Shown here: positions 1-64,000 of the stretch, piece by piece | Position numbering within the stretch: position 1 is the first letter of the stretch | How the letters are laid out: every line of letters starts with the position of its first letter | Assembly: GCA_022794015.1 (NCBI GenBank) | Contig: JAAWDZ010000011.1 | Location: 23,910-87,909, forward strand | Direction of reading: 5' to 3' | DNA length: 64,000 nucleotides | Source: Eubacterium sp. | Lineage (GTDB): Bacteria > Bacillota > Clostridia > Lachnospirales > Lachnospiraceae | Notes under the pieces: model-generated | Database searches by the model: none | Seen by the model: only the letters and a program-made list of their open reading frames with translations | Told to the model about the DNA's origin: nothing | Position numbers and translations under genes: made by a program

Positions 1-1
1 C

Positions 2-42
2 CGGGGCGATATTTAAAGGTTTGCTTCGCAAAAATCGCCCCG
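2..42. repeat. Imperfect palindromic element at window edge
   Basis: A perfect 9-bp inverted repeat (CGGGGCGAT at 2-10, ATCGCCCCG at 34-42) encloses a smaller hairpin (TTTGC at 20-24, GCAAA at 28-32). It lies just before a second palindrome at 63-87, upstream of the thioesterase gene. It could be a dispersed palindromic repeat or the terminator of a gene outside the window; no T-run follows, so the repeat reading is preferred. Confidence 0.5.
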
Positions 43-62
43 AACTTGTATCATGTTCTCGC

Positions 63-87
63 GGAACGCGCAGTAAATGCGCGTTCC
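63..87. repeat. Perfect 10-bp GC-rich inverted repeat
   Basis: GGAACGCGCA (63-72) and TGCGCGTTCC (78-87) form a perfect 10-bp stem with a 5-nt loop. No T-run follows, so a classical terminator is unlikely. Together with the palindrome at 2-42 it looks like a composite intergenic repeat of the REP/BIME kind. Confidence 0.55.
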
Positions 88-172
88 TGACCCATGAATA
101 GTAACTGAAACAGGGCAACTTGTATGAAATGTTATGGAAAATCAAAGTTTACCGAAAGGAAAACAGGGTAGT

Positions 173-886
173 ATGTATTGTTGGGAAGAAGCGGTAAGAT
201 ACAGTGAATTGGATACAGACGGACAGATGGCACTGCCGTCTGTTCTGAACCGATTGCAGGATTGCTGCATTTTCGATTCGGAAGAGATTGGCGTAGGGCT
301 AAAGTTTCTGAAACAGGAGCAGCGGGTCTGGGTACTTTCCTTCTGGCAGGTGGTAATCTGCCGTTATCCGGGCCTTGGGGAGCATATGAAGACATTTACA
401 TGGCCATATGATTTCAAAGGGTTTTTGGGATATCGTAATTTTAAAGCAGAGGATGAGGCGGGAGAAGTAATTGCTTATGCCAATTCGATATGGACGTATC
501 TGGATACGCAGACGGGGATGCCGGCGCGTGTTCCAAAGGAGGTGCAAAAGCGGTATGTGTTCGCTCCGCCGTATGAGATGGAACATGCCGAAAGAAAGAT
601 ACTTCTGGAAAAAGATATGCAGCAAAAAGAGCCGGTACGCGCCATGCGCAGTCTTATGGATACCAATCAGCATGTCAATAACGGCAAATATGTCATGCTG
701 GCAGAGGAATATCTGCCCCAAAATTTTAAAGTACGGGAAATCCGGGCAGAATATAAAAAGTCCGCAGTTTTGTCCGATTTTATTTATCCCAAAGTAAAAG
801 AGTTGGACAGCCGATATATCGTTTCATTGGAAAATGAGGCGTCAGAGCCTTATGCAATTGTAGAATTCAGGGAGGAACACGTATGA
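173..886 (+). CDS. Acyl-ACP thioesterase (FatA/FatB-like)
   Basis: It should hydrolyse acyl-ACP to free fatty acid in the cytoplasm. The protein has 237 residues with two hot-dog-like halves: the first carries the conserved region around WPYDFKGFLGYRNF, the second the segment DTNQHVNNGKYV, whose Asn and His match the family's catalytic region. I chose ATG 173 (protein begins MYCWEEAVRYSE, as in related clostridial thioesterases) over the in-frame ATG at 134, which has no ribosome binding site. The stop overlaps the next start (ATGA), so the gene is probably translationally coupled to the CvfB-like gene. Family assignment is firm; chain-length preference cannot be read from the sequence. Confidence 0.85.
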   Translation: MYCWEEAVRYSELDTDGQMALPSVLNRLQDCCIFDSEEIGVGLKFLKQEQRVWVLSFWQVVICRYPGLGEHMKTFTWPYDFKGFLGYRNFKAEDEAGEVIAYANSIWTYLDTQTGMPARVPKEVQKRYVFAPPYEMEHAERKILLEKDMQQKEPVRAMRSLMDTNQHVNNGKYVMLAEEYLPQNFKVREIRAEYKKSAVLSDFIYPKVKELDSRYIVSLENEASEPYAIVEFREEHV

Positions 887-1716
887 GATTAGGGGAAAAA
901 CAAAAGCTGACAGTTACAAAAAAAGTAGAATTTGGCGTTTATCTGTCTAAGCATGAAGGGGATGAAAAAAAAGTATTGCTTCCGGCCAAACAGGTGCCGG
1001 AGGGAGTCGGGCAGGGAGATGAAGTAGAAGTTTTCCTGTATAAGGATTCTAAGGACAGGCTGATTGCCACGACGAAAGAGCCGTATATTATGCTGGGGCA
1101 GACAGCGGTTTTAAAAGTGATTGAAACCGGCGATATCGGAGCATTTTTAGACTGGGGACTGGAAAAGGATCTGTTTCTCCCTTATAAGGAGATGACCAGA
1201 AAGACAGAGCCGGGGGATGAAATTTTAGTCCGGCTGTATATTGACAAGAGCAGCAGGCTTTGTGCAAGTATGCGGGATCTTTATGAGCTTTTATCTACGG
1301 ATTCGCCTTATCAGAAAGAGGATATGGTATCTGCGCGGATTTATGAGTTCAGCGGGAATTTCGGGACATTTGCAGCTGTAGACGATAAATATTCGGCTAT
1401 GATTCCGTCCCATGAAGACTGTGGCAGCAAAAAGATTGGAGATGTGATCCAGGCCAGGGTAACAAATGTGAAACCGGATGGCAAGCTGGATCTGACGCTT
1501 CGCAAAAGAGCTTATCTCCAGATGGACGCAGACGCAGAAGCGGTTTTAAAGGTAATTGAAGAATACGCCGGCGTGCTGCCGTTTAATGACAAAGCCTCTC
1601 CGGAGGTGATCAAACGGGAAATGAAAATGAGCAAAAATGCTTTTAAACGCGCAGTAGGACGTCTGTATAAAGAACGCAGGATAGAAATCACGGAAAGAAG
1701 CATCCGTAAATTATAA
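883..1716 (+). CDS. CvfB-like S1-domain RNA-binding protein
   Basis: This 277-residue protein belongs to the CvfB/YitL family. Several S1-like OB folds (roughly residues 5-60, 65-130 and 145-210) are followed by a C-terminal winged helix (about 215-277, with MKMSKNAFKRAVGRLYKE). Staphylococcal CvfB is an RNA-binding protein that affects virulence gene expression; the role here is unknown and probably post-transcriptional. The start overlaps the thioesterase stop by 4 bp, and trxB follows after 17 bp, so the three genes look like one operon. Confidence 0.85.
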   Translation: MRLGEKQKLTVTKKVEFGVYLSKHEGDEKKVLLPAKQVPEGVGQGDEVEVFLYKDSKDRLIATTKEPYIMLGQTAVLKVIETGDIGAFLDWGLEKDLFLPYKEMTRKTEPGDEILVRLYIDKSSRLCASMRDLYELLSTDSPYQKEDMVSARIYEFSGNFGTFAAVDDKYSAMIPSHEDCGSKKIGDVIQARVTNVKPDGKLDLTLRKRAYLQMDADAEAVLKVIEEYAGVLPFNDKASPEVIKREMKMSKNAFKRAVGRLYKERRIEITERSIRKL

Positions 1717-1733
1717 ATAAGGAGAATAGAAAC

Positions 1734-2630
1734 GTGTATGATGTGATTATAATCGGCGGCGGGCCGGCCGGGCTTTCTTCGGCAATATATGCAGCGAGGG
1801 CCTGTATGTCAGTTTTGCTGTTGGAAAAACAGCCTATGGGCGGCGGTCAGATATTAAATACCGCAGAAGTGGACAATTATCTCGGTATACCGGGTGTAAA
1901 TGGTTTTGAGTTGGGAGAGAAGTTTACGGATCATGCCAAACGTCTTGGCATCCGGTCTGTGGCAGAGGAGGTGGTTCGTATTGACTGCCTGGGAGAAGTT
2001 AAGAAAGTGATTACGGTAAAGAAGGAATACGAAGCCAGAGCCGTCGTTTATGCTGCGGGCGCCGGACACCGTAAGCTTGGGATACCCGGAGAGGAAGCTT
2101 TTGCAGGAAGCGGCGTTTCTTACTGCGCAACCTGTGACGGAGCATTTTTCCGCGGCAGAACGGCTGTTGTCATCGGCGGCGGAGATGTGGCGCTTGAAGA
2201 TGCGCTTTTTCTGGCAAAAGGATGTAAAAAGGTTTATCTGATGCACCGGAGAGATACTTTCCGGGGAGCAAGATCTCTTGTCAGGCGTGTGGAAGAGGAG
2301 ACAAAGATAGAACTTGTGTTAGACGCTGTCCCGGAGGAGATAGCAGGGGATGGCATGGTAAAGGAATTGCTTTATCTGGACAGGAAAACGAAAGAGCACA
2401 GAAAGCTGGCGGTGGACGGTGTGTTTATAGCAGTAGGAATGGTACCGCACACAGAGCTTTTGAAGGGACAGGTGGAGCTGGACGAAAACGGGTATATTAT
2501 TGCCGGCGAGGATTGCAGGACGAGCGTAGACGGAGTGTTTGCGGCAGGAGATGTACGAACGAAGAAAGTGAGACAGATTGTGACAGCGGTCAGCGACGGA
2601 GCGGTTGTGATAGCCGAAATCGGAGTTTAA
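1734..2630 (+). CDS. trxB: Thioredoxin-disulfide reductase
   Basis: FAD/NADPH-dependent reductase that recycles thioredoxin. An N-terminal FAD-binding motif (GGGPAG, residues 9-14) is followed by the redox-active CATC pair near residue 131 within an NADPH domain, then a C-terminal FAD motif (DGVFAAGDVR). The length of 298 residues is slightly short for the family but all motifs are present. Translation starts at GTG 1734, preceded by AAGGAG. A hairpin terminator at 2681 ends the operon. Distantly related ferredoxin-dependent flavin thioredoxin reductases are an alternative. Confidence 0.9.
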   Translation: MYDVIIIGGGPAGLSSAIYAARACMSVLLLEKQPMGGGQILNTAEVDNYLGIPGVNGFELGEKFTDHAKRLGIRSVAEEVVRIDCLGEVKKVITVKKEYEARAVVYAAGAGHRKLGIPGEEAFAGSGVSYCATCDGAFFRGRTAVVIGGGDVALEDALFLAKGCKKVYLMHRRDTFRGARSLVRRVEEETKIELVLDAVPEEIAGDGMVKELLYLDRKTKEHRKLAVDGVFIAVGMVPHTELLKGQVELDENGYIIAGEDCRTSVDGVFAAGDVRTKKVRQIVTAVSDGAVVIAEIGV

Positions 2631-2680
2631 ACTGCAGGCAAATAAGTACTTTGAAAAAACAGTGAAGAAGGAAATAAAAG

Positions 2681-2718
2681 ATACAGGATATGAGGTTTTT
2701 TCATATCCTGTATTATTT
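2681..2718 (+). terminator. Terminator after trxB
   Basis: A perfect 13-bp inverted repeat (ATACAGGATATGA at 2681-2693, its complement at 2701-2713) with a 7-nt loop is followed by a short T-rich tail. It sits between two converging genes and may act on both strands. Confidence 0.7.
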
Positions 2719-2781
2719 TGGAGCAATTCATATGATCTGAAGCGGGTTTGAAAAATCATTTTTGCGATTTTCTGACACATT

Positions 2782-4329
2782 CTAGCGCAGATAAGCGTTT
2801 TGCAGGATTTGCAGCGCTTCCTTTAAACCGGAATTATTTAACCTGGCCAGATAATCGTCATAAGAATCAAAGGAGAGTGTTCCCATAATAAACTGAATTG
2901 TGTATTCATGCATACAGTCGGAAACCTTTGCCATGATTTCACTGTATCGCCTGCTTTCCTGTGGAGTGAGGTTTAAACCGGTTGGGAGCAGGTAGTCTGT
3001 ATCTGAAGAAGACCAGATATCCATCATTTCCTGGCAGCTCTGAAACTTATTTGCCTGCAGCTCGCGCTTCCAATTGGTGTAGCCGATAGGAAAATAGGTT
3101 GGAAGCGTATAATACTGCAGTGCATCATAGAAATTCAACCCATCCGGATTGTCAGTGATTAGTTCGGTATATTCAGGCCGTCCGTCTTCTTTAATTGTAT
3201 AGGTTTCACCTTCCAATCCATAGGTGGCGAAAAGAGTGCCTTCTTTGGAATACAGGTAGTCAAGCCATTTTAAGGCGGCTTCGGGATGGGCGCAGGAGGA
3301 AGAGATGGCAATATAGTTGTCTACATACGTATCTGGAAAGCGGAAATGGCTTTCGTCGGAGGCCTCTTTTTTGGGTGCGGGGATAGGTGCGGTGGAAATG
3401 TCCGGGCAGTCTTTTGCAGAGAGAAACGAGGAAAACAGGTAGTAAGAGCACCAGATACCAGAAGAGCCGTTTGCAATGTTGTCTTCATTCGGAAAAATAT
3501 CCCCGGTGGAAAAGTAGGGGCTAATCAGGCCAAGATCGTACCAGCGGTTTAAAAGCATCAGGTATTCCTTCCATCCTTCTTCGGCCGGACCATAGTATAT
3601 GTTGTCTCCGATATGGTAGAAACTGCTGGATACGCCAAAACCAGCGCTTAAATAATCTCCGGGCATATAGCCGGTACCGGGCAGATAAAGCGGAGCAGAA
3701 GCGTGTTTTTTCTCATGAAAGGCGGTGAGTACGGTTTCCCAGTCGTCATAGGTGACAGGAATTTTCAGGTTTAATTCGTCCAGCCAGTCTTTGCGGATCA
3801 TTGGGCCAATCCATGGTCCCTGCTTTTCCTGGCGGACGGCATAGACGGCAGCCAGCCGTCCGGCATCCGTATAGACGATATCTGTCAGGTTCTCATTTTC
3901 CTGTATGATGGCATAATAATTGGGCGCATATTTTGGGATAAGTTCGCTTAAATCCAGAATAGCGCCCTCATCTATAGCGGTATCTAAGCCCGTGCCATAG
4001 GTGTGGTTCTGGTAGGCGTTTATGATCAGATCCGGCATCTGTGTGTTGGTTTGTTTGAAAAAATATCTTGACTCCTGTTCATTGACAGAAGTAACCCAGG
4101 AAATATGTACATTGGTACGTTTTTCAAGTTCCTGGAAAAACGGAGATTGGTTCAGGTCGCCGTTGCATTGTTCTAGCAGAGCGCTGCTGATATTGACCAG
4201 ACAAGTGAGTTCTGTCGGCGTATCTGCGGCAGCTCCCGTCGGGGCAGTTGACTGAAGCTGCAGGCAGGAGCAAAGAAGGACAGAAAGCAGCGCCATGCTT
4301 GCTGTAAAAGAAGAAAGTTTTTTATTCAT
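2782..4329 (-). CDS. Extracellular solute-binding lipoprotein (sugar ABC type)
   Basis: A 515-residue lipoprotein of the family-1 solute-binding proteins, which capture oligosaccharides outside the cell and deliver them to an ABC importer. The N-terminus is a lipoprotein signal with the lipobox LLCSC near residue 20. I chose ATG 4329 because GGAAGGGA precedes it; upstream in-frame codons add an implausible leader. No permease or ATPase gene adjoins it, so it is an orphan binding protein. It is divergent from a membrane AraC regulator across 126 bp, which suggests that regulator controls it or uses it in sensing. Ligand unknown; plant polysaccharide fragments are plausible from the neighbouring esterase gene. 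Confidence 0.85.
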   Translation of the reverse strand: MNKKLSSFTASMALLSVLLCSCLQLQSTAPTGAAADTPTELTCLVNISSALLEQCNGDLNQSPFFQELEKRTNVHISWVTSVNEQESRYFFKQTNTQMPDLIINAYQNHTYGTGLDTAIDEGAILDLSELIPKYAPNYYAIIQENENLTDIVYTDAGRLAAVYAVRQEKQGPWIGPMIRKDWLDELNLKIPVTYDDWETVLTAFHEKKHASAPLYLPGTGYMPGDYLSAGFGVSSSFYHIGDNIYYGPAEEGWKEYLMLLNRWYDLGLISPYFSTGDIFPNEDNIANGSSGIWCSYYLFSSFLSAKDCPDISTAPIPAPKKEASDESHFRFPDTYVDNYIAISSSCAHPEAALKWLDYLYSKEGTLFATYGLEGETYTIKEDGRPEYTELITDNPDGLNFYDALQYYTLPTYFPIGYTNWKRELQANKFQSCQEMMDIWSSSDTDYLLPTGLNLTPQESRRYSEIMAKVSDCMHEYTIQFIMGTLSFDSYDDYLARLNNSGLKEALQILQNAYLR

Positions 4330-4398
4330 TTGAAAATCGTCCCTTCCAAATATTTGCAAAAAAAATGACGGATTGTGAATTACGTGATATAATTTTAT

Positions 4399-4427
4399 AT
4401 TATAAAAGAAGCAGGTCGATTTGTAAA
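4399..4427 (-). promoter_or_regulatory. Promoter of the solute-binding protein gene
   Basis: On the minus strand, TTTACA (-35, plus-strand 4422-4427) and TATAAT (-10, 4399-4404) are separated by exactly 17 bp, a near-consensus sigma-A promoter firing towards the lipoprotein gene. Confidence 0.65.
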
Positions 4428-4455
4428 TTATCATTTCGAGTTTAAAGGAGAAGCT

Positions 4456-6627
4456 ATGAAATCAAAGAGAAGGGCAATACATCCTGTATTCCGGCGGATT
4501 CTGGCCTCATATCTGTCTATGTGCGCCGTATTGATTGGAATTACGGCAATTGGAGGGATACAGTCTATTTTATATATGCGTAAGGAGCTGCGTCATGAAG
4601 AGGAGTTAAAGCTGCGGAGTATTGTAGAGGAGATTGAAAACAATATCAAACAGACTTATCAAATTTGCGGTGCGTTGGCAGAAAACAGTGATTTGGAGGA
4701 AATTGCGCTAATAAAGGATACCTTTACCGCGGAACAGATAAGACAGGCGGTTACACTGAAGCAGAGCATGGCGGAAGGTGTGGGAAGCCATTTTGTCAAA
4801 GAATTGTATGTTTATTTTTTTAACAGCGATACGATTCTTTCTGCACGGTCGCAGATGCTGTCCGGCGAAGCGGAGACGGAGCTTTTTCACAGTCGGTACG
4901 GGATTCCACAGGAGTTGTTTTTGTATATGGTTTCCGGGGAGATCGGGAAAAATTATCAGACGCTTGAAAATAATCATATCTGGTTTTTCCTGCCGGTTAA
5001 TAATGATGAAGGTAACAGAGATGCAGTGATTATTGCAGAATATGATGCAAAGAGCCTCTCCAGTATACAGAATAAGGACAGTATTGTGGCCATTTCTGAC
5101 GGAGAGGATATACTGCTGTGTGCGGGCAGTCTTACCGAAGAAGGCCAAAAGCAGCTGGTTTCGGGAAGAAATGAGATAACGGTATCAGGAAAGCGCTATC
5201 TTTTAGTGCAGCAGCAGATGGATTTGTTTCAGTGGACATGCTTTGCAGGTACCAGCCAGGAAATGCTCTGGTACGAATCTAAAAATTTTATGCGCCAGAT
5301 GCTGTTGGAAGCTGTTGTGCTTCTGGTGATGACTTTAGTTGGTTCCTGGTATTTTTCACGCAGGACATTTATCCCGGTTGGTAATTTGATGCGGGACAAT
5401 AAAACGCTGCACAGCCGGTTAGATAAGCATGAGAAGGCGCTTGCCGCTGTGGAGTTTTGCCGTTATTTAAACGGAGAGTCAAAAGAGCCTGCAATCAGTC
5501 ATAATACGTTTTCGGATCTGTTTTTTTTGAAAGATACAGATACCTGGCGGATGGCAGTACTGTCTGTGCAGCATGGCAGGAAGGAGGGCCTGGTAAGCTG
5601 CATCAGACAGGAGGACAGGCAGGAAGTGCTGCAGAAGCTGCTGTTTGATCATTATCCGGGGAGCAGTATTCCGATGGGAAAATATGATGTGGCAATTTTT
5701 GGATGTTCCAGACAGGAAGAGCAGGAGGATCAGGTGAAAGCATGTTTACAGGAAATCGTTCATTTTTATAAAGAAGAATTAGACAGCCCGCTGCTTGTGA
5801 TGTTAGGTCAGCCGGAAATTGGATATACGGTTATGCCGGCTGTGTATCAGGCTTTACTGGAAGGTTTGCAGTATCTGGATTTCTGGCAGGCGGAGGAAGA
5901 AATGGAGGGTGTTTATGTTTATGGAAAATTCATGGATATAGAGGAACAGGTCAGTTATTCTTCTTATATAGATGAAACGAGAAAGCTTTTAAACTGTCTG
6001 GCTATTGAGGATTTTCCGGGTGCATATCAGGAGCTGGATCGTATTTTGCGGGAAACATTTCCCAGAAATAAACGGTATTTAAAATACAATATTTATCTGA
6101 TGTATGGTTTGATTGGCATTATGCTGACTTCGCTGGATACCTACGGCAGCCAAAAGGATCGGGAGTTTATAGAATCGCTGCATTATGAAGAGAGGCTGTT
6201 TTGTATTCAGTCGATCCGAACCCTGCAGGAGGAGAGCTGCAAAATCTTTGAAGCAATTATTGCTTATCGGGAGAGCCAGGTTAAGGAAGGCGAGCCGGTA
6301 TGGATGGCAGATGTGCGGCAGTATATAGAAGATCACTATGCACAGCCGGACTTAAATGTGTCCGCACTGGCGGAGCATTTTGGAATTAGTGTGCCGCATT
6401 TGAGCCGGACATTCAAAAAGGTGGAAGGATATGGCGTTTTGGAGTATATTCATATGATTCGGCTTAAAAATGCCAAAGAAATGTTAAAAAATGGGATGAA
6501 TGTCAAAAATACATCCCTTGCGGCAGGTTACATAGATGCCAAATCATTTACTCGTTCTTTTAAAAAATACGAAGGGATTACACCAAGCCAGTATCAAAAA
6601 GGGAACGATACCATATCAAAAACATAA
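4456..6627 (+). CDS. Membrane-bound AraC-family regulator
   Basis: A 723-residue one-component regulator. A transmembrane helix lies at about residues 14-38, an extracytoplasmic sensor region at about 40-275, a second helix at about 280-300, a long cytoplasmic linker, and a C-terminal AraC double helix-turn-helix (about 622-720; LNVSALAEHFGISVPHLSR is the first HTH). Such proteins sense extracellular carbohydrate or a binding protein and activate adjacent uptake and hydrolase genes. It lies between a divergent sugar-binding lipoprotein and the triple esterase, which are its likely targets. Start ATG 4456 follows AAAGGAG. The signal sensed is unknown. Confidence 0.85.
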   Translation: MKSKRRAIHPVFRRILASYLSMCAVLIGITAIGGIQSILYMRKELRHEEELKLRSIVEEIENNIKQTYQICGALAENSDLEEIALIKDTFTAEQIRQAVTLKQSMAEGVGSHFVKELYVYFFNSDTILSARSQMLSGEAETELFHSRYGIPQELFLYMVSGEIGKNYQTLENNHIWFFLPVNNDEGNRDAVIIAEYDAKSLSSIQNKDSIVAISDGEDILLCAGSLTEEGQKQLVSGRNEITVSGKRYLLVQQQMDLFQWTCFAGTSQEMLWYESKNFMRQMLLEAVVLLVMTLVGSWYFSRRTFIPVGNLMRDNKTLHSRLDKHEKALAAVEFCRYLNGESKEPAISHNTFSDLFFLKDTDTWRMAVLSVQHGRKEGLVSCIRQEDRQEVLQKLLFDHYPGSSIPMGKYDVAIFGCSRQEEQEDQVKACLQEIVHFYKEELDSPLLVMLGQPEIGYTVMPAVYQALLEGLQYLDFWQAEEEMEGVYVYGKFMDIEEQVSYSSYIDETRKLLNCLAIEDFPGAYQELDRILRETFPRNKRYLKYNIYLMYGLIGIMLTSLDTYGSQKDREFIESLHYEERLFCIQSIRTLQEESCKIFEAIIAYRESQVKEGEPVWMADVRQYIEDHYAQPDLNVSALAEHFGISVPHLSRTFKKVEGYGVLEYIHMIRLKNAKEMLKNGMNVKNTSLAAGYIDAKSFTRSFKKYEGITPSQYQKGNDTISKT

Positions 6628-6730
6628 CCCCAAAAGCAAAATTTTGCCCCTTTTTTTACGAGCATGGATTCTTTAAAATAAAATTATCTGATCAAAGGTA
6701 TGATCTAAAGAAGGAAAGGAGAAACTATTT

Positions 6731-9700
6731 ATGAAGAGAAGGGCAAAGCAAATGATGGCAGCTGTTATGACGGCCTCTATGCTGTTTTCTTCTGCACTTC
6801 CTGTAGGAGCAACTACGAAAGCTGCAGATGTACCGGCAGAGAGCGCGCAGGCGGCAGCCGCACAGATGGAAACGGAGGACATGGCGTTATCAGAGAATCA
6901 GAATGATGCAATGCCTCTTGCAGAGAATCCGGATACAGCATCCGGTACCTACAGCGCAATTGTAGAGGGGTTTGACTGGGGTCCGGGTGTGACAAAGATA
7001 ATTGTAAGTCTGGACAAAGAAATCAGCGCAGCGAGTGTGGCGGCAGAGAAGTTTCAGATAGCAGTAGAAAAGCAGGGCTACTTTGGCAACGTAAGTCGTG
7101 GAAACCGTACGATTACTGCTGCATATACCAGTGATGCCAATGGAGACAGAATCGAAGGGGACGCAGCTTACCTGACCTTTGAACTGGCGGTAGGCCCTGC
7201 GATTGATATTAGCAACCCATTCTTTTATGATTTTATGGCGGGATTTAACGTATGGGCAGCTCCGTATACCAATACGATTACGCTTACCGAAGGCAGTAAG
7301 CTGCAGTCCGGCGAAACGGAGATTACAGCGCTGAATATAGAAGCGGCTGTAAAAGAAACAATCAAACCGCAGGCTGATCAGTTCAAAAAGGGTACCTATA
7401 AAAGTATGTTTACATCCGGAGAGGATATCACTCTTTCTTATGCATCCTACTCGCCGGCGAAAGACAGCAAAAAGAATCCGTTAATTATCTGGCTGCACGG
7501 AGCGGGAGAAGGCGGAACGGATCCGGATATCGCGCTGCTTGGCAACAATATCACGCTTCTGGCAGGCGAAAATGTACAGAAGTATTTTGACGGCGCATAT
7601 GTACTGGCGCCGCAGTCCGATTCGATGTGGATGAACGACGGAAGCGGAAACTATACAAAGGATGGGACATCCAAATATACGGAGGCTCTGATGGAGCTGA
7701 TCCAGTCCTATGTAAACAGCAATGCGGATATTGATAAGGATCGCGTTTATATCGGCGGCTGTTCCAACGGCGGATATATGACGATGAATATGATTATGAA
7801 TTATCCGGATTATTTTGCAGCAGCGTATCCGATCTGTGAAGCGTATACGGATGAGTGGATTACGGATGAAATGTTAAAAGGCATTTTGGATTTGCCGATC
7901 TGGTTTACGCATGCCGCAAACGATCCGACGGTAAATCCACAGTCTCATACGGTAGCAACGGTAGACAGATTGCGCACAATGGGCGCTGCCAATGTGCATT
8001 TCAGCTATTTTGACGACGTACACGATACCAGCGGTGAGTATACCGGAGCTGATGGAGCGCCATATCAGTACAACGGACACTGGTCCTGGATCTATACGCT
8101 GAAAAACGAATGTACGGAAGACGGCGTATCTATTATGGAATGGCTGTCCAAACAGAAGAAATCTTCCGTACCGCACGAAATAACAACAGCAGCAGGTACA
8201 TACCGTGCGGTTGCAGAAGGCTTTGACTGGGGTCCTGGCGTGACAAAAATAATTGCAGGCCTGGATAAAGAAATCAGTTCAGCAAGTGTGTCGGCGGATA
8301 AATTCCAGATAGCAGTAGCAAAACAGAGCTTCTTTGGCAACATAAGCCGTGGAAACCGTACGATTACCGCTGCATATACCAGTGATGCCGATGGAAACAG
8401 AGTAACAGGGAATGCAGCTTATCTGACCTTTGAACTGGCAGTAAGCCCACGTGTTGATATCAGTAATCCATACTTCTATGATTTTATGAAAGGCTTCAAT
8501 GTATGGGCAGATCCATATACCAATACGATTACACTCACCGAAGGCAGCACACTCTTGTCTGTTGGAACAGAGATAACGGAATTGGATATTGAACCAGAAG
8601 CAGCAGAGATAATCAAACCGCAGGCAGATCTGTTTGAAAAGAGCACGTTTACATCCGAAGAAGAGGAGATGACGCTTTCCTATGCGTCTTATGCACCGGC
8701 CGATGATAACAAAAAGAATCCGCTGATTGTCTGGCTGCACGGCGCGGGAGAAGGCGGAACAGATCCGGATATTGTATTACTGGGAAACAATGTAACACTG
8801 CTGGCCGGCGAGAATGTACAGAATTATTTTGACGGAGCATATGTGCTGACGCCTCAGTCTGACACAATGTGGATGAATGACGGAAGCGGAAATTATACGA
8901 AGGACGGAACTTCCAAGTATACGAAAGTGCTCATGGAGCTGATCCGGTCTTATGTAAACAGCAATGCAGATATTGACAAGAGCCGTATTTATATCGGCGG
9001 CTGCTCCAACGGCGGATATATGACAATGAATATGATTATGCATTATCCGGATTATTTTGCAGCAGCATATCCGATTTGTGAAGCGTATACAGACGCATGG
9101 ATTACGGATGAAATGCTGGAGGGCATTAAAGACATGCCAATTTGGTTTACGCATGCCGCAAACGATACGACGGTGAAACCAGAGACCCATACAGTAGCAA
9201 CGGTAAACAGGCTTCGGGAAATGGGAGCAGAGAATGTACATTTCAGTTATTTTGACGACGTACACGATACCAGCGGCAAATATAATGATGATGAGGGGAA
9301 TCCACATCAGTATCAGGGACACTGGTCCTGGATATACACACTGAAGAATGAGTGTATGGAAGATGATGTTACGATTATGGAATGGCTGTCCAAACAGCAG
9401 AATACGAAAGTGGCAGCAGGTACATACCAGGCAGTTGCAGAGGGCTTTGACTGGGGTCCCGGCGTGACTAAGATCATCGTCAGCCTGGATAAAAAAGTCA
9501 GCGCATCCAGCGTAGCGGCAGACAAATTCCGGATAGCAGTCGAGAAGCAGGGTTATTTTGGCAATTTAAGCCGCGGAACACGCACGATTACTGCTGCATA
9601 TACCAGCGATGCAAAGGGAAACAGAACAGAAGAGGATGCGTCTTATCTGACCTTTGAACTGGCAGTCGGCCCAAGCATTGATATCAGCAATCCGTTCTTC

Positions 9701-11170
9701 TATAATTTCTTTGTAGGCTTTAACGTATGGGCAGATCCGTACACCAATACTATTACGCTTACAGAAGGCAGTACGCTGCAGTCCGAAGAAACAGAAATTG
9801 TAGCTTTGAATATTGAGCCAAAGGCAGCAAAGACGATTAAGCCGCAGGCGGATAAATTTAAAAAGGGCACCTACAGAAGCATGGTTTCACCTGGGGAAGA
9901 CATAAAGCTTTCCTATGCAACCTATGCACCTGCCAAAGACGACAAAAAGAACCCGTTAATTATCTGGCTGCACGGCGCGGGAGAAGGCGGAACGGATCCG
10001 GATATCGCGCTGCTTGGCAACAATATTACGCTTTTGGCAGGCGAAAATGTACAGAAGCATTTTGACGGCGCGTATGTACTGGCGCCGCAGTCCGATACGA
10101 TGTGGATGAACGACGGAAGCGGAAACTATACAAAGGATGGGACGTCCAAATATACGGAAGCTCTGATGGAGCTGATTCGCTACTATGTAAACAGCAATTC
10201 AGATATTGATAAAAACCGTGTTTATATTGGCGGCTGCTCCAACGGCGGATATATGACAATGAATATGATTCTGCATTATCCGGAGTATTTCGCAGCAGCA
10301 TATCCAATCTGTGAAGCGTATACGGACGCATGGATTACGGATGAAATGCTGGAAGGCATTAAAGATCTGCCGATCTGGTTTACGCATGCTGCAAACGATC
10401 CGACGGTAAATCCACAGTCTCATACGGTAGCAACAGTAGACAGATTGCACGCAATGGGCGCTGCCAATGTGCATTTCAGCTATTTTGACGATGTACACGA
10501 TACCAGCGGTCAGTATACCGGAGCTGATGGAGCGCCATATCAGTACAACGGACACTGGTCCTGGATCTATACGCTGAAAAACGAATGTACGGAAGACGGC
10601 GTATCCATTATGGAATGGATGTCCGGGCAGAAGAAGGAAGACGAACCGACAACAGATGACAAAACAGATAAGCTTCAGGAAGAGCTGGACGCAGCGAAAA
10701 ATGAACTGAATGATCTGAAGGATAAGGCTGATAAACTGCAGGAAGCTGCAGATCAGGCGGTAAAAGATCTGATTCAGGCGCAGGAAGAAGCGAAAAAGGC
10801 TCAGGCCGATGCAGAAAGTGCAAAAGCAAAAATAGAGGAAGCCAAAGCAGAGGCACAGAGGGCTATGGCAGCCGCGCAAGCCGCGCAGAAAGCATTGGAA
10901 GAATATAAAGCGCAGCAGGCGGGTCAGTCGGTACAGGAGACGACCATTAAGGTGAATAAGAGTAAGATTAGCCTTAAGGCAGGTAAGAAAAAACAAATTA
11001 AAGTAACAGTTACTAATGCCAATGGCAAAAAAGTGACTTATAAATCCAGCAATAAGAAAGTGGCAAAAGTATCTTCTAAAGGAAAGGTTACCGGTGTCAG
11101 CAAAGGTAAAGCTACAATTACGGTGAAATGTAATGGAGTATCCAGGAAGGTAAAAGTTACTGTAAAATAA
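6731..11170 (+). CDS. Secreted triple-esterase protein with coiled coil and Big_2 domain
   Basis: A 1479-residue exported protein. After a signal peptide (about 1-30) come three tandem units of about 410 residues, starting near residues 74, 489 and 896. Each has a beta-rich N-terminal module (EGFDWGPGVTKII) and an alpha/beta-hydrolase module of the polyhydroxybutyrate-depolymerase/feruloyl-esterase type, with WLHGAGEGG, nucleophile elbow GGCSNGGYM (Ser near 343, 758 and 1169), an Asp in HAAND and a His in DDVHDTSG. All three catalytic sets appear intact. An Ala/Glu/Lys coiled coil (about 1306-1395) and a basic Big_2-like domain (about 1405-1479) end it. Likely role: removing acyl or feruloyl groups from plant polysaccharide at the cell surface. 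Substrate unproven. Confidence 0.8.
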   Translation: MKRRAKQMMAAVMTASMLFSSALPVGATTKAADVPAESAQAAAAQMETEDMALSENQNDAMPLAENPDTASGTYSAIVEGFDWGPGVTKIIVSLDKEISAASVAAEKFQIAVEKQGYFGNVSRGNRTITAAYTSDANGDRIEGDAAYLTFELAVGPAIDISNPFFYDFMAGFNVWAAPYTNTITLTEGSKLQSGETEITALNIEAAVKETIKPQADQFKKGTYKSMFTSGEDITLSYASYSPAKDSKKNPLIIWLHGAGEGGTDPDIALLGNNITLLAGENVQKYFDGAYVLAPQSDSMWMNDGSGNYTKDGTSKYTEALMELIQSYVNSNADIDKDRVYIGGCSNGGYMTMNMIMNYPDYFAAAYPICEAYTDEWITDEMLKGILDLPIWFTHAANDPTVNPQSHTVATVDRLRTMGAANVHFSYFDDVHDTSGEYTGADGAPYQYNGHWSWIYTLKNECTEDGVSIMEWLSKQKKSSVPHEITTAAGTYRAVAEGFDWGPGVTKIIAGLDKEISSASVSADKFQIAVAKQSFFGNISRGNRTITAAYTSDADGNRVTGNAAYLTFELAVSPRVDISNPYFYDFMKGFNVWADPYTNTITLTEGSTLLSVGTEITELDIEPEAAEIIKPQADLFEKSTFTSEEEEMTLSYASYAPADDNKKNPLIVWLHGAGEGGTDPDIVLLGNNVTLLAGENVQNYFDGAYVLTPQSDTMWMNDGSGNYTKDGTSKYTKVLMELIRSYVNSNADIDKSRIYIGGCSNGGYMTMNMIMHYPDYFAAAYPICEAYTDAWITDEMLEGIKDMPIWFTHAANDTTVKPETHTVATVNRLREMGAENVHFSYFDDVHDTSGKYNDDEGNPHQYQGHWSWIYTLKNECMEDDVTIMEWLSKQQNTKVAAGTYQAVAEGFDWGPGVTKIIVSLDKKVSASSVAADKFRIAVEKQGYFGNLSRGTRTITAAYTSDAKGNRTEEDASYLTFELAVGPSIDISNPFFYNFFVGFNVWADPYTNTITLTEGSTLQSEETEIVALNIEPKAAKTIKPQADKFKKGTYRSMVSPGEDIKLSYATYAPAKDDKKNPLIIWLHGAGEGGTDPDIALLGNNITLLAGENVQKHFDGAYVLAPQSDTMWMNDGSGNYTKDGTSKYTEALMELIRYYVNSNSDIDKNRVYIGGCSNGGYMTMNMILHYPEYFAAAYPICEAYTDAWITDEMLEGIKDLPIWFTHAANDPTVNPQSHTVATVDRLHAMGAANVHFSYFDDVHDTSGQYTGADGAPYQYNGHWSWIYTLKNECTEDGVSIMEWMSGQKKEDEPTTDDKTDKLQEELDAAKNELNDLKDKADKLQEAADQAVKDLIQAQEEAKKAQADAESAKAKIEEAKAEAQRAMAAAQAAQKALEEYKAQQAGQSVQETTIKVNKSKISLKAGKKKQIKVTVTNANGKKVTYKSSNKKVAKVSSKGKVTGVSKGKATITVKCNGVSRKVKVTVK

Positions 11171-11191
11171 CAAAAATATAAGTAAAAAATG

Positions 11192-11229
11192 GCGGCATCA
11201 GACCTGTGAACAGGTCTGGCGCCGCTTTT
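11192..11229 (+). terminator. Terminator after the triple esterase
   Basis: A two-part GC-rich stem (GCGGC paired with GCCGC, and CAGACCTG with CAGGTCTG) with a 4-nt loop is followed by TTTT. Confidence 0.8.
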
Positions 11230-11351
11230 GCTAAAATATACCTTTTCATCTTCTGGCGTGGATGGTATAATGAAGGTATTACAGAGGGATTTCGCTTAAG
11301 AAGCTTCCTTCTATAAAATCAACACAGCAGAATCAGGAGAGGAGTGGGTAT

Positions 11352-11960
11352 ATGTATCGTATCATTACAATTGAAAGACAGTATGCCAGCGGAGGAAATG
11401 AAATCGGCAGAAAGCTGGCGAAGAAACTGGGGTATGAGCTGTATGACAGAAATCTGCTTTCCATGGCGGCGAAGGAACTTCAGATACCTTCTATGTATAT
11501 TGAGGGACTGGAGGAAACGCACACGGGAGGTTTTTTGTTCAATCTTTCCAAGACGCCGTTGGGCGGAAGTTCGGCCAGCAAAGAAAAGACGTTGTCAGAA
11601 AAGCTGTTTGCGGAGGAAAAGCGTATTATTGAGGAAGCTGCAAATAAAGGAGGCTGTGTAATTGTCGGGCGTGCGGCAGGGTTTATTTTAAGGGAACGAA
11701 AAGAGTGCCTGAATGTGTTTATCCACTGTGGAAAAGAGAAGCGGATAGAACGGGCTATTGCACGGGAAGGTATTTTGGCCCAGGAAGCGGAAAACGCATT
11801 AAAGAAAAACGATAAACGGCGTAGTGGATTTTATAATTCAGTAACACATTGGGAATGGGGGCATCCGGCGTTTTTTGAACTGTGCCTGGACAGTGGGAAG
11901 CTGGGGATTGACCGATGTGTGGAAATTCTGGCAGGATTGATGGATTCGTCAGAACAGTAG
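11352..11960 (+). CDS. Cytidylate kinase-like protein
   Basis: A 202-residue P-loop kinase of the cytidylate-kinase-like family (Cytidylate_kin2). The N-terminus ITIERQYASGGNEIGRKLA holds the glycine-rich loop, followed by YDRNLL and GGCVIVGRAAGFIL. True CMP kinases have a different substrate segment, so the phosphoryl acceptor is unknown. It is monocistronic, ending at a strong shared terminator with the opposing fprA gene. Start ATG 11352 follows GAGGAG. Confidence 0.75.
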   Translation: MYRIITIERQYASGGNEIGRKLAKKLGYELYDRNLLSMAAKELQIPSMYIEGLEETHTGGFLFNLSKTPLGGSSASKEKTLSEKLFAEEKRIIEEAANKGGCVIVGRAAGFILRERKECLNVFIHCGKEKRIERAIAREGILAQEAENALKKNDKRRSGFYNSVTHWEWGHPAFFELCLDSGKLGIDRCVEILAGLMDSSEQ

Positions 11961-12005
11961 CGGGAGCAGATGGCCTGCCGCGGGAAAGGACATAGAGTAG
12001 AAAAA

Positions 12006-12054
12006 GGGATGGCAGGAAAATTGCGGAGAGCAAATTTTCCTGCCATTCCTTTTT
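12006..12054. terminator. Bidirectional terminator between kinase and fprA
   Basis: A 17-bp stem (12006-12022 with 12033-12049, one G-T pair) is flanked by A-rich sequence on the left and T5 on the right, so it can serve both converging genes. Confidence 0.85.
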
Positions 12055-12064
12055 GCTGTTTGGA

Positions 12065-13222
12065 TTATTTGTTGCAGAGTTCCTCTGCCAAAGCGTCAAT
12101 TGCAGCCTGGCTTTCGTCATTTAATGCAGACAGAATTTTAACGGTATGCTCCGTAAATGTCAGTTCCTTGCAGCCTTCCAGCATTTTCTGCATGGTCTTT
12201 GCCGCCGTCGGAGCCCAGGAGCCGTTTTCCATCAGGCCGATGGTGCGTTTCTGATAATTGCGTTCTGCCAGATTGTGTAAAAATTCACGCATAAACGGGA
12301 AAACATCGCCGTTGTAGGTTATCGTAGCCAAAACAAGCTTGCCGTAACGGAATGCATCTTCCACAGCCTCCGCCATATCGCAGCGCGCCAGATCGTTTAC
12401 CACAACCTTCGGACAGCCTTTTTTCTGCAGCTTGTCTGCCAGAAGCTCTACTGCCTTTTTGGTGTTGCCATAGACGGAGGAGTAAGCAATCACTACGCCT
12501 TCAGATTCCACCGAATAAGAAGTCCATGTGTTGTAAAGTCCTATATAATAATCCAGATTCTCTTTTAAAACCGGTCCGTGCAGCGGGCAAATTGTCTGGA
12601 TATCCAATGCGGAAGCTTTCTTTAAAAGGTTCTGTGCCTGTACGCCATATTTGCCCACAATTCCGAAATAATAACGGCGGGCTTCGCATGCCCATTCCTC
12701 ATCCACATCCAGCGCTCCAAATTTGCCGAAGGCGTCAGCAGAAAATAAAACTTTATCTAAAGTATCATAAGTAACGATTACTTCCGGCCAGTGCACCATC
12801 GGTGCAGCGATAAAGGTCAGAGTGTGTTTGCCGAGGGAAAGGGTATCGCCATCCTTTACGACAACCTGCCTTTCGGAAAAATCTGTGCCGAAAAATTGTT
12901 TCATCATTGTAAATGCCTTGGCGCTGGAAACGACTTTGGCATCTTTATATGTTTCCATAAATTTTGCTATGTTGGCGGAGTGATCTGGCTCCATGTGCTG
13001 TATGATCAAATAATCGGGTGCGGTATCGCCGGATACATTTTTGATATTGTCAAGCCATTCCCCACCGAAGCGTGCATCTACCGTATCAAATACAGCTGTC
13101 TGTCCGTCCATCATGACATAGGAATTATAAGCCATGCCATTTTCTACAGTGTACATTCCCTCGAACAGATCAATTTCATGATCGTTTACGCCTACATACT
13201 TAATATCACTTGTAATTTCCAT
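12065..13222 (-). CDS. fprA: FprA-type diiron flavoprotein (oxygen/NO reductase)
   Basis: A 385-residue A-type flavoprotein that reduces O2 to water, or NO to N2O, to protect strict anaerobes, usually taking electrons from rubredoxin. The N-terminal metallo-beta-lactamase-like domain carries the diiron motif HMEPDHS near residue 79. The C-terminal flavodoxin domain (about 245-385) starts VVIAYSSVYGNTKKA and binds FMN. No rubredoxin domain is fused and no rubredoxin gene is adjacent. Start ATG 13222 follows AAAGGAG; a near-consensus promoter lies 57-86 bp upstream. Confidence 0.92.
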   Translation of the reverse strand: MEITSDIKYVGVNDHEIDLFEGMYTVENGMAYNSYVMMDGQTAVFDTVDARFGGEWLDNIKNVSGDTAPDYLIIQHMEPDHSANIAKFMETYKDAKVVSSAKAFTMMKQFFGTDFSERQVVVKDGDTLSLGKHTLTFIAAPMVHWPEVIVTYDTLDKVLFSADAFGKFGALDVDEEWACEARRYYFGIVGKYGVQAQNLLKKASALDIQTICPLHGPVLKENLDYYIGLYNTWTSYSVESEGVVIAYSSVYGNTKKAVELLADKLQKKGCPKVVVNDLARCDMAEAVEDAFRYGKLVLATITYNGDVFPFMREFLHNLAERNYQKRTIGLMENGSWAPTAAKTMQKMLEGCKELTFTEHTVKILSALNDESQAAIDALAEELCNK

Positions 13223-13525
13223 TTTATTATCGCTCCTTTATTTTTTGACAAATATTGCTTTTTTTTGATAGCTATGACATTATAGCATATGGGGGAGGAG
13301 GACTGCAACGATTATCGAAAGATTTTTGGAAAAGGAGGGGCGGGGATTGGGAAGTATATACCATGCCCTCTGCCTGGCTGCGCTTTTCAATTTCTGGGGG
13401 TGTTTTTGAAGGCTGGAGGGGTGTGGTGGAAGATGAAGGCGTTGGTTGCTGTATGATGGGCGGATCGTTTAGGGCTTGGATTAGAGCGTGTCTGACTTCT
13501 ATGGCGGACGATTTGCAATAAAATT
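13223..13525. other. Intergenic region between fprA and the histidine kinase gene
   Basis: About 300 bp hold the fprA ribosome binding site and promoter. The remainder (13310-13525) is G-rich on the plus strand. A plus-strand open frame at 13255-13521 has no ribosome binding site or recognisable domain and is not called. A CCTGGCTGC core near 13373 weakly recalls the dispersed repeats at 16392 and 30112. Confidence 0.4.
13279..13308 (-). promoter_or_regulatory. Promoter of fprA with overlapping dyad
   Basis: On the minus strand, TTGCAG (-35, 13303-13308) and TATAAT (-10, 13279-13284) are 18 bp apart. The -10 overlaps a short dyad (GCTAT ... ATAGC, 13271-13286), a possible operator for a redox-responsive repressor; that part is inference. 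Confidence 0.6.
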
Positions 13526-14434
13526 TTATGATATTATGTGAAAACTGAGTCGAATAGATAATATGCCGTTGGCATAACGGCCTTCTATGCGGCCCTGCAT
13601 TTGTTCTGTAAGTGTCCGTGCAATGGATAGGCCAAGGCCTGTGGATCGGGCGCCGGTTTCTACTGTGTATAGCCGGTCGAATATTTTCTGCGATTCTACC
13701 TTATTTAATCTATGGGCGTGATTGGAAAAGGTGATTTCACCTTCTTTGGTCATTGTAATCTGCAGATCTCCGTCGCTGTATTTTAATGTGTTGCTTAGTA
13801 TATTTTCGAAAATGCGGGAAAGCGCCCATGTATTTAACATAGACAGTACGGGTTCTTCCGGCATGGAAATCTCTGGTGTGATTTTACAGCTTTTCAGCGC
13901 TGCATAATGTGCCAGGATGCTCTCCTCTAATGCCTGGTTTAGTACGACTTTCTCCAGTATGGTATCCTGCTCTTTGGATGTGGCAACAGAATAGAGGAAA
14001 AGCTCTTCGGTGAGCTGTTTTAAATACCCGGCGCGTTCCCGGATGATGGCAAGGCAGCGGGCGGCATAAGTGGAAACCTCTTCTGTTTGCAGGATATCCA
14101 GATAGCCGAAGATGGCGGTCAGCGGAGTTCTGAGGTCGTGGGAAATATTGGTGATGGTTTCTTTTACTGCGATATCTCCCTGAATAAAACGGTGCCGTTC
14201 GCTGCGAAGCAGGCGCAGCTGTTCATTGATGCTTTCTGCAAGCGCACGCATATGGCGGTCGCGGCTGGTAATGTCAATCAGTGTATTGGTGTCATTTTGC
14301 AGCCGGTCGGCAAAAGCTGTGCGGATTTCGTCCGCGGATTTTTGCATCAGATGTATTTTTATAATAAAAGTAAAATGCAGGAAAATGAATGGGCTAAGGG
14401 CTGCCCACAGCAAAGGCTCCGTTAAAAATTCCAT
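13526..14434 (-). CDS. Sensor histidine kinase
   Basis: A 302-residue kinase with one N-terminal membrane segment (about 5-27), a short linker, a dimerisation domain with the phospho-acceptor His in ISHDLRTPLTAI, and a C-terminal ATPase domain with GLGLSIARTL. It has almost no extracellular loop, like intramembrane-sensing kinases paired with antibiotic-peptide exporters. ATG 14434 is chosen because AAGGAG precedes it. It is last in a minus-strand set with an ABC permease and ATPase; its probable partner regulator lies at 16957-17631 beyond a repeat-rich gap. Confidence 0.85.
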   Translation of the reverse strand: MEFLTEPLLWAALSPFIFLHFTFIIKIHLMQKSADEIRTAFADRLQNDTNTLIDITSRDRHMRALAESINEQLRLLRSERHRFIQGDIAVKETITNISHDLRTPLTAIFGYLDILQTEEVSTYAARCLAIIRERAGYLKQLTEELFLYSVATSKEQDTILEKVVLNQALEESILAHYAALKSCKITPEISMPEEPVLSMLNTWALSRIFENILSNTLKYSDGDLQITMTKEGEITFSNHAHRLNKVESQKIFDRLYTVETGARSTGLGLSIARTLTEQMQGRIEGRYANGILSIRLSFHIIS

Positions 14435-14445
14435 AAAAAAACTCC

Positions 14446-15270
14446 TTATTTGATATCCTTTCTGGAAAATGCGAACAGGCCGATTCCGGTGCACAATACG
14501 ACAATCAGGCTGTCATAGAGGAAGACGCGCGTAAGCGGCAGATCGCCGGACATAAGCGTCGTAGCCTGACCGGAGGGCATAAATTCCATCAGGAAGGTAT
14601 AGACTTTACGTTTGGTTCCTGTGACATAATATTCATTTGGTATGGGTTCGCTCTGAATGAACTGGCCGTCTTCTTCTATATAATCGGTCCACATTTTAGG
14701 CTGCAAGAGCTGCGCATAGAGGTAGCTTGAGGCAAACAGCATGAGAAATGCGGTCAGGATGGTTACGGTGGCAAGGCTGGCCTTGTTGTGGATGAGCATG
14801 GCGGCCAGTGTGAAAAGCGCCGTATAAGCGAGCTCAATGAACAGTGTGCATGCAATCAGAGAAGCTGTATGACTGGTTCCGATGGAAAAGGAGCCGAGCA
14901 GCGGGATGCCGGCACAGGCGCAGGGGAGCATGTAGCAGACTGCAATAAAAAGGACGGCGCAGGTGCATACGGCCAGATTGGAAAAATAAATGGCAGTACG
15001 GGAGTGTCCGATGATAAGCTTATTGCGGATGGTTCCATCACTGTATTCCGTTCCGATAAACAGGCTGATAAATATGGCAGTCAATACGCCCATTAGCATG
15101 ATATGAGTGAAAAACGGACTTTCAATTGTTGCGGTAAAGCCGTATTTGTCTGCCTGCATACGCAGAGCGATGGGGTAATACAGGCCAAAGGCAAGCATGA
15201 AGCCGGAAAGCAGCCAGAATATGCGGCTTTTCCGTAAACGGATCAGACCGGCGGACAGTAGTTTACGCAT
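14446..15270 (-). CDS. ABC-2 type transporter permease
   Basis: A 274-residue integral membrane protein with about six hydrophobic segments, of the ABC-2 permease type found in lantibiotic-immunity and bacitracin-resistance exporters. Start ATG 15270 (AGGAGG eight bases upstream) overlaps the ATPase stop by 8 bp, so the two are translationally coupled and form one exporter. A GTG at 15279 is a weaker alternative start. Substrate unknown; peptide antibiotic efflux is the usual role in this gene context. Confidence 0.8.
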   Translation of the reverse strand: MRKLLSAGLIRLRKSRIFWLLSGFMLAFGLYYPIALRMQADKYGFTATIESPFFTHIMLMGVLTAIFISLFIGTEYSDGTIRNKLIIGHSRTAIYFSNLAVCTCAVLFIAVCYMLPCACAGIPLLGSFSIGTSHTASLIACTLFIELAYTALFTLAAMLIHNKASLATVTILTAFLMLFASSYLYAQLLQPKMWTDYIEEDGQFIQSEPIPNEYYVTGTKRKVYTFLMEFMPSGQATTLMSGDLPLTRVFLYDSLIVVLCTGIGLFAFSRKDIK

Positions 15271-16177
15271 GGCTTTCACCTCCTACCAGATTTACATAAT
15301 AGCTCTCCAGGGTTTCGTCGTGCTCTTCAAAGGCAAGGAGCTCGCAGTTATGTCTGGCAAGGGCAAGCACCAGCTTTGTAATGTTGACTCTGGCAAAAAT
15401 GTCGGCCTTGCGGTCAGACAGAATCTGGTATTCCAGATGCATTTCGTCTAAAACGTGGGCAAGCGCTTTTGTGTCGCTTACTTCTACGCTGGCACATTTA
15501 CGGCAGGAGGCTTCCAGGTCTTCGGCGCTGATTTCTTTTACTATGTGTCCACGGTCGATAAAGCCATAATGTGTGGCAAGGCGGGACAGCTCGTCTAAAA
15601 TATGGCTGGAAATGAGTACCGTAATCTGGCGTTCACGGTTTAATTTTAATATCAGTTCACGCATTTCGATGATGCCCTGCGGATCCAGTCCGTTGATCGG
15701 CTCGTCGAGTACGAGAAAGTCCGGATCGCCGGCTAAGGCAATAGCAATGCCGAGCCGCTGGCGCATGCCTAAAGAAAAGTTCTTGGCTTTCTTTTTTCCG
15801 GTATCGGAAAGTCCGACCAGCGTTAAAAGCTCCATGACGCCTGAATCCGACGGCATACCTAAAATCCGGTACTGTTCTTTGAGGTTGTCTTTGGCAGTCA
15901 TGTCGAGGTATATGGAGGGGGTTTCTACAACGGCGCCCATCCTCCGTCTTGCTTTACTGATATTTGGTTCGGTGTGCGGAGTGCCGTAGATGGCGTAGCT
16001 GCCTGAGGTGGGCTGCTGTAGTCCGCAGATTAACCGGATCAGAGTGGTTTTTCCGGCTCCGTTTTTGCCGACGAATCCGTAAATCGCTCCCTTGGGGACA
16101 TGCATGGAAAGATCATGCAGAGCCTTGAAATGCCGGTATGTTTTATCCAGTGCGTTTGTAGTCAGTATATATTCCAT
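15263..16177 (-). CDS. ABC transporter ATP-binding protein
   Basis: A 304-residue ATPase with Walker A GKNGAGKTTL, signature LGMRQRLGIA, Walker B DFLVLDEPINGLDP and an H-loop SSH. It resembles the BcrA/lantibiotic-immunity group, whose members pair with ABC-2 permeases for export. ATG 16177 is chosen because GGAG precedes it; the upstream extension has no family match. It is the first gene of an exporter-kinase unit and lies downstream of a repeat block (16304-16429). Confidence 0.88.
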   Translation of the reverse strand: MEYILTTNALDKTYRHFKALHDLSMHVPKGAIYGFVGKNGAGKTTLIRLICGLQQPTSGSYAIYGTPHTEPNISKARRRMGAVVETPSIYLDMTAKDNLKEQYRILGMPSDSGVMELLTLVGLSDTGKKKAKNFSLGMRQRLGIAIALAGDPDFLVLDEPINGLDPQGIIEMRELILKLNRERQITVLISSHILDELSRLATHYGFIDRGHIVKEISAEDLEASCRKCASVEVSDTKALAHVLDEMHLEYQILSDRKADIFARVNITKLVLALARHNCELLAFEEHDETLESYYVNLVGGESHA

Positions 16178-16303
16178 TCCGTATCGTCTCCTTTCGTTTT
16201 GCTGCAAAAAGTGTGTTTGGAGAATGCTTAACACACATTAGGAATGATGTTGGAATATATATTAGCAGAAAAACGTTAAGAAAACGGTTAAGGAAAGGGT
16301 TAA

Positions 16304-16370
16304 GGTTTCATTAATATTGCCGAATGGCATGGGGGTATCCTTTAGGGTTTCATTAATATTGCCGAATGGC
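16304..16370. repeat. Two direct repeats of a dispersed element (42-bp period)
   Basis: A 25-bp unit containing TTAATATTGCCGAATGGCAT occurs at 16304 and again 42 bp later. Its complement reads ATGCCATTCGGCAA and matches, with one change, the core of the 45-bp in-frame repeats in tlyA at 43771-43905, including the neighbouring CATCCCTCT. The same element family is therefore present both between and inside genes. Confidence 0.75.
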
Positions 16371-16378
16371 ATAGAGGG

Positions 16379-16429
16379 ATGATGTATCCCCTCCCTGGCT
16401 GCTGTATCGAAAAACTGCCATGCCGTCAT
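16379..16429. repeat. Dispersed intergenic repeat, copy 1
   Basis: Positions 16379-16399 are identical (21 of 21) to 23055-23075. Positions 16392-16429 match 30112-30149 at 34 of 38 bases. All three copies are intergenic. The copy abuts the direct repeats at 16304-16370, giving a composite repeat block. Confidence 0.75.
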
Positions 16430-16557
16430 GCTTAGTAGTTTGATTTTTGTCTGAGGGTATGATTTGTCCCTGATTTAGAAAGGAAATTTATATGACTATC
16501 TTTTTACTGTTCCATATGCCTTTACGTTGTTTTTTTAATATTAAATTGTTTTGCTGA

Positions 16558-16728
16558 TTATGCCAACTGCATGATCTCGGCTTTAAGTTCTTTTAGTTCG
16601 TCTATTGATAAAGACGGTACATAACGTGCAATCTTTTCAAAAGAGAGTTCAACATCTTTGATCATTCTTATTGCTGTTTCCTTTGCATTATCTAATGCCG
16701 CTGATATGATACCTCTAAAGTAGACTGA
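16558..16728 (-). pseudogene. C-terminal remnant of a transposase-like or nuclease-like gene
   Basis: An open stretch of about 56 codons with no start region encodes a tail ending SIDELKELKAEIMQLA. The helical IARYVPSLS segment resembles the C-terminal tails of Rpn/PD-(D/E)XK 'putative transposase' proteins common in Lachnospiraceae; this is recollection of the family, not a search. The catalytic part is missing, so it is gene debris. It lies in the 780-bp gap between a response regulator and the exporter genes it would be expected to control. Confidence 0.4.
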
Positions 16729-16824
16729 TTAAATATAAAAATCTGTTACTTTGGAGGTGCTTTTTCGTGCTAAAATCAAAAGATCTTTTGTCAATATAAC
16801 CATCAATTCTTTATATGTAGTCAT
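16729..16824 (-). CDS. Tiny hydrophobic ORF, possible holin-like toxin remnant
   Basis: A 31-codon frame starting MTTYKELMVILT, in the same frame as the downstream remnant and separated from it by one stop. The first dozen residues recall the short 'putative holin-like toxin' peptides of Firmicutes, but the rest (ARKSTSKVTDFYI) does not, and the ribosome binding site is weak. It may be a decayed toxin peptide or chance. Confidence 0.2.
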   Translation of the reverse strand: MTTYKELMVILTKDLLILARKSTSKVTDFYI

Positions 16825-16956
16825 AAGCACCACGTCTTTTTGCATAACTCGGAACGAAATAGCCGCATGTCCTTCCGACTGTCCGGGCAAACATATCATA
16901 TTTTCATGGTGCAGTAGTTTTCCATTTTTATAACGAAAAAACAGGTCGGATTTGGT

Positions 16957-17631
16957 TTATGACTCAGGCGTCAGATTCAGCTGAAATCCAATACCCCAGA
17001 CGGATGTAATATAATCGGCGCCATTTACATCCTGCAGCTTTTTGCGCAGGTGGCTGATATGAACCTTTAAGGAATTTTCCGTGCAGTCGGGCGTGTCTGT
17101 ACTGAGGCGTTCCAGCATAGTGGATTTAGCAATGACCTGTGTGGGATTTTGCATCAGAAGCTTTAAGATCGCGTATTCTGTGCGGGTCAGTTTTACCGGC
17201 TGTTCTGAAACAGAAACGCTGTGTGAAGCAGTGTCCAGCAAAAGCTCCCCGCACCGTAAAACAGAGGAGGCAGCCGTGCGGGGCTGGGTGCGGAGCCAGA
17301 CAGTGATTCTGGCTAAGAGTTCTCTGGTGTCAAACGGCTTGGTCACGTAATCACACGCTCCGTTTAACAGCAATTCAACTTTTCTGCTGACATCGGTTTT
17401 GGCGCTTAAGACAATGACGGGTGTGTGTTTGATTTCGGGCAGCAGTTCTTCTCCATTTAGTCCGGGAAGCATTAAGTCAAGCAGAATTAAATCCGGCTTC
17501 TGTAAGGAAAGGATAAGGCGCGCTTCCGTACCAGAGTAGGCGCGCAGCGTAGCATAGCCTTCCCTTTGTAAAAGCTCTTCTAACATGTTCCCGATATTTA
17601 CATCATCATCTATAATCATAATGGTATACAT
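16957..17631 (-). CDS. OmpR-family response regulator
   Basis: A 224-residue two-component regulator: receiver domain (about 1-115, acidic IIDDD pocket, phosphorylated Asp in LILLDLMLPG, Lys in VTKPFD) and C-terminal winged helix (about 130-222, LTRTEYAILKLL). ATG 17631 is preferred because AGGTG lies 9 bases upstream; GTG 17643 is the longer alternative. It runs in the same direction as the exporter and kinase genes and is their likely partner, although 780 bp of repeats and gene debris now separate them. Confidence 0.88.
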   Translation of the reverse strand: MYTIMIIDDDVNIGNMLEELLQREGYATLRAYSGTEARLILSLQKPDLILLDLMLPGLNGEELLPEIKHTPVIVLSAKTDVSRKVELLLNGACDYVTKPFDTRELLARITVWLRTQPRTAASSVLRCGELLLDTASHSVSVSEQPVKLTRTEYAILKLLMQNPTQVIAKSTMLERLSTDTPDCTENSLKVHISHLRKKLQDVNGADYITSVWGIGFQLNLTPES

Positions 17632-17646
17632 AATGTCGTTCACCTG

Positions 17647-17739
17647 CCTGTCTGGAATATGGAGTGGTCAGATACTGCAAAGTGGGGTGGCGGCTGTCGG
17701 AACGGCTGCTTTGACAGTGCCGCCTGTATATCAGACAGG
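17647..17739. repeat. Nested inverted repeats between regulator and phosphatase genes
   Basis: An outer 8-bp pair (CCTGTCTG at 17647, CAGACAGG at 17732) encloses an inner stem (GGCGGCTGTC at 17689 with GACAG-GCCGCC at 17713). It overlaps the stop of the phosphatase gene. There is no T-run, so it is a folded read-through or repeat element rather than a standard terminator. Confidence 0.45.
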
Positions 17740-18528
17740 ATAAAATATGGGCTTTCTGTCTTTAAATACAGTATAATATGCAAATCCGGCCTCTTTTAAT
17801 ATTGTGCCTAATTTTGCATAATCATAAGCGACATGCTCCGGCCTGTGAGCGTCTGCTCCGGTCGTCAGGATTTCTCCGCCCAGCTTTCGGTAGCGCTTTA
17901 TAATATCTTCCGTGGGATTTGGATGGGAAAGTCCGTATTTAAAGCCGGCCATATTGATTTCAATGCCTTTGCCTTTTGCAATTAATGTACGCAAAATCTC
18001 ATCAATTACGTCTTTGTATTTTTTGTAAGAATAATTCTGGTTTTTTGACGGGCCGTACCGTACTACATAATCAATATGTCCGTAAATATCAAAATCTTCA
18101 AAGACGGCAAGGTTTTCTAAAATGGACTCAAAATATTCCAGATAAGCCTCGTCTTCTGTTTTCTCTTCGTAAAATTCCGGATAGTAGGGGTCGAATCCAT
18201 GCACGACATGGGAGGAAGCGATCACCTGATCGAAATGATGGTTTTTGGTAAAGGCGGCATACTGTTCCTTTAAATGGGGCTGTAAGCCCAATTCCACGCC
18301 AATGTGGATGGAAAGCTGCTTCTGGTATTTTTCGCGCAGGGCGCAAAGCTCTTTAAAATAGGCATCCGGATCAAAGGAAAACGGAGTCGGTCCTGGATAG
18401 TCCCAGTCGATATGATCAGTAAAGCAAACGCCGTCCAGTTTTTTTTGAATTGCTGACAGGATCATAGCTTCCGGTTTGGCAGTGCTGTCGCCGGAAAATT
18501 TGCAGTGCATATGCGTATCCCAGTACAT
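17731..18528 (-). CDS. hisJ: PHP-family histidinol-phosphatase (HisJ-like)
   Basis: A 265-residue PHP-domain phosphoesterase. Metal-binding motifs include THMHCKFSGDS at the N-terminus, CFTDHIDW, ASSHVVHG and a late GADAHRPEH. HisJ proteins release histidinol from histidinol-phosphate in histidine synthesis; no other his genes are near, so the physiological substrate is inferred from family only. Its start overlaps the stop of the HAD gene by one base (ATGA), so the two phosphatases are co-translated. Confidence 0.85.
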   Translation of the reverse strand: MYWDTHMHCKFSGDSTAKPEAMILSAIQKKLDGVCFTDHIDWDYPGPTPFSFDPDAYFKELCALREKYQKQLSIHIGVELGLQPHLKEQYAAFTKNHHFDQVIASSHVVHGFDPYYPEFYEEKTEDEAYLEYFESILENLAVFEDFDIYGHIDYVVRYGPSKNQNYSYKKYKDVIDEILRTLIAKGKGIEINMAGFKYGLSHPNPTEDIIKRYRKLGGEILTTGADAHRPEHVAYDYAKLGTILKEAGFAYYTVFKDRKPIFYPV

Positions 18529-19394
18529 CAGTTTTCATCCTCCTTTCCGGAAGTATTGGCAAACCTGGCGATGGCATGACCAACACCGTCTTCGTTGCAG
18601 GAAGAGGTCACATAGTCGCATATATCCTTTACCGAATGATCTGCATTTTCCATGGCAACCGAAAGACCTGCAGCTTTTAAGATATCCAGGTCATTTTCGC
18701 TGTCACCGCACGCCATGGAAGTTTCTACCGGGATTCCAAGATAATTACAGAGGAACAGAAGCCCTTTTGCTTTGGAAACGCCGGCTTTGGTAAATTCTAA
18801 ATTCATGTATCCGCCGCATACGACATTGATTTCCGGACGGCTGGACAGGTAATTATGGGTTGTCTGGCGGCTGATAAAAGTACCGTCAGGATTCTGCTCA
18901 AAGTTCATCGTTACTTTCTGGACGGTTGCCTGTTTTTCAAGGATATAATCTGTAATATTCTCTACCTGCCTGCGGGTTGCTCTTATATATTTCTTCAGCG
19001 ATTTGGGCAGAATGAGTGAGTTATCTATAATATGCAAGGCAGAAGCTTGTGTATAGGCAATTCCCTGGATAAAAACGTCGATTTGCTGATGTCTGGAGGG
19101 CAGATGTGTCAGAATATCTGTGGACAGATCGGGTGAAAGTCCGTTTTCATATAAACACAAACCGTCTGCAATCCGGTATACGGCTGCGCCGTTGGTGGTG
19201 ATAGCATATGAAATGCCCAGCTCCAGAGCTTCTTTTGCAGGGATACCTGTGAGGGGACGGCCGCTGGAAATGACGACGGAAATGCCGCGGTTTACGGCAG
19301 ATCGGATCTGACTTTTGGTGTAAGGGGTAATTTCACCGGTGTCAGAAAGAAGCGTACCGTCTAAGTCCAGGGCGATTAATTTAGGTGTGAACAT
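18528..19394 (-). CDS. Cof-type HAD sugar-phosphate phosphatase
   Basis: A 288-residue HAD-superfamily hydrolase of the Cof/YwpJ type. Motif I is ALDLDGTLLSD, motif II has ISSGRP, and motifs III/IV are in KAKGLLFLC and GDSENDLDILKAAG; the large C2 cap sits between. Such enzymes dephosphorylate sugar phosphates, FMN or related metabolites. ATG 19394 follows AAGGAGG. It is the first gene of a two-gene unit with the PHP phosphatase. Confidence 0.87.
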   Translation of the reverse strand: MFTPKLIALDLDGTLLSDTGEITPYTKSQIRSAVNRGISVVISSGRPLTGIPAKEALELGISYAITTNGAAVYRIADGLCLYENGLSPDLSTDILTHLPSRHQQIDVFIQGIAYTQASALHIIDNSLILPKSLKKYIRATRRQVENITDYILEKQATVQKVTMNFEQNPDGTFISRQTTHNYLSSRPEINVVCGGYMNLEFTKAGVSKAKGLLFLCNYLGIPVETSMACGDSENDLDILKAAGLSVAMENADHSVKDICDYVTSSCNEDGVGHAIARFANTSGKEDEN

Positions 19395-19723
19395 GTGGTC
19401 CTCCTTGTGAATGTGGATTGTTCTGGAGGGAGTATAGCATAAAACATTGTGGAATGAAAGAGGGGGGTACTGTTCCGCGAGGTGTTTTCATGCATTTTGT
19501 GTGGAAATGCCAGGTTTTTGAGCGCCAAATCGCATTTTTTTGCAATATCTGTGCATCGCAGAGCATGTTTTTGGCCACGCAGTGGACAGTTACATGTGAT
19601 TCAATATTTTTTGAAATATTCATAACGAAGGGCTTGTTTTTTTAGAAAAAATTGGTTAAAATAGATTCAGGTCGGGTGAATAGCCCCAAAATATAATTTT
19701 AATATTCTAGGAGGAATTGAGAC
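19395..19723. other. Intergenic region before gapA
   Basis: About 330 bp between divergent genes. The right third holds the gapA promoter and ribosome binding site. The rest is AT-rich with a short AATATT dyad near 19605-19622. A plus-strand frame at 19418-19645 has no ribosome binding site or domain and is not called. Confidence 0.45.
19634..19662 (+). promoter_or_regulatory. Probable gapA promoter
   Basis: TTGTTT (19634-19639) and TAAAAT (19657-19662) are spaced by 17 bp, followed by a 55-nt leader and an AGGAGG ribosome binding site before gapA. Confidence 0.5.
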
Positions 19724-20740
19724 ATGGCAGTAAGAGTAGCAATTAATGGTTTTGGCCGTATCGGCCGTCTTGCTTTCAGGCAGATGTTTGGAGCAGAAGG
19801 ATATGAAGTAGTAGCAATCAACGATTTGACAAGCCCGAAGATGTTGGCACACCTGTTGAAATATGACTCTTCCCAGGGAAAATACGAACTGGCAGACAAG
19901 GTTACAGCAGGTGAAGATTCCATCACAGTTGACGGCCAGGAAATCAAGATTTACGCATTCCCGGATGCAAACAACTGCCCATGGGGTGAATTAAAGGTTG
20001 ACGTTGTATTAGAGTGCTCCGGCTTCTACACCAGCAAAGCGAAAGCAGAAGCTCACATCAACGCTGGCGCACGTAAAGTCGTTATCTCTGCTCCGGCAGG
20101 AAATGACCTTCCGACAATCGTTTATAACACCAACCATGAGACATTGAAAGCAGAAGATACCATCATTTCCGCAGCTTCCTGCACCACAAACTGCTTAGCT
20201 CCTATGGCTGACGCATTGAACAAATATGCACCGATCCAGTCCGGTATCATGGTTACCATCCACGCATACACAGGCGATCAGATGACCCTTGACGGACCAC
20301 AGAGAAAAGGCGACTTGAGAAGATCCCGTGCAGCAGCAGTGAATATCGTTCCGAACAGCACAGGCGCTGCAAAGGCAATCGGACTTGTTATTCCGGAATT
20401 AAACGGCAAATTAATCGGTTCCGCACAGCGTGTTCCGACACCGACAGGTTCCACCACTATCTTAACAGCAGTTGTAAACAAAGCTGATGTTACTGTAGAA
20501 GGCATCAACGCAGCTATGAAAGCAGCAGCAAATGAATCCTTCGGTTACAATGAGGATGAAATTGTTTCTTCCGATATCGTTGGAATGCGTTACGGTTCAT
20601 TATTTGATGCTACACAGACCATGGTTAGCAAGGTTTCCGATGATTTGTATGAAGTTCAGGTTATTTCATGGTATGACAATGAGAACAGCTACACATCTCA
20701 GATGGTTCGTACAATCAAATACTTCTCAGAGTTAGCATAA
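19724..20740 (+). CDS. gapA: Glyceraldehyde-3-phosphate dehydrogenase, type I
   Basis: A 338-residue glycolytic enzyme that oxidises glyceraldehyde-3-phosphate to 1,3-bisphosphoglycerate with NAD. The Rossmann motif INGFGRIGR is at the N-terminus, the catalytic Cys is in [12 protein letters not shown], and the catalytic domain ends with [16 protein letters not shown] precedes ATG 19724. It heads the cluster gapA-pgk-tpiA; a terminator and structured gap before pgk suggest gapA is transcribed at a higher level than the rest. Codon use is visibly biased to preferred codons, as expected for an abundant protein. Confidence 0.97.
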
Positions 20741-20801
20741 TCTCTGGTTACCCGCGTACGGCAGTGTTACCGTTTATACCTCGCGGGTTAAGACTCACAA
20801 A

Positions 20802-20832
20802 GGGTCCGGTCTGTATGGACCGGGCCCTTTTT
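20802..20832 (+). terminator. Terminator or attenuator between gapA and pgk
   Basis: A 10-bp GC-rich stem (20802-20811 with 20818-20827, one G-T pair) and T5 form a typical intrinsic terminator. An upstream pair (ACCCGCG at 20750, CGCGGGT at 20782) forms another hairpin. With pgk only 90 bp further on, partial termination probably lowers pgk-tpiA expression relative to gapA. Confidence 0.8.
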
Positions 20833-20921
20833 AAATGGCAGGACTGCTTTGCAGTATAAGCCACAGGAAAGACCCTTTGGGTAGGATTTTATCAAAGATA
20901 ATCAGGAGGAGGACATTACTC

Positions 20922-22145
20922 ATGTCATTAAACAAAAAATCAGTAGACGACATTCATGTAGCAGGCAAACGCGTCCTGGTAAGGTGCGATTTCAATGTAC
21001 CGTTAAAAGAAGGAAAAATCACAGATGAAACACGTATCAACGCAGCGCTTCCGACCATCCAGAAATTAATAAACGACGGCGGCAGGGTAATTCTCTGCTC
21101 CCATCTCGGCAAGGTAAAGAATGGCCCGAACGAAGGCGAATCTTTAGCGCCGGTTGCAGCAAGGCTGACAGAGAAACTTGGCAAAGAGGTTGTTTTCGTG
21201 TCCGATTACAACGTAACCGGCGAAGCAGCAACCAAGGCAGTAGCCGATATGAAGGACGGCGACGTTGTGCTTTTGCAGAATACCCGTTTCCGCGGTGCAG
21301 AAGAGACGAAAAACGGCGAAGCGTTCAGTCAGGAATTAGCAGATCTGGCAGACGTATATGTATGTGACGCGTTCGGTTCCTCTCACAGGGCGCATGCTTC
21401 AGTTGCAGGTGTTACAAAATGCATTACTGCAAAAGGCGGCGAGAATGCAGTCGGCTATCTGATGCAGAAAGAAATTGATTTCCTCGGCAATGCCGTAGAA
21501 AATCCGGTAAGGCCGTTTGTTGCTATTTTAGGCGGCGCAAAAGTTGCAGACAAGTTAAACGTTATCTCCAATCTGTTGGAGAAATGCGATACATTAATTA
21601 TCGGCGGCGGTATGGCATATACCTTCTTAAAAGCAAAAGGCTATGAAATCGGCAATTCCTTAGTAGACGACAGCAAGATCGATTACTGTAAGGAAATGAT
21701 CGAGAAAGCAGAGAAGCTTGGCAAGAAGTTACTGCTTCCGGTAGACTCCGTAACCGTTGCTGCATTCCCGAACCCGATCGATGCAAAGGTAGAGATAGAG
21801 ATCTGTGCGGTGGAAGATATGCCGGCTGACAGAGAAGGCTGTGATATCGGACCGAAAACTCAGGAGATGTACGCAGAGGCAGTTAAGACTGCAAAGACCG
21901 TTGTATGGAACGGGCCAATGGGCGTATTCGAAAACCCGATTCTTGCAGAAGGTACAATTGCCGTAGCAAAAGCACTTGCAGAAACAGACGCAACAACTAT
22001 TATCGGCGGCGGCGATTCCGCAGCAGCTGTAAACCAGCTTGGATTCGGCGATAAGATGAGCCATATATCCACTGGCGGCGGCGCTTCCTTAGAATTCTTA
22101 GAGGGCAAAGAGCTCCCAGGCGTAGTAGCTGCAGACGATAAGTAA
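20922..22145 (+). CDS. pgk: Phosphoglycerate kinase
   Basis: A 407-residue two-domain enzyme transferring phosphate from 1,3-bisphosphoglycerate to ADP. The N-terminal substrate motif [11 protein letters not shown] and the C-terminal nucleotide-binding GGGDSAAAV with [13 protein letters not shown] are intact. ATG 20922 is preferred because AGGAGGAGG lies just upstream; an in-frame codon at 20835 would add an unrelated leader. It is followed 44 bp later by tpiA in the same operon. Confidence 0.97.
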
Positions 22146-22189
22146 GGCACTTCGAAGGCGAAAAAAATTATAAAAGGAGAACAGAGAAA

Positions 22190-22939
22190 ATGGCAAGAAA
22201 GAAAATCATTGCTGGAAACTGGAAGATGAACAAAACTCCCAGCGAGGCAGTTGCATTAGTAAAAGAGTTAATCCCATTGGTAGCAAATGACGAGGCAGAT
22301 GTTGTATTCTGCGTACCGGCGATTGATATTATTCCGGCAATGGAAGCAGCAAAGGGCACCAATATTCAGATTGGCGCTGAGAATATGTATTACGAAGAGA
22401 GCGGCGCATATACTGGAGAAATCGCTCCGGCTATGCTCGTAGATGCAGGCGTAAAATACGTTATTATCGGACATTCCGAGAGACGCGAATATTTTGCAGA
22501 GACAGATGAAACGGTAAATAAGAAGGTATTAAAAGCTTTCGAGCATAATATTACACCTATCATTTGCTGCGGCGAATCCCTGACACAGCGGAAACAGGGT
22601 ATTTACATTGACTGGATCCGTATGCAGATTAAGATTGCATTCCAGAACGTAACGGCAGATCAGGCTAAGACGGCTGTAATCGCTTACGAGCCAATCTGGG
22701 CAATCGGTACAGGCGAAACAGCTACTTCCGATCAGGCAGAAGAGGTTTGCCTGGCAATTCGTAACTGCATCAAAGAGGTGTATGACGAGGCTACTGCAGA
22801 AGCAATCCGTATTCAGTACGGCGGTTCTGTAAATGCGGGCAATGCAGCAGAGCTGTTTGGAAAACCGGATATTGACGGCGGCTTAGTTGGCGGGGCGTCT
22901 TTGAAAGCTGATTTTGGTAAGATTGTAAACTACAAATAG
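22190..22939 (+). CDS. tpiA: Triosephosphate isomerase
   Basis: A 249-residue TIM barrel that interconverts dihydroxyacetone phosphate and glyceraldehyde-3-phosphate. It has GNWKMNKT with the catalytic Lys, IIGHSERRE with the catalytic His, and [11 protein letters not shown] with the catalytic Glu and loop 6. AAAGGAG precedes ATG 22190. It ends the glycolytic cluster; gpmI, often next in related genomes, is instead at 36 kb. Confidence 0.97.
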
Positions 22940-22969
22940 AAATGCGGTAGTTTAAAAAAGCGATATAAT

Positions 22970-23009
22970 AAGGGTATCAAGGGAGGAAAATCCTTTGGTA
23001 TCCTTTTTT
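22970..23009 (+). terminator. Terminator after tpiA
   Basis: An 11-bp stem (22970-22980 with 22995-23005, G-T pairs allowed) continues into a T-run ending at 23009. Confidence 0.8.
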
Positions 23010-23054
23010 ATGTTTTGGGATATTGTAGGGGGACAAACAGGATGAGGCGGGTAT

Positions 23055-23086
23055 ATGATGTATCCCCTCCCTGGCGGATACATCAT
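23055..23086. repeat. Dispersed intergenic repeat, copy 2, with perfect inverted repeat
   Basis: ATGATGTATCC (23055-23065) and GGATACATCAT (23076-23086) form a perfect 11-bp stem around a 10-nt loop. The first 21 bases are identical to 16379-16399. It lies between the tpiA terminator and the MATE gene, so it may fold in the MATE leader. Confidence 0.7.
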
Positions 23087-23232
23087 TCCTCTCCAAATCC
23101 AAAAAAATTTTCACGCACTATAATTGATAAAAATATTGAAATCTTCCAATCTTTTGTAATATAATAGAAAACCAGGCGAAATTTGCCATGGTAAGGAAGT
23201 TCTATGCTAAATAAAAGAAAGAAGGGGTTCAC

Positions 23233-24585
23233 ATGGGAAGTCGTATGGATATGATAAACGGTTCATTGGGAGATAAGATTATCAAATATGCAATACCGCT
23301 TGCTGTGACAGGTGTGTTACAGCAGTTGTTTAATGCAGCAGATCTGGCAGTGGTCGGACACTTTTCCGGTAAGGAGGCTATGGCGGCGGTGGGAAGCAAC
23401 GCTCCTGTCATAGGTCTTTTGGTCAATCTTTTTGTCGGGATTTCTCTGGGGAGCAATGTTATGATTGCAAAATCTATTGGTCAGGGAGATAACGGGAAAA
23501 TTTCAAAGACAGTACATACATCGGTGATTGTGGCTTTGTTCGGAGGGTTGTTCCTTACAGTGCTGGGTGAGTTATTGGCTCCTGGAGCTGTAAAAATGCT
23601 GGATGTTCCAGGAGAGGTATATCCGTTGGCAGTTAAATATTTGCGGATCTATCTGGCAGGGATGCCGGTGATTTTGCTTTATAACTTTGAAGCGGCAATT
23701 TTCCGAAGCTGTGGAAACACTCAGACGCCGTTGGTTGCTCTGGTGGTTTCCGGTATTTTGAATGTTATCCTCAACCTGTTTTTTGTCCGGGGATTGGGGA
23801 TGGATGTGGATGGAGTTGCCACAGCAACCGTGATTTCCAATCTTGTCAGTTCGGCAATTTTGTTTGCGGCATTGGTAAAGACGGAACTGGCCATTCAAAT
23901 CAATCCACGAAAGCTGCGGGTACATTGGGATGTATTGGGGCAGATTCTGAAAATTGGGGTTCCTGCGGGCATACAGGGAATGATTTTTTCATTTGCGAAT
24001 ATCATTGTCCAGTCGGCAGTTAACAGTCTGGGTACGACAGTCATGGCAGCATCTTCGGCGGCCTTTAATCTGGAAATTTTTTCCTATTATATTATGAACT
24101 CTTTTGGTCAGGCGTGTACGACATTTACAGGACAGAATTACGGGGCCGGGAAGGGTGACCGCTGCCGGAAAGCGTTGAAGCTCTGTTTGCTGCAGAGTGC
24201 AGTGAGTACTGCGGCAGTCAGCTGCCTGATCCTGCTGTTTAGCCGGCCTCTGCTAAGTATTTTTAATACCGATCCGGATGTAATTGCAGCAGGACGGATT
24301 CGACTGGAATATATTTTCTTTGCGTATTTGTTCAGCTTTGCGCAGGAAGTGCTGTCCGGCTATTTGAGAGGCTTTGGCGTTTCCTTTATTCCGGCGGCCT
24401 GCTCGGTAATCGGCATCTGCGGCGTGCGGCTCACATGGATTTTTACCGTGTTTAGTCAGAAGCCGTCCTTTGCAACCATTATGCAGGTATATCCGCTGAG
24501 CCTGGGAATCACGGCGGCGGTCATTCTGACAGTAACGCTGTTTGTAAAACCATCGAAAAGATATATCGTACATCCAGAACTATAA
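23233..24585 (+). CDS. MATE-family efflux transporter
   Basis: A 450-residue multidrug and toxin extrusion protein with about twelve membrane helices in two homologous halves; the N-terminal half has NAADLAVVGHFSG and the segment around FRSCGNTQTPL, and the second half has GQNYGAGKGDR. These exporters use Na+ or H+ gradients to expel cationic compounds. GAAGGGG precedes ATG 23233. Its 3' end overlaps by 6 bp the end of a converging LysR gene that appears frameshifted. Substrate unknown. Confidence 0.92.
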   Translation: MGSRMDMINGSLGDKIIKYAIPLAVTGVLQQLFNAADLAVVGHFSGKEAMAAVGSNAPVIGLLVNLFVGISLGSNVMIAKSIGQGDNGKISKTVHTSVIVALFGGLFLTVLGELLAPGAVKMLDVPGEVYPLAVKYLRIYLAGMPVILLYNFEAAIFRSCGNTQTPLVALVVSGILNVILNLFFVRGLGMDVDGVATATVISNLVSSAILFAALVKTELAIQINPRKLRVHWDVLGQILKIGVPAGIQGMIFSFANIIVQSAVNSLGTTVMAASSAAFNLEIFSYYIMNSFGQACTTFTGQNYGAGKGDRCRKALKLCLLQSAVSTAAVSCLILLFSRPLLSIFNTDPDVIAAGRIRLEYIFFAYLFSFAQEVLSGYLRGFGVSFIPAACSVIGICGVRLTWIFTVFSQKPSFATIMQVYPLSLGITAAVILTVTLFVKPSKRYIVHPEL

Positions 24586-25507
24586 AAGCAGGTTTGCCTT
24601 TGAAATATTGCCTGATTTTGAACAATGCCCTCTTGCATTTTCTAAAAAAATTTCTGCAGCCTTTGAAAGCGGCTGGCGACGCTTCCATACCAAATGATAT
24701 GTGATTTCCCCGGCATAAGACACTGGTTTGAAAGATATGCTGCGATCTGTTTTTACATGAATGAAACTGGGGGACAATGCGCAGGCTAATCCTTTTTTTA
24801 CAAATGGGAATATGCTGTAATCCATATTGCAGGACGCGAAGATATTCAGATTCTGCAAATCTTCACTCATCCATTCCGAAAGGAGTTTTTGCAGGTAAGG
24901 GTTTTGAGGGATAATCAAAGGAAAGGCTTTTAAATCCTCTGGCCCGATGCCTGTGTTTGCGGTCAGGGGATGATCTGCTGACATTAGTATGCCCCAGGTG
25001 GCGGTAAAAGGAAGCGTCAGTTGGGAATATTTTAAAGGGCTAAAATTTTGGGGGGGGGGAGGGGATGGCAAGCAGTCCAAAGTCCAGCATACCTGTTTCT
25101 AATTGTGTTAAGATGTCGGGAATAGCGCCTGTTTGAAAATGATACCGTATATCAGGGTATTCCGATTGGGTATGGTCTGTAATTTCAGCAATAGCATCCA
25201 TTGATACCAGATCCGCTGCGCCAATGGAAATCTTTCCACTGATCTTTTTCCCTTCACCGGAAAGTTCACGTTCTGTTTCTTCTATCAGGGATATAATCTC
25301 TTTTGCTCTCTTTTTCAGTAACTTCCCTTTGTCTGTAAGAAAGATTTTTCTTTTGCCGCGAATAAGCAGCTTTGTCCCAAGCTCCTGCTCTAAGTTTATC
25401 ATCTGTTTGGAAAGGGAAGGCTGGGCAATGTGCAGGGCTTTTGCTGCTCGTGTAATATTCCCCTCTTTTGCAATTGCTAAAAAATATTTTAATACACGTA
25501 TATCCAT
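24580..25507 (-). pseudogene. LysR-family regulator split by a G10 tract (frameshift or phase-variable)
   Basis: Two minus-strand frames together make one LysR protein. The first (25507 down to about 25040, starting MDIRVLKYFLAIAKEGNITR) has the N-terminal helix-turn-helix and the start of the effector domain. The second (about 25080 down to 24580) has the rest of the effector domain. They join at a run of ten C on the coding strand (25050-25059). With nine C the frame is continuous and gives about 308 residues, a normal LysR length. With ten, translation stops soon after the tract (ending PPPKF). Both halves look otherwise undamaged, so slipped-strand phase variation or a sequencing error fits better than old decay. 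Target genes unknown. Confidence 0.8.
25050..25059. repeat. G10 homopolymer tract inside the LysR gene
   Basis: Ten consecutive G on the plus strand (C on the coding strand), followed by A and four more G. Tracts of this length are prone to slippage. The frame arithmetic shows that tract lengths divisible by three keep the LysR reading frame open; ten closes it. Confidence 0.9.
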
Positions 25508-25624
25508 AAAGAGCCTCCTTTTTCAGGTATGTATGAGTTATTTTTATAGTCAGTTATATATTATAGCATTTTTTTCATAGATGTAAACTATAGGATGTTG
25601 TATGCTATCATAGGTTATAAGTCT

Positions 25625-25654
25625 TTGAAGCGGCAGATTATTTTATGATACAAT
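25625..25654 (+). promoter_or_regulatory. Possible promoter of the GH3 gene
   Basis: TTGAAG (25625-25630) and TACAAT (25649-25654) are 18 bp apart in the 277-bp gap between the divergent LysR and GH3 genes, leaving a leader of about 120 nt. Confidence 0.4.
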
Positions 25655-25784
25655 ATGAAAATAGGAATTAAATACGATCTGTATTGCAGAAATGCGGCAT
25701 TTACAGTGCAGATGGATAAGAAAGAGAGGAGAATGAGCCGCAGAAAAATGTATTCATATACTGAATAGAGGAGGAGAAATAAGA

Positions 25785-28700
25785 ATGAATGGTAAATTAA
25801 AAAAAGTACTTACCGGGTACCTTTCCCTTGCGGTGGCAGTTATATTAACGCTGTCGGCTGTGTATTTGGAAGGTACGACGGGGGTTGTGACAGTGGAGGC
25901 CCGTAGTTTTATTACGGTAAAATTTGAATCAAACGGCGGTTCTGCTGTGGCAGATCAGAGTCATATGATCGGAGAAACAATTACAGAGCCGGAAGCGCCG
26001 ACAAAAGATGGCGCTGTATTCATTGGATGGTTTAAAGAGGCTGCTTTGGTGAACAAATGGGATTTTGCTAAGGATGTTTTGAACTATAGCGAAGGTGAGA
26101 GCGCAGATACGATTATTTTATATGCGGGCTGGGAAACTGACGACATTGAGATTACGCCGGATGAACCAACGCTTGCATCTACGACTGCGGCAAATAACAG
26201 GGCGGGTACATTTGCAGGCATGACGGTAACCCACACAGATTTAACCAGAGATAATCTTTATAAGATAAAAGTATTTTATACAGAAGATGGCAGTGATCCT
26301 TCTGTTAAAACAGGGGAAGACGGCATGGCAGCGCCTGATTCGGATGCGACGAAGGAATTGGCAGGACATCCGTATTACGCGGGCTTTATGAACAGGAGCG
26401 AACCTGCTGCCGAATGGAAAATCCGGGACGCTGTCTGTGGCAAAACTTATAAGGTGCTGGTAACCTCATTATCCGGTAAAAACAGATCTGCAGTTGCTAC
26501 GCGTATTCATACGCCGGATGCTCCGATTACAAACAGTGTAAGCGGCGCATGGAAAACAGGGTATCTTAAAAATGTATTTTTTGATAATTACCAGAAAGGA
26601 TCGGATGTCTATTATACAATGGGACTTGCCCCTGTAGGAGAGGATGGGACGGTAAGCGCTGAAGATATGGCCAAAATCCCGGATCCTACTACGGAAAGCA
26701 GTAAATATAATCCTGAAACAGGCATTGCGCTTATGGATGGACGGAGTGAAACACAGGCAGTTGTTGTAAAGGCAATTGCGGCAGTTACCGGATATACAAC
26801 GGCTGTTTCCAGTTATTATTACTATAACCAGGATAATCTTACCATGCTTACGGAAATTACGGATGACATGAACGAAGAAGAGAAGCTTGAAATTATCAAC
26901 AAAGTAATTGACAGCATGACCCTGTATGAATTGACACAGATGACCGGAGGCGGTACCTCTCAGAAGGACTGGTATGCGTTAAATATCGGCGCGGAAGGCA
27001 GAACCTGGGGAGTACCCCGTTTGGGAATCCCACAGAATATGCTTTCTGACGGACCGGCAGGTTTACGTCACAAAAAACTTTCTACGGTAATGATGAGCTG
27101 GGCAGGCCTGGCTTCTACATGGGATGTGGACGCTTATGAGGCAGCCGGCGAGCTGGTTGGAAATGAAGCAAAATATTATGCGGTTGATATTGTACTGGCT
27201 CCTGGTCTGAATATTCAGCGTAATCCATTGGGCGGACGTAATTTTGAATATATGTCAGAGGATCCGCTGGTATCCGGCGAAGCTGCATCCGGCTATATCC
27301 GCGGTATACAGTCGAAAGGCATCGGCGTAGCTGCAAAGCATTTTGCTGCAAATGAACAGGAAACAAACCGCCAGAGAGGTAATTCTATTGTATCGGAACG
27401 TGCGCTGCGTGAAATCTACCTGGCACCGTTTGAGCGTGTGGTACAGGATGATCCATGGACGATTATGACGTCTTACAACAAGATTAACGGAACGCAGACT
27501 GCAAACAGCAGCTGGCTTTTGGGAGACGTAGCCAGGAATGAATGGGGCTTTAAAGGATATTTTATGACAGACTGGGGCGGTGTGGAAACGGGCGCTCCGC
27601 TGATTGAAGCAGGCAATGATATGCAGCAGTCCGGAAATTCCGGTGCAGTACTTCGAAACTGGATCAATGGTCTTGACAAGGATGGCAATGCAGAAGAAGG
27701 CGTTACAGAAGCGGAAAAGACCAGGAGGCTTAATCGTACGAAGGATGCTGTTCGCAACATATTGAAAGGTGTTATCAAAACTCCTTCCTTCCGGGGAGAA
27801 TACGACGATCTGACACAGTATACGGTTAACAGCCGCAGTTATGATTTCTATACAAATCCGGACAGTCCATATGCGGATTCGAAAGCAAAGAATTTTGAAC
27901 TTGCTTCCGGCGGAATTGTTTTGATGAAGAACGACAATCAGGTGCTTCCGCGTACTGAGGATACAAGATTTGCAATTGTTTCCAGCAGCATTGCCAGGAC
28001 ATATGCGAACAGAGGGGCTACGTGGGGAGATCCGGGAACTTCTGCTGTACATGACCTTATTATTGAGGGCGGCGGCAGCGGACATGTATATTTTAACGAC
28101 GTATGCACCGTAAAAGAAGCTTTGGAAGAACAGGAAGGCTACAGCGTACCATACGCAGCAGTAGATTCTGATATTGCAGCAAATGCGGCAGAAGAAGCAT
28201 CCAGGGCCGTTGCAGCTACGGATGTTGGAATTATGATTTTCTCACGGTCTGCTACAGAAGGCAGTGATAATGCGGTAACTACATATGCATTATCAGATGA
28301 TGAAAAGACAGTACTCGAAGCCTTTGGCGCAGCTTATAAAGCAGCAAACAAGCCGTTGATCTGTCTGATTAATTCCGGCTCTGCCATGAGCGTGGTAGAA
28401 ATGAATGAAAATGCCAGCGCTATTTTAGATGTCTGGATGCCTGGTTCCCAGGGTCCGAATGCAATTGCGGCAATCATCAAAGGCCAGGTGAATCCATCCG
28501 GTAAACTGGCGCAGGGCTTCCCGGTTACTTACGAAGACAGTCCATCTATCATCATGGGCAATAAAGATCGTGATCCTGTAAATTCCTGGGGTACAAACCC
28601 GGTATTCTATGATGAAGGCGTATTCGTAGGTTATCGTTATTTTGATACATTCGGCGGGGAAGGGCTTGCATATCCGTTTGGACATGGTTTATCCTATACC

Positions 28701-29942
28701 ACATTTGGATTCAGCGATCTAAAACTGAGTAAGAGCAGGTTTGGCATAAATGATGAAACAATTACAGCCAGTGTAAAAGTAACAAACACTGGTGATGTAG
28801 CAGGACGTGAGGTTGCCCAGCTCTACATCGGGGCAGATTCTTATAAAGAAGAAGGACGTCCACTGAAAGAACTCAAAGGCTATGTAAAAACAAAGACACT
28901 GAAACCAGGGGAATCTCAGGTGGTAGAATTTACGATTGACAAACGCGACCTGCAGTATTTCGATGACGGAGAAGATCCGATGGGCCTTGTATTAACAGGC
29001 GACGAGAATACAAGCAATGTTGTATATGGCAAGGGTAAAGGATGGACAGTGAAGGAAGGGACATTATTTACTGTTACAGTAGGAGATACATCGGACGGCG
29101 AAGTACTGACCGAAAACGGTGTTACCAATTCATTTACTTATGGTGATTCAGAAGACGCTGCAATGGTTTCCCTGAATAAATCAGAGCTTAAATTGTATGT
29201 TGAAGAAACTGAGACTTTAACTGCAGTAATCGATCCGGCAGATTATGACGGAACACTGACATGGGCTTCTGACAATGAGGCTGTTGCTTTTGTAGATGAA
29301 AACGGCAAGGTAACTGCAAAAGGCGTTGGAACGGCTGAGATTACAGTAACTCTTTCAAATGGAAGAGCTGCTGCCTGCAAAGTGACAGTAGTAGATAAAG
29401 ATGCAGAAAAACTGGCGCAGGAAGCAAAGGATGCGGCAGAAAAAGCAAAAAAAGAAGCTGAGGAAGCAAAGAAGAAGGCAGAAGAAGCAGAAAGAAAAGC
29501 GCAGGAAGCAGAAGAGGCGCTTAAGAAAGCGACAGAGGAAAATAAAAAGGAACTGCAGAAGGTAGCAGATGCGGCAAAAGAAGCTCTGGAAAAAGCAGAA
29601 GCGAAACTGGAAGCGCTCAGAAAAGAGCAGGAGGCAATGAAGAAGAATTACGAAGAAACTCTTCAGAAGATTCTTGCACAGAACGGCGCAAATAATAACC
29701 AGTCGGCGAAATGTACCATCTCTACACCGAAGAAAACTTATAGCGTAAAAGCCGGAAAGAAAGTCAAAATAGGAGCGAAGGTGAAAAATCGGAACGGAGC
29801 GAAGGTTACTTACAAATCTTCCAATAAAAAGATTGCAAAGGTAAATAGTTCAGGAAAGGTAACAGGCGTAAAGAAAGGTACTGTTAAGATCACTATTTCC
29901 TGTAACGGAACCAGGAAGGTTGTAAAAGTAAAAGTGAAATAA
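25785..29942 (+). CDS. Secreted GH3 beta-glycosidase with Ig-like modules
   Basis: A 1385-residue exported enzyme. Order: signal peptide (about 1-38), InlB/Flg_new-type repeat (about 42-115, KFESNGGSAV ... AGW), linker modules, GH3 N-terminal barrel (about 375-640; nucleophile Asp near 596 in FMTDWGG), GH3 C-terminal domain (about 700-920), fibronectin-III-like domain (about 985-1060), a Big_2 domain (about 1125-1200), a Glu/Lys/Ala coiled coil (about 1205-1300) and a C-terminal basic Big_2-like domain. Likely releases beta-linked glucose or xylose outside the cell. The coiled coil plus terminal domain closely matches that of the triple esterase at 6731. AGGAGG precedes the start. A strong terminator follows. 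Confidence 0.88.
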   Translation: MNGKLKKVLTGYLSLAVAVILTLSAVYLEGTTGVVTVEARSFITVKFESNGGSAVADQSHMIGETITEPEAPTKDGAVFIGWFKEAALVNKWDFAKDVLNYSEGESADTIILYAGWETDDIEITPDEPTLASTTAANNRAGTFAGMTVTHTDLTRDNLYKIKVFYTEDGSDPSVKTGEDGMAAPDSDATKELAGHPYYAGFMNRSEPAAEWKIRDAVCGKTYKVLVTSLSGKNRSAVATRIHTPDAPITNSVSGAWKTGYLKNVFFDNYQKGSDVYYTMGLAPVGEDGTVSAEDMAKIPDPTTESSKYNPETGIALMDGRSETQAVVVKAIAAVTGYTTAVSSYYYYNQDNLTMLTEITDDMNEEEKLEIINKVIDSMTLYELTQMTGGGTSQKDWYALNIGAEGRTWGVPRLGIPQNMLSDGPAGLRHKKLSTVMMSWAGLASTWDVDAYEAAGELVGNEAKYYAVDIVLAPGLNIQRNPLGGRNFEYMSEDPLVSGEAASGYIRGIQSKGIGVAAKHFAANEQETNRQRGNSIVSERALREIYLAPFERVVQDDPWTIMTSYNKINGTQTANSSWLLGDVARNEWGFKGYFMTDWGGVETGAPLIEAGNDMQQSGNSGAVLRNWINGLDKDGNAEEGVTEAEKTRRLNRTKDAVRNILKGVIKTPSFRGEYDDLTQYTVNSRSYDFYTNPDSPYADSKAKNFELASGGIVLMKNDNQVLPRTEDTRFAIVSSSIARTYANRGATWGDPGTSAVHDLIIEGGGSGHVYFNDVCTVKEALEEQEGYSVPYAAVDSDIAANAAEEASRAVAATDVGIMIFSRSATEGSDNAVTTYALSDDEKTVLEAFGAAYKAANKPLICLINSGSAMSVVEMNENASAILDVWMPGSQGPNAIAAIIKGQVNPSGKLAQGFPVTYEDSPSIIMGNKDRDPVNSWGTNPVFYDEGVFVGYRYFDTFGGEGLAYPFGHGLSYTTFGFSDLKLSKSRFGINDETITASVKVTNTGDVAGREVAQLYIGADSYKEEGRPLKELKGYVKTKTLKPGESQVVEFTIDKRDLQYFDDGEDPMGLVLTGDENTSNVVYGKGKGWTVKEGTLFTVTVGDTSDGEVLTENGVTNSFTYGDSEDAAMVSLNKSELKLYVEETETLTAVIDPADYDGTLTWASDNEAVAFVDENGKVTAKGVGTAEITVTLSNGRAAACKVTVVDKDAEKLAQEAKDAAEKAKKEAEEAKKKAEEAERKAQEAEEALKKATEENKKELQKVADAAKEALEKAEAKLEALRKEQEAMKKNYEETLQKILAQNGANNNQSAKCTISTPKKTYSVKAGKKVKIGAKVKNRNGAKVTYKSSNKKIAKVNSSGKVTGVKKGTVKITISCNGTRKVVKVKVK

Positions 29943-29990
29943 AAAAGTGTGATATCATATTTTCCCTTCTGACGATATAAATTGAAAAGG

Positions 29991-30031
29991 ACCATCGTGC
30001 TGTGTTTTTATGACGGCGCGGTGGTTTTTTT
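29991..30031 (+). terminator. Terminator after the GH3 gene
   Basis: A 13-bp stem with several G-T pairs (29991-30003 with 30013-30025) runs into T7. Confidence 0.8.
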
Positions 30032-30111
30032 ATGATGTGGAATTTTACTGGGAATTTTGAGAGGCTAAATCCGGTTACAGGGGTAAAAAGGCTTTCCTCC
30101 GCCAAATCTCT

Positions 30112-30149
30112 TCCCTGGCTGCGGTATCGAAAAACTGGCGTGCTGTCAT
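30112..30149. repeat. Dispersed intergenic repeat, copy 3
   Basis: Matches 16392-16429 at 34 of 38 positions, including the shared core GTATCGAAAAACTG. It lies between the GH3 terminator and the ACT-domain gene. Confidence 0.7.
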
Positions 30150-30225
30150 AAAAAGTGATATAATTTGAATACCAAAGACGCAGGCATAATCCTGGGGATT
30201 GTATAAAAAGAATGGAGAACAGAAT

Positions 30226-30687
30226 ATGGAAATCAGGCGGATCAAAGGTGATTTTACGGTGTGTAAAGTGGTGGATTACTCACAGGTGAACTTAGAATCA
30301 GAATTTTGTTTTATTGGTAAGACGGATGAAGAAAAGTCGTTAGTATGCTTAACGGAAGATACACCGGCAAATACGATTGCATGTGAGGATGGCTGGAGGG
30401 CTTTTCGTATTGAGGGAATGTTAGATTTTTCCTTAGTAGGTATTTTATCCGGAATTTCTGCGCTGCTTGCGGCGGAAAATATTGGAATTTTTGCCGTGTC
30501 TACTTTTAATACGGATTATATACTGGTGAAAAAAGAGAATGAGATGTGCTCATTGAGCAGACTTGCAGGCGCAGGATATAAAATCATAACGGGAGATGAT
30601 TACGGAAATTATTTTCTGAATCGTTCAGTAAGTGATATTATGGAAGAATACAGCGAACAGTATGATGAGTGGGAACGAATCGACTGA
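30226..30687 (+). CDS. ACT-domain protein
   Basis: A 153-residue protein. Residues about 45-115 (AFRIEGMLDFSLVGILSGISALLAAENIGIF in outline) look like an ACT domain of the stand-alone type that often binds amino acids. The C-terminal 40 residues have no known match. ATG 30226 is chosen because GGAGA precedes it. It stands alone between two transcription units; its role and ligand are unknown. Confidence 0.7.
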   Translation: MEIRRIKGDFTVCKVVDYSQVNLESEFCFIGKTDEEKSLVCLTEDTPANTIACEDGWRAFRIEGMLDFSLVGILSGISALLAAENIGIFAVSTFNTDYILVKKENEMCSLSRLAGAGYKIITGDDYGNYFLNRSVSDIMEEYSEQYDEWERID

Positions 30688-30776
30688 TACTTGATTCTTT
30701 GGTTAAATTATATTACAATAACAGGACATGCTTTAGATGGCATAAGGAATGATATGAATATTAGGAGGAAATATCT

Positions 30777-32252
30777 ATGAGGATGAAAAAATGGTTATCT
30801 TTTCTGTTGTCTGCAGCTATAGCGGCGACTTTAGCGCCCCCCGATGTTATTATGGCGGCAGCGCCAAAGGCGGATGTTTGGGATACGACTGCCGCAGAGG
30901 GGAGCGAAGGCGGATATGCAGATACAATAGATGGGACAATATCGGGTACATTTGGTCAGGAGCTGACCTGGAATATCGACAGGGAAGGAAATTTTAAAAT
31001 CGAAGGAACTGGAAAAATGCCGGATATCAAGCTTTCCGAAGACGTTCCCTGGAATGATTACCGCAGTGAAATAAAAAGTGTTGTTGTAGGGGAGGGGATT
31101 ACAAATATTGGAGACTTGTCATTTTATGACTGTGAGCAGTTAACAGAAGTTTCCTTGCCGGACAGCCTGACTGAAATCGGACCGGTTGCATTTGCATATT
31201 GCAGTAAACTGGATGGCCTCACTTTAGGAAACAATATCACAAAAATTGGAGATCTGGCACTTTTCACATGTACTGGAATTTCGGAAATGGTAATTCCATC
31301 CAGCGTGTTGAATATTGGCAATGATGTATTCCGGGATTGTAAATCTTTAAAGAATATTTATTTTCTGGGCAATGCCCCGGCTTTTGGGAATAACCAGGTG
31401 TTTGACGGCGATACGCTGACGCTGCATTATCCGGCTGGTGCCGTTACAGGCTGGGATGAATTGAAAGCAACGGGGTTTGGGGCAGATAATATAACCTGGC
31501 GCGCCGGCTGCTATGGTAATAACCATGTTTGGGAAACAGATTACAGGGTTGATACAGAGGCAAGCTGTACGTCAGAAGGAAGTAAATCAATCCACTGTAC
31601 CTTATGCGATGAAACAAAGGATCGTCAGGTGATTCGCGGCGGGCATACATATGAAACAGTCGTCACAAAAGCGACAGTATCCCAAAATGGAAAGCTGGCG
31701 CAGCGTTGTCTGAAATGTGGTACGGAAGCCTCTTCCCAAACAATTTATGCTCCAAAAACTGTGACATTGGAAAAAGCTTCTTATCAGTATGCGAAAAAGG
31801 CATTTACACCTGCAGTTGCGGTTACAGACAACAGCGGTCAGGTAATTCCTCCGAATTGTTATACTGTATCTTACAGCAATAATACGGCAGTCGGAACAGC
31901 TTCTGTAAACATCACTTTCCAGGGGAATTATTCAGGTACACTGACCAGTACGTTTGTGATCAATCCAAAAGGAACATCTATTTCAAAGCTGAAGGCAAAA
32001 ACAAAGGGCTTTGTAGTAAAATGGAAAAAACAGAGCGTGCAGACCTCCGGGTATCAAATCCAATATGCGCAGAACAATAAAATGAAAAGCGCAAAAATAG
32101 TTAAAATTGGAAACAGTAAAACCAAAACAAAAACCATTTCCAAATTAAAAGCAAGAAAGAAATATTTTGTGAGAATCCGGACCTTTAAAACTGTAAAAGG
32201 AGTTAAATACTATTCTTCCTGGTCAGCAGTAAAGAAGATTACTACAAAATAA
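30777..32252 (+). CDS. Secreted BspA-like leucine-rich protein with Fn3-like end
   Basis: A 491-residue exported protein. After the signal peptide (about 1-28) come BspA/LRR_5 repeats (about 95-215; units such as LTEVSLPDSLTEIG), a Cys-pair region (about 255-320, CTLCDE and CLKCG, possibly zinc-binding), an Ig-like region and a C-terminal fibronectin-III-like domain rich in Lys. BspA-like proteins bind host or bacterial surfaces; no sortase or membrane anchor is visible, so attachment would be non-covalent. AGGAGG precedes ATG 30777. A second BspA-like gene follows 45 bp later. Confidence 0.78.
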   Translation: MRMKKWLSFLLSAAIAATLAPPDVIMAAAPKADVWDTTAAEGSEGGYADTIDGTISGTFGQELTWNIDREGNFKIEGTGKMPDIKLSEDVPWNDYRSEIKSVVVGEGITNIGDLSFYDCEQLTEVSLPDSLTEIGPVAFAYCSKLDGLTLGNNITKIGDLALFTCTGISEMVIPSSVLNIGNDVFRDCKSLKNIYFLGNAPAFGNNQVFDGDTLTLHYPAGAVTGWDELKATGFGADNITWRAGCYGNNHVWETDYRVDTEASCTSEGSKSIHCTLCDETKDRQVIRGGHTYETVVTKATVSQNGKLAQRCLKCGTEASSQTIYAPKTVTLEKASYQYAKKAFTPAVAVTDNSGQVIPPNCYTVSYSNNTAVGTASVNITFQGNYSGTLTSTFVINPKGTSISKLKAKTKGFVVKWKKQSVQTSGYQIQYAQNNKMKSAKIVKIGNSKTKTKTISKLKARKKYFVRIRTFKTVKGVKYYSSWSAVKKITTK

Positions 32253-32297
32253 CGGAAATTCAAAAAAGTAATGATGCAGAATGAGAGGAGAGAAAAT

Positions 32298-33641
32298 ATG
32301 AACATTGCAAAACAAAAGATCAGGTGGAGTATCGTATTTTTTATTATGGCGTGGATGGGCTTTACCATGAAAGTGCCTGCTGCAGAGGTATTAGATGGTG
32401 CATATCAGATGGAGGAAGCGACAGCGTTGGAATATGAGACAGATTATTATACGTATTTCAGCGACAGCGAAACGGTTTATTTCAAATTTAAAACGCTTCA
32501 GACAGAGGGCGTATATGTACTGGCGCTTAATGCGAGCTGGGAGCAGGAAAATGCATATATTGCAGTTCCCAATCTGCGGGCGGACATTTATGATAATTAT
32601 AAAAGGACTGTCGATGGTTGTGTGATAGCAGATGGAAAGAGAGGAAGCTTTTCCAGGTACAGGGGGATTTCTTTGAGTGAATTGGAACCGGATCAGGAGT
32701 ATTTTCTGAAGCTGACACATACGCCGTCCACAGAGTATCACCGCTATACCGGTACCGAATTAAATATGCAGATTTTCTTTATTCCGTTTCAGGGTCCCCA
32801 AAATGTCAGCTTATCGTATGATGGGCAGGGGCATCCAGTTTTGCAGTGGTCCTGCGACAATGCGTATAATACATACAGTTCATTGACGTCTTATGATTAT
32901 TTTCAGGTGGAATCCTCTGTAAATCCTGATTTTACGGAATGTAATACCTATATTGTAGAAGGAAGCGCTGCTGCATCTTCTTTTACAGATAATAATCCAA
33001 AAAGCGGCAAAATGTATTATCGTGTTGTAGGATGCCAGAAATTCTACTATCCGAAAGATAAATCGAAAATAACTCTGATGCAGAAAAAAAGCGCTGTTGT
33101 TTCTACGGAAGAAGTGAAAAAGGGATCTGCTTACACAGTAAATAATATGAAATATAAAGTAACCGATGACAGGATAGATGGAAATGGGACGGTTACTTTG
33201 ACAGGAACTGGGAAAAGCAAAAGCGATAAAAATTTTAAAACTTTAAAAATTGGCGCAACCGTAAAGATTTATGGTCGGAACTATAAAATTACTGCAATTG
33301 CAAATAAAGCATTTAAGAATTATAAAAAATTAACATCAGTTACGATAGGAAGCAATGTTGGAACAATTGGAAAAGAAAGCTTTTCGGGATGTACGGGAAT
33401 AAAGTCCGTTACCATTGGGAAAGGGACGAAAAAGATTATGGGAAAAGCGTTTTATAATTGTAAGAAGCTCTCTAAAATAAATATAAAATCACAGACTTTG
33501 TCATCTGTTGGATCCGGCGCTTTTAAAAATATTTATAAGAAAGCAGTGATAAAAGTGCCTTCTTCGAAATTGAATCTTTACAGGGGGCTGTTTGGCAGCC
33601 GCACAGGGTATCGGAAAACGATGAAGCTGAAAAAAAGATAG
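32298..33641 (+). CDS. Secreted BspA-like leucine-rich protein
   Basis: A 447-residue exported protein. The signal peptide covers about residues 1-30. A beta-rich N-terminal region (about 35-170) and an Fn3-like region (about 175-270) precede C-terminal BspA/LRR_5 repeats (about 330-420, such as LTSVTIGSNVGTIGKESFSG). Here the repeats are at the C-terminus, whereas in the upstream paralogous-type protein they are N-terminal, so the two share modules in swapped order. ATG 32298 follows GAGGAGAG. Probably co-transcribed with the preceding gene; likely a surface adhesin or carbohydrate binder. Confidence 0.75.
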   Translation: MNIAKQKIRWSIVFFIMAWMGFTMKVPAAEVLDGAYQMEEATALEYETDYYTYFSDSETVYFKFKTLQTEGVYVLALNASWEQENAYIAVPNLRADIYDNYKRTVDGCVIADGKRGSFSRYRGISLSELEPDQEYFLKLTHTPSTEYHRYTGTELNMQIFFIPFQGPQNVSLSYDGQGHPVLQWSCDNAYNTYSSLTSYDYFQVESSVNPDFTECNTYIVEGSAAASSFTDNNPKSGKMYYRVVGCQKFYYPKDKSKITLMQKKSAVVSTEEVKKGSAYTVNNMKYKVTDDRIDGNGTVTLTGTGKSKSDKNFKTLKIGATVKIYGRNYKITAIANKAFKNYKKLTSVTIGSNVGTIGKESFSGCTGIKSVTIGKGTKKIMGKAFYNCKKLSKINIKSQTLSSVGSGAFKNIYKKAVIKVPSSKLNLYRGLFGSRTGYRKTMKLKKR

Positions 33642-33724
33642 TAAGATGATACGAACATCAGTTTGTAAAGAAAAAATACTTGACACCCATTTCCAGCTGT
33701 GCTATTCTACCCAAGGTGGTTAAA

Positions 33725-34105
33725 ATGGATTCAAAGCTAAAGCAGGCATATCTCTATGATTTTTACGGAGAATTACTAAACGAACACCAGAGAAAGGTAT
33801 ACGAGGACTTTTTTTTCCACGATTTATCCTTAGGAGAGATCGCCGAAGAGGAAGGCATCAGCCGCCAGGGCGTGCATGATTTGGTGAAGCGGTGTACGAG
33901 GACGTTGGAGGAATACGAGAGTAAGCTCCATCTGGTAAATAAGTTCCTGTATATCAGAGAACGGATCGATGCAATTTTGCATCTGGTACAGTCCGTCAGT
34001 CCGATGGATGAGGGGGCCTTATCCGCCGGGTACAATACAGCGAACCTGCAAACAATGAAAACGGAGATTGCGAAAATCTCTCATGAAATATTAGAGGAGT
34101 TGTAA
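33725..34105 (+). CDS. ylxM: YlxM-family SRP-associated DNA-binding protein
   Basis: A 126-residue helix-turn-helix protein of the YlxM/p13 family, encoded directly before ffh in Firmicutes and thought to modulate the signal recognition particle. It has [21 protein letters not shown] followed by the [28 protein letters not shown] 33725 follows AAGGTGG. ffh starts one base after its stop, so expression is coupled. Confidence 0.9.
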
Positions 34106-34106
34106 T

Positions 34107-35459
34107 ATGGCATTCGATAATCTGTCCGAAAAGCTGCAGAATGTTTTTAAAAATTTAAGAAGTAAGGGAAGATTAACCGAAGATGATGTAAAGTCTGCCT
34201 TAAAAGAGGTCAAGATGGCATTGTTAGAGGCCGATGTCAACTTCAGGGTTGTAAAGCAGTTTGTGAAAACCGTTCAGGAACGCGCAATCGGCCAGGATGT
34301 GATGAACGGCTTAAATCCCGGTCAGATGGTCATCAAAATTGTAAATGAGGAAATGATTACTCTGATGGGCTCTGAGACAACGGAGATTGCGATAAAACCA
34401 GGTACTGAGCTGACTGTTATTATGATGGCAGGGTTACAGGGCGCAGGTAAAACGACAACAACGGCCAAGATTGCAGGCAAGTTTAAGCAGAAAGGCAAAA
34501 AGCCATTACTTGTAGCCTGTGATGTGTATCGTCCGGCAGCGATTGATCAGCTGAAGATCAACGGTGAGAAGCAGGGCGTGGAAGTCTTTTCAATGGGAGA
34601 CAAAAACAAGCCGGTCGACATTGCAAAGGCAGCTGTTTTGCATGCACAGAAGAATAATTTTAATATTGTGATTATAGATACCGCAGGGCGGCTTCACATT
34701 GATGAAGGCATGATGGAGGAGCTTGAAGCCATCAAAGCGGCTGTAGATGTGTCACAGACGATTCTGGTAGTAGATTCCATGACCGGACAGGACGCGGTCA
34801 ATGTCGCCAGTACGTTTGACAGTAAAATTGGCATTGACGGCGTAATATTGACTAAGTTAGATGGCGATACCAGGGGCGGTGCGGCGCTTTCGATCCGCGC
34901 AGTGACCGGCAAGCCGATTCTCTATGTCGGTATGGGGGAGAAACTTTCGGATCTCGAACAGTTTTATCCGGATCGTATGGCATCCCGGATCCTTGGCATG
35001 GGCGATGTTCTGACGATGATTGAGAAGGCACAGGAAGCCATTGACGAAGAGGAAGCCAGGAAGTTAGAACAGAAGATGAAAAAAGCCGAGTTTGACTTTG
35101 AAGATTACCTGAGCTCGATGAGTCAGATGAAGAAGATGGGCGGGCTTTCCAGTATTTTGGGTATGATGCCCGGCATGGGTCAGATGAAGATGCCGGAGTT
35201 TGACGAGGCCGAAGCTGAAAAAGGGATGAAGCGGACGGAGTCTATTATCTATTCCATGACAACAGAGGAACGGAGAAATCCTTCCCTGTTAAATCCCAGC
35301 CGCAAGCGCAGGATTGCAGATGGCGCAGGTGTGGATATTTCTGAGGTCAACCGTCTGGTAAAGCAGTTTGAGCAGGCCAGAAAGATGATGAAGCAAATTC
35401 CGGGCATGATGAGCGGTAACAAAAAAGGCAGGCGGGGCAGGTTTAAGCTCCCGTTTTAA
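34107..35459 (+). CDS. ffh: Signal recognition particle protein Ffh
   Basis: A 450-residue SRP54 GTPase that binds signal sequences of nascent membrane proteins with 4.5S RNA. Domains: N helical bundle (about 1-85), G domain (about 95-295; GLQGAGKTTTTAK, DTAGRLHID, TKLDGDTRGG) and methionine-rich M domain (about 325-440, MMPGMGQMKMP and QIPGMMSG). It is in the order ylxM-ffh-rpsP-khpA, as usual for Firmicutes. Confidence 0.97.
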   Translation: MAFDNLSEKLQNVFKNLRSKGRLTEDDVKSALKEVKMALLEADVNFRVVKQFVKTVQERAIGQDVMNGLNPGQMVIKIVNEEMITLMGSETTEIAIKPGTELTVIMMAGLQGAGKTTTTAKIAGKFKQKGKKPLLVACDVYRPAAIDQLKINGEKQGVEVFSMGDKNKPVDIAKAAVLHAQKNNFNIVIIDTAGRLHIDEGMMEELEAIKAAVDVSQTILVVDSMTGQDAVNVASTFDSKIGIDGVILTKLDGDTRGGAALSIRAVTGKPILYVGMGEKLSDLEQFYPDRMASRILGMGDVLTMIEKAQEAIDEEEARKLEQKMKKAEFDFEDYLSSMSQMKKMGGLSSILGMMPGMGQMKMPEFDEAEAEKGMKRTESIIYSMTTEERRNPSLLNPSRKRRIADGAGVDISEVNRLVKQFEQARKMMKQIPGMMSGNKKGRRGRFKLPF

Positions 35460-35523
35460 ACGATGCGATTAAAGCGATATTTGCTTTGATTATAAATTAT
35501 CATTTTTTAGGAGGTGAATTGAG

Positions 35524-35769
35524 ATGGCAGTTAAGATTAGATTAAGAAGGATGGGAAAAAAGAAAGCTCCTTTCTATAGAATCATTGTAGCAGATTCCAG
35601 ATCTCCCAGGGATGGAAGATTCATTGAGGAAATCGGTACGTATGATCCGACCAGAAATCCCAGCGAGTACCGCGTAAATGAGGAACTGGCAAAGAAATGG
35701 CTGGCAAACGGCGCACAGCCGACTGATACGGTCAGCAGGATTTTCAAAGCGGCCGGGATCGAAAAATAA
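35524..35769 (+). CDS. rpsP: 30S ribosomal protein S16
   Basis: An 81-residue ribosomal protein beginning [20 protein letters not shown], the standard S16 signature, with [20 protein letters not shown] precedes ATG 35524. It lies between ffh and khpA. Confidence 0.97.
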
Positions 35770-35783
35770 GCGGGGTAAGAGCG

Positions 35784-36020
35784 ATGAAAGAATTAGTGGA
35801 AGTAATTGCGAGATCACTGGTTGATTACCCGGATCAGGTCGTTGTCACGGAGAATGAGACAGGCAAGGGACTTATGCTTGAACTGCATGTGGCGCAGTCA
35901 GACATGGGTAAGGTAATCGGCAAGCAGGGATGTATTGCGAAAGCAATCCGTTCCGTTGTGAAAGCAGCAGCCTCAAAAGAAGATAAAAAAGTTACTGTGG
36001 AGATTATACAGCAGCAGTAG
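35784..36020 (+). CDS. khpA: KH-domain RNA-binding protein KhpA
   Basis: A 78-residue single-KH protein (GKVIGKQGCIAKAIRSVVKA is the RNA-binding GxxG helix-turn-helix). KhpA works with KhpB/Jag in small-RNA handling and cell division in Gram-positives. In most Firmicutes rimM, trmD and rplS follow; here gpmI follows instead. Confidence 0.93.
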   Translation: MKELVEVIARSLVDYPDQVVVTENETGKGLMLELHVAQSDMGKVIGKQGCIAKAIRSVVKAAASKEDKKVTVEIIQQQ

Positions 36021-36047
36021 CAGTATTTTGGCAGAAAGGAGGATCAT

Positions 36048-37589
36048 ATGGGTAAAAAACCAACCGTATTAATGATTTTAGATGGATTTGGGTTAAATGA
36101 TGACAAGAATGGCAATGCTGTAGCATTGGCGGATACCCCGAATATTGACAGACTGATGAAGGAATGTCCGTTTGTAAAGGGATATGCCAGCGGGCTTTCC
36201 GTAGGCTTGCCGGACGGACAGATGGGCAACTCTGAGGTCGGGCACTTAAATATGGGTGCCGGAAGGATTGTATACCAGGAGCTGACCAGGATTACAAAGG
36301 AAATCGAGGACGGTACCTTCTTTAAAAACCCGGAATTGTTAGAGGCAATTGAAAATGTCAAAAAGAACGGCTCCGATTTACATCTCTACGGCCTGTTATC
36401 CGACGGCGGCGTTCACAGCCATAATACACATCTGTATGGGTTGTTAGAGCTGGCCAAAAGGGAAGGCGTGGAAAAGGTCTATGTACATTGTTTCTTAGAC
36501 GGAAGGGATACCTCACCGACCTCTGGCAAGGGCTTTATCGAAGCGCTGGAAGCAAAGATGGCAGAAATCGGCGTGGGCAAAATCGCAACGATCTGCGGAC
36601 GTTATTATGTCATGGACAGGGATAATCGCTGGGATCGTGTAGAAGCCGCTTACCGGGCGCTTACTTTGGGTGAAGGCGTAAAAGCGAACAGTGCAGTGGA
36701 AGCAATCAGCGCATCCTATGCAGACGGCAAGACAGATGAATTTGTAATGCCGACTGTAATCGAAGCAGACGGTGCACCGATTGCTTCGATCAAAGACAAT
36801 GACAGTATTATATTCTTTAATTTCCGTCCGGATCGCGCAAGGGAGATTACAAGAACCTTCTGTGCAGATGAGTTTGACGGATTTGACAGAGGACCAAGAA
36901 AGCAGGTTACGTACGTATGTTTTTCCGAGTACGACGTTACGATTCCAAATAAGAAGATTGCATTCAAGAAGGTAGAGCTTAAGAATACATTTGGGCAGTA
37001 TCTGGCAGATCATAATATGACGCAGGCAAGGATTGCGGAAACGGAGAAATATGCTCATGTTACGTTTTTCTTTAACGGTGGCGTAGAAGAGCCGAATCCG
37101 GGCGAGGATCGTATCCTGGTGAATTCACCAAAGGTTGCGACTTATGACCTGCAGCCGGAGATGAGCGCACCTGCAGTTTGTGATAAGCTGGTAGAGGCGA
37201 TTGAATCTGGAAAATACGACGTCATTATCATCAACTTTGCAAACCCCGACATGGTAGGCCACACTGGTGTGCTTGACGCAGCAGTGAAAGCAGTCGGTAC
37301 GGTGGACGCCTGCGTAGGAAGAGCAGTGGATGCTCTTGTAAAGGTGGGCGGTCAGATGTTCATCTGCGCAGACCACGGTAATGCAGAGCAGCTGATTGAC
37401 TACGAAACCGGCGGAAGCTTTACGGCACATACAATTAATCCGGTTCCGTTTATTCTGGTCAATTACGATCCGGCTTATACTTTAAAAGAGGGCGGATGCC
37501 TGGCAGATATCATTCCTACTCTGATAGAGATGATGGGTATGGAGCAGCCGGCAGAGATGACAGGAAAGTCGCTTCTGGTAAAGAAATAA
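36048..37589 (+). CDS. gpmI: 2,3-bisphosphoglycerate-independent phosphoglycerate mutase
   Basis: A 513-residue alkaline-phosphatase-superfamily mutase converting 3- to 2-phosphoglycerate with a phospho-Ser intermediate in GQMGNSEVGHLNMG. Metal ligands are in MILDGFG and in CADHGNAEQ near the C-terminus. AAGGAGG precedes ATG 36048. It is placed after khpA, 13 kb from the gapA-pgk-tpiA cluster. Confidence 0.96.
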   Translation: MGKKPTVLMILDGFGLNDDKNGNAVALADTPNIDRLMKECPFVKGYASGLSVGLPDGQMGNSEVGHLNMGAGRIVYQELTRITKEIEDGTFFKNPELLEAIENVKKNGSDLHLYGLLSDGGVHSHNTHLYGLLELAKREGVEKVYVHCFLDGRDTSPTSGKGFIEALEAKMAEIGVGKIATICGRYYVMDRDNRWDRVEAAYRALTLGEGVKANSAVEAISASYADGKTDEFVMPTVIEADGAPIASIKDNDSIIFFNFRPDRAREITRTFCADEFDGFDRGPRKQVTYVCFSEYDVTIPNKKIAFKKVELKNTFGQYLADHNMTQARIAETEKYAHVTFFFNGGVEEPNPGEDRILVNSPKVATYDLQPEMSAPAVCDKLVEAIESGKYDVIIINFANPDMVGHTGVLDAAVKAVGTVDACVGRAVDALVKVGGQMFICADHGNAEQLIDYETGGSFTAHTINPVPFILVNYDPAYTLKEGGCLADIIPTLIEMMGMEQPAEMTGKSLLVKK

Positions 37590-37600
37590 GATGAGAATGA

Positions 37601-37637
37601 GAGGCAAAGGCGTTTTTAGACGTTTTTGCTTCTTTTT
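37601..37637 (+). terminator. Terminator after gpmI
   Basis: A 13-bp stem with some G-T pairs (37601-37613 with 37620-37632) is followed by T5. Confidence 0.75.
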
Positions 37638-37745
37638 ATTTCTATGGGTGGTTTTCATTGGTTTGGAACTGTGATAAAATTATTCTGTAAAACTTGATGA
37701 TATATTCGAAAGAGGTTATACTATAGAAGACTTTATAAATTTTTG

Positions 37746-37774
37746 TTTCCAAAATTAGAATAGTTTGCTATAAT
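37746..37774 (+). promoter_or_regulatory. Probable promoter of the gls24-nusB gene string
   Basis: TATAAT (37769-37774) with a weak -35 TTTCCA (37746-37751) 17 bp upstream, about 30 bp before the Gls24-family start. It would drive the long co-directional set from 37.8 to 47 kb. Confidence 0.45.
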
Positions 37775-37803
37775 GAATGAAACATCATCCAGGAGGTATT
37801 CAG

Positions 37804-38181
37804 ATGGCTGAGGACAGAAAAGTATTTAAAATCAAGGAAGATAAATTAGGCAAAGTAAAGATTGCCGACGAGGTAGTCGCAATTATTGCAGGACTGGCTG
37901 CTACAGAGGTAGAGGGTGTAAGCTCTATGGCTGGCAATATCACAAATGAGCTGGTCAGCAGGCTTGGCATGAAGAATCTTTCCAAAGGAATTCGCGTAGA
38001 GGTAAAAGAAGGTGTGGTCCGGGTGGATGTGGCGTTAAACATCGCTTACGGCTATGCGATCCCTGAGGTGTCCACCAAGGTTCAGGAGAAAGTGAAGATT
38101 GCGATTGAGAATATGACAGGATTAGAGGTATCCGGCATAAATGTCAGAATTGCCAGTGTTGACATGGGGAAGAACAGATAG
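37804..38181 (+). CDS. Asp23/Gls24-family envelope stress protein
   Basis: A 125-residue Asp23/Gls24 protein (KIADEVVAIIAGLAATEVEGV; IRVEVKEGVVRVDVALNIAYG). Members are membrane-associated or cytoplasmic proteins linked to cell-envelope stress. In Firmicutes this gene commonly precedes nusB, as here. ATG 37804 follows AGGAGG. Confidence 0.9.
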   Translation: MAEDRKVFKIKEDKLGKVKIADEVVAIIAGLAATEVEGVSSMAGNITNELVSRLGMKNLSKGIRVEVKEGVVRVDVALNIAYGYAIPEVSTKVQEKVKIAIENMTGLEVSGINVRIASVDMGKNR

Positions 38182-38277
38182 AGGGTGCTGTACGGCATCC
38201 TCTTTTATGATTTGACAGGCAATTTACAAATCAGGATTCTGTCATTTGACAGGAGAAAAATGAAAAGGAGAAGCCAG

Positions 38278-38688
38278 ATGACGAGAAGTGAGATGAGGGA
38301 ACAGATATTTAGGCTGTTATTTTGTATAGAATTTTATCCGGAGGGAGAATGGTCAGAGCAGCTGATATACCTGGCAGATGATGAGGATGACGCAAAGGCA
38401 GATACCGCTTCGCAAAAAGATATCGACTATATTCAGACAAAGGCGGCGGCGGCGGCAGTGCTGGCAGATGAGATTGACGACAGAATCAACGCAGTTGCCA
38501 AAGGGTGGAAGACGAAGCGGATGGGCAAGGTGGAGCTGGCAATTATCCGCCTTGCAGTTTATGAAATAGAATATGACGACGATATTCCGACGGGCGTGGC
38601 CATCAATGAGGCGGTAGAACTGGCCAAGAGATATGGGACAGAAGACGCCCCCTCGTTTGTAAACGGGATTCTGGCAAAAATCGTATGA
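38278..38688 (+). CDS. nusB: Transcription antitermination factor NusB
   Basis: A 136-residue all-helical NusB protein that binds boxA RNA with NusE in rRNA antitermination. The N-terminus TRSEMREQIFRLLFCIEF and C-terminus PTGVAINEAVELAKRYG followed by FVNGILAKI are diagnostic. I chose ATG 38278 (GGAG seven bases upstream) over the in-frame ATG 38260. The stop overlaps the xseA start (ATGA). Confidence 0.93.
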   Translation: MTRSEMREQIFRLLFCIEFYPEGEWSEQLIYLADDEDDAKADTASQKDIDYIQTKAAAAAVLADEIDDRINAVAKGWKTKRMGKVELAIIRLAVYEIEYDDDIPTGVAINEAVELAKRYGTEDAPSFVNGILAKIV

Positions 38689-39941
38689 AAAAGAATGCAT
38701 ATTCGGTAGGCCAGGTAAATACCTACATTAAAAATATGTTTGCCCAGGATTTTATGCTGCATGGCATATGCGTAAAGGGGGAGGTTTCAAATTGCAAATA
38801 CCATTCTTCCGGGCATATTTATTTTACCATCAAGGACGAGAAAGCGGCAATGGCTGCCGTTATGTTTGCCGGAAGCCGCAGAGGTTTGGGCTTTTATATG
38901 CAGGAAGGAGATAAGGTGCTTGTTACCGGTTCGATTGAGGTCTATGAACGGGACGGGCGCTACCAGCTTTATGCAAAGGAAATTGAAAAAGACGGAGAGG
39001 GCAGCCTGTTTCTGCAGTTCGAAGCGTTAAAGCGCGAACTGGAAGAGATGGGAATGTTTGCGGATGTATATAAAAAGCCGATCCCGAAGTATATCCGTAC
39101 GCTTGGCGTGGTAACGGCGCCTACCGGGGCAGCGGTACAGGATATCCGGAATATTGCAGGCCGGAGAAACCCCTATGTCCAGGTGATTTTATATCCGGCG
39201 CAGGTTCAGGGGCAGGGAGCGGCAGAGAGTATTGTAAACGGAATCCGTACGCTGGATGCTTATGGCGTAGATGTGATGATTGTAGGACGGGGCGGCGGCT
39301 CGATAGAGGATTTATGGGCATTTAACGAAGAAATTGTAGCAAGGGCTATTTTTGAGTGTGAGACGCCTGTGATTTCTGCAGTCGGTCATGAAACAGATAC
39401 GACAATTGCTGATTTTGTGGCGGATTTGCGCGCACCTACACCATCGGCAGGAGCAGAGCTGGCAGTATATGATGTCTATGAGCTGTTTGATGAAATGGAA
39501 GGATTCAGGCTTCATTTGAAAAAAGCGATGGAGTGGAAACTGGAATCGGAAAAGGGCCGCTGCAGGAATTTTAAAAATCTGCTTTTGGCGAAGAGCCCTG
39601 CGTATCAGTTCAATGAAAAGCGGCAGTATACGGTAAGCTTGGAGGAACGGCTGGAGCAGAAGATGAAGTATTCTCTGCGGGAAGCGAGATACCGGCTGGG
39701 TATTTTGGCTGGACGGCTGGACGGTGTTTCTCCGGCAAAGCAGCTGAATCAGGGACTGGCATTTGTGACAGATGTGGAGGGCAGGCGGATTGGCGGGATT
39801 GCAGGCACAAAGCCTGGTGATGAAATCCGGGTACGCCTTAGGGACGGAATCGTTAATGCCGAGGTAAAGGGCACGACGCCTGTGGGGGCGGACAGCTGTG
39901 GCTTTGGAGAAGAAATCGGGGGCTGTTTCCCACCGGGATAA
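38685..39941 (+). CDS. xseA: Exodeoxyribonuclease VII large subunit
   Basis: A 418-residue subunit of the single-strand DNA exonuclease VII. The N-terminal OB fold (about 1-100, VSNCKYHSSGHIYFTIKD) binds DNA; the catalytic core (about 115-330) includes GVVTAPTGAAVQDI, VGRGGGSIEDLWAFN and VGHETDTTI. The C-terminal helical region is short. It overlaps nusB by 4 bp and precedes xseB. Confidence 0.95.
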   Translation: MKKNAYSVGQVNTYIKNMFAQDFMLHGICVKGEVSNCKYHSSGHIYFTIKDEKAAMAAVMFAGSRRGLGFYMQEGDKVLVTGSIEVYERDGRYQLYAKEIEKDGEGSLFLQFEALKRELEEMGMFADVYKKPIPKYIRTLGVVTAPTGAAVQDIRNIAGRRNPYVQVILYPAQVQGQGAAESIVNGIRTLDAYGVDVMIVGRGGGSIEDLWAFNEEIVARAIFECETPVISAVGHETDTTIADFVADLRAPTPSAGAELAVYDVYELFDEMEGFRLHLKKAMEWKLESEKGRCRNFKNLLLAKSPAYQFNEKRQYTVSLEERLEQKMKYSLREARYRLGILAGRLDGVSPAKQLNQGLAFVTDVEGRRIGGIAGTKPGDEIRVRLRDGIVNAEVKGTTPVGADSCGFGEEIGGCFPPG

Positions 39942-40016
39942 AAAGAGTTGCGCCTGTATAACGGGAAAGCAGCGGACATCAGAAAAAGAAAGGCTTCAGA
40001 CAGAAAGGCATTAAAC

Positions 40017-40238
40017 ATGGAAGAAAAAAAAGACGGGCAGACAAGATTAAAACTGGAAGAATTGTTTGCCGAAATCGAAGATATTTTAGAACAGATGGAT
40101 GACAAGGAGATTTCACTTGAGAAATCTTTCCTTTTATACGAAGAGGGAATGAAAAAACTAAAACAATGCAATGATAAAATTGACCAGGTAGAGAAGAAAA
40201 TGCAGGTAATCAGTGAGCAGGGCCTGGAAGAATTTTAA
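40017..40238 (+). CDS. xseB: Exodeoxyribonuclease VII small subunit
   Basis: A 73-residue helical subunit (LEELFAEIEDILEQMDD and SLEKSFLLYEEGMKKLKQC) that binds several copies per XseA. ATG 40017 is chosen since AAAGG precedes it and it fits the family length; an upstream TTG frame opening is not needed. ispA follows after 11 bp, a common Gram-positive order. Confidence 0.92.
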   Translation: MEEKKDGQTRLKLEELFAEIEDILEQMDDKEISLEKSFLLYEEGMKKLKQCNDKIDQVEKKMQVISEQGLEEF

Positions 40239-40249
40239 GGGAGCAAAAT

Positions 40250-41137
40250 ATGGAGTTTCAGACAGAATTAACAGGCAGACTGACGGAAATCGAAGCGATG
40301 ATAAAGCAGTATCTGCCAGTAGAAGAAGGGTATCAGAAAACGATACTTGAAGCAATGAATTACAGTATACTGGCGGGAGGCAAACGCCTTCGGCCGATGC
40401 TTATGATAGAAACCTACCGTTTGTTTGGCGGAAAAGCAAAGATAATAGAACCCTTTGCGGCAGCGATTGAGATGATTCATACGTATTCGCTGGTGCACGA
40501 CGATCTTCCGGCCATAGACAATGATGATTACCGCAGAGGCAAGAAGACGACACACGCAGTTTATGGAGAGGCCATGGGAATACTGACGGGAGATGCGCTT
40601 TTAAACTTTGCATATGAAACGGCGGCAAAGGCATTTTCCATGGAAGCGGACGGCGCGGATGTCGGCAGGGCATTTCAGGTCCTGACAGGAAAAGCCGGAA
40701 TTTACGGTATGGTAGGCGGGCAGGTAGCGGACGTGGAGTCGGAAGGAGAGGCCGTTTCTATGGACAGGCTTTCGTTTATTTACCGCCTGAAGACAGGTGC
40801 GCTGATTGAAGCGGCGATGGTGACAGGCGCGGTTTTAGCCGGGGCATCTGTGTCAGAGCAGCAGCTGATAGAGCAGGTAGCTGCAGATATCGGGATGGCA
40901 TTTCAGATTCAGGACGATATTTTGGATGTGACGAGCACATTGGAGGTACTGGGCAAACCCATCGGCAGCGACCAGAAGAATCAGAAGGCAACATATGTGG
41001 CGCTTATGGGAATGGACAAGGCAAAAGAGAAGGCGAAAGAGCTGTTTGCAGAGGCAATGGACAGACTGGAGTCACTTTCGGTAAAAAACCCGTTTTTGTC
41101 GGAGTTGCTGCGGGCTTTGGTGCGTCGGGAAAAATAG
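40250..41137 (+). CDS. ispA: Farnesyl diphosphate synthase (polyprenyl synthetase)
   Basis: A 295-residue class-I prenyltransferase that condenses IPP with DMAPP and GPP. The first Asp-rich motif is HDDLPAIDNDD, the second QIQDDILD, with GGKRLRPML near the N-terminus. Residues just before the first motif suit a C15 product. It sits between xseB and dxs, linking the non-mevalonate pathway to prenyl chain synthesis. Confidence 0.94.
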   Translation: MEFQTELTGRLTEIEAMIKQYLPVEEGYQKTILEAMNYSILAGGKRLRPMLMIETYRLFGGKAKIIEPFAAAIEMIHTYSLVHDDLPAIDNDDYRRGKKTTHAVYGEAMGILTGDALLNFAYETAAKAFSMEADGADVGRAFQVLTGKAGIYGMVGGQVADVESEGEAVSMDRLSFIYRLKTGALIEAAMVTGAVLAGASVSEQQLIEQVAADIGMAFQIQDDILDVTSTLEVLGKPIGSDQKNQKATYVALMGMDKAKEKAKELFAEAMDRLESLSVKNPFLSELLRALVRREK

Positions 41138-41147
41138 AGGTGCCGTT

Positions 41148-43019
41148 ATGGTATTGGAGAAGATAAAGCAGGAAAATGATATTAAAAAGATAGACAGGAC
41201 GGAGCTTCCGATTCTGGCGGACGAAATCAGGGAATTTCTGATTCAGAAGATTTCGGTTACGGGCGGACATCTGGCTTCGAACCTTGGCGCTGTGGAGCTG
41301 ACGATGGCGCTGCATCTGGCATTTGAGCTGCCAAAGGATAAAATTGTATGGGACGTAGGCCATCAGTCTTATACACACAAGATTTTGACCGGGCGCATGG
41401 ATGGATTTGATACGCTGCGCAAATATGGCGGGATGAGCGGATTTCCCAAACGCAGCGAAAGCGAGTGTGACTGTTTTAACACGGGACACAGCTCGACTTC
41501 GATTTCGGCGGGACTGGGTTATGCGATGGCCAGGCAGTTAAAAGGCGAGGATTATAAGGTCGTTTCGGTCATCGGCGACGGTGCACTGACCGGAGGTATG
41601 GCGTACGAAGCGATGAACAACGCATCCCGGATTCGTTCAAATTTTATTATTGTTTTAAATGATAACAATATGTCTATTTCCGAGAATGTGGGCGGACTTT
41701 CCAGATATTTGTCGAATCTGCGTACGGCGAAACCTTACCAGGAGATTAAGACAGGAATTGCCAATTCCTTAAGCCGGATTCCGGTCTGCGGAGATCGGAT
41801 TGTAGAACGCATCCGTAAAACGAAAAGCGGAATCAAACAGCTTTTAGTGCCGGGAATGTTGTTTGAGGATATGGGTATTATGTATCTGGGACCGGTGGAC
41901 GGTCACGATATCTTTCAGATGGTGAAGGCATTTCGGGAAGCAACCAGGCTGCAGGGACCCGTGCTGGTGCATGTTATGACCAAAAAAGGGAAAGGTTATC
42001 TTCCGGCAGAACGGCATCCGGCAAGGTTTCACGGGACGGAGGCATTTCAGATTGAAACGGGAATTCCGAAGAAAAAACGGCTGAAAGCGAATTATACGGA
42101 TGTTTTTTCTACGGTGATGTGTAAATTAGGGGAGCGGGATACGCGTATTGTGGCTGTAACCGCTGCCATGTCAGACGGGACAGGGTTAAAGCGGTTTCAC
42201 AATAAATATCCGGAGCGTTTTTTTGATGTGGGAATTGCGGAGGAGCATATGGTTACATTTGCGGCGGGCCTTGCGGCGGCGGGGTTAAAGCCGATTGTGG
42301 CAGTATATTCTTCGTTTTTGCAGAGGGCGTACGATCAGATTCTGCATGATGTCTGTATCCAGAAACTGTCGGTTGTATTTGCTGTTGACCGTGCCGGACT
42401 GGTCGGAAGTGACGGAGAAACGCATCAGGGTATTTTTGACCTGTCTTATCTTTCAGGTATTCCGAATATGACTGTTTTAGCTCCCAAAAATAAATGGGAA
42501 CTGTCGGATATGATTAAATTTGCAGTTACATTTGAGGGACCGATTGCAGTCCGCTATCCAAGGGGAGAAGCATATGACGGGTTGAAAGAATTCCGGGCGC
42601 CGGTTATTTACGGAAAAAGTGAAATACTTTATGAAGAGAGTGAGATTGCGCTTGTGGCACTGGGCAGTATGGTAAAAATTGCAGAATCAGTACGAATAGC
42701 GCTTCATGAAAGAGGATATCGCTGCACACTTGTAAATGCGCGTTTTGCAAAGCCGTTGGATGCAGAGTTGCTGCGGCAGCTGGCAGATAATCACAAACTG
42801 GTTGTGACTTTGGAGGAAAATGTCATAAACGGCGGATTTGGCGAACATGTGATGGAATTTTTCGGAAGTCATTCTCTGAAGTCTGGCATAGTAAATATTG
42901 CAATTCCGGATATGTATGTAGAGCATGGCAATGCAGAGATTTTACAGCATGTGGTGGGTATGGATCAGGAGTCCGTCACAGAACGGATTACAGCAGAATA
43001 TCAGAGGTTGAACAGGTAA
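41148..43019 (+). CDS. dxs: 1-deoxy-D-xylulose-5-phosphate synthase
   Basis: A 623-residue thiamine-diphosphate enzyme, first step of the MEP isoprenoid pathway (pyruvate plus glyceraldehyde-3-phosphate). It has GGHLASNLGAVELTMALH, the ThDP motif GDGALTGGMAYEAMNN and a C-terminal transketolase domain with AEEHMVTFAAG. The start is 10 bp after ispA, and tlyA follows within 5 bp. Confidence 0.97.
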   Translation: MVLEKIKQENDIKKIDRTELPILADEIREFLIQKISVTGGHLASNLGAVELTMALHLAFELPKDKIVWDVGHQSYTHKILTGRMDGFDTLRKYGGMSGFPKRSESECDCFNTGHSSTSISAGLGYAMARQLKGEDYKVVSVIGDGALTGGMAYEAMNNASRIRSNFIIVLNDNNMSISENVGGLSRYLSNLRTAKPYQEIKTGIANSLSRIPVCGDRIVERIRKTKSGIKQLLVPGMLFEDMGIMYLGPVDGHDIFQMVKAFREATRLQGPVLVHVMTKKGKGYLPAERHPARFHGTEAFQIETGIPKKKRLKANYTDVFSTVMCKLGERDTRIVAVTAAMSDGTGLKRFHNKYPERFFDVGIAEEHMVTFAAGLAAAGLKPIVAVYSSFLQRAYDQILHDVCIQKLSVVFAVDRAGLVGSDGETHQGIFDLSYLSGIPNMTVLAPKNKWELSDMIKFAVTFEGPIAVRYPRGEAYDGLKEFRAPVIYGKSEILYEESEIALVALGSMVKIAESVRIALHERGYRCTLVNARFAKPLDAELLRQLADNHKLVVTLEENVINGGFGEHVMEFFGSHSLKSGIVNIAIPDMYVEHGNAEILQHVVGMDQESVTERITAEYQRLNR

Positions 43020-43023
43020 AAGA

Positions 43024-43956
43024 ATGAAAGAGCGTTTGGATATTTTAGTAGTGGAAAGAGGTCTTGCGCCTTCCCGCGAGAAGGCAAAGGCAATGATTAT
43101 GGAGGGAAATGTCTTTGTAGGCGGACAGCGGGAGGACAAGGCCGGCAGTATGTTTAAAACGGACTGTAAGATTGAGATACATGGGACTTCTTTGAAATAT
43201 GTTAGCCGCGGCGGCTTAAAGCTGGAAAAGGCAATGGCAGAATTTGGAATTTTCTTAGAGGGTAAGATCTGTATGGATATCGGTGCGTCGACGGGAGGAT
43301 TTACGGACTGTATGCTGCAGAATGGAGCCGCAAAGGTCTATGCCGTAGATGTGGGATATGGGCAGTTTGCATGGAAGCTCAGGCAGGATCCGCGCGTGGT
43401 TTGTATGGAAAAGACGAATATTCGCTATGTGACGCCGGGGGATATTGCAGACAGGCTGGATTTTGCCTCTGTGGATGTGTCGTTTATTTCACTGGATAAA
43501 GTATTAGGTCCTGCGAAAGAGCTGTTAACGGAGCATGGGGAAATGGTCTGCCTGATTAAGCCGCAGTTTGAAGCCGGCAGGGATAAGGTCGGCAAAAAGG
43601 GCGTGGTACGGGATAAAGAGGTACATAAAGATGTGATAAAAAAAATAGTGTGTTTTGCAGACGAGCTTGGTTTTGCGGTAAAACAGCTGGATTATTCCCC
43701 TATCAAAGGGCCGGAGGGGAATATTGAGTACCTGATTTATATCAGGAATAACGGAGATGTAAATGCGGAAATACCCTCCGGGCATCCCTCTATGCCATGC
43801 GGCAAAAGAGAGGAAATACCCTCCGGGCATCCCTCTGTGCCATACGGCGAAAGAGAGGAAATACCCTCCGGGCATCCCTCTGTGCCATACGGACAATATG
43901 TAGACATTTCAGGAACAGTGGAAGCAGCACATGCCGCGTTGGAGAAAAAAGCATGA
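43024..43956 (+). CDS. tlyA: TlyA-family rRNA 2'-O-methyltransferase with repeat insertion
   Basis: A 310-residue S4-domain/FtsJ-type methyltransferase. The S4 domain (about 1-65) has SREKAKAMIMEGNVFV; the methyltransferase (about 80-250) has DIGASTGGFTDCML and SVDVSFISLDK. Known TlyA proteins 2'-O-methylate cytidines in 16S and 23S rRNA. The odd part is residues about 250-295: three in-frame copies of a 15-residue unit (EIPSGHPSVPYGERE), encoded by a 45-bp tandem DNA repeat related to an intergenic repeat at 16.3 kb. The family normally ends near 270 residues, so this is an insertion near the C-terminus, probably tolerated. nadK overlaps the stop by 4 bp. Confidence 0.92.
   Translation: MKERLDILVVERGLAPSREKAKAMIMEGNVFVGGQREDKAGSMFKTDCKIEIHGTSLKYVSRGGLKLEKAMAEFGIFLEGKICMDIGASTGGFTDCMLQNGAAKVYAVDVGYGQFAWKLRQDPRVVCMEKTNIRYVTPGDIADRLDFASVDVSFISLDKVLGPAKELLTEHGEMVCLIKPQFEAGRDKVGKKGVVRDKEVHKDVIKKIVCFADELGFAVKQLDYSPIKGPEGNIEYLIYIRNNGDVNAEIPSGHPSMPCGKREEIPSGHPSVPYGEREEIPSGHPSVPYGQYVDISGTVEAAHAALEKKA
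43771..43905. repeat. 45-bp tandem repeat (three units) inside tlyA
   Basis: Units start at 43771, 43816 and 43861 with an exact 45-bp period; the third is cut short after about 33 bp. The core CATCCCTCTATGCCATGCGGC in unit 1 matches the complement of 16361-16381 at 20 of 21 bases. The period is a multiple of three, keeps the tlyA frame open, and leaves at least two other frames open as well. Confidence 0.85.
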
Positions 43957-44783
43957 GAAAATTCTGTATTATAACCAATCCCTATAAAGACAGGGATTTT
44001 TCCCTGACCAATCGTATGAAGTCTTATATCCAGTTAAAGGGCGGCAGCTGTCATAAAATTGCAGAAGGAGAGGATCTGCCGCAGGATGCGGAAGGTATTT
44101 TTGTACTGGGCGGCGACGGGACACTGATACGGACAGCTGGTATCGCATCGGAAAAGGGAATCCCGTTAATTGGCGTCAATCTGGGCCACCTGGGTTATCT
44201 GTGTGAACTGGAGGAAAAGAATGTCTATGCCGCAATTGACGAGATTATGAAAGGAAATTACATGATTGAGGAACGGATGATGTTAAGCGGTTCTTCCGAT
44301 ACCAGAAGGCAGGACGCACAGTTTCCAAAAAAATCCTTAAATGACATTGTAATCCTGCGCAAAGGCGCGCTGCAGGTGATGGAGCTTCTTGTTTCGGTTA
44401 ACGGGGGATATCTCCATACGTTCCGTGCGGACGGTATCATTGTGGCCACGCCAACCGGATCGACCGGATATAGCTTGTCTGCCGGCGGGCCGATTATCGA
44501 TCCCAGGGCGCGTATGATTTTGATTACTCCCATCAATGCCCACGATCTCAATTCCAAGAGTATTATAGTAGAAGCAGAGGATGAGATTACGATTGAACTT
44601 AAGTGCAGACAGCCTGAAAAGCAGGAACGCGCAGACGTAAATCTCGACGGAGAACTTGCAATGGAGCTTTCTCCTGGAGATTCCATTACGATTCGGGCGG
44701 CAGAACAGACGGCAAAAATTATAAAATTGAGCAAAATCAGTTTTTTGGAAATATTAAGAAAGCGAATGCAGATTTATACATGA
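43953..44783 (+). CDS. nadK: NAD kinase
   Basis: A 276-residue ATP-NAD kinase producing NADP. It has the diacylglycerol-kinase-like motif LGGDGTLIRTA near residue 57, then GVNLGHLGYL and TPTGSTGYSLSAGGP. ATG 43953 overlaps the tlyA stop (ATGA). A longer frame reaching upstream reads the tlyA repeats in another frame and is not used. argR follows, overlapping or 56 bp on depending on its start. Confidence 0.95.
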   Translation: MRKFCIITNPYKDRDFSLTNRMKSYIQLKGGSCHKIAEGEDLPQDAEGIFVLGGDGTLIRTAGIASEKGIPLIGVNLGHLGYLCELEEKNVYAAIDEIMKGNYMIEERMMLSGSSDTRRQDAQFPKKSLNDIVILRKGALQVMELLVSVNGGYLHTFRADGIIVATPTGSTGYSLSAGGPIIDPRARMILITPINAHDLNSKSIIVEAEDEITIELKCRQPEKQERADVNLDGELAMELSPGDSITIRAAEQTAKIIKLSKISFLEILRKRMQIYT

Positions 44784-44839
44784 CAGAAATTTTGGAAACA
44801 GAATCCGGTTTTGGATGTATTAGAAACGGAGCTGGGAAA

Positions 44840-45295
44840 GTGAAATCAAAAAGACAGGTGAAAATTTTAGAGCTGATCCAAAAAAATGAGATTGAAACAC
44901 AGGAGGAGCTTTTAGATTATTTGAAACAGGAAGGATATCAGGTGACACAGGCGACAGTTTCACGTGATATTCGGGAGTTGAAGCTGACGAAAGTCGCTAC
45001 AACAGGCAGCCGGCAGAAATATGCCGTATTGTCAGATAATTCAGAGGATCTGGCAGGAAAATATGCGCGTATTTTTAAAGACGGTTTTGTATCTATGGAT
45101 ATGGCTCAGAATATTCTGGTGGTAAAAACCGAGTCCGGAATGGCGATGGCAGTTGCAGCCGCATTAGATGCAATGGATTGTAATGAAATCGTTGGAAGCA
45201 TTGCCGGAGATGATACCATTATGTGCGCCGTGCGTACAGTAGAAGATACTGCAGCTTTAATGGCGCGGCTGCGCAGGATGATCGGGGAGGAATAA
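44840..45295 (+). CDS. argR: Arginine repressor ArgR/AhrC
   Basis: A 151-residue regulator with an N-terminal winged helix (KRQVKILELIQKNEIETQEE; VTQATVSRDIRELKL) and a C-terminal hexamerisation and arginine-binding domain (AAALDAMDCNEIVGSIAGDDTI in outline). I prefer GTG 44840, preceded by GGAG and matching the family's length, over ATG 44780, which overlaps nadK and adds 20 unmatched residues. It sits before recN, the usual Firmicute order. Confidence 0.92.
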   Translation: MKSKRQVKILELIQKNEIETQEELLDYLKQEGYQVTQATVSRDIRELKLTKVATTGSRQKYAVLSDNSEDLAGKYARIFKDGFVSMDMAQNILVVKTESGMAMAVAAALDAMDCNEIVGSIAGDDTIMCAVRTVEDTAALMARLRRMIGEE

Positions 45296-45306
45296 AAGGA
45301 GAATTT

Positions 45307-46992
45307 ATGTTACAAAATTTATATGTCAAAAATCTGGCTTTGATTGATGAAGCAGAAGTGGAATTTACGCCGGGGTTAAATATTATGACGGGAGAAACAG
45401 GTGCGGGAAAATCTATTATAATCGGTTCGGTAAACCTTGCGCTTGGCGGTAAATTTCAAAAAGAAATGCTTCGGGAAAACGCCTCTTACGGCCTGGTGGA
45501 GCTGACCTTTCTGGTAGAAGACGAAAGAGTCAGGCAGAAGCTTTCTGCAATGGATATTACGCTGGAAGACGGTTATCTGGTATTGAGCCGAAAGCTCATA
45601 AACGGCAGAAGCGTAAGTAAAATTAACTCTGAAAGTGTTCCTGTCGCTAAGGTAAAAGAGGTGGCAGGTCTGCTCATAGATATTCACGGACAGCATGAGC
45701 ACCAGTCGCTTCTGATCAGAAAAAATCATTTAAACATTTTGGACAGCTATGCCAAAGACCGTTTAAAAGACGGGAAGGAAAAGCTAAAGGTTGCCTATGC
45801 GGTTTATAAAAAAATCAAAACAGAGCTAAGAGAGGCGGATATTGACCGCGCCAGCCGGGAACGTGAGATTTCTTTTCTGGAATACGAAGTAGAGGAAATC
45901 GAAGAGGCAAATCTTGTGTCTGGAGAGGATACGCAGTTAGAAGCCGAATACAGACGTCTTTTGAACGGACAGAAAATTATGGAAGCTGTATCCGGCGTAT
46001 ACGAAAAAACGGCGGAGGGCTATGCATCTGCTACCGAACAGCTTGGACATGCATTAAAAGAGCTGGCGGCCGTATCTGAATATGACGGACCGTTGGCCGG
46101 GATGGAAAACCAGTTAATAGAAATTGACAGTCTATTGAATGATTTTAATCGTGAAATGGCAGAATATATATCAGATACTTCTTTTGACGAACAGACATTT
46201 CTGGAAGCGGAAAAACGCTTAGATACCATCAATCATCTGAAAGCCAAATATGGCAAAAGTATCGAAGATATCATCGCCTCCTGTAAAGAAAAAAAAGAAC
46301 GCCTGGAAAAATTATCCGATTATGATGCCTATCTTGCAAAGCTGAAGCAAAACTTTGAAAAAAGTGAAGATGAGGTTGTGAGGCTTTGCAGCGAAGTTTC
46401 TGAAATCCGAAAAGAAGCGGCGGCAGAGCTAACCGAAGCAATTCGGCATGAAATGATGGATTTGAATTTTCCGGATGTTTCTTTTTCCATGGAATTTCGG
46501 AAAATGGAGCAGCTTACGGCAAATGGATATGACGATGCGGAATTTCTGATTTCCACTAATCCGGGCGAGCCGCGGAAATCTTTAGAGAAAATTGCATCCG
46601 GCGGTGAGCTTTCCAGGATAATGCTTGCAATTAAGAGTGTGCTTGCAGAAACAGATGCGGTCGGAGCTTTGATTTTCGATGAAATTGATACTGGAATCAG
46701 CGGCAGGACGGCACAGATGGTTTCGGAGAAGATGAATCTGCTTGGCAGAAGCCATCAGATTATCTGCATCACGCATCTGCCGCAGATTGCAGCAATGGCA
46801 GACAGCCATTATCTAATTGAAAAATCCGTAGCCAACCAGACAACGGTTTCTACGATCAGGATGCTTGTGCAGGAGGAAAGTGTGAAGGAACTGGCGCGGA
46901 TGCTCGGCGGTGTAAAGATTACGGATGCAGTGCTTTTGAATGCGAAGGAAATGAAAGAACTGGCAGCAAATACAAAAAAATCATCGGCTTAA
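45307..46992 (+). CDS. recN: DNA repair protein RecN
   Basis: A 561-residue SMC-like ATPase for double-strand break repair. Walker A GETGAGKSIIIGS (near residue 30), a long central coiled coil (about 150-380), then signature ASGGELSRIMLAIKS and Walker B ALIFDEIDTGISG near the end. ATG 45307 follows AAAGGAG; upstream codons belong to the argR region. A terminator follows. Confidence 0.96.
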   Translation: MLQNLYVKNLALIDEAEVEFTPGLNIMTGETGAGKSIIIGSVNLALGGKFQKEMLRENASYGLVELTFLVEDERVRQKLSAMDITLEDGYLVLSRKLINGRSVSKINSESVPVAKVKEVAGLLIDIHGQHEHQSLLIRKNHLNILDSYAKDRLKDGKEKLKVAYAVYKKIKTELREADIDRASREREISFLEYEVEEIEEANLVSGEDTQLEAEYRRLLNGQKIMEAVSGVYEKTAEGYASATEQLGHALKELAAVSEYDGPLAGMENQLIEIDSLLNDFNREMAEYISDTSFDEQTFLEAEKRLDTINHLKAKYGKSIEDIIASCKEKKERLEKLSDYDAYLAKLKQNFEKSEDEVVRLCSEVSEIRKEAAAELTEAIRHEMMDLNFPDVSFSMEFRKMEQLTANGYDDAEFLISTNPGEPRKSLEKIASGGELSRIMLAIKSVLAETDAVGALIFDEIDTGISGRTAQMVSEKMNLLGRSHQIICITHLPQIAAMADSHYLIEKSVANQTTVSTIRMLVQEESVKELARMLGGVKITDAVLLNAKEMKELAANTKKSSA

Positions 46993-47013
46993 TTGCAATA
47001 AACGGAACATACT

Positions 47014-47044
47014 AAGAAGGATACATTGCGTATCCTTCTTTTTT
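47014..47044 (+). terminator. Terminator after recN
   Basis: A perfect 11-bp stem (47014-47024 with 47030-47040) with a 5-nt loop runs into a T-run. Confidence 0.88.
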
Positions 47045-47074
47045 GATGTTATTACGGAAAGGGGCTTTTGTGTG

Positions 47075-48322
47075 ATGAAGATTTATCATAAATTTCAGAA
47101 ATACAGAAAAGAATTTTTCCTGGCAGCGTTTCTTTCACTGATTTGTTTTGCGGCGGATTTACTGTATGATTCCATCCCGGATGAAATTTATTTGGTAGAG
47201 GGGGAAGCGCAGGCGATTGATTTTTCTGTTCCGGTTACAGTCCAAAAGCAGGAGGAGAGTGTGCCGGTATTAAAAAATATGGCGGCCGACGGGCCGACGT
47301 GGATACAGGCGGCAGAAAATGCCGGGGAAAGCTATCGGCTGTCCTGTAAATTTATAAACTTAATTCCAGTCAAGGAAGTTTTAGTCCATGTTGTGGACAA
47401 AAGCTATGTGATGCCCTCAGGGATGCCGATTGGGATTTATACAAAGACAAAGGGAGTGCTGATTATCGGGACAGGTAAGGTGACGGCTGCAGACGGTCTG
47501 AATTATGAACCGGCAGATCAGATTGTAAAAGGCGGAGACTATATTACCAGTGTAAACGGCAGGGAAATTTCGGGAAAAGAGGAATTGGTAAGCTGTATCA
47601 ATGCTTCCCGCGGACAGGCAGTTGTGTTGGGGATACTGCGTGAAGGAAAACAGATTGAGGTTAAAATAGAACCGGCAGTATTGGAGGACGGTTCTTATAA
47701 ACTGGGTATCTGGGTGCGGGATGATATGGCTGGAGTGGGTACACTGACTTATATAAAAAGTGATTTGAATTTTGGGGCATTGGGACATCCGGTGAGTGAT
47801 GCAGATACCGGAAGTATGATTCGGCTTTCGGAAGGGAATGTGTATCAAACGGATATCGTAGGTATTGTAAAGGGAAAAGACGGAGCGCCCGGAGAATTGA
47901 CGGGTGTGATTAGTTATAAGCAGGAGAATCGGCTTGGGACGATTACACAAAATACCAAAACGGGAATTTACGGAAAGCTTGACGCTGTGCCCGAAGAAAT
48001 GGAAGACGCCTATGTGGAAGCCTGTATGAAACAGGATATAAAACGGGGGGAAGCATATATTCTGTCGTCTTTGGATGGAGTTCTCCGGCAGTTTCGGATT
48101 GAAATTGATGATGTGGATTTTCATAATAAGGAAGAAAATAAGGGAATTTTGTTCCATGTGACGGATGAATTGCTGCTGTCAGAAACTGGGGGGATTGTAC
48201 AGGGCATGAGCGGAAGCCCGATCTTGCAGGATGGTAAAATTATCGGGGCGGTCACGCATGTGTTTGTGTCGGATGCGACGAAAGGATATGGGGTGTTTAT
48301 TGAGAAGATGCTGGAGCATTGA
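47075..48322 (+). CDS. spoIVB: SpoIVB-type sporulation serine protease
   Basis: A 415-residue exported protease that in sporulating bacteria signals from the forespore to activate pro-sigma-K processing. One N-terminal membrane segment (about 14-33), a PDZ domain (about 120-200; VKGGDYITSVNGREI) and a C-terminal SpoIVB peptidase domain with the catalytic Ser in GMSGSPILQDGK and His in LGHPVSD. ATG 47075 or GTG 47072 is the start; GGAAAGGGG precedes both. In most Clostridia spo0A follows directly; here it does not. Confidence 0.92.
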   Translation: MKIYHKFQKYRKEFFLAAFLSLICFAADLLYDSIPDEIYLVEGEAQAIDFSVPVTVQKQEESVPVLKNMAADGPTWIQAAENAGESYRLSCKFINLIPVKEVLVHVVDKSYVMPSGMPIGIYTKTKGVLIIGTGKVTAADGLNYEPADQIVKGGDYITSVNGREISGKEELVSCINASRGQAVVLGILREGKQIEVKIEPAVLEDGSYKLGIWVRDDMAGVGTLTYIKSDLNFGALGHPVSDADTGSMIRLSEGNVYQTDIVGIVKGKDGAPGELTGVISYKQENRLGTITQNTKTGIYGKLDAVPEEMEDAYVEACMKQDIKRGEAYILSSLDGVLRQFRIEIDDVDFHNKEENKGILFHVTDELLLSETGGIVQGMSGSPILQDGKIIGAVTHVFVSDATKGYGVFIEKMLEH

Positions 48323-48326
48323 GAAG

Positions 48327-48404
48327 GGCAGCATGGTAAAAAGAAGAGTGAGATCCTGGCAGTTTTATCTATCAGGGGCTCGCTCTTCTTTTTCCCATGC
48401 TGCC
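48327..48404 (+). terminator. Long inverted repeat and terminator after spoIVB
   Basis: Two 26-bp arms (48327-48352 and 48379-48404) pair with two mismatches around a 26-nt loop. The inner part (AAGAAGAGTGAG against CTCGCTCTTCTTTTT) is a terminator with a T5 tail; complementarity continues outward through GGCAGCATGG and CCATGCTGCC, longer than terminators need. Confidence 0.7.
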
Positions 48405-48464
48405 TGGTACGAAGTTTTCGCATTAATTTGTTTCGGTATTCAGATAAAACGAGAATTGGTAAAA

Positions 48465-48528
48465 GTACGGATAAAGTACGGATAAATTGATGATGAGTAT
48501 GGATAAAGTACGGAAAAGTACGGATAAA
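48465..48528. repeat. Iteron-like direct repeats of an 11-mer
   Basis: Five copies of GTACGGATAAA, some with one change, start at 48465, 48476, 48497, 48508 (one base short) and 48518. They form two groups, each followed by a TTGATGA-like tail. They lie between the spoIVB terminator and the FNT-type gene. They may be regulator binding sites or slippage products. Confidence 0.8.
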
Positions 48529-48596
48529 TTGAATGATAGTTAAAAAAGGTTATTCAGTAAAATTATGCAGATAAATTAGGATATTGCAATTTTCTG

Positions 48597-49247
48597 ATGT
48601 CTATAATACAATTTATCTGTGAAAATAAAACGATTCAAGCATTTATAAATGTTATGGGGGAAACGAAAGATATGGAAGGGTTAATAAAAAGAGCAATTTT
48701 AGCAGGCATTTTAGTTGGAATCGGCGTAGCAGTAAATATTTCCGTAGAGAATCGATACATAGGGGCGATGCTGTTTAGTTTTGCTCTTTTAACCATCATA
48801 AAATGCAGCTTGAATCTGTATACAGGCAAGATAGGCTTTTATCAGACGCAAAAGCCAGCCGATCTGGTGATTATGCTGATTTTTAATCTGGCGGGCGTAT
48901 TGCTGCCGACGCTTGGCGTCGCGCTTTGCCGGGAATCTGCATATGAGGCAATTGTAACTGCTTCTGTGGCCAAATTTGGAAATTCACTGGCTGTACTGTT
49001 CGTATATGGCATATTATGCGGAGTTTTAATGTTTGTGGCTGTCTACGCAAAGGATACTGTGATTACCGTTTTTTGTATTATGATATTTATCTTATCCGGA
49101 TTTGAGCACTGTATTGCAGATTTTATCTATCTGGTTTTGAATTTTTCACCCGAAAACCTTATAAAATTTGCAGCGATTATTCTGGGTAATTCCGTCGGCT
49201 CAATAGCTGTTCATTTTTTGGTCAGTGAAAAAGGAGGATTGCAATGA
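48597..49247 (+). CDS. Formate/nitrite-transporter-family (FNT) membrane protein, short form
   Basis: A 216-residue protein with about six membrane helices. The segments SGFEHCIADFIYLVL (with the central His typical of FNT channels) and ILGNSVGSIAVHFLV match the second half of FNT proteins, which pass formate, nitrite or hydrosulfide. At 216 residues it is shorter than the usual 250-280, mainly in the N-terminal amphipathic region and loops. The start is uncertain: ATG 48597 has no clear ribosome binding site and ATG 48672 is possible. It overlaps the next gene by ATGA. Confidence 0.7.
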   Translation: MSIIQFICENKTIQAFINVMGETKDMEGLIKRAILAGILVGIGVAVNISVENRYIGAMLFSFALLTIIKCSLNLYTGKIGFYQTQKPADLVIMLIFNLAGVLLPTLGVALCRESAYEAIVTASVAKFGNSLAVLFVYGILCGVLMFVAVYAKDTVITVFCIMIFILSGFEHCIADFIYLVLNFSPENLIKFAAIILGNSVGSIAVHFLVSEKGGLQ

Positions 49248-50038
49248 ACATTTATGCATTAATGGAAAATACGCCGTACAGCCAGAAGTTTGCTGCCGAG
49301 CATGGCTTAAGTCTTTACATAGAAACTGGAAGACATAAAATTTTATTTGATACCGGGCAGAGAGGGGCATTTGCCGACAATGCCTCTATTCTTGGAATTG
49401 ATTTGGAAAACGCAGATATGCTGGTACTGTCCCACGGACATTATGATCACGGAGGAGGAATCCGGCGTTTCCTGGAGATAAACGATCATGCGCCGGTTTA
49501 TCTTTCTGTAAATGCGTTTGGGGCATATTATCATGGAGTAAAGAAATATATCGGTATTGACCCGTCGCTGGAAGAAAATGACAGAGTGGTAAAGGTGGAA
49601 GATTTTCTGGAAATCGGCGAGGGGCTTATGCTTTGTTCTTGCAATGGAAAAGAGTGCAGCTGTCCTGTGGACGACGCGGGTTTGACGGAGAAAAGGGACG
49701 GTATATTTTTGCCGGATCTTTTTTTACATGAACAGTATCTTGTCATACAGGAGCATGGTAAAAAAACGGTGATCAGTGGATGCTCCCACAAAGGAATTTT
49801 AAATATCATGGAATGGCTGCATCCGGATGTTCTGGTCGGCGGCTTTCATTTTATGGGTCAGGAAATTTCCGAAGAAGGAAATGCCGCGCTGGATTATGCG
49901 GCAGAGGTTCTTTTGGGGTATGAGACGGAGTATTATACCTGCCATTGCACAGGAGAGGCGCAGTATCGGTATCTCAAAGAAAAAATGGGAGATAAGCTCC
50001 ATTATCTGGCGTCCGGGCAGAAAATAATGCTGGATTAA
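49244..50038 (+). CDS. MBL-fold metallohydrolase (COG1237-like)
   Basis: A 264-residue metallo-beta-lactamase-fold protein. The metal site is in LSHGHYDHGGG near residue 67, with later His in SGCSHKGI and GGFHFM. It resembles the archaeal/clostridial group annotated as dihydropterin-ribofuranosylaminobenzene phosphate synthase-like; the true substrate in bacteria is unknown. It contains a Cys-rich insert (CSCNGKECSC near residue 130). It overlaps the FNT gene by 4 bp and precedes a radical SAM gene by 27 bp. Confidence 0.82.
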   Translation: MNIYALMENTPYSQKFAAEHGLSLYIETGRHKILFDTGQRGAFADNASILGIDLENADMLVLSHGHYDHGGGIRRFLEINDHAPVYLSVNAFGAYYHGVKKYIGIDPSLEENDRVVKVEDFLEIGEGLMLCSCNGKECSCPVDDAGLTEKRDGIFLPDLFLHEQYLVIQEHGKKTVISGCSHKGILNIMEWLHPDVLVGGFHFMGQEISEEGNAALDYAAEVLLGYETEYYTCHCTGEAQYRYLKEKMGDKLHYLASGQKIMLD

Positions 50039-50065
50039 AAACGGGACAGGAAAGGAAGGATTGCC

Positions 50066-50989
50066 GTGGAGGATGGATGCAGGCTTTGTCCAAGGGAATG
50101 TGGGGCGGACAGAACGCATGGGGAGTTGGGATACTGCGGTATGCCGATGGAACTGCATGTGGCCAGGGCGGCGCTGCATGCCTGGGAAGAGCCCTGTATT
50201 TCCGGGGAGGAAGGATCGGGGGCTGTTTTCTTTTCCGGCTGTACGCTGCGGTGCGTCTTTTGCCAGAATTATCAGATTGCGGCAGGCATGGCGGGAAAAA
50301 AGATAAGTCCGGGGCGGCTTTCAGAAATTTTTTTGGAACTGCAGGAGCAGGGAGCGAACAATATCAATCTGGTGACGGCGGGACATTTTCTTCCGCTTGT
50401 GGTTCTGGCGCTTGAGGGGGCCAAAAATCAGGGGCTTACCATTCCGGTTGTCTATAATACGGGGGGATATGAAAAAGTGGATACGCTGCGGCGGTTAGAA
50501 GGGCTTGTGGATATCTGGCTGCCGGATTATAAGTATGAGAGCAGCAGGCTTTCGGCAAAATATTCGCATAGTGCGGATTATCCGAAGCAGGTAAAGGAGG
50601 CGCTGGGGGAAATGGTGCGCCAGGCGAAGGAAACGGTGTTTGACGGCAGAGGAATGATGAAAAAGGGCGTGATGGTACGTCATCTGGTGCTGCCAGGATG
50701 TGTGTATGACAGCAAGGACGTGTTGGATTATCTGTATGATACCTGGGGAGATCGGATATGGGTCAGTATTTTAAGTCAGTATACGCCGCTTAGCCATGTG
50801 AAAAGTTATTCGGAGATAAACCGTAAGATTACAAAAGAGGAGTATGACGAGGTAGTAGATTATGCCTGTTTTCTGGGGATGCGGCAGGTTTATATTCAGG
50901 AAGAAGGATGTGCGGAGGATAGTTTTATACCGGCGTTTGACAGTAGCGGAGTGGAGAATCATTGTGAGAAAGGAGTCAGAAATGGGTAA
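50066..50989 (+). CDS. Radical SAM protein (PflA-like, COG1313)
   Basis: A 307-residue radical SAM enzyme. The N-terminal Cys-rich segment (CRLCPRECGADR ... GYCG) may hold a second cluster or metal; the SAM-cluster motif CTLRCVFC lies near residue 60 and binds the 4Fe-4S centre. It belongs to the PflX/COG1313 group of activase-like enzymes with unknown targets. GTG 50066 follows AAGGAAGGA. It overlaps the purine phosphorylase gene by 8 bp. Confidence 0.85.
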   Translation: MEDGCRLCPRECGADRTHGELGYCGMPMELHVARAALHAWEEPCISGEEGSGAVFFSGCTLRCVFCQNYQIAAGMAGKKISPGRLSEIFLELQEQGANNINLVTAGHFLPLVVLALEGAKNQGLTIPVVYNTGGYEKVDTLRRLEGLVDIWLPDYKYESSRLSAKYSHSADYPKQVKEALGEMVRQAKETVFDGRGMMKKGVMVRHLVLPGCVYDSKDVLDYLYDTWGDRIWVSILSQYTPLSHVKSYSEINRKITKEEYDEVVDYACFLGMRQVYIQEEGCAEDSFIPAFDSSGVENHCEKGVRNG

Positions 50990-51812
50990 AGTATATGACA
51001 AACTTAAGAGGTGCCAGGAAAGTGTCCGGGAAAAAATTAATTTTAAACCGAAGGTGGCTCTGGTTTTGGGTTCTGGACTGGGAGATTTTGCGAAAAAGAT
51101 AAAAGTCGAGGCTGAGTTGGATTATCATGAGATAGAGGGATTTCCGGTTTCTACGGTAGCCGGGCATAAGGGAAGGTTTGTGTTTGGTTTTGTGGGGGAA
51201 ATTCCGGTTGTGTGTATGCAGGGCAGAGTGCATTATTATGAGGGATACACCATGACAGATGTCGTGCTGCCGATTCGTCTGATGAAATGTATGGGAGCGG
51301 AAATTTTGTTTTTGACAAATGCAGCAGGCGGGATTGCGCAGGGGATGCGGGCAGGAGATCTGATGATGATTACCGGGCAGATTTCATCGTTTGTACCGTC
51401 TCCGCTGATTGGAGAAAATATAGAGGAATTGGGGACGCGGTTTCCGGATATGAGCGGGATTTATGATAAAGAGCTGCAGAAGATGATTTGCAAAGCGGCA
51501 ATGGATTTTGAGATTGAGTTAAAGCAGGGAGTTTATCTGCAGACGACAGGTCCCCAGTATGAATCGCCGGAGGAAATTGCTTTGTTTCGAACATTGGGGG
51601 CAGATGCGGTCGGCATGAGTACGGCATGCGAAGCGATTGCGGCACGGCACATGGGGATGCGGGTTGCGGGAATTTCCTGTATTTCGAATCTGGCAGCAGG
51701 GATATCTCCGGAGCCGCTTAGCCATGAGGATGTGAAAAAAGCGGCGGATCTGGCGGCGCCCAGGTTTCAAAAGCTGGTCTATGAAACAATTCGTCGAACA
51801 GGAGAGCGATGA
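50982..51812 (+). CDS. punA: Purine-nucleoside phosphorylase
   Basis: A 276-residue trimeric-type purine nucleoside phosphorylase that splits inosine or guanosine with phosphate. Motifs: LGSGLGDFA, MQGRVHYYEGY, LTNAAGGI, and VGMSTACEAIAARHMG. ATG 50982 follows AAGGAG and overlaps the radical SAM stop; the longer upstream frame is not family-like. It is followed 4 bp later by a nucleoside deaminase gene, giving a deamination-phosphorolysis salvage pair. Confidence 0.94.
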   Translation: MGKVYDKLKRCQESVREKINFKPKVALVLGSGLGDFAKKIKVEAELDYHEIEGFPVSTVAGHKGRFVFGFVGEIPVVCMQGRVHYYEGYTMTDVVLPIRLMKCMGAEILFLTNAAGGIAQGMRAGDLMMITGQISSFVPSPLIGENIEELGTRFPDMSGIYDKELQKMICKAAMDFEIELKQGVYLQTTGPQYESPEEIALFRTLGADAVGMSTACEAIAARHMGMRVAGISCISNLAAGISPEPLSHEDVKKAADLAAPRFQKLVYETIRRTGER

Positions 51813-51816
51813 GCGT

Positions 51817-53145
51817 ATGAATATTCGGTTTTTTAATGCAAAGATTTTGATGCTGCGGGAGAGGGATGGCAGTATACCAGAACAGGATGGCAGAAAAGGA
51901 CAGTTGTTTGAAATTGCAGAAGGCGAACTTTGGGTGCAGGGCAACCGGATTGTGTATATTGGAGATGGTACGGATACCGGGCGGATTGCCCAAAAGATCT
52001 CTTGGGACAGGGAGATGGATGTCGAGGGAAATCTGCTGCTGCCGGGCTTTAAAAACGCGCATACGCATACGGCAATGACCTTTCTGCGATCTTATGCAGA
52101 TGACCTTCCCCTGCAGGAATGGCTGGACAAACAGGTATTTCCAAAAGAGGCGCTTCTTACGCACGAGGATATTTATCATTTGTGCAGGCTAGGAATTATG
52201 GAGTATCTGACCAGCGGGATTACGTCGAATTTTGATATGTATTTTGCGCCGCTTCCGGGGGCGCAGGCTTCGGCGGACTGCGGATTTCGCACAGTGTTTA
52301 CCAGTGGGTTAAACGACTTCTGCCAATCGCTGGAGGAAGTGGAGGAACTGTATTACAAGATTCGCGGGATGAGCGAGCTTACCGATTTTGTTATGGGATT
52401 TCATGCGGAGTATACGACTTCCCTGAATCTGATGGAGGGACTTGCCGCGCTGGCTGCAAAGGTGAAATCTCCGGTCTGGTTTCACAATGCGGAAACGGCG
52501 TCAGAGGTAAAGGAGTGTAAGGGACGCTGGGGCAAAACGCCAACTGCGCTTGCGGATGCGCTGGGAATGTACGCATACGGCGGGGGCGGTTATCACTGTA
52601 TCTATCTGGAAGAAGAGGATTTTTGGATTTTTAAAAACAGAGGGCTTTATGCGGTGACAAATCCTGCTTCAAACTTAAAGCTGGCCAGCGGGATTGCACC
52701 TGTAAAACGGTTTTTGGAAGAAGAAATTCCGGTTGCCATCGGAACGGACGGGCCGGCAAGCAATAACTGCCTGGATATGTTCCGGGAGATGTTTTTGGTG
52801 AGCGGACTGGCGAAGGTCAGGGAGCATGACGCTGCGTGTGTATCCGCGGAAGAAGTCCTTTTTATGGCGACGGCGGGAGGTGCAAGGGCGATGGGGCTTA
52901 CAGACTGCGACTGCCTGAAGGAAGGAAAGCTTGCGGATCTGATCCTGTTGGATTTGAATCAGCCGAATATGCAGCCGGAAAATAATATCGTTAAAAATAT
53001 TGTATATTCAGGCAGCAAGCAGAATGTGCTGCTTACCATGATAAACGGGGAGATCAAATACGAGAGACAGAAATTTTTTATTGGAGCGGATCCAAAGGAG
53101 GTTTACCGGAGGGCCAATGACATCATTGGGAGGATGCGATTATGA
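51817..53145 (+). CDS. Amidohydrolase, SAH/MTA/adenosine deaminase type
   Basis: A 442-residue TIM-barrel amidohydrolase of the MtaD/DadD group, which deaminates S-adenosylhomocysteine, methylthioadenosine or adenosine. Metal ligands include NAHTHTAMTF (about residue 71), a central VWFHNAE, and GTDGPASNN near residue 310. ATG 51817 follows AGGAGAG; the longer frame overlaps punA. With the adjacent phosphorylase it probably salvages adenine nucleosides. It overlaps the next gene by ATGA. Confidence 0.87.
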   Translation: MNIRFFNAKILMLRERDGSIPEQDGRKGQLFEIAEGELWVQGNRIVYIGDGTDTGRIAQKISWDREMDVEGNLLLPGFKNAHTHTAMTFLRSYADDLPLQEWLDKQVFPKEALLTHEDIYHLCRLGIMEYLTSGITSNFDMYFAPLPGAQASADCGFRTVFTSGLNDFCQSLEEVEELYYKIRGMSELTDFVMGFHAEYTTSLNLMEGLAALAAKVKSPVWFHNAETASEVKECKGRWGKTPTALADALGMYAYGGGGYHCIYLEEEDFWIFKNRGLYAVTNPASNLKLASGIAPVKRFLEEEIPVAIGTDGPASNNCLDMFREMFLVSGLAKVREHDAACVSAEEVLFMATAGGARAMGLTDCDCLKEGKLADLILLDLNQPNMQPENNIVKNIVYSGSKQNVLLTMINGEIKYERQKFFIGADPKEVYRRANDIIGRMRL

Positions 53146-53888
53146 TAATTACATTTGTGCACCATAGCTGTTTTGTTGTGGAAACCGAAGAGAGAGTGTT
53201 GATTTTCGATTATTTCCGAAATGGGAATGTAAACGGGTATGAGTTTACCGGGGTTATGCCGGAGTTTGAGAAAGAAAAACCGCTTTATGTATTTGCAAGC
53301 CATGCCCATCAGGATCATTTTGACCTGGAAATTTTACGGTGGGAGGCGGACTTTCCGAAGATACATTATATTTTGTCAAAGGATATCCGGCTATCCGACC
53401 GGTATTTGGAGCGTAACGGGATTTCCCCTAAAGTAAAGGAAAAGGTGACGTTTGTACAATCGTTAAAGACGTATGAGGTGGATGATATGAAAATCCGGAC
53501 GCTTAAGTCTACAGATGCGGGCGTTGCGTTTTTGATTGGAATGGAAGGGCGTTATATCTACCATGCCGGAGATTTGAATCTCTGGAAATGGGACGGCGCG
53601 GGAGATTTGGTCAATGGCAAGGAGACGAGGGCTTATAAGCATGAAATCAATAAGCTGGCGGATTATGAAATTGACGTGGCGTTTGTGCCGCTTGATTCGA
53701 GGCAGAAGAAATATGCCGCTGACGGGCTTTTGTATTTTATGGAGCATGTGGATGCCAAAGTGGTTTTCCCAATGCATATGTGGCAGGATTACAGTTTGAT
53801 TGCCGCGTTTAAGTCAAAGATTTCCAACGGGGCATTTGCAGCGCGATTAGTGGATATTTCAGGAGAGAACGAGGCATACGAATTATGA
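53142..53888 (+). CDS. MBL-fold metallohydrolase (UlaG-like)
   Basis: A 248-residue metallo-beta-lactamase-fold protein with the metal motif ASHAHQDHFD near residue 53, a later HAGDLNLW and VFPMHMWQDY. This resembles the UlaG/COG2220 group, whose bacterial members hydrolyse varied esters or lactones; substrate unknown. It overlaps both neighbours by ATGA, so the deaminase, this gene and rnhA are translated as a unit. Confidence 0.82.
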   Translation: MIITFVHHSCFVVETEERVLIFDYFRNGNVNGYEFTGVMPEFEKEKPLYVFASHAHQDHFDLEILRWEADFPKIHYILSKDIRLSDRYLERNGISPKVKEKVTFVQSLKTYEVDDMKIRTLKSTDAGVAFLIGMEGRYIYHAGDLNLWKWDGAGDLVNGKETRAYKHEINKLADYEIDVAFVPLDSRQKKYAADGLLYFMEHVDAKVVFPMHMWQDYSLIAAFKSKISNGAFAARLVDISGENEAYEL

Positions 53889-54364
53889 GAAAGGTGATGA
53901 TTTATACGGATGGCGCGGCCAGAGGTAATCCGGACGGGCCAGGCGGCTACGGGGCGGTACTCGAATATGTGGATACAAAGGGAGAACTGCATGTCAAAGA
54001 AATTTCGGCGGGATATCAGAAGACGACGAATAACCGCATGGAGTTAATGGGCGTGATCCGGGCATTGGAGTGCTTAAACGGGTCGTGCGAGATTGCGCTT
54101 TATTCGGATTCGAAATATCTGGTGGACGCGTTTAACCAGGGATGGGTAGAAAACTGGATTCGAAAGGGCTGGAAGAAAGCTGATAACAGCCCTGTGAAAA
54201 ATATCGATCTCTGGAAAAAGCTGCTGGAGCTAAAGAAGCCGCACCGGATGACCTTCCACTGGGTGAAGGGGCATGACGGGCATCCGCAGAATGAACGGTG
54301 CGATAAGCTGGCGACGGCTGCGGCAGACGGGGACGGGCTGCTGTCTGATGTGACGCTGGTGTGA
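53885..54364 (+). CDS. rnhA: Ribonuclease HI
   Basis: A 159-residue RNase H that degrades RNA in RNA-DNA hybrids. Catalytic acids are visible in IYTDGAARGNPDGPGG (Asp), NRMELMGVIRALE (Glu), LYSDSKYLVDAF (Asp) and ERCDKLATAA (Asp). It overlaps the preceding MBL-fold gene by 4 bp. Confidence 0.95.
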   Translation: MRKVMIYTDGAARGNPDGPGGYGAVLEYVDTKGELHVKEISAGYQKTTNNRMELMGVIRALECLNGSCEIALYSDSKYLVDAFNQGWVENWIRKGWKKADNSPVKNIDLWKKLLELKKPHRMTFHWVKGHDGHPQNERCDKLATAAADGDGLLSDVTLV

Positions 54365-54421
54365 ATCAGAGCGCGATGCAGTATAATAAAGCTGACCAAA
54401 AATAGGATGGAGGTTACCGTT

Positions 54422-54808
54422 ATGAATTTTGAAGATGAAAAAGATTATATTATGAGAATTATCAAAGAAACCGTCCGGCTGCTGTTTTCTCTTATGCTCG
54501 GAAAAAACTATGTTTCTGTAGAACAGGAACTGAAAAACAAATATGAAGTCTCCGGAAGGACACTGGATAATTTGCTTTCTATGGCGGATGACGGAAAAAT
54601 AAATGAGGCGGAAAATATTATTTTAGACGGCATTGATTACAGCAGCAAAAATGAAGTGGCGGCAGCGGCTCTTTTTTATCATCATTTAAGCGAAATGGAA
54701 GAAAATTTTTTAGATCAGAATAATTATTCGCAGGAAGATATTTTGGACGGTTTAAAGCAGGTTGTGGAAGAAGCCGGATATGGGAATCTGGCTGGTATTG
54801 TAGAATGA
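54422..54808 (+). CDS. DUF6483-like small helical protein
   Basis: A 128-residue, predicted all-helical acidic protein starting MNFEDEKDYIMRIIKETVRLL. It resembles the uncharacterised DUF6483 family common in Lachnospiraceae (recognition from memory). ATG 54422 has GGAGG eight bases upstream; an earlier ATG at 54407 is less likely. Function unknown. It is the last normal-GC gene before the AT-rich cassette. Confidence 0.6.
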   Translation: MNFEDEKDYIMRIIKETVRLLFSLMLGKNYVSVEQELKNKYEVSGRTLDNLLSMADDGKINEAENIILDGIDYSSKNEVAAAALFYHHLSEMEENFLDQNNYSQEDILDGLKQVVEEAGYGNLAGIVE

Positions 54809-54861
54809 TTTTTACAGCATTGGCTTACATAGACGATGTGTCTCTTAAGTCAAAAAACGAT

Positions 54862-54890
54862 TTGACCTCAGAAGATTATTGTAATATAAT
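54862..54890 (+). promoter_or_regulatory. Near-consensus promoter of the AT-rich cassette
   Basis: TTGACC (54862-54867) and TATAAT (54885-54890) are separated by exactly 17 bp, eleven of twelve consensus bases. Transcription should start near 54897, immediately before the dyad at 54911-54943. Confidence 0.8.
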
Positions 54891-54910
54891 GGAATTGAAT
54901 CTTTTTAGAT

Positions 54911-54943
54911 AGACAATAATATAATTATTATATATTATTGTCT
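54911..54943. repeat. Perfect 13-bp AT-rich dyad (operator or leader hairpin)
   Basis: AGACAATAATATA (54911-54923) and its exact complement (54931-54943) flank a 7-nt loop, beginning about 20 bp after the -10 box of the cassette promoter. No T-run follows, so an operator or a folded leader is more likely than a terminator. Confidence 0.75.
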
Positions 54944-55013
54944 GGAAAAGGGATTTTATATGTTCTATATAATTAAGGGGTTTTTATATGATATTTTTAA
55001 AAGGAGTTCAGTG

Positions 55014-55262
55014 ATGGGAATACTTTTAAATGTACAATTATCAGATTTTGGGAATTGTAATATTAAAACTACAGCAGCAAATATTTCAAATTTAATGCAA
55101 AAAATAAATAGATTAGGAAAATTTGAATATCTTCCCAATATTGTGTCTGGGCAAAGTATAGATTTATTAGAAGGTAAAATTAATACGACTTCTAATTTGT
55201 CATTTATAACTGCATCACAGCTAAGTCATATTATATGTATGGATAATAGGATTGTTTGTTAA
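55014..55262 (+). CDS. Cassette ORF 1a: N-terminal part of a split unknown protein
   Basis: An 82-residue frame starting at ATG 55014, with AAGGAG seven bases upstream (GTG 55011 is in frame too). It ends at a TAA that overlaps the following frame. ORF 1a and 1b read as one protein of about 243 residues if one base is regained near 55259. The layout loosely recalls the TIGR04255 family of unknown function, with low certainty. Base composition is clearly more AT-rich than the flanking genes, suggesting transfer. Confidence 0.6.
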   Translation: MGILLNVQLSDFGNCNIKTTAANISNLMQKINRLGKFEYLPNIVSGQSIDLLEGKINTTSNLSFITASQLSHIICMDNRIVC

Positions 55263-55741
55263 ATTTTAATTCTGAATATCAAGACCCTATTAGTAATGGT
55301 TTGCAATTTTGTCAAGACGTCTTAGCTATAATTATGGATCATTTTCCAATTCTTGGGAATCGTTTGGCAATTAATATTAATGAGTTGAGTGACTCTTTTT
55401 CACCAGAATTATTTAATACAGAGTTAGCACAATCTGTTATATCAGTACTTGATTTTTATAAAGACAAGTCGTTAGACGAATGGTCAACTCGTGCAAATAA
55501 TCAGTTTCCTATTCAGATTTCCGGAAAAACAGAAATCTTAAATGTTATAACAGAATTAACACTTGCACAAAGTAGTCAGAATAATGAAAAAAGGATTTTA
55601 TGCCATTTAGATATTAATACTATACCTCAAAATCAAGGATTTAGATTTAACAAGAATGACGTATCATCTTTTATATGTGAAGCCAAAAAAATTATATGTA
55701 ATATTATAAATGATTTCGAAGGGTTGGATAGGTTTGAATGA
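55256..55741 (+). CDS. Cassette ORF 1b: C-terminal part of a split unknown protein
   Basis: A frame of about 160 residues in the -1 frame relative to ORF 1a, open from 55250, with only a TTG as possible own start and no ribosome binding site. It therefore probably continues ORF 1a, through a frameshift mutation, a sequencing error or ribosomal slippage; no classical slippery heptamer is visible in the 13-bp overlap. It contains MDHFPILGNRLAININELS and LCHLDINTIPQNQ. Function unknown. It overlaps the next frame by about 30 bp. Confidence 0.6.
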   Translation: MLNFNSEYQDPISNGLQFCQDVLAIIMDHFPILGNRLAININELSDSFSPELFNTELAQSVISVLDFYKDKSLDEWSTRANNQFPIQISGKTEILNVITELTLAQSSQNNEKRILCHLDINTIPQNQGFRFNKNDVSSFICEAKKIICNIINDFEGLDRFE

Positions 55742-56414
55742 TATTTATTTATTAGAAAAGAATGAAAATGAAACAGAGATTAAATTTGAACATAAAGAAA
55801 CATCTTCAAAAGAATTTTATGTTCTTTTAAGAAATTATTTTTTCCTCTCTGATAGTAATGAAGAAAAAACGTTAGTATCATCTACTTTTAAACCTAGAAA
55901 ACATGAATTTTCACCGATTGAGAAATATTTAATTGAATATAAGGCTAAAATAGAGCAAGAAAAAATAGAGCAGCTCATTGATAAATTAGTTTGGGAATTG
56001 GTAGTTGAATTAAAATATTTCTCTTTAGACGATAGTGGGATTTCTTCTGCTGAGAGGAAAATACTTGATATTGAAGAGAAATATTCATTTAGAATATTAG
56101 GGGAAGTATTACAAACTATCTATGTAAAGTATAATGACTTTCCAAATATACTCGCTGGGATTTGTAAAGGATTGGAACGCTTTGATTTAGATGAGGTGTT
56201 GCCTTGGGGGCCAACGATGTTATCAGGACTTTTAGTGCATAAAAGTGAAGTGGTTAAGGAATATGCTGTATCTTTAGTAGAAAATTGGTCTGATGTAACT
56301 TTGCTTCCCATACTAAGAAACTTAGAGTGTCCTTCTCTGTGGTTGCAGGAATATATTTCAGATGTAGTTAAATACTTAGAGGAATGTGATGTTTTACATA
56401 AGGAAGCTATCTAA
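55710..56414 (+). CDS. Cassette ORF 2: unknown protein with HEAT-like C-terminus
   Basis: Up to 234 residues. ATG 55710 lacks a ribosome binding site; TTG 55734 is an alternative. The N-terminal 75 residues are polar with no match. The helical C-terminal half, with VVKEYAVSLVENWSDVTLLP and WLQEYISDVVKYLEE, resembles HEAT/ARM-type repeats that mediate protein contacts. It overlaps both neighbours, so the cassette is translated as a coupled operon. I do not recognise a function; anti-phage or toxin-immunity roles are only suggested by the AT-rich, compact context. Confidence 0.6.
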   Translation: MISKGWIGLNDIYLLEKNENETEIKFEHKETSSKEFYVLLRNYFFLSDSNEEKTLVSSTFKPRKHEFSPIEKYLIEYKAKIEQEKIEQLIDKLVWELVVELKYFSLDDSGISSAERKILDIEEKYSFRILGEVLQTIYVKYNDFPNILAGICKGLERFDLDEVLPWGPTMLSGLLVHKSEVVKEYAVSLVENWSDVTLLPILRNLECPSLWLQEYISDVVKYLEECDVLHKEAI

Positions 56415-56910
56415 AAGATCGAATTTATTTAAAATTAAATCTACTGAAACGTCTGCCGCTATAGCCGCAGATGTTTTAAAACAAGAACTTGGAACAAGTG
56501 GGAATACTCTTTTATTTTGGAAATGTGATAGTCTTGATACAACTAAAGATGCGATAAAAGCAATTCTATTATCTACAACATCTATAGAAACATCTCAATT
56601 TATAATTGTAGATGATGAGCTGCTTGAAAAGTATCAGATTGAAACCGATGATACCAATGAAGGAATAACAGGGTATAAAGGGTTTGAAAATTTACATGTT
56701 GATTTTTGTAACTTAACATATGAGAAAATCGGTTTTATTTTAAATATGATTAAAGAAATTGCTGAAGAAGAGAAACGAACACCAGAATTAAAAAAGGATG
56801 AAGTAAAAAGATATATTATTGAGGTTAAAGAAGCAGGGTTGTTGAATCAAGAAAATTTGCGCCCTGAATTGCGTTCAGCTATCAATAAGTATTGTAAGAA
56901 TACAGTCTGA
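56389..56910 (+). CDS. Cassette ORF 3: unknown acidic protein
   Basis: A 173-residue protein starting at ATG 56389 with GAGG six to seven bases upstream, overlapping ORF 2 by 26 bp. The mixed alpha/beta N-terminal part (TLLFWKCDSLDTTKDAIKA; FIIVDDELLEKYQIE) is followed by a helical, charged C-terminus. No motif is recognised. It closes the AT-rich cassette and is followed by a terminator. Confidence 0.6.
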   Translation: MFYIRKLSKRSNLFKIKSTETSAAIAADVLKQELGTSGNTLLFWKCDSLDTTKDAIKAILLSTTSIETSQFIIVDDELLEKYQIETDDTNEGITGYKGFENLHVDFCNLTYEKIGFILNMIKEIAEEEKRTPELKKDEVKRYIIEVKEAGLLNQENLRPELRSAINKYCKNTV

Positions 56911-56915
56911 ATTTT

Positions 56916-56950
56916 AACTGCCATGGGAATGAGAGCCTATGGCAGTTTTG
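56916..56950 (+). terminator. Terminator after the AT-rich cassette
   Basis: AACTGCCAT (56916-56924) pairs perfectly with ATGGCAGTT (56939-56947), followed by a short T-rich tail. It also faces the 3' end of the converging bile salt hydrolase gene. Confidence 0.6.
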
Positions 56951-56965
56951 TATTCAGCTATGTTT

Positions 56966-57940
56966 TTAATTTTGCACACGGATCTGTTCATCCGTAACCA
57001 GCGGATAGGTGACGAGCGCTATTTCATCCAATGCTTCATGGAACAGATGGACGCAGGAAATCTGGTGATTGTCGTAGGAAGTATAATAATAAATCCCTTT
57101 GCTGACATTACAGCAGGAGGTGTAAATCGTAATTTCATATGTTCCATTCTCCAGCTCGCAGCATCCACGCTGCTGGTCTACCGAATTTAAAATGTGGAAA
57201 AACTGGCTGACACTTTCGTTTTCCGAATCGCCGGAAACCGAATTTAATCTGACAAATGCGGCCCGGATGAAACGGGACTGCGAGGATAAATCCCCCGGAA
57301 GTCCCAACGCGCCCATGCCGCGGCTGTAGACGTGCAGAGGAAGTCGGTCAGAAAAGAGATTCTGCGGGGATTTTGGAGAAAGGCTCATATAATTATTCAA
57401 TTGGAACATCTGCTCGTCAAACGGCGGATTGTTCGTCAGAATGCCAGCCGGGTTATCATAAATCTGAATACCGTTTTCAACAGATTCCACCGTAATGCAG
57501 GCATTGCGGTCAGCCAGGATCCAGTGAAGCTGTGCTGTGGGCAGATCTTTCCGGAAAACGGCGGCGGTGATGTTGATTTTATTTAACAGTTTTTTTGCTT
57601 CATCTACAGTAGCGCATTGGCTTAAAATCCAGGGGATAAATTCATAAGTCGCTATATTGTCTTTGCCTTTCGTTTCTTTTCGATAGACGGCGTTCCCTAC
57701 AAAATTCAGGCCCGCCATGGCAAGGCCCATTTCATTGGATGCATCGTAAAACAGCGGATAATTATCTGTAACGTGCGCTATGCCGAACATGGCATAATGG
57801 TGTTTTAAGGTGCCCTTTGTGCGGAAAAGAAGGGGAAAGTTACGGGGCATTATGACGATTTTTTCACCATAAGAAAATTCATAATCCAGGGTGCGTCCAA
57901 AATAGAAATCTTTTGTCTGGTAAGTGGCTGCTGTACACAT
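56966..57940 (-). CDS. bsh: Choloylglycine hydrolase (bile salt hydrolase)
   Basis: A 324-residue Ntn-hydrolase that cleaves the amide bond of glycine- or taurine-conjugated bile acids. The N-terminal Met is followed by the nucleophile Cys2 (MCTAATYQTKDFYFGRTLDYE), with the Arg and Asp of GRTLD, the Asn of LTNNPPFD and the Arg of SRFIRAAF present. Penicillin V acylases share the fold, but GLAMAGLNFVGNA and LTNNPPFD favour bile salts. There is no signal peptide, so it is intracellular. Start ATG 57940 follows AGGAGGG. It is a single gene between the AT-rich cassette and a recombinase, so it sits in an accessory region. Confidence 0.93.
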   Translation of the reverse strand: MCTAATYQTKDFYFGRTLDYEFSYGEKIVIMPRNFPLLFRTKGTLKHHYAMFGIAHVTDNYPLFYDASNEMGLAMAGLNFVGNAVYRKETKGKDNIATYEFIPWILSQCATVDEAKKLLNKINITAAVFRKDLPTAQLHWILADRNACITVESVENGIQIYDNPAGILTNNPPFDEQMFQLNNYMSLSPKSPQNLFSDRLPLHVYSRGMGALGLPGDLSSQSRFIRAAFVRLNSVSGDSENESVSQFFHILNSVDQQRGCCELENGTYEITIYTSCCNVSKGIYYYTSYDNHQISCVHLFHEALDEIALVTYPLVTDEQIRVQN

Positions 57941-58060
57941 AATGCAAGCCCTCCTTGTGCGGTGTTTGTGTTAGTATGTGTCTGTAACTTGATTTTTTAA
58001 ATTATATGAATGATATTATTTTTTGTTTCAATTATAATTTTATGCATGGAGGTTAATAAA

Positions 58061-58903
58061 ATGAGCCATATATTGACAGATGAGAAACTGACAGGTTTTG
58101 AACAGAAATTGCGGGAGGAGGAATATGGGGCGGCAACCATAGAAAAGTATTTGAGGGAGCTGAGAAGTTTTCAGGTATGGATGGACGGCAGGACTGTAGA
58201 TAAAGAAGCGGCAACCGAATTTAAATCATATTTACAGAAAGAAAATTATGCACCTGCTACAGTTAATTCGAAACTCTCTGCCATAAATGGCTTTTTTGGA
58301 TTTATGGGATGGGAAGAATGCAGGGTGAAATTTCTACGGATTCAAAAACAACTTTTCAGGAATGAGTCAAAAGAACTAACCAGAGAGGAATACGAAAGGC
58401 TTAGAAAAGCGGCTGAAGAAAAGGGGAACAGAAGGCTGGCGCTGCTTATGGAAACAATCTGCGGGACAGGCATCCGGGTCAGCGAAGTTCCTTATATTAC
58501 AATAGAAGCGGCGAAGCGGGGAAGGACAGAGGTGAACTTAAAAGGAAAAGTGCGTATGATTTTTTTGCCGAAAAAGCTGTGCGGTAAGCTTTTGGAATAT
58601 GCGAAAGGGCAAAAAATTGATTCGGGAGAAATTTTTCGGACAGGAGGCGGAAGGGGGCTTTCCAGAAGGCAGATATGGAGAGAGATGAAAGGGTTATGTG
58701 AAATGGCCAAAGTGGAGGAAACAAAAGTGTTTCCCCATAATCTCCGTCATTTGTTTGCAACGGTTTTTTATGGGATAAGCAGGGATATTGTTAAGCTGGC
58801 CGATATGTTAGGGCATAGCTCCATTGAAACAACAAGGATTTATTTGAAAACAACCGGTGAGGAGCATATGCGTTATTTGGAGCGTATGGGGCTGGTGACA
58901 TAG
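58061..58903 (+). CDS. Tyrosine site-specific recombinase, candidate invertase
   Basis: A 280-residue phage-integrase-family recombinase. The N-terminal SAM-like core-binding domain (about 1-90) is followed by the catalytic domain with Arg in GTGIRVSE (about 139), HNLRH (about 225), and LGHSSIETTRIYL with His and nucleophile Tyr (about 260). ATG 58061 follows GGAGG. The stop codon lies inside a dyad-shaped sequence that recurs inverted at 59135-59155, so its product probably inverts the segment in between, as RecV does in Clostridioides difficile. It carries no excisionase or phage genes nearby. A Xer-type housekeeping role is less likely. Confidence 0.88.
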   Translation: MSHILTDEKLTGFEQKLREEEYGAATIEKYLRELRSFQVWMDGRTVDKEAATEFKSYLQKENYAPATVNSKLSAINGFFGFMGWEECRVKFLRIQKQLFRNESKELTREEYERLRKAAEEKGNRRLALLMETICGTGIRVSEVPYITIEAAKRGRTEVNLKGKVRMIFLPKKLCGKLLEYAKGQKIDSGEIFRTGGGRGLSRRQIWREMKGLCEMAKVEETKVFPHNLRHLFATVFYGISRDIVKLADMLGHSSIETTRIYLKTTGEEHMRYLERMGLVT

Positions 58904-58957
58904 ACGGAATTTATATTCTGTCTACAAAAACAGGACATAAAATTCCATAGTTTTCAT

Positions 58958-58987
58958 ATTATACCATATTTAGTGTATTACTGACAA
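58958..58987 (-). promoter_or_regulatory. Promoter inside the invertible segment, now facing the recombinase
   Basis: On the minus strand, TTGTCA (-35, 58982-58987) and TATAAT (-10, 58958-58963) are 18 bp apart. As drawn it reads into the 3' end of the recombinase gene, antisense. After inversion it would start near 59111 and read into the diguanylate cyclase with a leader of about 90 nt. Confidence 0.7.
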
Positions 58988-59017
58988 CACAATCTGAAAA
59001 TTTAGGGCATAGAAAAC

Positions 59018-59053
59018 AAAAGTCATGAAAAATTTTTTTGGCTTTATTTTTTT
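59018..59053 (+). terminator. Terminator-like hairpin inside the invertible segment
   Basis: AAAGTCA pairs with TGGCTTT around an A-run/T-run inner stem and is followed by T-rich sequence. In the present orientation it would stop read-through from the recombinase into the cyclase gene. Weak stem, so moderate support. Confidence 0.4.
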
Positions 59054-59200
59054 ATGTCCCAAAACAGATTTGCCCAAAACTTATGAAAAGACAGATGCAT
59101 TTTCACGATAAGAAAGGTCTTTTCTTTTATGATGTGTAGACAGAATATAAAATTCGCATACAGATGCCTGTGACGGGAAGTGGATGTGGGGGGAGTACAA

Positions 59201-60172
59201 TTGAAAAAGAATGGAAATTCGGTGGATAAACGACAGAAAACGGGCGATCTGGATGGACTTACAGCTGTTTTGAAGGCTGATATCGCCGAGCGGCAGATTA
59301 GAACGGTATTGAGCAGGGAACGCGGCGGTACACTTTTTCTGTGTGATATGGACGATATGGAAAAGATCAATTGGCAGTATGGGCATCTGAAGGGAGATGA
59401 GTGCCTAAAGCAGATGGCTGAGATTCTCTCTTACATGGTTCGGCCGGAAGATATCCTGGGCAGATACGGGGGCGACGAGTTCCTGATTTTCATGCCAGGC
59501 TGCCGGGATATGCGGCAGGCGCAGGAGATCTGCATGCGTATGGAGAACCGTTTTCGCAGGGCAGGAGGAAACGATGGGAAGGGAATTTCGTTTTCTGTGA
59601 CTGTGGTATGGGCTCTCTGGCAGTCGGGAGATACCATAAAGAAGCTGTTCGAGCGTGTGGAAGAAAAGCTGGAAGAACATAAAACAGCGTCAGGGGGGAC
59701 AAAGAAGCAGAAAAAAGGAAGACAGGATCATTATGTCAAGGATGTCAGGCGGGTTCGAAAGGAACTGATGGAACAGATTCGGGAATCTGGAGCGTATTGT
59801 CAGGATTATGAGACCTTTAAGAGTATCTATCGTTTTTTGGAACGCGGGATCATAAGGAGCGGGCAAAAAGCATGTGTGATTCTGATCACAGTAGTGGATG
59901 GACAGGGAGCGAGTTTGCTGCCTCATGAAAAGGATGTGCGGATGGAACAACTGGGGGAGGATATCGGGACGACACTTAGAATCGGGGATGTGTATACCAG
60001 ATATTCCAGCAGCCAGTATCTGCTCCTTGTGATTGATACGACAGAAGGTCAGGCGGATCGGATTGTGAACCGGATTCGGGAACAGTTTCTGGCGCATGCA
60101 CAAGAGGATAATATTTTGATTCATCATTGTTATGAGCTTCAGCCTGCGCAAACAGAGGCGCTGATGGAGTAA
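59201..60172 (+). CDS. Diguanylate cyclase with second degenerate GGDEF-like domain
   Basis: A 323-residue soluble protein. The GGDEF domain (about 35-165) has the intact active site GRYGGDEF and an RPED product-inhibition site five residues before it, so it should make c-di-GMP. A second domain (about 190-320) contains IGDVYTRYSSSQYLLL, a degenerate GGDEF-like motif also found at the end of the next gene's product. Likely start TTG 59201, with GGGGAG five bases upstream; GTG 59180 is possible. No sensor or membrane segment is visible, so control may be by expression through the upstream switch. Confidence 0.85.
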   Translation: MKKNGNSVDKRQKTGDLDGLTAVLKADIAERQIRTVLSRERGGTLFLCDMDDMEKINWQYGHLKGDECLKQMAEILSYMVRPEDILGRYGGDEFLIFMPGCRDMRQAQEICMRMENRFRRAGGNDGKGISFSVTVVWALWQSGDTIKKLFERVEEKLEEHKTASGGTKKQKKGRQDHYVKDVRRVRKELMEQIRESGAYCQDYETFKSIYRFLERGIIRSGQKACVILITVVDGQGASLLPHEKDVRMEQLGEDIGTTLRIGDVYTRYSSSQYLLLVIDTTEGQADRIVNRIREQFLAHAQEDNILIHHCYELQPAQTEALME

Positions 60173-60200
60173 GAAAACGAGTACGGAGGAGAGATAAGCT

Positions 60201-61403
60201 ATGATGGGGAAAAAGTTATCGGTGAGGATGTTTGGCGGATTTTCTGCCACTTATGGAGATGAGGTGCTTACCTTTGGCAGACAGAGAGATTCCAAATTCG
60301 GACAGCTGTTTCAAATCCTGATGACCAGGCCCGGACAGGGATTTAGTAAAAACTATATTGCAGAAAGCCTCTATGAACGGGAAGAAGTGGAGGATTCCAA
60401 TGCGAGCCTTAATAATACGATCTTTCGCTTGCGAAAATATCTGGAATCTTCGCCACTTCCGTCCGGCGAGTATCTGCATCTGAACGGAGGCGTGCTGTGT
60501 TTTGACGGCGGGGTTGACATAGAATCAGACGTGTGGCGGTTTGAAAGCGCAAACCGGGAATATCAACAAGAACAGAACGCGCGTCAAAAAGCGGAACTCT
60601 GTGGAAAAGCCTGTAAGCTTTTCCGGGGAGAGTTTCTGCCGCAGTTGTCCAATGAGCAGTGGGTTATAGAAAAAAGTCAGAGTTATCATAAGGCATATGC
60701 CGGGATGTTGGAATATTTGCTTCATTATCTGAAAGAGGAGGGCGACTACAGGAGTGCAGAACAGGCAGCGGCCTGCGCGTCTGCGATTTATCCCTACGAA
60801 GGATGGGAGGCATGGCAGATTGAGTGTCTGATCCTGCTTGGGCGTCATAAAGAAGCAGAAGAACTTTATCAGAAATTGGCGCTGTATATCCAGGAAACCA
60901 GTGGGTTTCTGTCCCAAAAGCAGCAGGCACGTTTCCGGGAGATTGGAGCCAGGATACGGTATTCGGAGGGGGCAGAAGGAGATATCAGCAGGTGTTTGAT
61001 GGAACCTGTGTTTAAGCAGGGCGCTTATGCCTGTACGCTTCCTGGTTTTTCAGATTGTTTCCGTATGTTGAAGCGCGTGAATGTAAGAGGAGGAGTAAAA
61101 TCTTTTGGGCTTTTCCTGTGTACAATACTAGATGACGACGGCTGTCCGGCCAGTGACCGGAGATACTGTGAGCGGCAGGGAAAGAAGCTGTGTGCGTCGT
61201 TTGAATCTTATCTGCGCAGAGGGGATATCTATACAAAATATAGTGAAAGCCAGTACTTGCTGCTGTGCATCGGAGCCAAAAATGAGAATGCCGCAAGGAT
61301 CGGGGAGCGGATTGATATGGATTTTCGGAAACGATGCGGTGGACACGGCGGGGTAAGCTGGAGGATGTTGGATGATGGAGATGAGTTTTCAAATACGCTG
61401 TAG
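60201..61403 (+). CDS. BTAD (SARP-like) regulator with degenerate GGDEF-like C-terminus
   Basis: A 400-residue regulator. An N-terminal OmpR-like winged helix (about 5-100, SVRMFGGFSATYGDE; LNNTIFRLRKYLE) is followed by a BTAD tetratricopeptide region (about 105-265) and a C-terminal domain (about 285-395) with RGDIYTKYSESQYLLL, the same motif as the cyclase's second domain. It probably activates nearby genes, perhaps after sensing a nucleotide. ATG 60201 follows GGAGGAG, 28 bp after the cyclase, so they form an operon. The surface protein gene 236 bp downstream is a likely target. Confidence 0.8.
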   Translation: MMGKKLSVRMFGGFSATYGDEVLTFGRQRDSKFGQLFQILMTRPGQGFSKNYIAESLYEREEVEDSNASLNNTIFRLRKYLESSPLPSGEYLHLNGGVLCFDGGVDIESDVWRFESANREYQQEQNARQKAELCGKACKLFRGEFLPQLSNEQWVIEKSQSYHKAYAGMLEYLLHYLKEEGDYRSAEQAAACASAIYPYEGWEAWQIECLILLGRHKEAEELYQKLALYIQETSGFLSQKQQARFREIGARIRYSEGAEGDISRCLMEPVFKQGAYACTLPGFSDCFRMLKRVNVRGGVKSFGLFLCTILDDDGCPASDRRYCERQGKKLCASFESYLRRGDIYTKYSESQYLLLCIGAKNENAARIGERIDMDFRKRCGGHGGVSWRMLDDGDEFSNTL

Positions 61404-61639
61404 ATAATTGAGAAGGCAGTTTGTGGGATTTTTGTGAATGAAAATCTTTTGGAAAAAACAAATTCTTATATTCTGAAAAAATAAATGCATTAAACAAAGG
61501 AAATGAAAGAGTTCACGAAAGAGTTTCTTTGATATACTGTAGCAAACAAAATGATTAGTCTGAAAAAGGGCGAGGAGTATGTACAGAAATTTGGCTATTG
61601 AATTTAGAAAAAGGCCAGAACAGAATTATAGGAGGTAAT

Positions 61640-64000
61640 ATGAGTAGGAGAAACAGCAGAAAGAGTAAAGCCGATAAAGTATTAAAAGCGGTTGGCGCTA
61701 CAGGCATCATTCTGGGTGGGGCTGCGATCGATGCAAATATGGTATTTGCAGAGGAACTGGAAAATATGGCAGAAGAACAGCAGATAGAAGATGCTGTCGC
61801 AGAATTAGAGGAAACTGCCAAGGGTTCGGAAGCGCTTTTTGAAGAGCCAAAGGAAGAATGTGATGTTGAAAGCGCAAGCACTGAAAACGCTGCGGTCGTT
61901 GGGACCAGTGCAGAAGAATCAGTCAGCGAAGCGCCGGGAACCGAAACGGTTGCGAATGAAAACGTCAGTGATGAAACAACCAGTGAAGAAACCGGGGATG
62001 AAAATGTCAGTGATGAAACAACCGGTGAAGAGACCGGAGATGAAAATGTCAGTGATGAAACAACCGGTGAAGAGGCTGGGGATGAAAATGTCAGTGATGA
62101 AACAACCGGTGAAGAGACTGGCCGTGAAGATGCCAGTAATGAAACGGATAGCCAGCAGACCTGGAGTGAGGTAGAATCTACCTCAGTATCAAACCTGAGT
62201 GATGCGACATCCGATTCTGACAGATTTCATGCGGAAAGCGAATCTGCGTCGGCATCTGCATCACAGAGTGCATCTGCTGTGGAATCTGTATCTGAATCGA
62301 ATTCGATGAGTGCATTTGAAAGTGATTCAGACGCAGTGTCTACGAGTGAGTCTAACAGCCAGTCGCTTAGTAATTTTGAGAGTACGCGAGACTCGTTGTC
62401 TGAGAATTTTACCAGCGAACAGTCAACGGCGCTGGATTCCTACAGTGCAGCGTTGTCTACCCTGACTTCTCAGTCGGTGACGGGGACAGAGGATCTGGCT
62501 GGCTTCCAGAAAGAAGTGGCTGAGAGTATTATCAATTACAATATCGTTACCAGCGGCGGCAGTGTGGACAGATTTGAATGGAGCGATGAGAACGGCGGCT
62601 ATTATACAGTTTATTATAAGGATAATGAGGGAAGGGAACTCACTCAGGTTTATCAATACTCAGTGGATACTGAGGGAAAAGTGACCGTTAATGAGGCGAA
62701 AGTATCTTATAAGCCAACAGGCGGTGATAAGGTAACAGTATCAAATAATGTGAACAGGCCTACAACGGAAACTTTGCCTGGCGCTACTGCACCGACGATA
62801 GATTATAAGATTGTAAACAACACCAATGGCACAACGGATGTTTATGTTACGATCAATGGGACGGTGTATAAGAATCCAACGAGACAGATTAATCCTGACG
62901 GGACAATTTCTTATATTCTTGAAGATACCGCTACCGAACGTAAGATGTTTGTTGTAAATGCAGACGGATCGAGCGGTTATTATAAAACATACAATAAAAC
63001 AAATCAATTGTTAAATAACTCCAATGGGAGTACAAATACATCGACTTTTAAGGTCAATGGTAACTCTTATACTGTTGCAGGAGGAACTGATGCTCTAATT
63101 AGCGCAAATAGCCGTAAGTATGCTGTCGTACAGGATCAGGATGGCAGATGGCATAAACTTGTTGTAACTGGAACAAATAAACAACTTGTAATAGGCGGTA
63201 ATGGAAATTTTTATATTCAGGCGGGAGGAGTAGGTTCTTATACAAAGATTGGCAGCGATTATACATTAAAGACAGATGCGAACGGTAATTATGGTCTGTA
63301 TGATAAAAATGGTAGGTTAGTGTATTCACTTACGATTTCGGAAGGTGTCGATTATACTCCAAAAGCAACCACAACGACTTATAATTTTGACAGAACAATT
63401 GAATCGAAGGGTGAGGTGACTGGTACCGATAAGGCCATGGAGGCTTATAAGGCGATAAAGGAAGCTTCGGAGACAATTAGTGAGGCTAGCGAGCAAGTTA
63501 GCATGAGTGAAAGTGTAGTGGAATCACTTAGCAAATTGAATTCTACATCTTCGAGCGAAAGTGCATCAAAAGCTTCGAGTTTGAGTGAAATCAACAAAGA
63601 GGACCTGGATAGTGCGTCAAACAGTTTTAACAGTGTTAGTGAGTCGAATTCTGAATCGCAGTCAACTTCTTATGAGAGTGCATCTTTAAGCTTAAAAGCA
63701 AGTGAGGAAGCAAGCACGAGTGAATCGGTAAGTACAAGCGAATCAATAAGTACAAGTGAAAGCATCAGTACAAGTACAAGTGAAAGTATTAGCATAAGTA
63801 CGAGTGAGTCGATAAGTACAAGTACAAGCGAGTCAATTAGCACGAGTACAAGCGAATCAGTAAGCATGAGTGAATCGGTAAGTACAAGTGAAAGCATCAG
63901 TACAAGTACAAGTGAAAGCATCAGTACAAGTACAAGTGAAAGCATCAGTACAAGTACAAGTGAAAGCATCAGTACAAGTACAAGTGAAAGCATCAGTACA
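61640..64000 (+). CDS. Serine-rich repeat surface protein, 3' end outside the window
   Basis: An open frame from ATG 61640 (GGAGG eight bases upstream) continues to the window end: 787 codons without a stop. Order: basic N-terminus and signal peptide (about 1-38, ending near VFAEE), an acidic part with four 14-residue repeats (about 108-163), a Ser-rich spacer, a beta-rich ligand-binding-like region (about 280-600), then a growing Ser/Thr repeat of the type STSTSESI. This is the build of serine-rich glycosylated adhesins. The cell-wall anchor and any glycosyltransferase or accessory Sec genes would lie beyond 64000. Confidence 0.85.
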   Translation, partial: MSRRNSRKSKADKVLKAVGATGIILGGAAIDANMVFAEELENMAEEQQIEDAVAELEETAKGSEALFEEPKEECDVESASTENAAVVGTSAEESVSEAPGTETVANENVSDETTSEETGDENVSDETTGEETGDENVSDETTGEEAGDENVSDETTGEETGREDASNETDSQQTWSEVESTSVSNLSDATSDSDRFHAESESASASASQSASAVESVSESNSMSAFESDSDAVSTSESNSQSLSNFESTRDSLSENFTSEQSTALDSYSAALSTLTSQSVTGTEDLAGFQKEVAESIINYNIVTSGGSVDRFEWSDENGGYYTVYYKDNEGRELTQVYQYSVDTEGKVTVNEAKVSYKPTGGDKVTVSNNVNRPTTETLPGATAPTIDYKIVNNTNGTTDVYVTINGTVYKNPTRQINPDGTISYILEDTATERKMFVVNADGSSGYYKTYNKTNQLLNNSNGSTNTSTFKVNGNSYTVAGGTDALISANSRKYAVVQDQDGRWHKLVVTGTNKQLVIGGNGNFYIQAGGVGSYTKIGSDYTLKTDANGNYGLYDKNGRLVYSLTISEGVDYTPKATTTTYNFDRTIESKGEVTGTDKAMEAYKAIKEASETISEASEQVSMSESVVESLSKLNSTSSSESASKASSLSEINKEDLDSASNSFNSVSESNSESQSTSYESASLSLKASEEASTSESVSTSESISTSESISTSTSESISISTSESISTSTSESISTSTSESVSMSESVSTSESISTSTSESISTSTSESISTSTSESISTSTSESIST
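61961..62128 (+). repeat. Four 42-bp tandem repeats in the adhesin gene
   Basis: Units start at 61961, 62003, 62045 and 62087 with an exact 42-bp period and encode NVSDETTGEETGDE with few changes. The acidic repeats lie just after the signal peptide region. Confidence 0.88.
63702..64000 (+). repeat. Serine-rich short tandem repeats, continuing past the window
   Basis: Repeats built on a 24-bp unit that encodes STSTSESI, with shorter variants (SESVSTSE) at the beginning. The last hundred bases are nearly identical copies, as in slippage-prone adhesin stalks. They cross the window edge. Confidence 0.88.

What the first reader, a model, noticed from the sequence alone, without database searches (positions are those of the whole stretch)
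58061..64000. Candidate recombinase-driven ON/OFF switch for a c-di-GMP, SARP-like regulator and giant adhesin locus
Seen: a tyrosine recombinase gene, then inverted repeats 58907-58926 and 59135-59155 (17 identical bases plus a gapped extension) around a 208-bp gene-free segment, then a diguanylate cyclase, a BTAD regulator and a serine-rich surface protein. The segment holds TTGTCA-18-TATAAT on the minus strand, pointing away from the cyclase. Known: RecV-type tyrosine recombinases invert promoter segments before surface and c-di-GMP genes in Clostridioides difficile. Inference: inversion puts this promoter about 90 nt upstream of the cyclase start, switching on the cyclase, the regulator and, indirectly, the adhesin. 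The window shows the OFF form. The combination with a BTAD regulator carrying a GGDEF-like tail may be undescribed.
Basis: partly seen in the sequence, partly recalled or inferred. Interest (0 to 1): 0.93.

Follow-up and report, generated by a model that had tools for sequence, protein, structure and literature searches.

The report
Invertible promoter before c-di-GMP–adhesin circuit
In an unnamed bacterium a recombinase gene sits beside a short promoter-like segment bracketed by inverted repeats, and flipping that segment would likely switch on together an enzyme predicted to make the signal c-di-GMP, a regulator predicted to sense that signal, and, probably through the regulator, a giant serine-rich surface protein.

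Summary
Inverted repeats (22 nt, 91 %; 17 identical) bracket 208 bp between a tyrosine recombinase and a diguanylate cyclase gene; 0 of 5,000 shuffles gave as good a pair. A promoter-like extended -10 site inside points away from the cyclase. Of 81 copies of this recombinase family with enough DNA behind them (own included), 71 have an inverted-repeat pair just behind the gene, against 5 of 91 before it. An invertible-promoter switch, assembled OFF, is very likely; inversion itself was not observed.

New here: the regulator is a SARP (AfsR-like) activator with a GGDEF-fold tail that lost the active site but keeps the RxxD of the c-di-GMP I-site (115 of 121 sequences). The adhesin promoter has a 12-bp direct repeat at the -35 position, shared with a second species and unique in both genomes. 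The adhesin likely heads an SRR/accessory-Sec locus continuing on another contig. In that second species no recombinase or repeat stands beside the same cassette; its promoter spacer holds a G10 tract instead. A new variant of a known kind.

The parts
58061..58903 (+). tyrosine recombinase (280 aa), likely the cis-acting invertase
   Evidence: Phage_integrase 2.5e-20; R139 K163 H226 R229 H252 Y261 kept in 120-121 of 121 aligned sequences, own included (the catalytic set is recalled)
58905..58926 (.). left inverted-repeat arm (likely recombination site; exact core 58910-58926)
58927..59134 (.). 208-bp segment expected to invert
58958..58987 (-). promoter-like site TTGTCA-18-TATAAT with extended -10, in the OFF orientation; by arithmetic the -10 would lie at 59098-59103 (+) after inversion
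59135..59156 (.). right inverted-repeat arm (exact core 59135-59151)
59201..60172 (+). predicted diguanylate cyclase with a second, degenerate GGDEF-like domain (ORF listing start GTG 59180)
59441..59482 (+). RPED-x5-GGDEF: I-site-like and intact active-site motif
59753..60136 (+). degenerate GGDEF-like domain (RIGD kept, GGDEF replaced by SSSQY)
   Evidence: R and D in 121 of 121 sequences; beta-alpha-beta-beta-alpha-beta order in the model; 35 % identical to the activator's tail
60201..61403 (+). SARP-type (wHTH + BTAD) activator with GGDEF-fold tail
61026..61394 (+). GGDEF-fold tail of the activator, RRGD-x5-SESQY
61505..61523 (+). 12-bp direct repeat GAAAGAG-N5-GAAAGAG, candidate activator operator at the -35 position
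61533..61540 (+). TATACTGT, candidate -10 of the adhesin promoter; no consensus promoter found here
61640..64000 (+). serine-rich repeat (SRR) adhesin, cut by the contig end; the locus likely continues on contig C5

Best explanation
The segment 58927-59134 is likely a phase-variation switch in which the adjacent recombinase would invert a promoter, so that one flip would turn on a predicted diguanylate cyclase and a predicted c-di-GMP-reading activator, which would in turn start the giant SRR adhesin locus. Shown by sequence: recombinase with a complete catalytic set, repeats, promoter-like site pointing away (OFF), cyclase and activator 28 nt apart, adhesin behind a separate stretch that has no consensus promoter but a SARP-like direct repeat before a TATACT. 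Inferred: inversion; after it the -10 lies at 59098-59103 and transcription would begin about 90 nt before the cyclase start. Inferred: the cyclase raises c-di-GMP; the activator binds it through the RxxD of its GGDEF-fold tail, binds the GAAAGAG repeats and recruits RNA polymerase to the adhesin promoter; SecA2/SecY2/Asp1-3 export and GtfA/GtfB glycosylate the adhesin. Cells in the OFF phase would lack both signal and reader, so the population would split into adherent and bare cells.
For: Repeat pair beyond chance (0 of 5,000) and unique in the assembly. 73 of 95 family copies (own included) have an inverted-repeat pair within 350 nt behind the gene; with at least 500 nt of DNA there, 71 of 81, against 5 of 91 before the gene. 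The 37 strongest promoter-like sites in those segments face away in 31 and towards the cargo in 6; 29 of the 31 and 3 of the 6 lie 48-77 nt from the outer end of the repeat they face (window: 48). Contigs end within 400 nt behind the recombinase more often than before it (14 against 4 of 95). Cargo of the same switches elsewhere includes another GGDEF protein followed by a PilZ glycosyltransferase (L102), an EAL protein (L113), signal peptidases and LPXTG/FctA/choline-binding surface proteins. Cyclase and activator appear to travel together: 27 of 120 listed activator clusters share their longest-contig length with a listed cyclase cluster, 19 distinct lengths of at least 4,500. SARP plus GGDEF folds, RxxD conservation, operator, adhesin/accessory-Sec locus.
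Against: No inverted read, strain or contig of this species was seen. Ten of 81 family copies with enough DNA lack a recognisable repeat pair. The promoter count in the window alone does not beat shuffles; only 28 of 72 segments beat 95 % of their shuffles, and half of the 6 strong cargo-facing sites lie outside the usual distance. The contig-end excess is weak (two-sided p 0.03); five of the 14 are from one genome, G043. The closest contiguous cassette (G340) has no recombinase in the 19 kb fetched and no repeat pair before it, though G340 has two family recombinases on another contig; in G449 the cyclase has no activator in the 19 kb fetched, and a family recombinase about 3 kb behind it has no repeat pair. 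So the switch is not an inborn part of the cassette. Close cyclase relatives (E <= 1e-50) are rare: 6 of 397 family genomes, own included. c-di-GMP binding rests on RxxD alone. The I-site R of the catalytic domain is kept in only 71 of 121 sequences. The activator's Trans_reg_C match is just under its cut-off (25.6 against 26.2 bits).
Confidence: 0.72

Rival explanations
1. The switch is real, but the GGDEF-fold tails do not bind c-di-GMP: they serve as dimerisation or protein-contact domains, or bind another nucleotide. The cyclase then acts globally, and the activator works whenever it is made.
For: Only the RxxD motif speaks for binding; the tail is 6-19 % identical to the solved GGDEF domains listed. 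The activator's more distant relatives (28-36 % identical) often have no cyclase gene beside them.
Against: RxxD is kept in 115 of 121 activators (other 6 gaps) and 121 of 121 cyclases while GGDEF is gone, the pattern expected if the I-site is what selection keeps; cyclase and activator clusters share contig lengths.
Confidence: 0.3
2. A former switch, now locked: the recombinase or its sites are dead in this strain and the promoter stays OFF; the adhesin is run from elsewhere or silent.
For: The two arms differ outside the 17-nt core (91 %), whereas many relatives have perfect arms of 20-29 nt. Only one orientation is assembled.
Against: All six catalytic residues are present; the frame is open; 31 listed protein clusters 71-82 % identical exist.
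Confidence: 0.12
3. The recombinase is an integrase or Xer-type enzyme that acts elsewhere and the repeats are a chance pair or a transcription terminator.
For: Best NCBIfam matches are Xer-type.
Against: All Xer scores are under cut-off (XerA 143.6 against 220, XerD 116.8 against 329.6 bits); arms lie 208 nt apart, no terminator-like hairpin was found; family-wide linkage.
Confidence: 0.05
4. The switch is real but the adhesin is not its output: the activator serves other genes and the adhesin sits next to it by chance.
For: One further operator match (2 mismatches) exists in the genome, on C57, but inside a 341-aa reading frame.
Against: Same order cyclase-activator-adhesin-SecY2-like-Asp1 in G340; the spacing from repeat to TATACTGT is identical in both species and the exact pattern, drawn from these two sites, occurs nowhere else in either genome.
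Confidence: 0.1

Closest known systems
Clostridioides difficile pdcB (Cdi2) and pdcC switches (PMC9286219, passages read; PMC5903667, passages read)
   Same: A short segment (Cdi2: 174 bp, imperfect 19-bp repeats) holds an invertible promoter before a c-di-GMP enzyme gene; the reference genome has pdcB in the OFF form.
   Different: There the gene is a phosphodiesterase, the segment lies 840 bp upstream, and the recombinase is not linked (unidentified in one paper, RecV partly required in the other). Here it is a predicted cyclase with its own predicted reader and one adhesin locus, and the recombinase is next door.
Inverton group 139 / invertase group 35 of the hCom2 gut community (PMC11892184, section 8 and passages read)
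   Same: Clostridia invertons with a nearby tyrosine-type recombinase; the Clostridium sp. D5 example has 26-nt arms 205 nt apart, the geometry of this family, and its orientation ratio shifts over culture passages.
   Different: Whether our recombinase belongs to group 35 was not tested; the supplements could not be opened. The main text has no occurrence of GGDEF, diguanylate or serine-rich.
AfsR and other SARP activators (PDB 8k60, 8hvr; review PMC10972967, passages read)
   Same: wHTH plus BTAD fold; target sites are direct repeats overlapping the -35 region.
   Different: C-terminal GGDEF-fold tail; operator period 12 bp, not the classical 11; homologues named by sources are Lachnospiraceae and kin, not Streptomyces.
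I-site c-di-GMP effectors with degenerate GGDEF domains (PelD, PopA and the like; recalled)
   Same: Active site lost, RxxD kept.
   Different: Here the domain is joined to a DNA-binding SARP activator.
SRR glycoprotein / accessory Sec loci of streptococci and lactobacilli (recalled; NCBIfam models)
   Same: Serine-rich adhesin followed by SecY2, Asp1, Asp2, Asp3, SecA2, GtfA, GtfB.
   Different: Preceded by a cyclase, a SARP activator and, here, a promoter switch.

Membership tests
Invertible-promoter phase-variation switch with linked tyrosine recombinase | active-looking tyrosine recombinase | tested here: met
   R-K-H-R-H-Y all present
Invertible-promoter phase-variation switch with linked tyrosine recombinase | short non-coding segment between inverted repeats beyond chance | tested here: met
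Invertible-promoter phase-variation switch with linked tyrosine recombinase | outward promoter inside the segment | tested here: inconclusive
   strong match by sequence, 11 of 12 with TG, PWM 16.2 against 6.9 on the other strand, but one hit does not beat shuffles and activity was not tested
Invertible-promoter phase-variation switch with linked tyrosine recombinase | both orientations found in one species | not testable with these tools
   no reads; one genome per species
RecV group | clusters with C. difficile RecV in a tree | not tested
   RecV sequence was not obtained
XerC / XerD | score above the equivalog cut-offs | tested here: not met
   XerD 116.8 of 329.6, XerC 110.7 of 335.15 bits
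SARP (BTAD) activators | wHTH plus BTAD fold | tested here: met
SARP (BTAD) activators | direct repeats over the -35 of the target promoter | tested here: met
   by sequence in two species; binding not tested
Active diguanylate cyclase | GGDEF domain with intact active-site motif | tested here: met
   enzyme activity not testable
I-site c-di-GMP effector | GGDEF fold, lost active site, kept RxxD | tested here: met
I-site c-di-GMP effector | binds c-di-GMP | not testable with these tools
   needs protein
SRR glycoprotein / accessory Sec locus | SecA2, Asp1-3, GtfA, GtfB beside the adhesin | tested here: met
   all six above cut-off on contig C5, which begins inside a serine-rich 3' end; C16-C5 link inferred, contiguous as far as Asp1 in G340
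SRR glycoprotein / accessory Sec locus | SecY2 | tested here: inconclusive
   best match is SecY2 but 219.8 of 353 and 193.2 of 249.6 bits

The most novel reading that the evidence does not exclude
The same cassette has been made phase-variable twice by unrelated means, by an invertase here and by a poly-G promoter spacer in G340.
Probability: 0.45. Interest if true: 0.87.

Novelty: new variant of a known kind. Interest (0 to 1): 0.74.

Why it matters
Phase-variable control of c-di-GMP has been worked out in C. difficile for a phosphodiesterase (PMC9286219, passages). Here the flip would act on a private circuit whose signal, reader, operator and output lie side by side, so local versus global c-di-GMP signalling becomes directly testable. 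It also offers a candidate new class of c-di-GMP-reading transcription factor (SARP with a GGDEF-fold tail), with 162 protein clusters at E <= 1e-10, and a rule for how such bacteria may vary their largest adhesin. The recombinase family is very large (7,957 of the 8,000 candidates scored have E <= 1e-60) and its repeat-behind-the-gene rule lets candidate switches be read straight from genomes.

Tried and rejected
Looked for the inverted form in relatives: the 321-bp switch region matched only its own genome in full; nine other genomes of 397 gave matches of 24-49 bp. None of the 14 other genomes of the genus has a close activator (best 33 % identical). Searching viral contigs for the cyclase gave nothing. 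A search around G340 (245 genomes, E <= 1e-90) found only G340; in 397 family genomes six, own included, have the cyclase at E <= 1e-50. No Rfam family reached its gathering score in the window, so no known riboswitch. No PDB chain matched the activator profile by sequence. An intrinsic terminator inside the segment was considered and not found. The 2-mismatch operator match on C57 was judged chance. Comparing orientation by DNA similarity between relatives: L122 and L124 are 99.6 % alike in the same orientation, so uninformative. Contig-length matching of the 120 listed recombinase clusters with cyclase/activator clusters gave only 6362 (all three) and 38153 (recombinase and activator), plus 1501 and 1772, too short to hold both genes. 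Searches behind 'apparently not in print' (listings seen unless passages are named).
Full report
What is there. The window is part of an unnamed draft genome (G000, 2.78 Mb, 81 contigs, 86 % complete) and ends where contig C16 ends. Source names given for its proteins' relatives include Lachnospiraceae bacterium, Hungatella, Acetatifactor and Schaedlerella; a gut origin is inferred. Between a choloylglycine hydrolase gene on the other strand and the contig end lie, in order: tyrosine recombinase 58061-58903, inverted repeat, 208-bp spacer, inverted repeat, GGDEF protein (likely TTG start 59201), SARP/BTAD protein 60201-61403 only 28 nt behind it, a 236-nt gap, and a serine-rich protein from 61640.

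Is it chance? The arms (22 nt, 91 %; 17 identical) were not matched in any of 5,000 shuffles of the intergenic DNA, and with up to 2 mismatches the 17-nt core occurs nowhere else in the assembly. The promoter-like site on the minus strand matches 11 of 12 consensus bases and has an extended -10, but one such hit is not above the number in shuffles; its weight comes from the comparison below.

The recombinase family. One tblastn pass over the stretches I fetched gave 95 distinct copies, the window's own included. They come from the clade members listed plus L034; by my count 42 rows, mostly the lower-scoring ones, were not fetched, and several genomes supply many copies (G043, G060, G206, G310). 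73 of 95 have an inverted-repeat pair (score 14 or more) starting within 350 nt behind the stop; 12 of the other 22 have 213 nt or less of DNA left. Counting only copies with at least 500 nt of DNA, 71 of 81 have the pair behind the gene and 5 of 91 have one before it. Typical arms read ACATAAT-N4-ATTATGT with extensions; the window's left arm reads GGAAT-TTAT-ATTCTGTCTACA. In 72 segments (one of 73 left out for undetermined bases) the best promoter-like site faces away from the cargo in 59 and towards it in 13. Of the 37 with score 12.5 or more, 31 face away and 6 towards; 29 of the 31 and 3 of the 6 lie 48-77 nt from the outer end of the repeat they face. A near-constant position in the away form is clear; that the same promoter is caught in the towards form rests on few cases. 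Only 28 of 72 beat 95 % of 60 shuffles of their own spacer. With a 2-unit margin the labels were 43 OFF, 7 ON, 23 unclear. Contigs end within 400 nt behind the gene in 14 copies and before it in 4 (p 0.03); as five of the 14 are from G043, this is only a hint of mixed orientation in the sequenced populations.

Cargo. In 68 first genes of at least 130 aa behind these switches (69 found for 73 segments; the near-duplicate L122 left out; the window's own included) the commonest Pfam family is signal peptidase S26 (8), then DUF7601 (5); there are LPXTG, SpaA, FctA, LRR_5 and capsule families, 2 GGDEF (the window's and L102's) and 1 EAL. L102's GGDEF gene is followed by a glycosyltransferase with a PilZ domain. 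So c-di-GMP genes recur as cargo of this switch type, though rarely.

The adhesin. Contig C5 of the same genome begins inside a serine-rich 3' end that closes with a hydrophobic and then basic stretch (by eye), followed by SecY2-like, Asp1, Asp2, Asp3, SecA2, GtfA, GtfB and a glycosyltransferase. In G340 the order cyclase, activator, serine-rich protein of 1,496 aa, SecY2-like, Asp1 is on one contig. So the adhesin is likely an SRR glycoprotein with its own export and glycosylation system; the C16-C5 link is inferred. Between activator and adhesin, both species have GAAAGA-N6-GAAAGA-N10-TATACTGT; in the window no consensus promoter was found there (0, shuffles mean 1.1; not scanned in G340). 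The pattern was drawn from these two sites, so their exact match is by construction; the result is that it occurs nowhere else exactly. With up to 3 mismatches there is 1 more in G000 and 2 more in G340, where the reversed control also gives 2. SARP sites are heptamer direct repeats over the -35 (PMC10972967, passages).

A second route to phase variation. G340 has no recombinase in the 19 kb around the cassette and no repeat pair before it, though two family copies lie on another contig. Its likely promoter TTGACT-19-TATAAT has ten G in the spacer, the layout of slipped-strand promoter switches in Neisseria (recalled). G/C runs of 9 or more number 11 in the 1.65 Mb of that tally, this one counted twice (L189 and L195). 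It is one assembly, so a read error is possible.

Verdict. The switch is very likely (about 0.9); the circuit through c-di-GMP to the adhesin is likely but untested (about 0.6-0.7). It works like the C. difficile pdcB switch, but with a linked recombinase, a predicted cyclase instead of a phosphodiesterase, and a predicted dedicated reader and output; whether the recombinase is kin of RecV was not tested. In the open-access library five papers hold both BTAD and GGDEF and none, by its listing, is about such a fusion, and one paper holds both 'invertons' and 'c-di-GMP' (listing); most papers of subscription journals are not in that library.

Noticed in passing
window 25050-25059 (24580-25507, minus strand): A run of ten G (C on the coding strand) lies where a LysR-family regulator is split into two overlapping frames (HTH_1 in one, most of the LysR substrate domain in the other), next to a 1,385-aa GH3 family protein; a candidate slipped-strand contingency gene, or a sequencing error.
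   Followed up: partly
L195 (G340:C31), reverse complement 7819: G10 tract in the promoter spacer before the same cyclase-activator-adhesin cassette.
   Followed up: partly
L122 and L124: A recombinase switch segment is 99.6 % identical in two genomes assigned to different genera, suggesting recent transfer or contamination.
   Followed up: no
census loci: In 59 of 72 segments the best promoter-like site points antisense towards the recombinase gene; this could damp the recombinase in the OFF phase.
   Followed up: no
L136, L138, L142, L152: Other activators with the same tail stand before giant VWA/SpaA/DUF7601 surface proteins, often with a small protein of about 160 aa or a signal peptidase between.
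   Followed up: partly
L135 (G000:C20:7714-8934): The genome has a second activator of this type (29 % identical), near a 1,280-aa protein.
   Followed up: no
G043 loci L114, L119, L123: Recombinase copies with longer spacers of about 467 bp and a second, related recombinase reading frame behind them.
   Followed up: no
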